From the IMG/VR virus record IMGVR_UViG_3300043427_000924, positions 1 to 20,865 of that record: a stretch of DNA of 20,865 nt. One strand, written 5' to 3'. This document shows, one piece after another, positions 1-20,865 of the stretch (positions are counted from its first letter, which is position 1; the number at the start of each line of letters is the position of its first letter). The position numbers and the translations under genes are program-made. This stretch comes from a virus. The notes under the pieces are model-generated. The model saw nothing but the letters and a program-made list of their open reading frames with translations. It was not told where the DNA came from and did no database searches.

Positions 1-64
1 TTTCTCTGCTCTCATAGATAGTGAGAAACTCTTTTAATTTTATCGCCCTCTTGTACTTTTTCAT
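1..64 (-). CDS. 5' end of a leftward gene, cut by the window edge
   Basis: An ATG on the minus strand at 64-62 overlaps the stop of the upstream gene as ATGA. The frame stays open to the window edge for 21 codons (begins MKKYKRAIKLKEFLTIYES). The residues visible are basic, then mixed helical. The ATGA coupling is the same arrangement seen at 531-534 and 695-698, which supports this being the next gene of the operon. Too little is present to suggest a function. Confidence 0.55.
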   Translation of the reverse strand, partial: MKKYKRAIKLKEFLTIYESRE

Positions 65-351
65 AGCCTTCTTTTTTGCTCCTCATAGTAATACTCAAGT
101 ATCTTGATTTGCTCCTCAGTGTACTCTATTGGCTCTTGTCCGAGGCTGTCTTCCCTCATCTCCAAGACCTCATCAAAGGTAAGATTTCTTTCCTCAATAC
201 TGACCACCCAGCGAAGCGCAACCTTGCTGTCTTTCTCGTACTGCCATTTGGCTCTCTTTACCTCGTAGTCTTGAAGCCATCTGTCAGACTCGAATTGTGC
301 TACCTCATTTGTACCCTCGAATAAGTGGTACACATAAACTTTCTTAGTCAT
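61..351 (-). CDS. Small acidic hypothetical protein
   Basis: The product is a 96-aa soluble protein rich in Glu, Lys and aromatic residues, with no signal peptide or membrane segment. The C-terminal third (about residues 75-95) looks like an amphipathic helix ending in basic residues. I do not recognise the family. It is a member of the leftward operon: it starts 13 nt after the stop of the 56-aa gene and its stop overlaps the next ATG. Small acidic proteins of this kind are common in phage early regions, often as anti-host or anti-defence factors, but nothing here shows that directly. Confidence 0.75.
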   Translation of the reverse strand: MTKKVYVYHLFEGTNEVAQFESDRWLQDYEVKRAKWQYEKDSKVALRWVVSIEERNLTFDEVLEMREDSLGQEPIEYTEEQIKILEYYYEEQKRRL

Positions 352-363
352 TGCTTTCTGTAT

Positions 364-534
364 TTAATTGTTATGTAAATCCTCATTGTATTTGAATTCT
401 CCGGTACGGATTGCCTCCATTATCTCTTCTTTATAGGCATATTCAAATACCTTTCCATCGGGAGTGAAGAATGCATACAAACCATGATCTTGTGGTCGGA
501 CTATGCCAACCAATATAAGCAGATAGAATATCAT
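364..534 (-). CDS. Short hypothetical protein with hydrophobic N-terminus
   Basis: A 56-aa frame starts at ATG 534-532 and stops at 366-364. The N-terminus (MIFYLLILVGIV) is a hydrophobic stretch of about 12 residues. It is followed by a polar region containing YAFFTPDGKVFEYAYKEEI. Its ATG overlaps the stop of the upstream 55-aa gene as ATGA, and the next gene begins 13 nt after it, so it fills an otherwise empty gap in a tightly packed operon. A longer frame across part of this region (443-646) ignores that coupling and looks like a shadow. Function unknown. The N-terminus may be a membrane anchor or just a buried strand. Confidence 0.55.
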   Translation of the reverse strand: MIFYLLILVGIVRPQDHGLYAFFTPDGKVFEYAYKEEIMEAIRTGEFKYNEDLHNN

Positions 535-698
535 TGTATAATATTTTTAAGTGAGTAGAAAAATGTTTCTCGTTTTGAAGGGCAGTGCAGCAAACATCTT
601 TGATGCAGTGAATACATTCTGTAGTATCCAATGAAGAGGCACTCAACTACCTCTCCATTGTACGATACTTTTACCCTATCCATAAATTTGTACGTCAT
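531..698 (-). CDS. Short hypothetical protein
   Basis: A 55-aa frame starts at ATG 698-696, which overlaps the stop of the upstream Api92-like gene as ATGA, and ends with a TGA overlapping the next gene's ATG. The double ATGA coupling is the main evidence that it is real. The sequence starts MTYKFMDRVKVSYNGEVVEC, which reads like the start of a small beta-strand domain, and it contains three Cys. A second Met at residue 6 is an alternative start. Function unknown. Confidence 0.5.
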   Translation of the reverse strand: MTYKFMDRVKVSYNGEVVECLFIGYYRMYSLHQRCLLHCPSKRETFFYSLKNIIQ

Positions 699-1180
699 AG
701 GTTATTTTCTTTCCAAGTTGAAAAATGATAAGCAATTATATCTCCCATTGACTCGTACTCTTCGCCATTGTAGGTGTATAAGCAAGTGTCTTCGTCCCAT
801 TCAATTGAGTCTAAGAATTCCTGCTCCACATACTCATCTTTGTATGTTCCATCTGAGTATACATTTGCAGTTCCGTACACATCACACCCAGGCTCATTGA
901 ACTCTGTCTCTGCATCCACTCCGAACTCTTTACAAAGTAGTGCTAAATCCTCAAGGTTTGGAGACCATCTTGTCTCATACATAATGGTCAGTTCTTTATG
1001 CTCAATACCATTTGAGTATAGGTCGAAGAAGTAACCGTCTTGCACCTCTTGAGAGTGGATTGCCTGAGCGCTTCTCTCGGCTGTCTCTCGATCAATTGCT
1101 TTGTTTATTGCATTGTTCAAAGCTTCAATGTTCTCTTTACTACCTTTGAAAGTAGTGTAATTGCTGCACCAGTTTGGCAT
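695..1180 (-). CDS. Api92/YubB-like protein (ferredoxin-like fold)
   Basis: The 161-aa protein begins MPNWCSN, the characteristic N-terminus of the DUF1281/YubB/Api92-like family of phage and plasmid proteins. The middle contains ETRWSPNLEDLALLCKEFGV followed by a Glu/Gly-rich EPG segment and the strand VYGTANVYSDG. This fits the family pattern of a Trp-Ser-Pro motif, a helix, then strands of a ferredoxin-like domain. The family has no firmly established biochemical role; it is found in mobile elements and phage accessory regions. The length is typical of shorter members. It is preceded by a variant of the repeated AT-rich leader and overlaps the next gene by four bases. The family call is from recalled motifs. 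Confidence 0.75.
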   Translation of the reverse strand: MPNWCSNYTTFKGSKENIEALNNAINKAIDRETAERSAQAIHSQEVQDGYFFDLYSNGIEHKELTIMYETRWSPNLEDLALLCKEFGVDAETEFNEPGCDVYGTANVYSDGTYKDEYVEQEFLDSIEWDEDTCLYTYNGEEYESMGDIIAYHFSTWKENNL

Positions 1181-1213
1181 AGTGTTAATAGTTTAAAGTG
1201 TTATTAAATTTTA
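1178..1213 (-). promoter_or_regulatory. Leader motif, variant copy
   Basis: Minus-strand TAAAATTTAATAACACTTTAAACTATTAACACTATG, ending at the start codon of the Api92-like gene. It carries the same core as the copy at 1534-1570 and also contains the stop codon of the upstream gene. Confidence 0.5.
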
Positions 1214-1536
1214 GTTCCATGTTGCTCAATCAAATATTCAATATCAATCCAAGTGATACCAAACTCAGCATCGTGTACTCTTATCATGTTCTCTATGACG
1301 TACTGCGCTGTCTCTCTGTCTATGGTGTGAGTCGGATGTTTGAATTGTGTAAAGTCCTCAACAGACCATTTGATGCTTTCTTTTTTGTACTGCTCAAACT
1401 CATCCAGGAGTTGCTCGTACCTTCTCAACACCTCAAGCATACCTCTGCCGTAGCTTTTCTCTGTTGAATTTCCACATTCAATTAACTCTTTCGCCTCATC
1501 TTTGAAGCTACTGATAATATTACCGTGATTTGTCAT
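1204..1536 (-). CDS. Hypothetical helical protein
   Basis: The 110-aa protein is mainly helical. Residues about 10-60 look like a long amphipathic, possibly coiled-coil region (EVLRRYEQLLDEFEQYKKES). A C-terminal segment around IDRETAQYVIENMIRVHDAE resembles a short segment, AIDRETAERSAQAI, in the neighbouring Api92-like gene. It has no membrane segment or signal peptide. It is preceded by the conserved 24-nt leader and its stop lies in the next leader. I do not recognise the family. Confidence 0.75.
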   Translation of the reverse strand: MTNHGNIISSFKDEAKELIECGNSTEKSYGRGMLEVLRRYEQLLDEFEQYKKESIKWSVEDFTQFKHPTHTIDRETAQYVIENMIRVHDAEFGITWIDIEYLIEQHGTKI

Positions 1537-1570
1537 AGCTGTTAATGTTTTAAAGTGTTATTAAATTTTA
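1534..1570 (-). promoter_or_regulatory. Leader motif, reference copy
   Basis: The minus-strand CACTTTAAAACATTAACAGC ending in TATG precedes the 110-aa gene. The 24 nt from the ATG upward are identical to those at 2070-2093. It is AT-rich with no Shine-Dalgarno, fitting Bacteroidota translation starts. It may also serve as a shared regulator or RNA-processing site. Confidence 0.55.
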
Positions 1571-1833
1571 TGTAGATTGCCCATTAAATCTTCGCAGTAT
1601 TCAAAATCTTCTTCATCTTCCCACTCTGTGTAGTAGTACTCGCCATTGTCATATGACTCTTTCAGTATAAACTCATCGGATAAGTCCCAAATATCTTCTA
1701 TAGGTTCATTTTGATATTTTAAGAACATCACGAAATCTTTTTCATATTTGAAGTACATCTCTCCGTCATAGTATACATATCCTTCGTTCATGCCCTCTCC
1801 AGTCACAGAGCATTGTTTTGCATATTTTCTCAT
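1561..1833 (-). CDS. Small acidic protein with CSVTGEGMNEGY motif
   Basis: The 90-aa protein begins MRKYAKQCSVTGEGMNEGYV and continues into an extremely acidic C-terminal half (YYYTEWEDEEDFEYCEDL). From memory, the CSVTGEGMNEG start recurs in small proteins of Bacteroidota phages and plasmids, without assigned function. The strong negative charge is reminiscent of DNA-mimic inhibitors, but that is only a composition argument. It shares the conserved leader with its neighbours. Confidence 0.75.
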   Translation of the reverse strand: MRKYAKQCSVTGEGMNEGYVYYDGEMYFKYEKDFVMFLKYQNEPIEDIWDLSDEFILKESYDNGEYYYTEWEDEEDFEYCEDLMGNLHKI

Positions 1834-1862
1834 AGCTGTTGTTGTTTTAAGTGTTAAATAAT
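1831..1862 (-). promoter_or_regulatory. Leader motif, third copy
   Basis: Minus-strand TTAACACTTAAAACAACAAC followed by AGCTATG precedes the 90-aa gene. It keeps the CACTT(T)AAAACA core and the AGCTATG start context of the other copies. Confidence 0.5.
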
Positions 1863-2072
1863 CTTTTCAATATAAATTCTCTCTATGTCTCCCTCACTAG
1901 TTCTGACGTAGTAGTCATCAATTCTGTCTGCAAAGACCTCGTCAATACCGGAGTTTTGTATCTCTTTTTTGGCATTGTCAAATATCTCTAATGCCTCAGT
2001 ATATGTCTCAGTATATGTGCTGCTGTTGTAACTGAGGTAAATTGTTGCGTAGTGGATTGCATATTTTTTCAT
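1854..2072 (-). CDS. Small hypothetical protein
   Basis: This 72-aa protein has a strand-rich N-terminus (MKKYAIHYATIYLSY), a Thr/Glu segment with a repeated TYTE, and a C-terminal amphipathic stretch ending IERIYIEKII. It has no cysteines and no membrane segment. The gene has the exact 24-nt leader (2070-2093) upstream of its ATG. Function unknown. The MKKYA/MRKYA start resembles that of the gene at 1561-1833 and may reflect local duplication. Confidence 0.7.
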   Translation of the reverse strand: MKKYAIHYATIYLSYNSSTYTETYTEALEIFDNAKKEIQNSGIDEVFADRIDDYYVRTSEGDIERIYIEKII

Positions 2073-2093
2073 AGCTGTTAATGTTTTAAAGTG
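2070..2093 (-). promoter_or_regulatory. Leader motif, exact 24-nt copy
   Basis: It is identical over 24 nt to 1534-1557 and ends in the start codon of the 72-aa gene. The TAA stop of the upstream 73-aa gene lies within it. Confidence 0.55.
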
Positions 2094-2307
2094 AATGATA
2101 TTTTAAAAATGCTTTGGCTGCAATCACATAGTATTCAGCATATAAATCTGAGTTCTTAAGACTATCTTTTAGCTGTCTAATATAGCTTTGTCTTGTGTTG
2201 TCGCTGCCTAATTGATATACTGCAATGCTTCTATTTAATAGTTGTATTGCTTTCTCTGTCTCTAATGTGCAGGTTGAATTTTTCTTTATCCAGGTTGTCG
2301 CTCTCAT
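2086..2307 (-). CDS. Small helical hypothetical protein
   Basis: This 73-aa protein is basic to neutral and predicted mostly helical (LETEKAIQLLNRSIAVYQL and DLYAEYYVIAAKAFLKYH). It has a single Cys and no membrane segment. Its stop codon lies inside the leader motif of the following gene, so the two are closely coupled. I do not recognise the family. Confidence 0.65.
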   Translation of the reverse strand: MRATTWIKKNSTCTLETEKAIQLLNRSIAVYQLGSDNTRQSYIRQLKDSLKNSDLYAEYYVIAAKAFLKYHSL

Positions 2308-2313
2308 AGTTTT

Positions 2314-2583
2314 TTAAAGTTTTATTGCTGATATAATTGATTTAAAAAAGTCTCTCAAATTTCCACCGTCGGCATTATATATATCCAAATCCTCAGTATA
2401 TGTCTCTTCATTTACCTCTGTTCTGTACAGAAGAATGAAATTTTTGTCATCATCTAAGTAGATGAATAAACCCTCTGTGATGCCGTCACTTTTTAAGTCC
2501 CATACAATTTGACCGCCCCAATTAGCTGAGTTCGTACGCACTCGAGGAAAGAATGTATCTAATAATTTTTTAATGTGTCGCAT
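2314..2583 (-). CDS. Small hypothetical protein
   Basis: The 89-aa protein has a basic N-terminal helix (MRHIKKLLDTFFPRVR), a central beta-strand region (GLFIYLDDDKNFILLYRTEV) and a C-terminal amphipathic helix (LRDFFKSIISAIKL). It sits 6 nt before the next gene of the leftward operon. It has no recognised motif, membrane segment or signal peptide. Function unknown. Confidence 0.65.
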   Translation of the reverse strand: MRHIKKLLDTFFPRVRTNSANWGGQIVWDLKSDGITEGLFIYLDDDKNFILLYRTEVNEETYTEDLDIYNADGGNLRDFFKSIISAIKL

Positions 2584-2596
2584 AATTAGTATTGTT

Positions 2597-2854
2597 TTAA
2601 GATAGGATGTAATATAGTTGTGTCTCAGTTAGCACCTTGAATGCATCGGGTTTGCTGTAGCTAGTGCGCTTTCCGTACTTATTTATAAAATGCTGTTTAA
2701 CGCTTATTTTTTGGTCAATTGTCAATAGATGCCAATCATTATACAATCGGTTGCCGTTGTTATACTTTTGACCATTAACGCCAATAGTCACCTCAGAGTC
2801 ACGAAGGTATAATTTAATGTACCCTAAGTCAGTTTTGATATAGTATTGAGTCAT
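2597..2854 (-). CDS. Small hypothetical protein
   Basis: The 85-aa protein is probably a small alpha/beta domain. N-terminal strands (QYYIKTDLGYIKLYLRD) are followed by VTIGVNGQKYNNGNRLYNDW and a C-terminal helix with KPDAFKVLTETQLYYIL. It has no cysteines or membrane segments. It is spaced about 13 nt from the next gene in the operon. I do not recognise the family. Confidence 0.65.
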   Translation of the reverse strand: MTQYYIKTDLGYIKLYLRDSEVTIGVNGQKYNNGNRLYNDWHLLTIDQKISVKQHFINKYGKRTSYSKPDAFKVLTETQLYYILS

Positions 2855-2907
2855 AAGTTAGATAGTTTATAGTGTTTTATAATATGGTTTGTCTCGTCAG
2901 TTTAAAG

Positions 2908-3342
2908 CTATTTTTTCTTGTTATTCTTAATCATTCCTTCAAGGAATTTTAAATGCTCTTCTTTAGTTCTTTTAGTGCTTCTGTGCGAGTCACATTGACC
3001 TACTTCTATAGTCCATTTTAGGAATATTCTATTCTTTATGTTGTTATCCTTAATGAATGCTATCTCTTTTAAGATTTCGCCTAACTCTAGATATTCTTTG
3101 CCCAGGTCTAGCAATGTTTTTCTACGTGATAAAATTATACCTTGCAAATCTTCGAACGCTTTTCGAACGCTGCAATTTTTGTTAGTTGTATACTCTTGAA
3201 TTTCAAGTATCTCATAGTCATTCAATGCCATTCTACCATAAATAAATGTATCGTTATAGTGTATAGCTTTCAAAAATTTCTTAGCGAATTTAAAAGTGCA
3301 TCCTATTTGCATTAAAAATTCAATGTTGTGTACATACTGCAT
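2908..3342 (-). CDS. Hypothetical basic helical protein
   Basis: This 144-aa protein is rich in Lys, Ile and Leu. Its N-terminal half (residues about 1-60) resembles a helical bundle (EFLMQIGCTFKFAKKFLKAI). The middle has a long helix (RRKTLLDLGKEYLELGEILK) and the C-terminus is strongly basic (EGMIKNNKKK). The basic tail suggests nucleic-acid contact, but no helix-turn-helix is convincing by eye. It lies 63 nt downstream of the GP88-like gene and is the second-largest member of the leftward operon. Function unknown. Confidence 0.7.
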   Translation of the reverse strand: MQYVHNIEFLMQIGCTFKFAKKFLKAIHYNDTFIYGRMALNDYEILEIQEYTTNKNCSVRKAFEDLQGIILSRRKTLLDLGKEYLELGEILKEIAFIKDNNIKNRIFLKWTIEVGQCDSHRSTKRTKEEHLKFLEGMIKNNKKK

Positions 3343-3405
3343 AATTAGATAAGTTTTAATAGTTTAAAAATGTCGGTTTTGTAGGCTGACCGAAAACCTT
3401 TGGCT

Positions 3406-4110
3406 TTATTGGATTACAAAACCGCTTGTGTCTTTTTTAGCTTTGTGCCCTTTAGCTCTCAGTCCGATTATTGTGCCGGGCTCAATATCGAGCATTAAGT
3501 CGTCACGTTCGTCTCCGTCTACCACTTTAAAACCTTTGTAGGTAGTCGGCAATTCATTTGCGAATACAAAGCTAGATATTCCACCATTTGACAATATTTC
3601 CAATGCTGTTTGCTCATTGTCTTCTGACCTACTAAAGCACACCATATAACGATGTCCCGACTTTAGTACTTTGTCACCTGCTTTATTAGGGATTTTTGTG
3701 TAGTCATAAAAAACCACATTTGATGCAATTTCGTGTAAGCTAGTCACCATTTCAACTAATTTATAGTCGCTTGTCCCATTTAGTCGAATAGCTAATTCGC
3801 CTTTAGTCCTTTTCGCTTTGTTGTTTATTTCCTTTGCGATTTGCTCTACAAAAGCAAAGCGATTGCCTAACAGAAAATTTGATTTCCTTATTCTTGCCGC
3901 TTGTACATTTGGCATTATGCCTAAACCCGCCTCATATAAACAAGCAAGCAAACAGCCTTTACTCGCTTTAGGGCACAAATTTACCCCAAAATCGTTTTGA
4001 TTTGCGGGCGAAAGATACAAAATAAGCGTTTCTCTGAAGTTCTTTTTTGTCTTAGCATTTGAGTCGCCTTTGCTCAATAAATTTTTGATTTGATTTGCTG
4101 TAGTGTTCAT
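3406..4110 (-). CDS. GP88-like phage protein (Cys-cluster)
   Basis: The 234-aa protein matches the phage 'gene product 88' family as I recall it. Near residues 34-57 it has a Ser-Pro-Ala, Leu-Cys-Pro-Lys-Ala, Gly-Cys, Ala-Cys pattern with Cys at 46, 53 and 57. This is followed by a basic QAARIRKSNFLLGN segment and a helix ending FVEQIAKEI. The conserved arginine/asparagine strand IRLNGTSD and the VVFYDYTK strand suggest an alpha/beta (possibly TIM-barrel-like) fold. The three-cysteine cluster could bind a metal or Fe-S centre, but the function of the family is not established. It is the first sizeable gene of the leftward operon. Confidence 0.8.
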   Translation of the reverse strand: MNTTANQIKNLLSKGDSNAKTKKNFRETLILYLSPANQNDFGVNLCPKASKGCLLACLYEAGLGIMPNVQAARIRKSNFLLGNRFAFVEQIAKEINNKAKRTKGELAIRLNGTSDYKLVEMVTSLHEIASNVVFYDYTKIPNKAGDKVLKSGHRYMVCFSRSEDNEQTALEILSNGGISSFVFANELPTTYKGFKVVDGDERDDLMLDIEPGTIIGLRAKGHKAKKDTSGFVIQ

Positions 4111-4132
4111 AATTAAATTAGTGTTTAGTGTT

Positions 4133-4231
4133 TTAAAATTTGTCTTTAGTGTTATTATATTCAGATATTAACCCATTTGCTGACATTAAAAATAATAATG
4201 TAACAGCACATAAAAAGAGTAAAAATTCCAT
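4133..4231 (-). CDS. Possible 32-aa membrane peptide
   Basis: A short frame starts at ATG 4231-4229 and ends at TAA 4135-4133. The N-terminal 16 residues (MEFLLFLCAVTLLFLM) are strongly hydrophobic, followed by a short polar tail. Upstream is an AT-rich TTTTAAAACACTTATTAAA leader like those of the other leftward genes, and it lies directly before the GP88-like gene. It is too short to be certain; a leader peptide of the operon is an alternative. Confidence 0.4.
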   Translation of the reverse strand: MEFLLFLCAVTLLFLMSANGLISEYNNTKDKF

Positions 4232-4291
4232 TTTAATAAGTGTTTTAAAAAGTTAGCGCCTATTTTGGTATCGAAACCAAATAAGAAAAAT

Positions 4292-4429
4292 GCTGATTAT
4301 CATTTTTTACACTACATTCCAATGCAGTAACTTAAAACCTATATAGGCTATTCGACAAAACAAAGTATAGGACAAAAAAAGCTGATTATCTTTTTTTACA
4401 TTGCAATCCATTGCAATAACCTAAAGCCC
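4292..4429. repeat. Diverged direct repeat with internal dyads
   Basis: Two copies of about 48 bp (4292-4339 and 4381-4429) share GCTGATTATC(A/T)TTTTTTACA and a following dyad centred on CC. In the second copy the dyad is perfect: ATTGCAAT, CC, ATTGCAAT at 4400-4417. In the first it has one mismatch (4312-4327). Both end in a (C/A)CTAAA(A/G)CC-like stretch. On the leftward transcript each would form a hairpin. Likely regulatory; only two units, so not a CRISPR array. Confidence 0.6.
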
Positions 4430-4527
4430 GTTAAGACTCAAAAAAACCTTTAAATTGGGTTTTCTATATCTGATTCACCACGTCCCCCTCAGATACGTAA
4501 AAATGCAATCACTCATTTTTACCAATA

Positions 4528-4547
4528 ATATGTACACGGGTACATAT
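4528..4547. promoter_or_regulatory. Perfect inverted repeat, candidate operator
   Basis: ATATGTAC, ACGG, GTACATAT: two perfect 8-bp arms with a 4-nt centre, lying in the predicted leader of the leftward operon. It could be a dimeric repressor site or an RNA hairpin. Confidence 0.5.
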
Positions 4548-4698
4548 ATCGCGCTCGTTTTTCTCATTTTAGTTGACTACGCCACGCATCCCAATTACCC
4601 ACAAAATAAAAGAACTATTACACTAGTATATATTAAGATTTTAACTGCTGTCGTTAGACATGAACTTAATATATAGTACACCTTTCAATACTTCACTT

Positions 4699-4711
4699 TC
4701 GTATCTGATAC
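4699..4711. promoter_or_regulatory. Palindrome CGTATCTGATACG, candidate operator
   Basis: CGTATC, T, GATACG is a perfect palindrome around 30-40 bp downstream of the leftward promoter start. Related half sites occur at about 4489 (TCAGATACG) and 4735 (GTATCAG), so three sites surround the promoter. The arrangement fits an operator for a phage repressor. Confidence 0.5.
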
Positions 4712-4748
4712 GTGTTAGCCTTGTGCCTCAATTGTATCAGAACGTTAG

Positions 4749-4779
4749 CAAAGGTACGACTACTTTTTAAACTTGCAAG
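4749..4779 (-). promoter_or_regulatory. Leftward Bacteroidota-type promoter
   Basis: On the minus strand TACCTTTG (4756-4749) fits the Bacteroidota -7 box TAnnTTTG. It is preceded by CTTG (4779-4776) at exactly 19 nt, fitting the -33 TTG box. Transcription would start near 4742 and run into the leftward operon. The resulting leader to the first likely ATG at 4231 would be about 510 nt, unusually long, and contains several inverted repeats. Confidence 0.55.
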
Positions 4780-4927
4780 TATTTTGCAAAGTTTTTTTTA
4801 AAAAAAGTGAAAATATTTTTTGACTCAAAACTAGCAAAACGCTGAAAGGCCGATAAAACCTGGATTTTGTGTTTTTAGGCGACTGAAAAAAAATTTCGGG
4901 AAAGGGATTTTTTTGCAGATGCTATAC

Positions 4928-4950
4928 CTTTGCTTAGATTGTAAGCAAAG
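4928..4950. repeat. Inverted repeat CTTTGCTTA/TAAGCAAAG with a later partial copy
   Basis: Two perfect 9-bp arms flank the centre GATTG. An 18-nt portion (4934-4951) recurs at 5178-5195 with one difference, TTAGATT(G/A)TAAGCAAAGT, so the iteron zone lies between the two copies. TACCTTTG at 4925-4932 resembles a rightward -7 box but has no matching -33 box. Confidence 0.5.
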
Positions 4951-4987
4951 TATATAAATGCAACAACGTTGCAGAAATAAATAATAA

Positions 4988-5062
4988 TATACGACGTAAG
5001 ATCATGCGAAAAGTGATCAATATACGACAAAAAACAACTGTGAAAAGAGATATATATACGAC
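4988..5062 (+). repeat. Three TATACGAC iterons about 33 bp apart
   Basis: TATACGAC occurs at 4988, 5021 and 5055. The last two sit in a longer shared unit of about 24 nt, TG(C/T)GAAAAG(T/A)GA followed by ATATACGAC. Spacings of 33 and 34 bp put the boxes on roughly the same face of the helix, as in replication-initiator or regulator binding arrays. Confidence 0.6.
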
Positions 5063-5101
5063 GTTTTTTATGCGATAACTGGTAAACATCTGAGATAAAA
5101 A

Positions 5102-5214
5102 GTAAACTATAAATGATAAAATAGTTTACAAAAAATCATTGGCTTGTAAACTATGTTTAGACTAATAGTTACTTAGTTTAGATTATAAGCAAAGTTAGTT
5201 TACATTCTAAACTA
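5102..5214. repeat. Six TAGTTTA(C/G) boxes in both orientations
   Basis: Boxes lie at 5102 (inverted), 5122, 5146 (inverted), 5174, 5196 and 5207 (inverted). Two pairs form dyads: GTAAACTA to TAGTTTAC at 5102-5129, and TTAGTTTA, CATTC, TAAACTAA at 5195-5215. They follow the TATACGAC iterons directly. A binding array for a replication initiator or a master regulator is the best reading. Confidence 0.6.
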
Positions 5215-5225
5215 AGTTTCACTCT

Positions 5226-5348
5226 CGCGTGTGTGCGTGCGCGAGCGCGTGCGCCTATGTGTCCGCGCGTGTACCCGTGCGCCCATGCGCGTGGCGTGTG
5301 CGTCTGTGCGTGTGTATGTGTGCGCGTGTGTATGCGTGTGCCTATGCC
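5226..5348. repeat. GC-rich alternating purine/pyrimidine tract (potential Z-DNA)
   Basis: About 120 bp consists almost only of GT, GC and occasional AT dinucleotides, in sharp contrast to the AT-rich surroundings. The stretch 5305-5341 alternates pyrimidine and purine without a break for 37 nt; 5226-5243 does so for 18 nt. Such sequence is prone to left-handed Z-DNA under negative supercoiling. Two open frames cross it only because the repeats lack stop codons. Their products would be nonsense Cys/Val/Arg/Ala repeats. Confidence 0.7.
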
Positions 5349-5468
5349 TACAAAAAGCCTAAAAAATCAGCCGAGCCAAGGCAAAACAGCACCCCCACCC
5401 CTCGAAAAAAATTCCGTTTTCCATTTTCGTTTTGTTTCGTAAAATTGTTATAGTACCCAAAACCCCTA

Positions 5469-5499
5469 TTTGTTTAATCAATAATTTTTTTTACCTTTG
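5469..5499 (+). promoter_or_regulatory. Consensus Bacteroidota promoter
   Basis: TTTG at 5469-5472, a 19-nt spacer, and TACCTTTG at 5492-5499 match the -33 and -7 boxes of Bacteroidota exactly. The transcript would start near 5505 and reach the ATG at 5533 after a short AT-rich leader. Since the -7 box covers the possible TTG start at 5497, that upstream start is excluded. Confidence 0.8.
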
Positions 5500-5532
5500 T
5501 CCCGTTACGTTAACAATTTAAAACTTATAGCT

Positions 5533-5784
5533 ATGAGAGTAAATGGAATTAAGAACAGTATTTACGGCAGTTATGCCGGAGGAGATGGGTTGACTATGAA
5601 GAATGGTCGATTGATTAACAATAGGCCATGTGGAGAGACTGGTATTGCTGAGATGGCTAGGGCTAGGAAGATGGAGAAGAGGGAGGATAAGGTGAGTATG
5701 ATAGCTGAGGGATATGCACGTGGGGAGATGATGAGTGAGGCATCGGAGATGATGATGATGATGCCAATAAAGGTTAGGCGTTAG
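5533..5784 (+). CDS. 83-aa orphan protein, single-gene transcript
   Basis: The protein starts at the ATG at 5533, preceded by the AGCTATG context shared with other genes here. The N-terminal half is Gly/Asn-rich (NSIYGSYAGGDGLTMKNGRL). The C-terminal half is a charged helix (AEMARARKMEKREDKVSMIA) followed by a Met-rich tail with five consecutive Met. It has no membrane segment and one Cys. I do not recognise the family. Its own consensus promoter and strong terminator mean it is expressed independently of the neighbouring operons, so it may be an abundant early product or a regulator. Confidence 0.7.
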   Translation: MRVNGIKNSIYGSYAGGDGLTMKNGRLINNRPCGETGIAEMARARKMEKREDKVSMIAEGYARGEMMSEASEMMMMMPIKVRR

Positions 5785-5812
5785 TTAGTGTTTCATAATT
5801 AGTTTAGTTTTG

Positions 5813-5838
5813 GGGCATCCTTCGGGGTGCCTTTTTTT
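5813..5838 (+). terminator. Rho-independent terminator with UUCG loop
   Basis: GGCATCC, TTCG, GGGTGCC forms a 7-bp stem with one U-G wobble and a stable UUCG tetraloop, directly followed by seven T. It ends the single-gene unit at 5533-5784. Confidence 0.9.
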
Positions 5839-6111
5839 AATACATATTTAATACAGGTTTTAAAGAATAATACATAAAACGTAGTGGATGTCGTGTACTA
5901 TTTCTATATATTTCTTCTTATTATTATTATTTATGTCGATTATTGACACTAAAAATGTCAATAAAATGTCAATTATATTGATATAAATAATTGATTATTA
6001 AGAGAAATGTCGAAAATGTCGAAAATAAAACCAAAATGAAATTTAAAAATAAATTCGCGTTAAATAATAAAATATATATAGAATATAGAAATTCAAAATA
6101 TGAAAATCGGT
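5839..6111. other. AT-rich intergenic region with TGTCAA/TGTCGA repeats
   Basis: There is no convincing gene. It holds an inverted repeat TTGACA to TGTCAA around 5941-5961, a further TGTCAA at about 5967, and a tandem AATGTCGAAAATGTCGAAAAT at about 6006-6026. These are possible operators for the downstream chaperonin operon promoter. Confidence 0.45.
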
Positions 6112-6142
6112 TTTGGATATTTAAAAAGTAGTTTTATCTTTG
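6112..6142 (+). promoter_or_regulatory. Promoter of the chaperonin operon
   Basis: TTTG at 6112-6115, 19 nt, TATCTTTG at 6135-6142: an exact match to the Bacteroidota consensus. The first ATG of the operon (6147) lies only 4 nt beyond the -7 box, so the mRNA is predicted to be leaderless or nearly so. Confidence 0.75.
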
Positions 6143-6146
6143 TGGC

Positions 6147-6398
6147 ATGAAGAAATATTTAATAGTTGCACTTGCGGCATTCACCATTGAGGTGGCTTCG
6201 ACTATGTACATAGCTACTGTAGCAGACAGAAGCGTTGCGATGATCTTTTGGGCTTTCGTTGGTCCCTTTCTTGGGTTGCCATTTATCGCTTATCAGATTG
6301 AGGCAAAGAATTGGTCTGACAGGATAAGGTTGGCATTAGTCTCCGGAGTTGGTTATGCGTTAGGTGCGCTATTGGTATATCTGATTAACATTTCTTAA
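6147..6398 (+). CDS. Small integral membrane protein, first gene of the chaperonin operon
   Basis: This 83-aa protein has three predicted membrane segments: residues about 4-26, 32-52 and 61-82. They are separated by short polar turns (ADRS; EAKNWSDRIR). Gly/Pro pairs (GPFLGLP) in the second segment and a GxGxAxG-like pattern in the third resemble small transporter- or channel-like helices. No family is recognised. It lies 18 nt before groEL in the same transcript. Its start follows the promoter immediately, so translation from a leaderless message is likely. A role in membrane stress, superinfection exclusion or lysis control is conceivable but not shown. Confidence 0.75.
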   Translation: MKKYLIVALAAFTIEVASTMYIATVADRSVAMIFWAFVGPFLGLPFIAYQIEAKNWSDRIRLALVSGVGYALGALLVYLINIS

Positions 6399-6416
6399 AA
6401 TTAAATCAAATTTATT

Positions 6417-8060
6417 ATGTTTGACAGTACAGGCTATTCACCCAAGGACTTGGTCTTTGGAGAGAAGGGGCGCAACAAGTTGATTGATGGCATCACTAAG
6501 ATTGCTGATGCAGTAAAGAGTACCCTTGGCCCAGGGGGCAATACGGTGTTGATAGAGTCACCGCATCACACACATGGTATCACGGTTACAAAGGATGGGG
6601 TTACAGTTGCCAAGGCTGTTGACCTGTTTGATCCGGTAGAGAACCTTGCGGTTAGGATGATGAAGGAGGCAGCTGAGCGTACCGCTACCAGTGCAGGGGA
6701 TGGGACGACTACCTCAATAATCCTGACGGAGGCTATGGTCCTTGAGGGGACTAGGTTGCTAACGCCTGACTTGAATCGCACTGCGGTGCTAAGGCATTTG
6801 CATACTATGTGCAATGAGGTGGTCAGTCAGTTGTCGGCAAAGGCTAAGAAGGTGACGAGTAAGATGATTGCTGACGTGGCTACAATATCAGCGAATAATG
6901 ACAAGGAGATAGGGCGAATCATCGCTGAGGTGTATAAGGACATCGGGAGAGATGGCATTGTTACTGTGGAGAAGAGTCAGACCCATGAGACGTATGCTGA
7001 GACCACCAAGGGCCTAAAGATTGACAGGGGCTATCTGTCAAATATGTTCATCAATGACCAGAAGAAGGACGAGTGTGTATTTGAGGATGTGATGGTATTG
7101 GTATGCGACATTGAGATAAGTAATATCTTGCAGATTGAGAACATATTAAAGCCGATCATTACTGAGGGTAAAAAGTTACTCATCATATCGCCATGCAGTG
7201 TGAACGTGGTCAATACCCTTGCGGCCAATGTCGTAAAGGGTAACGTCAAGGTCTGCGCTATTGCTCCGCCTAACTTTGGGTATAAGCAGCACGAGCTGAT
7301 GCAGGACATCGCGATAAGTGTTGGGGCTAACTACTTCAGTGAGAAAACAGGTGACGACTTGTCGCTCATCAACTATGGCGACTTAGGCCATGCGGCAAAG
7401 GTTATTGTCTCATCTGACAAGACTATCCTACTCAAGTCAAATGCGAGAGCCAAGGCTGAGCAGGTTGACGAAAGGGTCAAGCAGCTATGGGCCGCTCATG
7501 CTATGGCAAAGCGCAAGGCTGACAAGGACTTCATCTTGGAGCGCATCGCTTCATTGACCGGTGGTATCGGTGTTATATATGTCGGAGGTAATACTGACCT
7601 GGAGCAAAAGGAGCTGTATGACCGAGTTGACGATGCAGTATGCGCTGTTAGATCTGCTTTGGAGGAGGGTATCCTTCCAGGTGCCGGCAAAGCACTCTTC
7701 GAGATTGACCATAGTAAGCTGTTGGGTGACCCTCAAAATCATGAGCTGAACGTGGCGTGGCATATCATGGACGCAGCGCTTGAGGCCCCAATCAAACAGA
7801 TACTAAAAAATGTCGGGCTTAACTTTGAGGAGGTGTATGAGTTCTTTACTCCTGAGGGATATGACAAGGTGCCTGACGGACATGGGTACAATGTCAAGAC
7901 CGGTGAGTTCGGGGACCTCATCAAGATGGGTATCGTTGACCCACTCAAGGTCACAAGGAGTGCGCTGCAAAATGCAGTAAGTGTGGCATCAACAATTCTT
8001 AGCACTAATGCCATCATCACAATGGGTAGGAGCTTTGAGATTTCTAACGCTAAACAATAA
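6417..8060 (+). CDS. groEL: Phage-encoded group I chaperonin GroEL
   Basis: At 547 aa this is full length and readily alignable by eye to bacterial GroEL. The ATP site is intact: TLGPGGNTV at residues 36-44, TKDGVTVA with D60 (equivalent of E. coli D52), GDGTTT at 94-99 with D95 (D87), and RVDDAVCAVRSALEEG with D406 (D398, the hydrolytic Asp). The apical domain (about 195-380) keeps the hydrophobic helices used for substrate and GroES binding (ISNILQIENIL; VVNTLAANVV). The C-terminus ends NAKQ and lacks the Gly-Gly-Met tail found in many bacterial GroELs. It probably folds phage virion proteins together with the GroES encoded at 9917-10174. The DNA is more GC-rich than the late genes in the lines I counted (about 48% against about 32%). 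Confidence 0.97.
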   Translation: MFDSTGYSPKDLVFGEKGRNKLIDGITKIADAVKSTLGPGGNTVLIESPHHTHGITVTKDGVTVAKAVDLFDPVENLAVRMMKEAAERTATSAGDGTTTSIILTEAMVLEGTRLLTPDLNRTAVLRHLHTMCNEVVSQLSAKAKKVTSKMIADVATISANNDKEIGRIIAEVYKDIGRDGIVTVEKSQTHETYAETTKGLKIDRGYLSNMFINDQKKDECVFEDVMVLVCDIEISNILQIENILKPIITEGKKLLIISPCSVNVVNTLAANVVKGNVKVCAIAPPNFGYKQHELMQDIAISVGANYFSEKTGDDLSLINYGDLGHAAKVIVSSDKTILLKSNARAKAEQVDERVKQLWAAHAMAKRKADKDFILERIASLTGGIGVIYVGGNTDLEQKELYDRVDDAVCAVRSALEEGILPGAGKALFEIDHSKLLGDPQNHELNVAWHIMDAALEAPIKQILKNVGLNFEEVYEFFTPEGYDKVPDGHGYNVKTGEFGDLIKMGIVDPLKVTRSALQNAVSVASTILSTNAIITMGRSFEISNAKQ

Positions 8061-8065
8061 GACCA

Positions 8066-8425
8066 ATGCTTAATACACTAGCTAAAAATATCTACGAGGG
8101 GAATAAAGCCAGAGGATTCTGGGATAATGAGCGCAATATTGGCGAGACGCTCATGCTTGTCGTTACAGAGCTTGCTGAGGCACTCGAAGCGCATCGGGCA
8201 GGGAAACTATGCACCTACGGGGACAAAATGGCTTACGCGGAGTCTGACGACACCACACAGGCATTTAAGCATCACATCAAGGACAGCTTTGAGGATGAGA
8301 TAGCTGACGCTGTTATTCGACTGCTTGATATGTGTGGTGGATTTGGTATTGACATAGACTTCCATGTGACATCAAAACTCATGTACAATGCATCAAGGCC
8401 ATACAAGCATGGTAAGAAATATTAG
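8066..8425 (+). CDS. MazG-like nucleotide pyrophosphohydrolase
   Basis: The 119-aa protein has the MazG/all-alpha NTP pyrophosphohydrolase metal motif: E35-x-x-E38 in VTELAEALEAHR and E78-x-x-D81 in FEDEIADAVIRLLD. Single-domain MazG-like enzymes hydrolyse (d)NTPs to monophosphates plus pyrophosphate. In phages they are thought to clean up nucleotide pools or alter host stress nucleotides. An insertion between the two motifs (about residues 45-75) is longer than in minimal members, but similar inserts occur in phage versions. It begins 5 nt after groEL, in the same operon. Confidence 0.85.
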   Translation: MLNTLAKNIYEGNKARGFWDNERNIGETLMLVVTELAEALEAHRAGKLCTYGDKMAYAESDDTTQAFKHHIKDSFEDEIADAVIRLLDMCGGFGIDIDFHVTSKLMYNASRPYKHGKKY

Positions 8426-8451
8426 TTCATTTTTAAAACAAATTTCACAAC

Positions 8452-9297
8452 ATGAAGCATTCTTTGCATTCCTCTTTTTACCCACACATTGACGCACATA
8501 AATTTACTACTGTAGTAAAAAAGCTCAGACAGTTTTTTGACAACAAAGGTCTCCTTGAGGTGCATACGCAAAATAGGTTGAGCATATTGGCGGCCTGCGA
8601 GAATCCGCATAGCATTGCTAAGTTTACATACAACCACAATGTCTATCCGCTACCGCAGACTGGGCAGATGTGGCTTGAGCATGAGCTGCTAACACAACCA
8701 CAAGAGAAGGGGTTTTACTGCTTGTCAACGAGCTACCGCAATGAGGAGGCGCCAATTGAGGGTCGCCACTGCATGATCTTCCCAATGTTTGAGTTTGAGT
8801 TCCATGGCACGATGACCGAGCTAGCGATAGTAGAGACTGAGCTGCTTGAGTATCTTGGTTTTAAAACACCTGCTATCAGAAACTATGAGGACGTGTGCGA
8901 TGAGTATGGGGTCAGCATCATTGAGAATGACACAGAGACAAAGCTATACCATGACGTATCTGACGCAGTGTTGTTAATGAACTTCCCAGAGCGCACCAAT
9001 CCATTTTGGAATATGGAGAGACATGACAATGGAACAGCTAAGAAAATTGACGTAATCCTCTGCGGTCAAGAGACGATTGGGTCTGCTGAGCGCAGCTGTA
9101 ATCCTGAACAGATGAAAAAGAACTTCTTTACCATCGAGGATGGCAAATACGCTGAGAAGTTATTCGAGCTTTTTAGCTACAATAGAGTAATTGATGAGCT
9201 TGAGGAGTTCCTACAAAATAAATTTATCCCACGAGTAGGGGCCGGTATTGGTATTACCAGACTCATCAGAGCCATGGAGATAAATAAATTGATTTGA
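8452..9297 (+). CDS. Stand-alone class II aminoacyl-tRNA-synthetase-like ligase core
   Basis: At 281 aa this is the catalytic core of subclass IIb synthetases (Asp/Asn/Lys type) without an anticodon-binding domain. Motif 1 region: FFDNKGLLEVHTQ (about 28-40). PQTGQMWLEHELL (68-80) matches the SPQLYKQ-type segment. Motif 2: STSYRNEEAPIEGRH with R96, E98, R105 and H106, followed by MFEFEF. The metal-site region GQETIGSAERS is at 205-215. Motif 3: GAGIGITR with R270. All ATP-binding residues seem present, so it should form aminoacyl adenylates. Stand-alone relatives include asparagine synthetase (AsnA and the archaeal AsnRS-like type) and EpmA, which modifies EF-P. Which of these it resembles, and its acceptor, cannot be told by eye. 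Confidence 0.85.
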   Translation: MKHSLHSSFYPHIDAHKFTTVVKKLRQFFDNKGLLEVHTQNRLSILAACENPHSIAKFTYNHNVYPLPQTGQMWLEHELLTQPQEKGFYCLSTSYRNEEAPIEGRHCMIFPMFEFEFHGTMTELAIVETELLEYLGFKTPAIRNYEDVCDEYGVSIIENDTETKLYHDVSDAVLLMNFPERTNPFWNMERHDNGTAKKIDVILCGQETIGSAERSCNPEQMKKNFFTIEDGKYAEKLFELFSYNRVIDELEEFLQNKFIPRVGAGIGITRLIRAMEINKLI

Positions 9298-9317
9298 TTT
9301 TGGTTTTGGAAATGTTT

Positions 9318-9344
9318 GGGGTTGGGGAAACTCAGCCCCTTTTT
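9318..9344 (+). terminator. Probable Rho-independent terminator
   Basis: GGGGTTG (9318-9324) can pair with CAGCCCC (9333-9339), with one wobble and an 8-nt loop, followed by five T. It lies between the ligase gene and the SleB-like gene. No promoter is visible between it and the next ATG, so termination may be partial. Confidence 0.6.
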
Positions 9345-9366
9345 GTCTAATTAAATTTAATCAAAT

Positions 9367-9906
9367 ATGAGATATGCAATATTTTTATTCCTGTTTACTG
9401 CGGCATTTCCCCTTTTCAATCCGATTGAGAAAAAGAAGGAGATACAGTATCGGGAGGAGCCGGTACAAGAGATTATTGAGGAGAAGAAGACGCTAGACTA
9501 CTCTATCAATAAAAAACCAAAGGCTGAGTGGAACGAGGTAGATTGGATGGCGAAGATGCTAATGTCAGAGACACCTGACTCAACTGACGTAGAGGGGCTT
9601 CGATACATGGCCATCTCCGCAGTCGTCAGAGCAGAGATGATGAAGTCGAATGTCATCAAAGCAATAACATATCCAAGAGCCTATAGCGGTGTGAATCTAG
9701 AGAGCTATATCTGGTGGAGAGCTGAGCCAACAAGTATACACAAAGCAATTGCGTGGGACTTAGTAGAGAATGGTCTCAGAGAAAGCGATCCAAAAATCTA
9801 TGCATTCTGCAATATGAGCATCATCTCCGAGAAGAATAGGAGATGGTTTAGAACACTAAAGTTCTATAAAAAAATCGGAGAGGTAACATTTTTTCTTTTA
9901 CCATAA
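9367..9906 (+). CDS. SleB-like cell wall hydrolase, secreted or anchored
   Basis: This 179-aa protein starts with a hydrophobic segment (RYAIFLFLFTAAFPLF, residues 2-17) that acts as signal or anchor. A charged Glu/Lys linker (about 20-55) follows. The C-terminal domain resembles the SleB/Hydrolase_2 lysozyme-like fold: DWMAKMLMSET with E68 in the position of the catalytic Glu, then LRYMAISAVVRAEM, VIKAITYPRAYSGVN and a downstream KAIAWDLVENGL. The usual VLNRV segment is changed to VVRAEM, so it is a divergent member. It probably cleaves peptidoglycan in the periplasm, for lysis or entry. It follows the terminator at 9318-9344 and precedes groES by 10 nt. Confidence 0.65.
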   Translation: MRYAIFLFLFTAAFPLFNPIEKKKEIQYREEPVQEIIEEKKTLDYSINKKPKAEWNEVDWMAKMLMSETPDSTDVEGLRYMAISAVVRAEMMKSNVIKAITYPRAYSGVNLESYIWWRAEPTSIHKAIAWDLVENGLRESDPKIYAFCNMSIISEKNRRWFRTLKFYKKIGEVTFFLLP

Positions 9907-9916
9907 ATCTAATCTA

Positions 9917-10174
9917 ATGCAACCAATAGGAAAGTACATAGTCGTTTCGTCAATTGACGAGGAAATTAAAACAGATTCCGGCATCATCCTTTCAGGAGAC
10001 GATGCCAGTCAATTCAGATATAAAAAGGGTAAGGTAGTAAAACCTGGCACTGACGTATCTGTGATAAAAGAAGGGGACGTTGTCTACTACGACAAGGGAT
10101 TCTCATTCACGATGATCATCAATAACGAGCAGCATACAATCATTCGGGAGACCGACGTCGTTGTTGTTTGTTAA
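9917..10174 (+). CDS. groES: GroES-like co-chaperonin
   Basis: At 85 aa it is slightly shorter than bacterial GroES (about 95). It begins with the strand PIGKYIVV. EEIKTDSGIILSGDD (residues 15-29) matches the mobile loop, with the hydrophobic tripeptide IIL at 23-25 that docks on GroEL. Later motifs fit the family: KKGKVVKPG (about 37-45), IKEGDVVYYDKG (50-61) and TIIRETDVVVV (74-84). It should form the heptameric lid for the GroEL encoded at 6417. It is separated from groEL by three genes rather than lying next to it. Its 3' end overlaps the convergent regulator gene by 35 bp. Confidence 0.9.
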   Translation: MQPIGKYIVVSSIDEEIKTDSGIILSGDDASQFRYKKGKVVKPGTDVSVIKEGDVVYYDKGFSFTMIINNEQHTIIRETDVVVVC

Positions 10175-10586
10175 AAGCATTCATTTCAACAATCATATCT
10201 TTGTAAACCTTCTCGCTATACTTAGCTTTCCTTTTTAGGAAGATAGGGTTATTACATTTTTGCACAGGGATGTCTTCTCCATTTAGCTTTCTGTAAAGGT
10301 CAGCAATGAGAAGCTTCCCTTTGTCGCTCATTTGGTATATAACTGCTCTTCCTCGACCTTTCTTTCTGAAGATTTCAAACCATCCATCATCAAGTAATTT
10401 TTGAAATCTCTCCCTATTCCAAGTCAATATTCGATTAAATTCATCAAATCTTTCTCTGGTAAAGTACCCTTCAGAGTACATGAAGATTAAAACATCTAAC
10501 TCTGCCTGCGATATTTTGTGTTTTGCTTTGAAGTACTGACGTATTACCTTGTAATATTTCAGATAATCTCTGGGTGGTGTAGCCAT
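10140..10586 (-). CDS. Winged-helix transcriptional regulator (MarR/PadR-like)
   Basis: The 148-aa protein is mainly helical with a winged-helix pattern: ISQAELDVLIFMYSEGYFTR (about 25-44), a recognition-helix region with LTWNRERFQKLLDDGWFEIF, and a basic wing RKKGRGRAVIYQMSDKGK. This is the layout of MarR/PadR-type dimeric regulators. It is the only leftward gene among the rightward genes and is transcribed divergently from the late operon. The two promoters share an inverted repeat, which is the obvious candidate operator. It probably controls late gene timing and its own synthesis (inference). Its 3' end overlaps groES convergently. Confidence 0.8.
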   Translation of the reverse strand: MATPPRDYLKYYKVIRQYFKAKHKISQAELDVLIFMYSEGYFTRERFDEFNRILTWNRERFQKLLDDGWFEIFRKKGRGRAVIYQMSDKGKLLIADLYRKLNGEDIPVQKCNNPIFLKRKAKYSEKVYKDMIVEMNAFNKQQRRRSPE

Positions 10587-10612
10587 TTTATTAAATTTTA
10601 TTAAATTTTATA

Positions 10613-10643
10613 CAAATATAATCAGGAAAACTTATTATATTTG
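10613..10643. promoter_or_regulatory. Divergent promoters with shared 10-bp inverted repeat
   Basis: CAAATATAAT (10613-10622) and ATTATATTTG (10634-10643) are perfect inverted arms with an 11-bp centre. The outer 8 bp of each arm are TATATTTG, the Bacteroidota -7 box. The left one reads leftward to the regulator (ATG 10586), the right one rightward to the late operon (ATG 10666). Neither has a good -33 box at 19 nt. Each -7 element falls in the other's -33 position, so occupancy should be mutually exclusive or need an activator. Confidence 0.65.
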
Positions 10644-10665
10644 ACCGAAATAAAAAAATATTCAC

Positions 10666-10893
10666 ATGGCAGACGATAAAAAAACTAAAGAAAAGCCTGT
10701 TTCTGGTAGTATAGACTTGGCTAAAAAGCTGAATGATATTACATTCAGTAACAAGCAGGTCAAAATGATTACTGAAATGCAGGCTGAAAATAGCAGGCTC
10801 AAGGAAATGATGGGAAGAAAGAAAAGTGCGCAAGCAAGTATGCCAAGAATAGCAGGTTTAGCAACATTAGGGAATCAATTTAAAAATCAATAA
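10666..10893 (+). CDS. Small late protein, coiled-coil
   Basis: The 75-aa protein opens the late operon, 22 nt after the rightward -7 box. The N-terminus is Lys/Asp-rich. Residues about 18-52 form a likely amphipathic or coiled-coil helix (VKMITEMQAENSRLKEMMG). The C-terminus is basic and Ala/Gly-rich. Its position resembles that of small scaffold-like or minor virion proteins, but no family is recognised. It is followed by a run of small basic genes with spacings of 1-4 nt or short overlaps. Confidence 0.7.
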   Translation: MADDKKTKEKPVSGSIDLAKKLNDITFSNKQVKMITEMQAENSRLKEMMGRKKSAQASMPRIAGLATLGNQFKNQ

Positions 10894-10894
10894 C

Positions 10895-11065
10895 ATGAAA
10901 AAGACAGCATCAACTCCGAATTTACCTTCATCTTCTCGTATGCAAATGGCGGCCGGTGGCGACAAAATGGCTCCAATGGCTAAAAAGGCTGGCAAAGCTG
11001 GTGCCACTACCAAGATGATGAAAGGAGCTTCTAAAAAATCAATGCCTGCGAAGAAAGGCTACTAG
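10895..11065 (+). CDS. Short, highly basic Ala/Lys/Met-rich protein
   Basis: A 56-aa frame runs from ATG 10895 to TAG 11065, with the next gene's ATG just after it at 11067. The sequence is low in complexity: Lys, Ala, Gly, Met and Ser (GGDKMAPMAKKAGKAGATTK and similar), with no acidic residues apart from one Asp. The composition is like small DNA-binding or histone-like virion proteins, possibly packaged with the genome. The tight fit between two genes supports it as real. Confidence 0.6.
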   Translation: MKKTASTPNLPSSSRMQMAAGGDKMAPMAKKAGKAGATTKMMKGASKKSMPAKKGY

Positions 11066-11066
11066 T

Positions 11067-11336
11067 ATGAAGCTAGAAACTCAAAAGTTTATGGGTAAAA
11101 ACCAACTTGTGGAAAGGCTTTCAGCGCAAGTTGGTTCCATAGACCGAGCAAAAGCAATTTTAATCAAGCGTGGTGACATGAAACCTGACGGAAAGACACT
11201 CACAGCGAAAGGAATGAAGCGAAATGCAATGACTGCAAGCGAAAGAGCGGTAGATAGAGCGGCAAAAGCGTCAGGTAAACCAAAATCAGACTACAAATAC
11301 AACCCATTAACAAATAGAGCAACCTTAAAAAAGTAA
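11067..11336 (+). CDS. Small basic protein, helical
   Basis: The 89-aa protein is basic. The N-terminal half has FMGKNQLVERLSAQVG and SIDRAKAILIKRGDM, which reads like a small helical domain recognising nucleic acid. The second half is Lys/Ala/Arg-rich (KGMKRNAMTASERAVDRAAK) with a short tail LTNRATLKK. In the late operon it sits among similar basic proteins. No family can be named with confidence. Confidence 0.7.
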   Translation: MKLETQKFMGKNQLVERLSAQVGSIDRAKAILIKRGDMKPDGKTLTAKGMKRNAMTASERAVDRAAKASGKPKSDYKYNPLTNRATLKK

Positions 11337-11340
11337 AAAT

Positions 11341-11508
11341 ATGGCTAAGTCAAAGAAACAAGAGGTCGTAGAGGATGAGGTGATCGAGCAACCTGTAGTA
11401 TCTGAAGAGGTACAAGAGGAAAAGGTAGAGGAACCCAAGCAAGAAGAGGTGCATCCTCACAAAGTAGGACTACAATCAAGAGACTATAGAAGCAAATATG
11501 GCAAATAA
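11341..11508 (+). CDS. Short acidic Glu/Val-rich protein
   Basis: A 55-aa frame runs from ATG 11341 to TAA 11508, overlapping the next gene's start at 11498. The N-terminal 40 residues are almost all Glu, Val, Gln and Lys (VVEDEVIEQPVVSEEVQEEK). The C-terminus ends LQSRDYRSKYGK. An acidic partner among basic small proteins could neutralise or chaperone them before packaging (inference). Confidence 0.6.
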   Translation: MAKSKKQEVVEDEVIEQPVVSEEVQEEKVEEPKQEEVHPHKVGLQSRDYRSKYGK

Positions 11509-11788
11509 AGCGACAATGAAATGCAATAGCCCTAAATCATCAGACCGACCAGGTAAAAAGATGATGGTTAAGGCTTGCTCCGGTGGGCAAGAGAAGCTTT
11601 TGCACTTCGGTGCCAAGGGTTATGGTAACAACTACTCCGAGGCAGCTAGAAAAAGCTTTAAAGCAAGGCATAAATGCGATACAGCAGATGATAAGCTAAC
11701 GCCAAGGTATTGGGCTTGTAAAAAACTATGGGCAGGCCCTGGTGGTAGCACAATAAGTAACCCTAAAGGTAGACAAGGTAAGTACTAA
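11498..11788 (+). CDS. Conserved small phage protein (SFKARHKCD type)
   Basis: The 96-aa protein has the pattern I recall from conserved small phage proteins: MKCNSPKSSDRPGKK, KACSGGQEKLLHFGAKGYG, then ARKSFKARHKCD and a C-terminal LTPRYWACKKLWAGP. Cysteines at about 9, 28, 60 and 73 could bind a metal or form disulfides. The function is unknown; such proteins occur in many aquatic phages in structural regions. It overlaps the stop of the 55-aa gene and the start of the next gene, so translation is coupled. Confidence 0.75.
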   Translation: MANKATMKCNSPKSSDRPGKKMMVKACSGGQEKLLHFGAKGYGNNYSEAARKSFKARHKCDTADDKLTPRYWACKKLWAGPGGSTISNPKGRQGKY

Positions 11789-12123
11789 TGAAGGACAGTT
11801 GCTATAAAAAAGTAAAAGCACAGTACGATGTGTTCCCATCGGCAAGAGCGTCACAGGCTATAGCCAAGTGTCGCAAGCAGTCAGGTAATGTCGTTAAGTC
11901 CGAGAAGGGTACAAGCATAAAGAGATGGGAGAAAGAGAACTGGGTTGACACAAAAACGAATAAGCCTTGTGGGGCAGGAGGTAAAAATGAGTATTGCAGG
12001 CCAACAAAGAGAGTATCTGCACAGACTCCAAAGACGAAGAGCGAGATTAGCCCTGCAAAACTAGAGAGTAAGAAAAGAGAGAAGTCAATTGTGGGTATGG
12101 GTAACAGAGTAAAAAAAGTATAG
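11788..12123 (+). CDS. DUF5872-like small phage protein
   Basis: This 111-aa basic protein has two motifs I recall from DUF5872-like phage proteins: an N-terminal DSCYKKVKAQYDVFPSARAS followed by KCRK, and a central KRWEKENWVDTKTNKPCGAG with NEYCRPTKRVS. The Cys/Lys/Arg pattern suggests a small metal-binding or nucleic-acid-binding module. Its ATG overlaps the TAA of the upstream gene (TAATG). The two proteins are likely co-produced and may work together in the virion. Function is not established. Confidence 0.75.
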   Translation: MKDSCYKKVKAQYDVFPSARASQAIAKCRKQSGNVVKSEKGTSIKRWEKENWVDTKTNKPCGAGGKNEYCRPTKRVSAQTPKTKSEISPAKLESKKREKSIVGMGNRVKKV

Positions 12124-12125
12124 CT

Positions 12126-12299
12126 ATGAGCATAATGACAAAAAGCAGAGGTATAGGTGATACTATTGAAAAAATCACAAAAGCTACCGGTGTAAAAAAA
12201 ATTGTCGAGGTAGTATCAAAAGTTACAGGAGAAGACTGTGGCTGTGAACAAAGAAGAGACGCATTAAATAGATTATTTCCATATAATAATAACAAATAA
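12126..12299 (+). CDS. Short conserved-looking protein with CGC motif
   Basis: A 57-aa frame runs from ATG 12126 to TAA 12299, overlapping the next ATG as TAATG. It has a helical N-terminus (GIGDTIEKITKATGVKKIVE), then EDCGCEQRRDALNRLFPYN. The CGC-x-x-R-R-x-x-x-L-N-x-L-F-P ending is like small proteins I recall from Bacteroidota phage structural modules. Function unknown; the CGC could coordinate a metal. Confidence 0.65.
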   Translation: MSIMTKSRGIGDTIEKITKATGVKKIVEVVSKVTGEDCGCEQRRDALNRLFPYNNNK

Positions 12300-12796
12300 T
12301 GGCAAACGTAAGAATCCAACCAAGCAGAGCATTGGCAATTGTAAAATCAAACAATGCTGACATACCATATCCGGCAGTAAATACAAGTGGTACTTCAGGT
12401 GCTGTTGTTGCAAACTATCTAGTTGATGCGACTAAGGATTTTCAAGCATTAAATGTTTATCCTGGTGATATTGTTTATAATACACAAACAGGATTAGCTG
12501 CTACAGTTACAGAAGCAGCAGTTACAGGTGCAACAGATAGAGTAAAGCTTAATGCTGACATATTTTTAGCTGCCAATACCTATGTTATTTACCAATCAAG
12601 CCCAATGGCAGGAGGTCAGAATACAGGAGCTATTCTGTATGTTGGTGTGGCTGGGGATATTGTAGTTACAACAGCAGGGAATGACATTGTTACATTTAAA
12701 AATGCTTATGGATTTATGCCAATACAAGTATTAAAACTATGGGACACTTATGGTGCAGATTCAACATCAGCAACTGACATATTGGCTCTTTGGTAA
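12299..12796 (+). CDS. Small virion protein, beta-rich (head or decoration candidate)
   Basis: This 165-aa protein is rich in Thr, Ala, Val and Gly, with regular beta-strand alternation and almost no charge in the C-terminal half. Motifs such as YPGDIVYNTQTGLAATVTEA and the C-terminal AGDIVVTTAGNDIVTFKN and FMPIQVLKLWDT to ILALW recur, as I recall, in small structural proteins of environmental phages. It is probably a decoration or minor tail/head protein. It starts the run of larger virion genes after the small basic cluster. Confidence 0.7.
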   Translation: MANVRIQPSRALAIVKSNNADIPYPAVNTSGTSGAVVANYLVDATKDFQALNVYPGDIVYNTQTGLAATVTEAAVTGATDRVKLNADIFLAANTYVIYQSSPMAGGQNTGAILYVGVAGDIVVTTAGNDIVTFKNAYGFMPIQVLKLWDTYGADSTSATDILALW

Positions 12797-12807
12797 AATA
12801 TAATAAA

Positions 12808-13170
12808 ATGACAACAACATTAACAACAACAACTATGTCTATATCAGGAGGAGGAGCGCCATCAGCTTCAATGATACCCTATAATAATACTATTTCAGGG
12901 TTGACAGCTACAAATGTTCAAAGTGCTATTGACGAATTAGCGACTGAGTTTCTTTATACAGTTGAGCTTGTAGATGCACTTACAGTTGATTTTTATGCAC
13001 CTTACGATCTAAAAATAAATACTATAACTAATATTTTTAATGCACCTGTTATAACTATACAAGATGATGGGGTAGCCTATGTGTTAACTAATACAATTAT
13101 AAAAGGAAGTAAGATTACCGTTACAGCATCAGTCGCTGGAGCTGTAAATCTTAATATAACAAAAGCATAG
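12808..13170 (+). CDS. Beta-rich virion protein, fibre-like N-terminal motif
   Basis: The 120-aa protein is read from ATG 12808. A TTG at 12790 would give six more residues but overlaps the previous gene, so ATG is preferred. IPYNNTISGLTATNVQSAID near residues 23-42 is a motif often seen in phage fibre and structural proteins ahead of trimerising or beta domains. The rest is beta-rich (LTVDFYAPYDLKINTITNIF; SKITVTASVAGAVNLNITK). It is likely a minor tail or adhesin component. Confidence 0.65.
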   Translation: MTTTLTTTTMSISGGGAPSASMIPYNNTISGLTATNVQSAIDELATEFLYTVELVDALTVDFYAPYDLKINTITNIFNAPVITIQDDGVAYVLTNTIIKGSKITVTASVAGAVNLNITKA

Positions 13171-13172
13171 TT

Positions 13173-13790
13173 ATGAATACTACATATATAAAAGCAACAG
13201 CAGCAGGTGGCGGTACTACACTTAGCACGGCACAGCTAATGAAAACAGGGCAAACAACGTCTTACAGAACGGGCGATGATGGCGATTTAGAATCAGGTCG
13301 AAATGTTGATTTTTTTACACTTGCTGAAAATAATCCTTTTGGGAATACAAATAGATTTACTGATGAATTAGGCGGTCAGACTTATACAAATAATATTGTA
13401 ATTGATTGGTCAACTTATAATGGTAGTACGGTTTTGGGGTGGAGAAGGACGGCACTTACTGCGAGTATAGTTGTTTGGACAGCAGCAATAGATGGAGCAT
13501 TAGCAGTAAGCATAGGAACATTTACAACAGGTTGGAGATTGCCAAACATTAACGAACTATATAGTATAAAACAAATAAAAAATACTATTAATGTTTTAAA
13601 CTATGCCCCTTTTAATTTAATACCTGCAATAGTAGGTGCTTTATGGTCATCTACAAAAGAGGCAGGAAGCACGACAAATTCTTTAAGGTTAATCACAACG
13701 GTTGGAACAATAGACTCACAAGGGTCCGCAACAAGTGCAAATTACATTCCCTGCCGCACTTTTACAGTAACAGGAACAACACTTTCATAA
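13173..13790 (+). CDS. DUF1566/Lcl-like adhesin with C-type-lectin-like domain
   Basis: The 205-aa protein carries the DUF1566 hallmark: TGWRLPNINELYSI at residues 119-132 and ALWSSTKEAGSTTNSLRLIT at 156-175, ending YIPCRTF. DUF1566 domains, and the related Fib_succ_major domains of Bacteroidota, adopt C-type-lectin-like folds and occur in surface adhesins. The N-terminal part has a short linker (TLSTAQLMKTGQTTSYRTGD) also typical of this class. In a phage this is a receptor-binding candidate. It lies between two beta-rich virion genes with gaps of a few bases. Confidence 0.7.
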   Translation: MNTTYIKATAAGGGTTLSTAQLMKTGQTTSYRTGDDGDLESGRNVDFFTLAENNPFGNTNRFTDELGGQTYTNNIVIDWSTYNGSTVLGWRRTALTASIVVWTAAIDGALAVSIGTFTTGWRLPNINELYSIKQIKNTINVLNYAPFNLIPAIVGALWSSTKEAGSTTNSLRLITTVGTIDSQGSATSANYIPCRTFTVTGTTLS

Positions 13791-13807
13791 CATAAAAAAA
13801 TAATAAA

Positions 13808-14041
13808 ATGACATACAAGTTTCCACAATTTCAAGTCGAAATTACAGACCCTGCAATTAGTATAAACCTTAACACAATTTCAGATAAGGCAATTGATAAA
13901 CTTTTGGGTGTTGATGTTCTTTTAAATACCAATTATGCCTCTTTTGGCGTGCGTGCTGAAAATATGCCTTATACCGACACTTGGGACGATGCAGATGTAC
14001 CCGATATGGTTAATGTTTGGTTAGCTCAATACGCTATTTAA
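13808..14041 (+). CDS. Small hypothetical virion-module protein
   Basis: The 77-aa acidic protein has an N-terminal strand (MTYKFPQFQVEI), a helix (TISDKAIDKLLGVDVLLNT) and a C-terminal segment with TDTWDDADVPDMVNVWLAQY. It has no membrane segment or Cys. It sits between the lectin-like and concanavalin-like adhesin genes and may be a chaperone or adaptor for one of them. No family is recognised. Confidence 0.65.
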   Translation: MTYKFPQFQVEITDPAISINLNTISDKAIDKLLGVDVLLNTNYASFGVRAENMPYTDTWDDADVPDMVNVWLAQYAI

Positions 14042-14044
14042 TAT

Positions 14045-14845
14045 ATGGGAGTTTATATTAAAGCAAGAACAACTGCTCCACCTCTTGACCCTGATGCGCA
14101 GGCTTTCATTACGGCAGCAGGCATAACAGATAATACGCAAAAGACTGCGATAAATACTTTAGTAGTTAGTCTTAAAGGCTACGGTATTTGGACTAAGATG
14201 AAAGCGATATATCCCTTTGTTGGCGGTACTGCTACTACGCATAAATGGAATTTAAAAGACCCACAAGATACTAATGCAGCTTATCGACTTTCTTTTATAG
14301 GTGGATGGACACATAGCAGTACAGGTGCAACTCCTAATGGTGTAAATTCCTATGCTAATACATTTTTAATTCCTAATTCTGTTTTAATTCAAAATAGCAC
14401 TCACATTTCATATTATAGTAGAACAAATAGCAATTTAACAGAAGTTGAAATTGGTGCAGCAAATGGACCTAATGCAACTGATAATAAATTAGTTTTAGAA
14501 ATTAGAACAAGTGGAGTTACTTATTATAATATAAATTCAACAAATATTTACTTGCAAGCTTTAGATACTGATTCAAGAGCATTTTATATTGGTAATAGAA
14601 CAGCTTCAAATGTTGTAAACGGATGGCGTAATAGTTCTAAAATTGTAACAGGTACAACAGCATCAACAACTCCTTCAACTGCAAATGTATATTTAGGTGC
14701 TTTTAATAGAACATCTTCGGTTGCAGTATATTCAACAAAACAATGCGCATTCGCATCATTGGGCGATGGCTTAACGGATACAGATGCAGGTAATTTGTAC
14801 ACAGCTGTTCAGACATTTAACACAACTTTAGGCAGACAAATATGA
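14045..14845 (+). CDS. Tail-associated adhesin, concanavalin/LamG-like
   Basis: The 266-aa protein has a helical N-terminus (AQAFITAAGITDNTQKTAIN). A beta-rich domain with MKAIYPFVGGTATTHKWNLK and LSFIGGWTHSSTGATPNGVN follows, and long stretches of alternating strands continue to the C-terminus (NVYLGAFNRTS; TDTDAGNLYTAVQTFNTTLG). This is the pattern of jelly-roll, concanavalin-like carbohydrate-binding domains in phage tail proteins, including the closing helix. It probably binds host surface glycans. The neighbouring DUF1566-like protein would give the virion two candidate binding domains. Its stop overlaps the next ATG as ATGA. Confidence 0.65.
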   Translation: MGVYIKARTTAPPLDPDAQAFITAAGITDNTQKTAINTLVVSLKGYGIWTKMKAIYPFVGGTATTHKWNLKDPQDTNAAYRLSFIGGWTHSSTGATPNGVNSYANTFLIPNSVLIQNSTHISYYSRTNSNLTEVEIGAANGPNATDNKLVLEIRTSGVTYYNINSTNIYLQALDTDSRAFYIGNRTASNVVNGWRNSSKIVTGTTASTTPSTANVYLGAFNRTSSVAVYSTKQCAFASLGDGLTDTDAGNLYTAVQTFNTTLGRQI

Positions 14846-15066
14846 TACAAGTAGGACTTTTAACAGAATCGCAAAAAAATGAGCTTGTCGGTCAGCTTTA
14901 CGATGAGGATAGTTTTTTTAATCCCATAACTGACCTATCAGACAACTGGATAATTTCAGTTGAGGAAATGGAATTTTGCGTAAATCCTGAATTTCAATGG
15001 GTAAAAACCTTACCTTTGATTGAATATAAACCTAAACCATCGCCACCATTTCCACCAGTAGAATAA
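14842..15066 (+). CDS. Small protein, paralogue of the one at 15694-15885
   Basis: This 74-aa protein begins IQVGLLTESQKNELVGQLYD and ends WVKTLPLIEYKPKPSPPFPP. It aligns along its whole length with the 63-aa protein at 15694: shared VGLL, an F-x-P-I core, W-(I/V), a WVK(T/Y)LP(L/I)IEYK ending. A Pro-rich tail is unique to this copy. The two copies flank the peptidoglycan hydrolase-like gene. Function unknown; they may be assembly or regulatory partners. Confidence 0.7.
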   Translation: MIQVGLLTESQKNELVGQLYDEDSFFNPITDLSDNWIISVEEMEFCVNPEFQWVKTLPLIEYKPKPSPPFPPVE

Positions 15067-15692
15067 TGAAAGCATTTCAACAGATACTTAAAGACAGAGG
15101 ATACTACAGCGGTGCCATTGACGGCATAATCGGTCCTCTTAGCCTTGCAGGAGCCAAGCAATGGATTGATGCGGAGATGAATATCAGAGGATGGGTTAAG
15201 CCTGTCAATGACCTTGTATGGATTCGTACAGACCAAAGCTTCGATAATAAGTTTTCAGATTACTGCATTAGGTTCAATAATCGAGTCGCTGATATGGTAT
15301 TTGAATGCACTACTACGCCAGGAGACTATTACATCTTCAATCCGCTCACCGTTGGCGGTATTACAGGTGCAGCAGTAGCTTGTGAGCAACAAGTAATTGG
15401 GTCTCATAAATTCATAACATCTCCAAACTGGAAGTCTTTATGGTTAGGTGCGCCTTATTTTATGCAAGTCGGTGCCATTGAGATTTATAGAGATGGTAAC
15501 AAAGACCGAAAAATTGATAAGGGTATAAAGACTCGTGGTTGGTATGGAATAAACTTTCACAGGATGGGATTAGGAGCTTTTTTGGATAACTGGTCAGCAG
15601 GATGTCACGGACCAAAAGATAATATTTGGTTCGAAGCTGTCAAGATATTTAAAAATAATGCATTGTACAACTATACATTAATCGAACTATGA
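15066..15692 (+). CDS. Endolysin-like: peptidoglycan-binding plus YkuD-like catalytic domain
   Basis: The 208-aa protein starts with a peptidoglycan-binding repeat (residues about 2-34: FQQILKDRGYYSGAIDGIIG and PLSLAGAKQWI). The C-terminal domain has NFHRMGLGAF followed by NWSAGCHG, giving H165, S177 and C180. This matches the H...S-x-G-C arrangement of L,D-transpeptidase/YkuD-like enzymes. In phages such proteins are thought to act on cell-wall cross-links as lysins or tail-associated hydrolases. The usual HG and (S/T)xGC(I/V)R wording is altered, so enzymatic activity is not certain. It has no signal peptide, which fits holin-dependent release, and holin-like genes follow. Confidence 0.7.
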   Translation: MKAFQQILKDRGYYSGAIDGIIGPLSLAGAKQWIDAEMNIRGWVKPVNDLVWIRTDQSFDNKFSDYCIRFNNRVADMVFECTTTPGDYYIFNPLTVGGITGAAVACEQQVIGSHKFITSPNWKSLWLGAPYFMQVGAIEIYRDGNKDRKIDKGIKTRGWYGINFHRMGLGAFLDNWSAGCHGPKDNIWFEAVKIFKNNALYNYTLIEL

Positions 15693-15693
15693 G

Positions 15694-15885
15694 ATGCTTG
15701 TTGGATTACTTGATGAGGATGAGAAAACCTACCTATCAAATAAATATTATGAACAGTATAAAAAATTCACACCAATATTAACTATAGATGGTGATTGGGT
15801 ATTACCTTTGCATCAGATATATGACAATACCGATATTGATTGTTGGTGGGTAAAATATCTCCCAATTATTGAATATAAAATATAA
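15694..15885 (+). CDS. Small protein, paralogue of the one at 14842-15066
   Basis: The 63-aa protein MLVGLLDEDEKTYLSNKYYE...WWVKYLPIIEYKI shares the layout of its neighbour at 14842-15066 but lacks the Pro-rich tail. It starts 1 nt after the stop of the endolysin-like gene, so both flank and probably co-translate with it. Function unknown. Confidence 0.7.
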   Translation: MLVGLLDEDEKTYLSNKYYEQYKKFTPILTIDGDWVLPLHQIYDNTDIDCWWVKYLPIIEYKI

Positions 15886-15890
15886 TAACC

Positions 15891-16196
15891 ATGATTTTTC
15901 TTCAAGCAGAACCACTCCCCTCGTATCTAACATCACTCGCAAATTATGGTGTACTTGGCATTTTTGCCATCCTAATGATCGCCTTAATTTATTTCATGGG
16001 TAAACAATTCTTTGTATGGCACAAGAAAAATGAGAACAGGATACAAGAGCTTGAGAAAAAACTTGAAGAATATTTATCAGAAGACAGATCAAAACTTCTA
16101 GAAACAGTAGCATCAAATAATCATGTGATAGAGAACAATACGTCAATGATGAAAAAGCTGCTGAATCTTGTTGAAAGAATGGAAAAAGCACACTAA
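15891..16196 (+). CDS. Holin-like protein, one membrane segment plus coiled coil
   Basis: The 101-aa protein has one hydrophobic segment at residues about 17-37 (NYGVLGIFAILMIALIYFMG). A long charged helix follows (about 42-100: ENRIQELEKKLEEYLSEDRS and MKKLLNLVERMEK). One membrane segment with a charged coiled-coil tail is the layout of BhlA/UviB-type holin-like proteins. It lies next to the endolysin-like gene and a second membrane protein, forming a lysis cassette. Confidence 0.65.
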   Translation: MIFLQAEPLPSYLTSLANYGVLGIFAILMIALIYFMGKQFFVWHKKNENRIQELEKKLEEYLSEDRSKLLETVASNNHVIENNTSMMKKLLNLVERMEKAH

Positions 16197-16197
16197 T

Positions 16198-16656
16198 ATG
16201 AAGCCAAGAAAAAAATTTAAAGACACAAAAGTTGGTAAGTTCCTAACGGAGAAAGCCCCAAAAATCATTCAAACCATCGGTGATGTCCTACCAAGTAATG
16301 GGACATTGGGCATTGTGAAGAATTTGATAAATCTATCCGATGAACTGACTGATGAAGATAAGGAAATTGCAAAGAAGGATTTAATTGAAATGGAGCAGAT
16401 AATGCTCAAGGATAGAGAGTCAGCAAGAAATAGAGAAGTAGAGATAGCAAAACTGCAAAAGATTGATATCCTGTTTTACCTTACAGGACTAGTAGGTCTA
16501 GCATCGTTCTGTTTTATGATTTATGCAATCGTGTACCTTACAATACCAACAGATAATAAAGAAGTATGGATCCATCTTATCGGTATCACTGAAGGTATTG
16601 TAATCTCAATATTCGGTTATTATTTTGGTAGTTCAATTAAAAGAAATTCAAATTAA
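16198..16656 (+). CDS. Holin-like protein, two C-terminal membrane segments
   Basis: The 152-aa protein is read from ATG 16198, just after the previous stop; an upstream TTG at 16168 overlaps that gene and is less likely. The N-terminal 85 residues are charged and helical. Two membrane segments follow at about 90-115 and 123-143, ending in SSIKRNSN. Two C-terminal helices closing with a YYFGSS-type motif are a recurring layout of phage holins. It probably forms the lysis pore or regulates the neighbouring holin-like protein. Confidence 0.7.
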   Translation: MKPRKKFKDTKVGKFLTEKAPKIIQTIGDVLPSNGTLGIVKNLINLSDELTDEDKEIAKKDLIEMEQIMLKDRESARNREVEIAKLQKIDILFYLTGLVGLASFCFMIYAIVYLTIPTDNKEVWIHLIGITEGIVISIFGYYFGSSIKRNSN

Positions 16657-16661
16657 ATCAA

Positions 16662-16895
16662 ATGGAAAAGAATTACGTTTTACAAGAAGAGCTTGATAAA
16701 ATTCAAGCAATGAATGCAGAATTTGCTAAAGCAAAGATGGCATTGGGAGAATTAGAGTTAAACAAGCAAGGAATTCTAGGACAGATTAACGCTATGCGCC
16801 AAGAGTTTTCTGAATATGAAAGAATGTTAATTTCAAAATATGGCCAAGACTCTGTGATAAATTTACAAACAGGGGAGGTCACCAAAAAAACATAA
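16662..16895 (+). CDS. Small coiled-coil protein
   Basis: The 77-aa protein is almost entirely a coiled coil (LQEELDKIQAMNAEFAKAKM and QGILGQINAMRQEF), with a short tail YGQDSVINLQTGEVTKK. I recall very similar tails in small proteins of Bacteroidota phages near lysis genes, but no function. It may be a spanin-like or tail-fibre assembly partner. Confidence 0.65.
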   Translation: MEKNYVLQEELDKIQAMNAEFAKAKMALGELELNKQGILGQINAMRQEFSEYERMLISKYGQDSVINLQTGEVTKKT

Positions 16896-16898
16896 ATA

Positions 16899-18032
16899 AT
16901 GGCAAAGATAAGTACATACGCTACTACACCACCTGCTCTTGGTGATATGCTCATTGGCACTGATGTCAATGACATGAACAGCACTAAGAATTTCACTATA
17001 GGAAGTTTGTTATCCATCCCTGGATCAACAGCATATGTGCCTTATACTGGTGCCTTATACAATGTTAATTTAGGGGGTAATGACATTACTGCATTAGGAT
17101 TTATAGTACCTGGTGGGCTAGGAACTGATTTCTTAAAAGCTGATGGGTCACTTGATAATACTTCTTATTTGTCTACATCCACTGCCGCATCAACTTATGT
17201 ACCATATACTGGAGCAACATCAAATGTAAACTTAGGATTACTTAAACTCACGGCTAATAGTTTAGAGATAACTACAGATGATGTTATAATGCAAGGTATT
17301 CAATGCTTCTCTGGTGATTTCTTCGCAATAGGTAGTAATGGATGGTTAAGATCAGGGTTTTTAGTTGACTTTGCTAATAATAATTATTATTTAGGTGATT
17401 ACCAAATTAACAATAATGGAACATTCATCCATGTTGATGATACTAATCAGCAGATTGTAATAAGTGGAGCAATAAAAACAAATGGGTCTGTAGGCGCTCC
17501 AGGAAACATCCTTGTTAGCCAAGGCGCTGCGACTTCTCCAACTTGGGCAGTGCCAGCTTATTTGGTTCCTATTTATGGGTCATTTTATGATACAACAATT
17601 CAGGGGACTGCTGGTACAACGCAAGAACTAATGCAGTTTAACTCAACTGACTTATCTTATGGTGTGTCAATTGTAAATGATGCTTTTGGAGATCCTAACG
17701 AAATAACATTTGCTCATACAGGAATCTATAACATACAGTTCTCTGCACAGCTTAAAAAGACAGGTGGTGCAGGAGCTACTATTTTCTACATATATCTAAT
17801 AAAAGATGGAATTGCTGTTCCGAACTCAGCCACAGCAGTAACGCTTGAGAATAATGGGGACTTATTGGTTGCTGCATGGAACTGGTATATTGACATTCCA
17901 AGCACTCCATCTTACTGCCAAATAGGGTGGTACGCAAATAATGCTAATGGAGAATTGCATTATGACGCATCACCTGTGGTTGGTATACCAGCTATCCCAT
18001 CAATAATATTGACAGTTAATAAAATAGCATAA
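16899..18032 (+). CDS. Fibre-like protein with C-terminal jelly-roll
   Basis: The 377-aa protein has an N-terminal anchor region, then two copies of a beta unit beginning (A/T)YVPYTGA (residues about 46-52 and 100-106), each followed by NVNLG. A beta-rich shaft contains LKADGSLDN-type motifs common in phage fibres. The C-terminal third (about 230-377) is a jelly-roll of C1q/TNF-like type (ITFAHTGIYNIQFSAQLKKT and a final IILTVNKI). These domains usually trimerise and bind host surface ligands. It is the largest adhesin-like gene before the packaging genes. Confidence 0.7.
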   Translation: MAKISTYATTPPALGDMLIGTDVNDMNSTKNFTIGSLLSIPGSTAYVPYTGALYNVNLGGNDITALGFIVPGGLGTDFLKADGSLDNTSYLSTSTAASTYVPYTGATSNVNLGLLKLTANSLEITTDDVIMQGIQCFSGDFFAIGSNGWLRSGFLVDFANNNYYLGDYQINNNGTFIHVDDTNQQIVISGAIKTNGSVGAPGNILVSQGAATSPTWAVPAYLVPIYGSFYDTTIQGTAGTTQELMQFNSTDLSYGVSIVNDAFGDPNEITFAHTGIYNIQFSAQLKKTGGAGATIFYIYLIKDGIAVPNSATAVTLENNGDLLVAAWNWYIDIPSTPSYCQIGWYANNANGELHYDASPVVGIPAIPSIILTVNKIA

Positions 18033-18253
18033 TGGATGTAAGGAAGATATCGATAGGTGCTGATTATAAGAACGCAATGCATTATGTTGTCGGACAGAAA
18101 GTCTTAGGCGACACCAATGAGATTCATCTTATAAGAAGAGACCAATCGGGAGCTATCCGAATCTACATAGTAAATAAGAAGCAGGAAGTAGTCCTGTGGA
18201 AAGAGTTTAATGATACTATTCCAATTTCAATCGAATTTAATATAGATTTTTAA
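18032..18253 (+). CDS. Small beta-rich protein
   Basis: The 73-aa protein is strand-rich: IHLIRRDQSGAIRIYIVNKK and EVVLWKEFNDTIPISIEFN. There is no membrane segment. Its ATG overlaps the previous stop as TAATG and its stop overlaps the next ATG, so it is translationally coupled to the double GroES-fold gene. No family recognised. Confidence 0.65.
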   Translation: MDVRKISIGADYKNAMHYVVGQKVLGDTNEIHLIRRDQSGAIRIYIVNKKQEVVLWKEFNDTIPISIEFNIDF

Positions 18254-18825
18254 TGAAATCACCGACTCAGTTTATAGTAAAGCCTGTAAATGGGAGTCGA
18301 TATAACAACACAAAAAGCATAGCTGGTGTTGAGTTCATTGTAAATACCTCTGAGGAGGAGTCAAAGTTCTCAAATCGTTATGCTGAGGTTATAGAGACAC
18401 CTATAGATTACAGCGGTCCAATAAGACCAGGAGATACCTTAATCGTCCACCATAATGTCTTTAAGTTTTACAATGACATTAAGGGTAGACGCAAAAGCGG
18501 TAAGAGCTTTTTTAAGGAGGACCTGTTCTTTATTGATGAAGAGCAGTTTTTTTTATATAAGAGTGATGGAAAGTGGCAAGCATATGATAGGTATTGTTTC
18601 GTAAAACCTATTCCTGCTGAAGAGAGTTATATAAAGAAACCGTTCACACTTGAGCCTTTGATGGGTACGATGAAGTACCCTAATGAATATTTAAAAAGTA
18701 AAGGTGTCAACGAAGGAGATACCGTGTGCTTTGCCCCTAACGGTGAGTACGAATTTGAAATTGATGGTGAAAAGCTATATAGGATGTATGACCATTTTGT
18801 GACAATGAAACTTAATCCGGTATGA
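18253..18825 (+). CDS. GroES-fold protein, probably two tandem barrels
   Basis: The 190-aa protein reads like two GroES-type beta-barrels. Domain 1: FIVKPV near residues 7-12, SIAGVEFIV (22-30), then IRPGDTLIVHHNVFKF (57-72). Domain 2: YCFVKPI near 114-120, GVNEGDTVCFAPNGEYEFEI (151-170) with LYRMYDHFVTM (175-185). The GD-T-hydrophobic motif followed by a hydrophobic strand recurs in both halves, as in GroES. The basic insertion GRRKSGKS (78-85) is unlike GroES. It lies directly upstream of the terminase genes, so a structural or assembly role is as likely as co-chaperonin activity. Confidence 0.55.
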   Translation: MKSPTQFIVKPVNGSRYNNTKSIAGVEFIVNTSEEESKFSNRYAEVIETPIDYSGPIRPGDTLIVHHNVFKFYNDIKGRRKSGKSFFKEDLFFIDEEQFFLYKSDGKWQAYDRYCFVKPIPAEESYIKKPFTLEPLMGTMKYPNEYLKSKGVNEGDTVCFAPNGEYEFEIDGEKLYRMYDHFVTMKLNPV

Positions 18826-19100
18826 GCAACAGAGAGCTAAAACTTAAAATAATAAACTCTGGATACAAAGCCATAGAGGAATTGATAAAGGTTGCAGAGG
18901 AGAGTATTGTCACCCACGAAGAGGGCGATATATCAGCAGATAAGTTAAAGAATGCAGCAGCATCTAAGAAGTTGGCAATATTTGATGCATTTGAAATACT
19001 CAGTAGAATAGAATCCGAGAAAGAATCTCTTGATTATATAGAGAGAGGTATTAGTAAAGTAGACTCAAAACAAGGCTTTGCAGAAAGACGATCAAAATAG
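18822..19100 (+). CDS. Candidate small terminase subunit
   Basis: The 92-aa protein is predicted mostly helical (LKIINSGYKAIEELIKVAEE; LKNAAASKKLAIFDAFEILS; a charged C-terminus). It sits immediately upstream of and overlaps the large terminase gene, starting with an ATGA overlap from the previous gene. Position and helical composition fit a small terminase subunit. No clear helix-turn-helix is seen, so this is a positional inference. Confidence 0.5.
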   Translation: MSNRELKLKIINSGYKAIEELIKVAEESIVTHEEGDISADKLKNAAASKKLAIFDAFEILSRIESEKESLDYIERGISKVDSKQGFAERRSK

Positions 19101-20865
19101 ACTTTATTATGTCGTGAAGGATCTAATTCCTTCGAATGCGATTACTAATAAAAATAGAGTTCGCTCTTGGCTGTACGGTTACAATGAGCAGTATGACGTT
19201 GTCGTCATCTCAAAGAACGGTCAGATAGGCGAGGTTATAAACATCTCAGGGGTAAACATAGCCCTTCCTCCTGCACCAGAGAACTGCCGCAAAAGAAGCG
19301 ACTCAAAAGCAGAGCAATATTGGGAGCGTGTTCCGGTACCTAAAGAACTTGAGAAGATAAACTCAATCTTCCAATGGAATGAAAAGCCAAACGAGTTCAA
19401 AAATAAATGGGTTGATTATATAGAGAATGAGTTTGATTATCGTGAGCAAGGTTATTGGTTCATGAATAATGGAACTCCTTGCTATATCACAGGGTCTCAT
19501 TATATGTACCTACAATGGTCAAGCATTGACGTTGGTTATCCTGACTTCCGAGAAGCGAATAGGATTTTCTTCTTATTTTGGGAGGCTTGCAAAGCAGACC
19601 CAAGATGCTTCGGAATGATATATCTCAAGATAAGACGCTCAGGTTTCTCGTTCATGTCATCCTCCGAGTGCGTAAATCTCGCAACGCTAGCAAAGGACGC
19701 TCGCTTAGGTATCTTGTCAAAGACAGGTGCCGATGCTAAGAAGATGTTTACCGACAAGGTGGTCCCAATCAATAACAAGTTGCCGTTCTTCTTCAAGCCA
19801 ATAATGGATGGTATGGACAAACCAAAGGTCGAGTTGGCGTTCCGTGTTCCAGCATCAAAGATTACCAAGAAGAATATGCATGAGGTCAACAACAATGACA
19901 TAGTCGGATTGGATACTACTATTGACTGGAAGAATACTGAGGAGAACTCTTATGACGGTGAGAAGCTATTATTCCTAGCTCATGACGAATCGGGCAAGTG
20001 GGTCAAGCCAAATAACATTCTGAATAACTGGCGTGTAACGAAAACTTGTTTGCGTTTGGGTAGTAAGATTATAGGCAAGTGTATGATGGGGTCTACCTCA
20101 AATGCCTTAAATAAGGGTGGTGATAACTTCAAGTCCTTATACTATGACTCAAATGTAGAGAATAGGAATGCTAATGGACAGACAAAGAGTGGGCTATACG
20201 CCTTGTTTATTCCAATGGAGTGGAATATGGAGGGCTTTATTGACAAGTACGGTATGCCTGTGTTCAGGAAGCCTGAGAAGCCAATAGAAGGAGTAGATGG
20301 TGGTAAGATATCAAATGGAGCGATTGATTACTGGGAGAATGAGGCAGCGTCACTAAAGAATGATGCCGATGCACTGAACGAGTTCTATCGTCAGTTCCCA
20401 AGGTCAGAGTCCCATGCATTTAGAGATGAGAGTAAGCAGGCGATATTTAACCTGACTAAGATATATCAGCAAATTGATTACAATGACTCGTTAATCAAGG
20501 AGCAGTATTTGACAAGAGGGTCATTCTCATGGAAAGACGGAATTAAAGACACAAAGGTTGTATGGACTCCAAATAAACATGGAAGATTTTTAATTAGCTG
20601 GTTCCCTCCTGCGCATTATGCGAACAATGTGCATACAAGGAATGGAATTAAGCATCCAGGTAATGAGCATTTAGGGTCGTTTGGATGTGACCCATATGAC
20701 ATCTCGGCAGTTGTCGGAGGAAGAGGGTCAAGTGGATCGCTACATGGGATGACAAAGTTCCACATGGATGACGCTCCGGTAAATGAGTTTTTTTTGGAAT
20801 ATATAGCAAGACCACAAACAGCAGAGATATTTTTTGAAGAGATACTTATGGCTTGCGTTTACTAC
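19078..20865 (+). CDS. terL: Large terminase subunit (5' part, runs off the window)
   Basis: At least 596 codons from a TTG at 19078, continuing past the right edge. The first ATG-like options are poor, and a GTG at 19114 is the other candidate start. The TTG start gives a 23-bp overlap with the upstream gene. Visible features of a phage packaging ATPase: a Walker A-like KIRRSGFSFMSS (about residues 184-195), a Walker B LLFLAHDESGKW with D303-E304, a coupling-type CMMGSTSN (about 335-342), and the nuclease-domain start FGCDPYDISAVVGG near residue 545. The Walker A is non-classical (no GKT), as in several other TerL lineages. It should cut and pump DNA into procapsids. Confidence 0.85.
   Translation, partial: MQKDDQNRLYYVVKDLIPSNAITNKNRVRSWLYGYNEQYDVVVISKNGQIGEVINISGVNIALPPAPENCRKRSDSKAEQYWERVPVPKELEKINSIFQWNEKPNEFKNKWVDYIENEFDYREQGYWFMNNGTPCYITGSHYMYLQWSSIDVGYPDFREANRIFFLFWEACKADPRCFGMIYLKIRRSGFSFMSSSECVNLATLAKDARLGILSKTGADAKKMFTDKVVPINNKLPFFFKPIMDGMDKPKVELAFRVPASKITKKNMHEVNNNDIVGLDTTIDWKNTEENSYDGEKLLFLAHDESGKWVKPNNILNNWRVTKTCLRLGSKIIGKCMMGSTSNALNKGGDNFKSLYYDSNVENRNANGQTKSGLYALFIPMEWNMEGFIDKYGMPVFRKPEKPIEGVDGGKISNGAIDYWENEAASLKNDADALNEFYRQFPRSESHAFRDESKQAIFNLTKIYQQIDYNDSLIKEQYLTRGSFSWKDGIKDTKVVWTPNKHGRFLISWFPPAHYANNVHTRNGIKHPGNEHLGSFGCDPYDISAVVGGRGSSGSLHGMTKFHMDDAPVNEFFLEYIARPQTAEIFFEEILMACVYY

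Follow-up and report, generated by a model that had tools for sequence, protein, structure and literature searches.

Why does a virus genome of about 39% GC carry, between two diverging genes, a stretch of some 120 bp in which purines and pyrimidines alternate almost without interruption, and what about this stretch is kept in related phages? The window analysed here, 20,865 nucleotides in all, is a virus fragment whose terminase has its relatives in Flavobacterium, Cellulophaga, Maribacter and Tenacibaculum phages; judged from its sequence, the window phage is a Flavobacteriia-type podovirus. The tract lies in a control region at which the cumulative GC skew turns, and no papers describing this region were found in the open literature. 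The features are as follows.

4111..5532, no strand: divergent non-coding control region of 1.4 kb, with the GP88-family gene (-) on one side and the small late-operon gene (+) on the other (ORF map, GP88 Pfam match)
4749..4756, - strand: candidate leftward promoter -7 element TACCTTTG (sequence)
4925..4952, no strand: palindromic candidate operator CTTTGCTTAGATTGTAAGCAAAG (repeats D3/I1)
5171..5217, no strand: two more palindromic candidate operators, directly left of the island (repeats D3/I4)
5226..5350, + strand: hypervariable island, an alternating (YG)n tract in the window, with its left edge called at 5226
5305..5341, + strand: unbroken pyrimidine/purine alternation of 37 nt
5352..5411, + strand: conserved block AAAAAGCC(T)AAAAAATC-N-ACCCCCACCCC-TCG-A7 (108 slots)
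5492..5499, + strand: candidate late promoter -7 element TACCTTTG, of the Bacteroidota TAnnTTTG type (sequence)
5533..5784, + strand: small conserved gene of the NSIYxxxxGLTVKNGRLINNRP family, heading the operon that leads to groEL
6417..8060, + strand: phage GroEL, an anchor for finding relatives

The -7 elements follow the TAnnTTTG promoter consensus of Bacteroidota (PMC10309648). Further right, upstream of groEL, another intergenic stretch is conserved (5858-6049); it has ATGTCGA/GTCAAT repeats and, with 83% identity still in the locus L089, is more conserved than the greater part of the control region. The gene at 8452-9297 encodes a class II aminoacyl-tRNA-synthetase-like protein (Pfam tRNA-synt_2, phrog_29758) and shares its operon with GroEL and a MazG-like pyrophosphatase.

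The unusual alternating stretch that a sequence-only reading had placed at 5226-5348 is real and its coordinates are correct. Across these 123 bases 106 of the 122 steps alternate between purine and pyrimidine; the longest unbroken run has 37 nt (5305-5341), the runner-up 18 nt (5226-5243), and all other runs in the window have 11 nt or fewer. In 300 simulations with an order-2 Markov model of the remaining window the maxima were 86 of 122 steps and a 22-nt run, and the alternation of the tract is far above chance expectation. The GC content of the tract is 67% as against about 39% for the window, and its composition is that of (YG)n, purine positions being almost all G with C or T alternating in between. 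The earlier label of a stretch made of GT and GC only is too strict, as 7 of the 123 bases are A. The iterons said to lie beside the tract are imperfect palindromes of about 22 bp (5171-5217 and 4925-4952). A coding role of the island was rejected, since its frames are open merely from the absence of stop codons and nothing alike is encoded in the relatives.

Position, length, composition and alternation of the island

GP88, GroEL and the small protein served as anchors for finding slots in relatives, and a profile of the conserved block gave 108 usable distinct slots, nearly all of them on metagenome contigs with a few exceptions. The block is an A-tract/C-tract element of about 60 bp on the right of the slot, with the consensus AAAAaGCCAAAAAAtc...acCCCCaCCCC..AAAAAAA, and is followed by the TAnnTTTG promoter. 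Neither a consensus RNA fold for the block nor an Rfam family near its gathering score was obtained, and a conserved structured RNA was rejected on these grounds. The profile also matches MW202828, a complete circular genome, and the cultured phages phi38:1 (E 3.9e-6) and elemo (5.7e-4), so that the control regions of Callevirus phi38:1 and Elemovirus resemble that of the window in having a homologous block in a divergent region. The elemo phages, however, have no clear GC-rich island, and the G-rich repeat region upstream of the block in phi38:1, though similar in kind, lies about 180 bp to the left of the block and is not GC-rich; the fixed geometry may thus hold only in the clade of the window. 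At 18906-19135 Cellulophaga phage phi38:1 (L285) is rich in G (35%) and poor in C (8%) and contains a tandem repeat of 32 bp. In an elemo phage (L274) the block homologue falls inside 18229-19082, a divergent control region with four tiny annotated ORFs that are probably not genes.

In the 108 related phage loci the same slot nearly always holds an island of about 120 bp with sharp edges (median 122 bp, IQR 107-137); the composition test found no island in about 9 of 95 slots. Averaged over the 108 slots, the positions from -120 to 0 relative to the block form a plateau (GC 0.56, G 0.37, T 0.16), mean GC stepping from 0.37 to 0.56 at -120 and then down to 0.35 at the block, and GC left of the island is 32%, mostly 0.28-0.42. 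The islands are G-rich on the + strand. Of 67 lineages separated by more than 25% difference in adjoining sequence, 66 have an island richer in GC than its locus and 60 have more G than C in the island. The alternation first noticed in the window turned out to be enriched at the slot across the phage family, islands other than (YG)n included. Purine/pyrimidine alternation beyond that given by composition forms a plateau limited to the island, values in the surroundings being near zero or negative, and in the 60 non-YG lineages its median z is 1.55 (P 2e-9, 38% above 2) as against 0.20 in GC-matched windows; the excess is absent from left flanks, genes and these GC-matched windows. Among the steps within islands, pyrimidine-pyrimidine is avoided (observed/expected 0.74) and TA and CA are favoured, while the enriched tetramers are mostly alternating and the depleted ones mostly homopurine. 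Islands with few repeats have the same G bias and alternation tendencies, but weaker, and a motif search over the islands gave no short motif common to all.

Turnover of the island sequence

The (YG)n type occurs in about eleven loci; elsewhere the islands are of CAG, GGGAACCAA, GGCAGG, GGCTGTAG and other types, the repeat units varying from lineage to lineage. Absence of the tract from all related genomes had been named beforehand as a sign of an assembly artefact or a chance insertion. The same tract type in fact occupies the same slot in close relatives (L002/L086, L085, L087/L162/L163) and in the more distant L094, with unbroken alternation of up to 54 nt in L002/L086, L085, L087 and L094, and MW202828 has a CG/TG-rich relative of it there, which makes either origin very unlikely. 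Five further loci (L083, L088, L089, L090 and L003) have a different island at this slot, of the CAG/ACG/ATACGA type. In the window clade the transition/transversion ratio does not differ significantly between tract and flank (P 0.76 and 0.08), and by these counts alternation is not visibly protected; a transition bias as proof of selection for alternation was rejected, being not significant and confounded by alignment register.

In pairs of phages with a 94-100% identical neighbouring gene the islands are often at or near random identity. The contigs of L239 and L237, for example, are about 97-98% identical over most of some 11 kb on the right and also have 60 bp of operator on the left in common, and between these shared flanks lie an unrelated 126 bp (YG type) and 220 bp (GAAGC type), with 46% identity against a random mean of 47%. 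Placing the YG label on the tree of the small protein, which has few columns, takes 7 changes, at least 5 of them forced by well-supported branches, and the YG type therefore recurs. Internal periodicity is significant in 24 of 71 dissimilar islands as against 0.4% of shuffles, and the islands do not share one period; the window tract is only weakly periodic in this simple-sequence test, and repeat analysis detected no regular repeat unit in it. Of 80 contigs, 25 break off in the 1 kb upstream of the adjacent gene and none in the 1 kb downstream of it, as expected if the slot differs between members of a population or resists assembly, although the breaks could partly come from low complexity besides population variation. 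A physical genome end at the island was rejected, as the ends of near-complete contigs vary.

The palindromes beside the island also differ, relatives having other palindromes at positions similar to those of the window pair (5171..5217). In one large group the palindrome GTGTCTTTAAAGACAC recurs immediately to the left of the island, at roughly -130 to -180 relative to the block (for example L113, L115 and L103), and other groups have TTATTGTAAAAAGTACAATAA or AACTAACGCTTGTTAGTT in its place; these are lineage-specific candidate operators. A set of repeats distinct from the island, alternating and AT-rich and of the TATACAGTATAC type, is found near GP88-family genes of other phages (L021, L022, L023, L067 and L035), about 1.7-2.5 kb downstream of the GP88 gene.

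Z-DNA propensity and promoter arrangement

Z-Hunt-type energies underlie the critical-sigma values given here. The sequence-only reading had held that such tracts form Z-DNA under supercoiling. For the window tract, a long CG/TG-rich alternating run, an easy B-Z transition is indeed predicted at moderate negative supercoiling and an accessible superhelix density (critical sigma about -0.042), but Z-DNA as a general function of the slot is not supported. Critical sigma is weaker than -0.05 in 16 of the 108 slots versus 0 of 370 control windows, and the median of the slots is just slightly below the control median. Strong predicted Z-formers number about 11-16 of 108 (besides the window L002, L087, L094, L221, L226, L239, L246, L260, L192 and L170), and strong Z-propensity is not kept across orthologous slots. 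Because the majority of slots are weakly Z-prone and near-identical phages swap Z and non-Z islands, Z-DNA alone is not the conserved function; on the modelled energies, Z-formation is open to some alleles and is not common to the slot.

Promoters were identified as consensus matches and not as mapped transcript starts. Across slots, TAnnTTTG matches pointing leftward are enriched between -400 and -250, counted from the block, the copy in the window lying further left at about -600, and a rightward match is present at +100 to +150 in 73% of slots; no promoter match pointing rightward through the island is enriched. The tract had been supposed to belong to a divergent transcription unit, and by these matches it does sit between divergent promoters. 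We infer that these promoters are active and that the island itself is not transcribed. In the twin-domain model negative supercoils arise between divergent promoters. As promoters flank the gap and none is enriched to transcribe the island, the island is probably in such a zone.

Explanations for the slot

The facts to be accounted for are the position, length, composition, alternation surplus and turnover of the island. One account, which we consider unlikely, is that it is a mutational product without a function of its own, a minisatellite-like hypervariable locus that slippage during replication, together with recombination, would generate at a site prone to breaks or near an origin. The islands are like minisatellites and simple-sequence repeats in being GC-rich and strand-asymmetric with short lineage-specific repeats and fast turnover, and their internal periodicity, replacement en bloc and the one-sided contig ends all agree with it. 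But they occupy a fixed slot of a phage control region at a near-constant length of about 120 bp, and the G-strand bias and surplus alternation extend over the 67 lineages, islands without strong repeats included; a neutral break-prone minisatellite accounts for the turnover and not for length, strand bias and alternation. Slippage, which the sequence-only reading had offered as the source of the tract, is accordingly plausible for the birth of islands and not sufficient alone for these three properties, although slippage favouring some units could produce part of the alternation. An iteron-like protein-binding array, its repeat unit co-evolving with a fast-changing phage initiator or activator, is improbable. 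Lineage-specific repeats beside palindromic candidate operators and the conserved block, with short recurring motifs such as CCGTTAGT in L096, speak for it, and the slot shares with iteron-type phage and plasmid origins its repeats and palindromes beside A/T-rich DNA at a divergence point; yet the islands have no conserved unit length or sequence, no common helical period and no evenly spaced copies of one binding site, several are barely repetitive, near-identical phages have unrelated ones, and no initiator was identified.

That the island is a Z-DNA element proper, kept for Z-formation, appears quite improbable. The CG/TG alternation, the predicted transition and the divergent gap are features it has in common with Z-forming (CA/TG)n and (CG)n tracts, and the other strong formers and the recurrence of the YG type also speak for it. 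Against it, the window type is just one among the many kinds of island at this slot, Z-propensity is weak in most orthologous islands and sister phages alternate between YG and non-Z islands. We give very little credence to an R-loop replication origin, in which G-rich RNA through the island would prime synthesis. The G-rich + strand, the G-rich repeats near the block in phi38:1 and a GC-skew minimum less than 1 kb from the block in MW202828 would suit it, but GC skew is confounded by gene direction, and across slots no enriched rightward promoter upstream of the island would drive such an RNA, for which reason a G-rich RNA primer was rejected.

Our own reading, a tentative one that is quite possibly correct, is that the window tract is the local allele of a structural spacer of about 120 bp between the divergent promoters of this Flavobacteriia-type podovirus family. 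At the slot the place, the length of about 120 bp, a GC-rich make-up with the G on the + strand and the surplus alternation are maintained; the letters are not, islands being swapped en bloc or re-grown from short repeats. Such a spacer may provide a flexible, easily under-twisted segment that keeps the operator palindromes, to its left, apart from the A-tract/C-tract block and the late promoter, to its right, and that absorbs the negative supercoiling generated by divergent transcription, a physical role of which the (YG)n version would be the extreme case, by flipping to Z-DNA. The nearly constant length and base make-up with an ever-changing sequence suggest that the shape of the DNA at the slot counts rather than the order of its letters. 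A wider proposition, possible but on balance rather unlikely, is that this is a cis-element set by length, composition and alternation instead of sequence, so that any flexible, GC-rich, alternation-rich DNA of about 120 bp could serve the early/late switch and is hence constantly swapped or re-invented.

Elements of this kind would escape standard motif searches, and the slot is a place in a common aquatic phage family at which the sequence is hypervariable and assemblies break. If the spacer reading is true, the family would hold dozens of independent natural solutions to one physical task at a promoter switch, and, as sequence varies while shape parameters hold, it would become testable which mechanical property (twist, flexibility, Z-propensity or length) matters there.

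What the first reader, a model, noticed from the sequence alone, without database searches (positions are those of the whole stretch)
6112..10174. Phage encoding both GroEL and GroES in a dedicated takeover block
Seen: a 547-aa GroEL with all three catalytic Asp equivalents and an 85-aa GroES with an intact mobile loop, in one rightward block with its own promoter. Known: most phages that need chaperonin borrow host GroEL or supply only a GroES substitute (T4 gp31); phage GroELs are known but uncommon, and a matched pair rarer still. Inferred: the capsid or another virion protein needs a chamber different from the host's. The GroEL lacks the Gly-Gly-Met tail.
Basis: partly seen in the sequence, partly recalled or inferred. 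Interest (0 to 1): 0.75.

Follow-up and report, generated by a model that had tools for sequence, protein, structure and literature searches.

The report
Phage protein-folding machine with two lids
A virus of water bacteria carries its own protein-folding barrel and matching lid, plus a second, double-length lid-like protein near its DNA-packaging gene; barrel and lid are standard equipment in its virus group, but the double lid may be a new kind of chaperonin cap.

Summary
In detail: 6417-8060 encodes a group I chaperonin (GroEL) and 9917-10174 a GroES, on a fragment of a ~60 kb tailed phage whose relatives infect Flavobacteriia. The pair is not rare in this lineage: all 80 related viral loci carry both, in order, on one strand, and GroEL in a related phage group was published in 2017. 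The GroEL is no recent host import (about 37% identity to bacterial GroELs; separate branch). The genes between GroEL and GroES are lineage-specific insertions, so a dedicated 'takeover block' is not supported. New here: (i) a second co-chaperonin-like gene, 18253-18825, predicted as two tandem GroES-fold domains, beside the terminase; 25 of 26 long records hold all three genes; (ii) ring-ring contact positions that bacteria conserve are freed from constraint in the phage GroELs, suggesting a single or weakly paired ring; (iii) the lid-binding groove is fixed in a non-bacterial form (L234E, V263A, V264A in 23 of 23). Best reading: a private chaperonin system folding virion proteins. Boldest reading: a mixed seven-domain lid, as reported for chloroplasts. 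Ring number, lid stoichiometry and client are untested.

The parts
6417..8060 (+). GroEL-like group I chaperonin, 547 aa
   Evidence: Pfam Cpn60 9.7e-62; PHROG GroEL 7e-134; catalytic Asp triad kept; separate branch in the tree
9917..10174 (+). GroES1: single-domain co-chaperonin, 85 aa, mobile loop present, roof segment short
   Evidence: Pfam Cpn10 2.9e-11; model Z 10.8 to GroES; 9 residues in the roof segment against 18 in E. coli
18253..18825 (+). GroES2: co-chaperonin-like protein, 190 aa, predicted as two tandem GroES-fold domains (about 1-105 and 106-190)
   Evidence: PHROG co-chaperonin GroES 4.6e-25; best PDB match to the model is tandem Cpn20, chain 7ekq_R, Z 10.2 over 161 residues
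19078..20865 (+). Terminase large subunit (cut by the end of the window), near neighbour of GroES2
   Evidence: PHROG terminase 8e-143; terL lies 225-903 bases downstream of GroES2 in 75 of 76 loci with room
10140..10586 (-). Convergent ORF of 148 aa overlapping the 3' end of GroES1, found downstream of GroES1 in all 80 viral loci
   Evidence: PHROG 17028, unknown function
6112..6142 (+). Possible Bacteroidota-type promoter (weak)
   Evidence: pattern match; 14 of 100 shuffles have as many matches
8066..9906 (+). Lineage-specific genes inserted between GroEL and GroES1: MazG-like (8066-8425), class II synthetase core (8452-9297), 179-aa ORF (9367-9906)
   Evidence: present in 10, 13 and 12 of 80 loci respectively; family hits

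Best explanation
The phage carries a private group I chaperonin system. GroEL forms an ATP-driven seven-subunit ring whose lid-binding groove has changed, so it probably works with phage lids rather than host GroES. GroES1, made from the gene downstream, is the ordinary lid; its roof segment is short, as in T4 gp31, which suggests a more open dome. The tandem GroES2, encoded beside the terminase, is most likely a further lid subunit. The relaxed ring-ring surface suggests a single-ring or weakly paired machine. Clients are most likely virion proteins such as the major capsid protein. Shown here: the three genes, their conservation, the residue changes and the predicted folds. Inferred: lid partnership, ring number, clients and timing.
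For: All three ATPase aspartates are kept in the 11 sequences examined for them. The eight groove positions (recalled) are nearly as invariant within the phage clade (0.90) as in bacteria (0.92), but with other residues: L234E, V263A and V264A in 23 of 23. Eleven ring-ring positions: mean column identity 0.149 in 23 phage GroELs against 0.597 in 30 bacterial ones, while the rest of the equatorial domain is 0.71 against 0.66; 0 of 20,000 random or conservation-matched sets are as low. Both inter-ring salt bridges possible in 2 of 23 phage and 29 of 30 bacterial sequences. GroEL and GroES1 together in 80 of 80 loci; all three genes in 25 of 26 long records. Roof segment 9 residues in 23 of 23 phage GroES1, 12-18 in 59 Bacteroidota GroES, 18 in E. 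coli, 11 in T4 gp31. A relative's GroEL (phage phi38:1) was identified, with methylated residues, by mass spectrometry during infection (PMC13288928, passages read).
Against: No function or assembly was tested. The window's own GroEL may keep one of the two inter-ring salt bridges (R105 with E435). Bacteroidota GroES already have short roof segments (13 residues in 39 of 59), so the roof change is smaller than it looks against E. coli. Cultured relatives (phi19:3 and its kin) keep GroES1- and GroES2-like genes; phi19:3 has no GroEL, so there the lids do not depend on a phage GroEL. The ring-ring positions come mostly from recall; K105-D435, R452, E461, S463 and V464 were confirmed in PMC5575113.
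Confidence: 0.68

Rival explanations
1. GroES1 alone is the lid of the phage GroEL; GroES2 is a head or packaging factor that kept the GroES fold and does not act on a chaperonin.
For: GroES2 stays beside terL (75 of 76 loci; also in elemo, Panino and phi19:3), not beside GroEL. Its first domain is not recognised as GroES by sequence (hhalign probability 0.5), and its second domain has a short loop in this clade.
Against: Its second domain is a Cpn10 domain by Pfam in two homologues, over the cut-off. Residues 1-188 of the model align with tandem Cpn20. It is not labelled a virion protein in the records read.
Confidence: 0.35
2. The lids mainly redirect the host GroEL, as T4 gp31 does; the phage GroEL has a minor or separate holding role.
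For: phi19:3 has both lid genes and no GroEL by annotation or tblastn; its close relatives phi13:2, phi18:3 and phi46:3 hold both lid genes.
Against: Throughout the window's clade the GroEL is kept, with an intact ATPase site and a strongly conserved groove.
Confidence: 0.15
3. The genes are a recent host import or a piece of bacterial chromosome.
For: Related sequences appear on contigs binned into bacterial genomes (L085-L095).
Against: Those contigs also show the phage order GroEL, GroES1, and in 10 of 11 a nearby convergent ORF, and are probably misbinned phage. Identity to the bacterial GroELs compared is 34.7-40.6%; the tree places the clade outside all 30 bacterial rows; the contig has a terminase.
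Confidence: 0.02

Closest known systems
Flavobacterial podoviruses: Elemovirus, Callevirus phi38:1 (Pervagoviridae), Maribacter phage Panino
   Same: All three genes: a GroEL, a small GroES near it, and a larger GroES-type gene just before terL (in phi38:1 before a large unannotated ORF in that position)
   Different: Window GroEL is only 34-36% identical to theirs; order and strand of the GroEL-GroES pair differ between groups
T4 gp31 co-chaperonin
   Same: Phage lid with a GroES fold and short roof segment
   Different: gp31 serves the host GroEL; here a phage GroEL is present and the lid is shorter (85 aa against 111)
Chloroplast Cpn20 with Cpn10 (hetero-oligomeric lids of seven GroES domains; PMC5780408, passages read)
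   Same: A tandem two-domain lid coexisting with a single-domain lid; best structural match of GroES2
   Different: No detectable sequence kinship; assembly untested; in this phage clade the second domain has a short loop
Jumbo-phage chaperonins EL, OBP and AR9 (PMC7185714, PMC5934643, PMC9598537; passages read)
   Same: Phage-encoded GroEL-like rings; OBP and AR9 are single rings
   Different: Those are reported to act without a co-chaperonin; AR9 is 23% identical to the window protein, and here two lid-type genes are kept

Membership tests
Group I chaperonin (Cpn60/GroEL) | Full-length Cpn60 domain over the curated cut-off | tested here: met
   Pfam 209.7 bits against 34.3; NCBIfam GroEL subfamily models NF009487 and NF000592 over cut-off, but the GroEL equivalog TIGR02348 under it (458 against 582)
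Group I chaperonin (Cpn60/GroEL) | ATPase aspartates 52, 87, 398 | tested here: met
Group I chaperonin (Cpn60/GroEL) | Works with a detachable GroES lid | not testable with these tools
   GroES1 gene present in 80 of 80 loci; binding untested
E. coli-type double-ring GroEL | Conserved ring-ring contacts | tested here: not met
   both salt bridges possible in 2 of 23 phage GroELs against 29 of 30 bacterial; the window may keep one of the two
E. coli-type double-ring GroEL | Hydrophobic lid and substrate groove (L234, L259, V263, V264) | tested here: not met
   E, V, A, A in the window; 234E, 263A and 264A in 23 of 23
GroES/Cpn10 (9917-10174) | Cpn10 domain over cut-off, GroES fold, mobile loop | tested here: met
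   43.7 bits against 21.1; Z 10.8, rmsd 2.4, 82 aligned; loop conserved in the 23 aligned sequences
Tandem co-chaperonin, Cpn20 type (18253-18825) | Second domain is Cpn10 | tested here: met
   Pfam over cut-off in homologues phi38:1 gp89 and phi19:3 gp101, though not in the window protein itself; hhalign to GroES1 E 2.2e-5, probability 76.5; 1aon_O Z 8.1
Tandem co-chaperonin, Cpn20 type (18253-18825) | First domain is Cpn10 | tested here: inconclusive
   whole-model alignment to 7ekq_R, Z 10.2, rmsd 4.4, but no support from profile-profile comparison
Tandem co-chaperonin, Cpn20 type (18253-18825) | Forms seven-domain lids with a single-domain partner | not testable with these tools
   both genes in 25 of 26 long records; assembly untested
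T4 gp31-type lid | Serves the host GroEL | not testable with these tools
   needs a binding or complementation assay

The most novel reading that the evidence does not exclude
The phage builds a mixed lid of three tandem GroES2 and one GroES1 (seven GroES domains) on a natural single-ring GroEL. In this clade the second GroES2 domain has a short loop without an evident binding motif, so such a lid would carry about four working loops and three silent ones. An engineered single-ring E. coli GroEL is rescued in vivo by linked GroES lids with two or three silenced loops (PMC5575113, abstract and passages), so the phage may have evolved the same weakened-lid solution for releasing the lid without a second ring.
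Probability: 0.2. Interest if true: 0.8.

Novelty: new variant of a known kind. Interest (0 to 1): 0.5.

Why it matters
The phage-encoded chaperonins described in the papers read act without lids, and T4-type phages bring only a lid. A widespread phage group with a full barrel plus two lid types would let one ask how a lid can be released without a second ring, and whether mixed lids known from chloroplasts arose separately in viruses. Cultured relatives (phi38:1, elemo, Panino) make this testable.

Tried and rejected
Recent host import: rejected by the tree and by identities. Takeover block as a conserved unit: rejected, since the three inserted genes occur in 10-13 of 80 loci. Roof loss as a striking phage-only trait: toned down, because Bacteroidota GroES are already short (a first count by regular expression left 26 of 59 unmatched and was replaced). 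Panino first seemed to lack GroES1 (its CDS0112 has no Cpn10 hit); a profile then found it in the frame of CDS0109 (E 1.5e-5). A common origin of the window-clade GroEL and those of elemo, phi38:1 and Panino is left open: long branches without support. First GroES2 domain by profile comparison: no support. PDB sequence search with GroES2: only weak GroES hits, best E 0.58. PDB sequence search with the synthetase-like protein: nothing at E 0.001. Literature on a tandem phage co-chaperonin: the listings showed no such paper; only openly licensed full texts are held, and Marine et al. 2017 (ISME J), a survey of viral chaperonins, is not held and is known to me only through citations and recall.

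Limits of the counts: the 80 loci are the best 80 of 384 matching stretches, chosen by GroEL similarity; the GroES2 loci are the best 80 of 420. Of the 26 long records, 22 were chosen for GroEL and 4 for GroES2; the one without GroES2 (53,675 bases) may be incomplete. The ring-ring test used 23 phage and 30 bacterial sequences of the 124 gathered. The tree used 70 rows, quick mode, SH-aLRT only. The GroES2 structure rests on the best of five models (mean pLDDT 77.1, 69.8, 49.6, 49.1, 46.8).
Full report
What is there. The window is a 20,865-base IMG/VR virus record. It encodes a 547-aa GroEL at 6417-8060 and an 85-aa GroES at 9917-10174. The right end is a terminase large subunit whose relatives in 87 phage records are phages of Flavobacterium (68), Cellulophaga (15), Tenacibaculum (2) and Maribacter (1), plus the spring-water phage MW202828, so the host is probably one of the Flavobacteriia or another member of the Bacteroidota.

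The pair is normal for this lineage. A viral-contig scan found 384 related stretches; in all 80 kept loci a GroES follows GroEL on the same strand (gap median 378.5 bases, range 7-2117) and a convergent ORF like 10140-10586 follows GroES. In the window and its nearest kin one to three genes (MazG-like, class II synthetase core, a 179-aa ORF) sit between the two; most other loci lack them, so they look like insertions. MW202828 has the two genes almost touching. Nishimura and colleagues already reported GroEL in 36 of 78 environmental genomes of the phi38:1-like group (PMC5332604, passages), Bartlau and colleagues list a cpn10 among the core proteins of Pervagoviridae (PMC8776804, passages), and a 2020 paper states that some phages have both homologues (PMC7185714, passages). 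Author names are recalled.

Origin. The window GroEL is 34.7-40.6% identical to the bacterial GroELs gathered, including 28 from one family (that of the genome holding L094, titled Flavobacteriaceae). In a 70-row tree the 17 phage-clade rows and 10 rows from contigs binned into bacterial genomes form one group (SH-aLRT 99), apart from all 30 bacterial rows, whereas the GroELs of Vibrio phages pv27 and 2.275 fall beside E. coli and that of Bacteroides phage SJC03 beside Bacteroidales. The binned contigs carry GroES1 after GroEL and are probably misbinned phage.

A second lid gene. ORF 18253-18825 (190 aa) matches the PHROG co-chaperonin GroES family (4.6e-25). Its model (pLDDT 77; loops and an insertion at 74-87 uncertain) aligns best with chain 7ekq_R (Z 10.2, rmsd 4.4, 161 residues, both halves), which is the tandem chloroplast co-chaperonin Cpn20 (chain name), and its second half aligns with GroES (Z 8-9). 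Sequence supports the second domain (Pfam Cpn10 in two homologues; hhalign E 2.2e-5 to GroES1) but not the first. The gene lies 225-903 bases before terL in 75 of 76 loci with room. The corresponding gene directly precedes terL in elemo and Panino, precedes a large unannotated ORF in that position in phi38:1, and has one small gene between in phi19:3. Of 26 long records, 26 hold GroEL, 26 GroES1 and 25 GroES2. phi19:3 keeps both lid genes without a GroEL. RefSeq already labels several of these genes co-chaperonin GroES; I found no paper on a tandem phage lid in the searches listed under Tried and rejected.

The GroEL itself. The ATPase aspartates are kept. Eight groove positions that bind lid and substrate in E. 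coli (recalled) are almost invariant in the phage clade but differ from bacteria: L234E, V263A and V264A in 23 of 23, L259V or I, Y203L or M. Eleven ring-ring positions have mean column identity 0.149 in the phage clade against 0.597 in bacteria, although the phage set is the more similar one overall (0.73 against 0.67 mean pairwise identity) and the rest of the equatorial domain does not fall; none of 20,000 random or conservation-matched sets is as low, for all 11 or for the 8 that bacteria conserve. Of the two inter-ring salt bridges whose absence is linked to the single ring of mitochondrial Hsp60 (PMC5575113, passages), both are possible in 2 of 23 phage and 29 of 30 bacterial sequences; the window may keep one. 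I read this as a single or weakly paired ring (about 0.5 likely), not as proof.

Lid shape. The segment that forms the GroES roof is 9 residues in 23 of 23 phage GroES1, 11 in T4 gp31, 18 in E. coli, and 12-18 in 59 Bacteroidota GroES (39 of them 13). T4 gp31 lacks roof loops and leaves a wider opening (PMC6318259, passages).

Mechanism proposed. Inferred: GroEL and its phage lids fold virion proteins that host GroEL/GroES handles poorly, the major capsid protein being the usual suspect; the altered groove makes the pair private; a weaker lid grip would allow release from a single ring, as shown for an engineered single-ring GroEL (PMC5575113; there, two silenced modules worked in vitro, and two or three in vivo, although three I25A modules abolished detectable binding). 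If GroES2 contributes two domains and GroES1 one, three plus one gives seven; chloroplast co-chaperonins of one and two domains are reported to form seven-domain hetero-oligomers (PMC5780408, passages). Against this: in phi38:1 and Panino the second domain seems to have a loop motif (by eye), lid proteins were not shown to meet, and GroES2 tracks the terminase, not GroEL.

Verdict. The reported observation is correct but largely known for this kind of phage; the tandem second lid and the freed ring-ring surface are the parts worth following.

Noticed in passing
window 8452-9297 +: Class II aminoacyl-tRNA synthetase catalytic core (D/K/N type) of 281 aa, with weak hits to EpmA, AsnRS and asparagine synthetase A, all far under cut-off; PHROG 29758 of unknown function; in 13 of 80 viral loci. 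Substrate unknown.
   Followed up: partly
window 10140-10586 -: Convergent 148-aa ORF overlapping the 3' end of GroES1, downstream of GroES1 in 80 of 80 viral loci (36-100% identity), function unknown; its relative in MW202828 is annotated 'repressor protein'.
   Followed up: partly
window 9318-9339 +: Terminator-like hairpin (9 pairs, 6 G-C, then T5) inside the supposed transcription block, upstream of the 9367 ORF and GroES1.
   Followed up: no
L085-L095 (genome contigs): Contigs binned into assorted bacterial genomes (Aliivibrio, Chthoniobacterales and others) carry this phage GroEL-GroES1 pair; probably misbinned phage, a trap for GroEL-based taxonomy.
   Followed up: partly
window 3406-4110 -: GP88-family protein (Pfam PF17338, 3.5e-31), function unknown.
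   Followed up: no
window 13173-13790 +: Lcl C-terminal domain protein (Pfam 1.4e-9) among the genes before the terminase, possibly a receptor-binding or fibre protein.
   Followed up: no
window 11788-12123 +: DUF5872 protein (Pfam 5.8e-12), lysine-rich, next to another small basic ORF (11498-11788).
   Followed up: no

Follow-up and report, generated by a model that had tools for sequence, protein, structure and literature searches.

In its textbook form, pyrimidine synthesis starts with CarAB, PyrB, and PyrC, the end product of which, dihydroorotate, passes to PyrD, PyrE, and PyrF. Stand-alone cores of class II aminoacyl-tRNA synthetases are described from other settings: the archaeal asparagine synthetase A (AS-AR; PDB 3p8t) is a core of ~290 aa derived from asparaginyl-tRNA synthetase (AsnRS) that carries a GAGIG motif 3, lacks an anticodon domain, and acts on a free β-carboxylate, and EpmA/PoxA/GenX is a stand-alone class II core as well. 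In cyanophages, a sporadic gene of P-SSM2 and P-SSM7 (T4-GC 194) has been named ‘tRNA ligase’ without being characterized (PMC3037559).

Here, we describe a gene of this same family, termed X in the following, on a 20,865-nt stretch of viral DNA (IMG/VR record IMGVR_UViG_3300043427_000924; hereafter, the window). The X family is large and common to phages and bacteria, and it probably makes building blocks of DNA and RNA rather than charged tRNA for translation.

X is a stand-alone class II synthetase core

X is an intact open reading frame of 281 aa with an ATG start (Table 1), as the first-pass annotation of the window had proposed. Because an in-frame TAA lies five codons 5′ of this ATG, an overlooked upstream domain is excluded. 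The Pfam family PF00152 (tRNA-synt_2) spans residues 19–275 (E=2e-15; 57.1 bits vs a cut-off of 25) and, with motifs 2 and 3 both in place, X belongs to the class II cores of the D/K/N type. The protein also matches PHROG 29758 (phrog_29758; E=3.7e-97), a group of unknown function in PHROG. The core starts near residue 15, and the N-terminal OB-fold anticodon-binding domain of AsnRS is missing from X—as from every viral or cellular homolog shown.

We aligned 60 sequences, comprising X of the window and homologs from viral and cellular loci, with those from annotated phage records kept apart. Sixty-one residues were invariant, including R96, E98, R105, H106, E207, R214, and R270; the motif 2 and motif 3 residues highlighted in the first-pass annotation are hence preserved family-wide, and the adenylate-binding residues have not been lost. 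In an alignment to the AsnRS structure 2xgt, E50 pairs with the Glu of the VEGGS loop and residues 200–214 with the G-E-x-x-G-G-S-x-R segment; E50 is replaced by Asp in one further huge-phage homolog from outside the aligned set. Motif 3 is consistent with the pattern GxGxGxxR. At the position of an AspRS Lys that presumably binds the Asp carboxylate, X has a Leu, like the AsnRS of Brugia. Given that its adenylation motifs are intact, X probably uses ATP to activate a carboxylate.

AlphaFold2, run on the 60-sequence alignment, confidently predicted a class II fold (mean pLDDT 92.9; pTM 0.90). In Foldseek searches with this model, the best PDB folds were AsnRS structures (2xgt, 8tc8, 1x54, and 8h53; TM ~0.7–0.75 by query length), mostly with Asn-adenylate or its analogues bound, and AspRS and LysRS structures came just behind. 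Among viral structure models, a protein of the giant virus Pithovirus LCPAC304 was a structural match with 42% identity.

X nevertheless scored roughly tenfold short of the cut-offs of the known families—25.3 bits vs 342.6 for AsnRS (TIGR00457), 23.8 vs 309 and 19.1 vs 322 for asparagine synthetase A (NF005054 and NF005053), and 29.9 vs 286.9 for EpmA (TIGR00462)—and is thus an AsnRS-like chassis rather than a member of any of them. The first-pass annotation had considered a ligase with a small-molecule substrate, possibly making asparagine, or one that aminoacylates a protein. The former idea, of a small-molecule ligase serving host metabolism, probably holds. Plain asparagine synthesis from Asp, NH3, and ATP by an enzyme of the AsnA or AS-AR type, however, is very unlikely: the similar-sized stand-alone core, the similar motif 3 (GAGIG), and the recovery of 3p8t as a distant match in both PDB sequence searches speak for it, but the scores above do not, and such an enzyme would have no reason to sit in pyr operons or to track the absence of CarB, PyrB, and PyrC (see below). 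Aminoacylation of a protein, as by EpmA on EF-P, is extremely improbable; the EpmA model was the top NCBIfam match, yet at a very weak score, and the recurrent neighbors of X are nucleotide-metabolism genes.

Table 1 Coordinates of features in the window and of tRNA-like RNAs in window-type phages
Feature	Position	Strand	Evidence or remark
GP88 family protein	3406-4110	-	PF17338 E=3.5e-31
Region of ~2 kb with few convincing ORFs	4111-6146		low-complexity stretch near 5229-5400
GroEL chaperonin, upstream of X	6417..8060	+	PF00118 E=9.7e-62
MazG-like nucleotide pyrophosphatase, immediately 5′ of X	8066..8425	+	phrog_9236 pyrophosphatase E=2.6e-33
X, stand-alone class II (AsnRS-like) synthetase core; candidate dihydroorotate-forming ligase	8452..9297	+	PF00152, PHROG 29758, AlphaFold2, Foldseek
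Active-site loop of X, A48-C49-E50	8593..8601	+	all three invariant across the 60-sequence alignment
Motif 2 of X, residues 96-106 (R96, E98, R105, H106)	8737..8769	+	all four invariant in 60 homologs
X residues 200-214 (D200, G205, E207, G210, A212, R214)	9049..9093	+	all six invariant in 60 homologs
Motif 3 of X, GAGIGITR, residues 263-270	9238..9261	+	G263, G265, G267, R270 invariant
179-aa ORF, downstream of X	9367-9906		no Pfam or PHROG match
GroES co-chaperonin, downstream of X, neighbor only	9917..10174	+	PF00166 E=2.9e-11
tRNA-like RNAs in window-type phages	L021:1358-1440, L018:5366-5472, L025:5847-5939, L030:10488-10648, L258:1501-1619, L250:523-633		

The family is shared by phages and cells

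Relatives of X were found on 496 IMG/VR stretches in one scan and on at least 597 in another. In GTDB genomes, 130 stretches carried relatives, from lineages that include Bacteroidota, CPR, DPANN archaea, Chlamydiota, Proteobacteria, and Myxococcota; the 80 that were kept are 49–60% identical. Nine records of annotated phages matched X by tblastn, each over most of its length, among them the Prochlorococcus phages P-SSM2, P-SSM5, and P-SSM7, with 52%-identical homologs annotated as ‘tRNA ligase’, as well as huge phages whose genomes measure 484 and 735 kb. By simple ORF calls, homologs measured 251–335 aa. Since the same core recurs in hundreds of viral stretches and in 130 cellular ones, chance and sequencing error are excluded as the origin of X. 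A full tRNA synthetase cut short by a sequence error—an outcome that would have undone the first-pass reading—was likewise rejected, given that this core is found at hundreds of phage and at least 80 cellular loci and that an in-frame stop precedes it. One viral contig bearing X additionally holds a predicted tmRNA gene (L045:3346-3740, minus strand; tag ANDNYAPVEYAIAA).

In a maximum-likelihood tree, viral and cellular members were intermixed, with at least five state changes forced by well-supported branches. This intermixing and the shared invariant residues make a single chemistry likely for viral and cellular X.

Gene neighborhoods point to pyrimidine and nucleotide metabolism

In the window, X lies among chaperonin genes, and the first-pass annotation had read the groEL and mazG linkage as a hint of a system for taking over host metabolism or translation. 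The MazG-like gene next to X is indeed conserved across window-type phages, and the linkage recurs within the window’s own phage group. As a property of the family, however, groEL linkage was rejected, since X is linked to groEL and mazG in that group only; the adjoining GroEL lies outside the function proposed here. The informative neighbors are pyrD, pyrE, and pyrF in cellular genomes and, on the phage side, ThyX, dUTPase, deoxynucleoside kinase, and PyrE.

Among phages, ThyX is encoded beside X in four loci (L022, L028, L031, and L016), two of which (L031 and L016) have dUTPase nearby; a deoxynucleoside kinase adjoins X in L057, with a similar ORF in L054; PyrE lies two genes 5′ of X in L220; and in P-SSM2, mazG, purH, and nrdA/nrdB are found within a few kb of the homolog. 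On the 63.6-kb contig that is the window phage’s closest long relative, the pyr, ThyX, and dUTPase queries used had no match, and X of this relative would therefore have to feed host enzymes.

In cellular loci, neighbor-gene clustering placed PyrE/PyrF near X in ~20 and PyrD in ~13 of 80 cases (23 and 18, respectively, with looser clustering). This linkage spans unrelated lineages: Bacteroidota, Proteobacteria, Midichloriaceae, Pasteurellaceae, and Myxococcota. The most telling arrangements, checked with HMMs, are the run X–PyrF–PyrE-like–PyrD-like–PRPP synthetase in Candidatus Bandiella (L150) and X–PyrF–PyrE-like in Pasteurella atlantica (L161), where a PyrD gene diverges on the other side of X. 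In both loci, the enzymes leading from dihydroorotate to UMP are all accounted for and X is the sole unassigned gene. Moreover, two PyrE/PyrF-cluster genes directly follow X in five proteobacterial metagenome-assembled genomes (MAGs; L134, L135, L138, L152, and L154), and Bacteroidota loci show the order PyrD–X with PyrEF nearby.

The PyrE-like proteins beside X are short (127–134 aa; L161:6827-7889 and L150:1251-3015) and, like the 254-aa PyrD-like protein of Bandiella, fall far below the usual family cut-offs. Other recurrent neighbors are a PEP carboxykinase-like gene, directly 5′ of X in four Flavobacteriia-type contigs (L088, L092, L094, and L105) and also near X in L135, L138, and L152, and an argininosuccinate-lyase family gene, which immediately precedes X in loci from CPR and Cytophagaceae (L107, 4645-5931; L109; L111; L112). 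The latter might supply a substrate to X.

Most carrier genomes lack the first steps of the pathway

We searched 40 X-carrier genomes, taken from the loci in hand rather than at random and including many incomplete MAGs, for the enzymes upstream of dihydroorotate. PyrB scored above cut-off in two of them and CarB in two, plus one copy split over contigs. Dihydroorotase was found in two by TIGR00857 (pyrC_multi) and in one CPR genome by NF006688; pyrC_dimer yielded none in the 40. Taken together, 35 of the 40 had no above-cut-off CarB, PyrB, or dihydroorotase. CarB and PyrB were above cut-off in 14 of 14 control genomes. An initial impression that Bacteroidota carriers retain PyrC was rejected, as those strong sub-cut-off matches that were re-tested proved to be allantoinase or dihydropyrimidinase. 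At E<=1e-15, PyrD was detected in 22 carriers, a count that leaves out the divergent Bandiella protein; the remaining 18 were mostly reduced CPR/DPANN MAGs, several of them small.

The same pattern emerged between close relatives. In the order of Aureispira, PyrB was present in 0/9 carriers vs 25/30 non-carriers (Fisher p ~9e-6, uncorrected for phylogeny), and in the family of one further carrier (G036) it was present in 31 of 40 genomes and absent from both known carriers. Pasteurellaceae proved uninformative as a contrast: ten sampled non-carriers also had no PyrB, which argues that PyrB can be lost without X and that its loss in this family need not be tied to X. The Coatesbacteria genome G026 encodes X together with PyrB and PyrC.

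Judging from gene context and phyletic pattern, X likely acts in pyrimidine synthesis.

A tRNA-Asn adjoins X in one clade of marine phages

A long tRNA-Asn follows X in 73 of 75 searched cyanophage-type loci, mostly 8–12 nt past the stop codon (the covariance model also catches ordinary tRNAs in tRNA-rich phages, and weak matches were left out). In the aligned set, these tRNAs are 85 to 110 nt long, and U1-A72, G73, and the anticodon GUU are conserved in each of 59 distinct sequences (a few of them taken from other marine contigs), with covariation at other stem pairs. In bacteria, U1-A72 with G73 are Asn-type features; we take the D-arm and the long variable arm to resemble those of tRNA-Leu. 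In the tree, the sampled tRNA-bearing marine phages form one clade (support 98/96), which also holds two MAG-contig sequences; the branch uniting this clade with Bandiella and Pasteurella is weaker (87/81).

Nearly all cellular loci have no tRNA-Asn beside X, the exceptions being two MAG contigs (L131 and L140). Neither ARAGORN nor an unfiltered covariance search detected a partner tRNA in the window; window-type phages have no such tRNA beside X, and the best relative contig is devoid of canonical tRNAs. Window-type phages and a related podophage without X (MW202828) do encode tRNA-like RNAs of 83–161 nt (Table 1). These RNAs have a good acceptor stem, D- and T-arms that are Leu-like, and A73, but CCA is not encoded, and the middle part varies and shows no clear anticodon arm.

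The adjacent tRNA fits a minimal AsnRS–tRNA pair and an Asn source for X alike. As a minimal AsnRS, X would serve translation by charging a phage tRNA-Asn dedicated to it, for instance to make up for host tRNA that is lost upon infection. The conserved identity and position of the tRNA and the AsnRS fold agree with this; nonetheless, we regard it as unlikely, as the tRNA is a trait of one viral clade, X has no anticodon domain, and neither the pyr operons nor the missing CarB, PyrB, and PyrC would be explained. In addition, full-length AsnRS coexists with X in 20–24 of the 40 carriers, so X is not a stand-in for AsnRS, and a replacement of that enzyme in cells was rejected.

Alternatively, and rather doubtfully, pyrimidine synthesis could be tRNA-linked in marine phages: the long-arm tRNA-Asn would be a dedicated Asn carrier, either charged directly or as Asp-tRNA that is then amidated, and X would build dihydroorotate from the tRNA-borne Asn. 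In our literature search, which covered neither preprints nor most subscription journals, no paper apparently described this pyrimidine route, the long-arm tRNA-Asn, or its pairing with X; a prior description is possible.

A candidate dihydroorotate-forming ligase

Regarding its specific role, we lean toward X being a ligase derived from AsnRS that supplies PyrD with its substrate, dihydroorotate, and thereby bypasses CarAB-PyrB-PyrC. The adjacent tRNA-Asn of marine phages falls outside this model. Without CarAB, PyrB, and PyrC, the starting materials would have to be common metabolites, and we tentatively propose Asn, bicarbonate, and ATP: as adding CO2 to asparagine and removing water gives dihydroorotate, and as X resembles AsnRS, this is the shortest and chemically simplest one-enzyme route. 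Asn would bind to X and have its amino group carboxylated by bicarbonate or CO2; ATP would adenylate the resulting carbamate; and the side-chain amide nitrogen would then close the ring to yield dihydroorotate, with AMP and PPi leaving. The substrate pose in X would have to differ from that in AsnRS, since an AsnRS-like pose offers the α-carboxylate to ATP. In phages, X may raise the pyrimidine supply for DNA replication by feeding PyrD, PyrE, and PyrF of the host or the phage.

X might instead replace PyrC alone, adenylating the β-carboxylate of N-carbamoyl-aspartate made elsewhere and closing the ring. Archaeal asparagine synthetase A—an AsnRS paralog and distant match of X—sets a precedent, and the argininosuccinate-lyase family gene directly 5′ of X in four loci would be compatible. 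However, most carriers have neither CarB nor PyrB, leaving carbamoyl-aspartate without an obvious source, and none of the other genes in the Bandiella run is a candidate, so that we deem this improbable.

If X does form dihydroorotate, a class II synthetase core replacing three steps would constitute a new entry route to UMP and explain why PyrD, PyrE, and PyrF are kept in lineages that resemble pyrimidine auxotrophs. X would then also be a widespread phage metabolic gene—present on hundreds of viral contigs, in cyanophages and in huge phages, with a structural match in a giant virus—that is now annotated as a tRNA ligase or as unknown.

Comparison with known systems

AsnRS shares with X the catalytic fold (TM ~0.73 for 2xgt, 8tc8, and 1x54) and motifs 2 and 3, yet the two are 18–20% identical, AsnRS has the anticodon-binding domain that X lacks, and their gene neighbors differ. 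AS-AR resembles X in its size, its motif 3, and the missing anticodon domain, but resides in a different genomic context, and X reaches ~24 bits vs 309 against its family. EpmA/PoxA/GenX and X have the stand-alone class II core in common, but their neighborhoods are unrelated. T4-GC 194/phrog_29758 is the same family as X (52% identity). CarAB-PyrB-PyrC, finally, would share with X the end product and the downstream partners PyrD, PyrE, and PyrF, but these enzymes are unrelated to X in fold, and X would be a single class II adenylating ligase that proceeds without carbamoyl phosphate.
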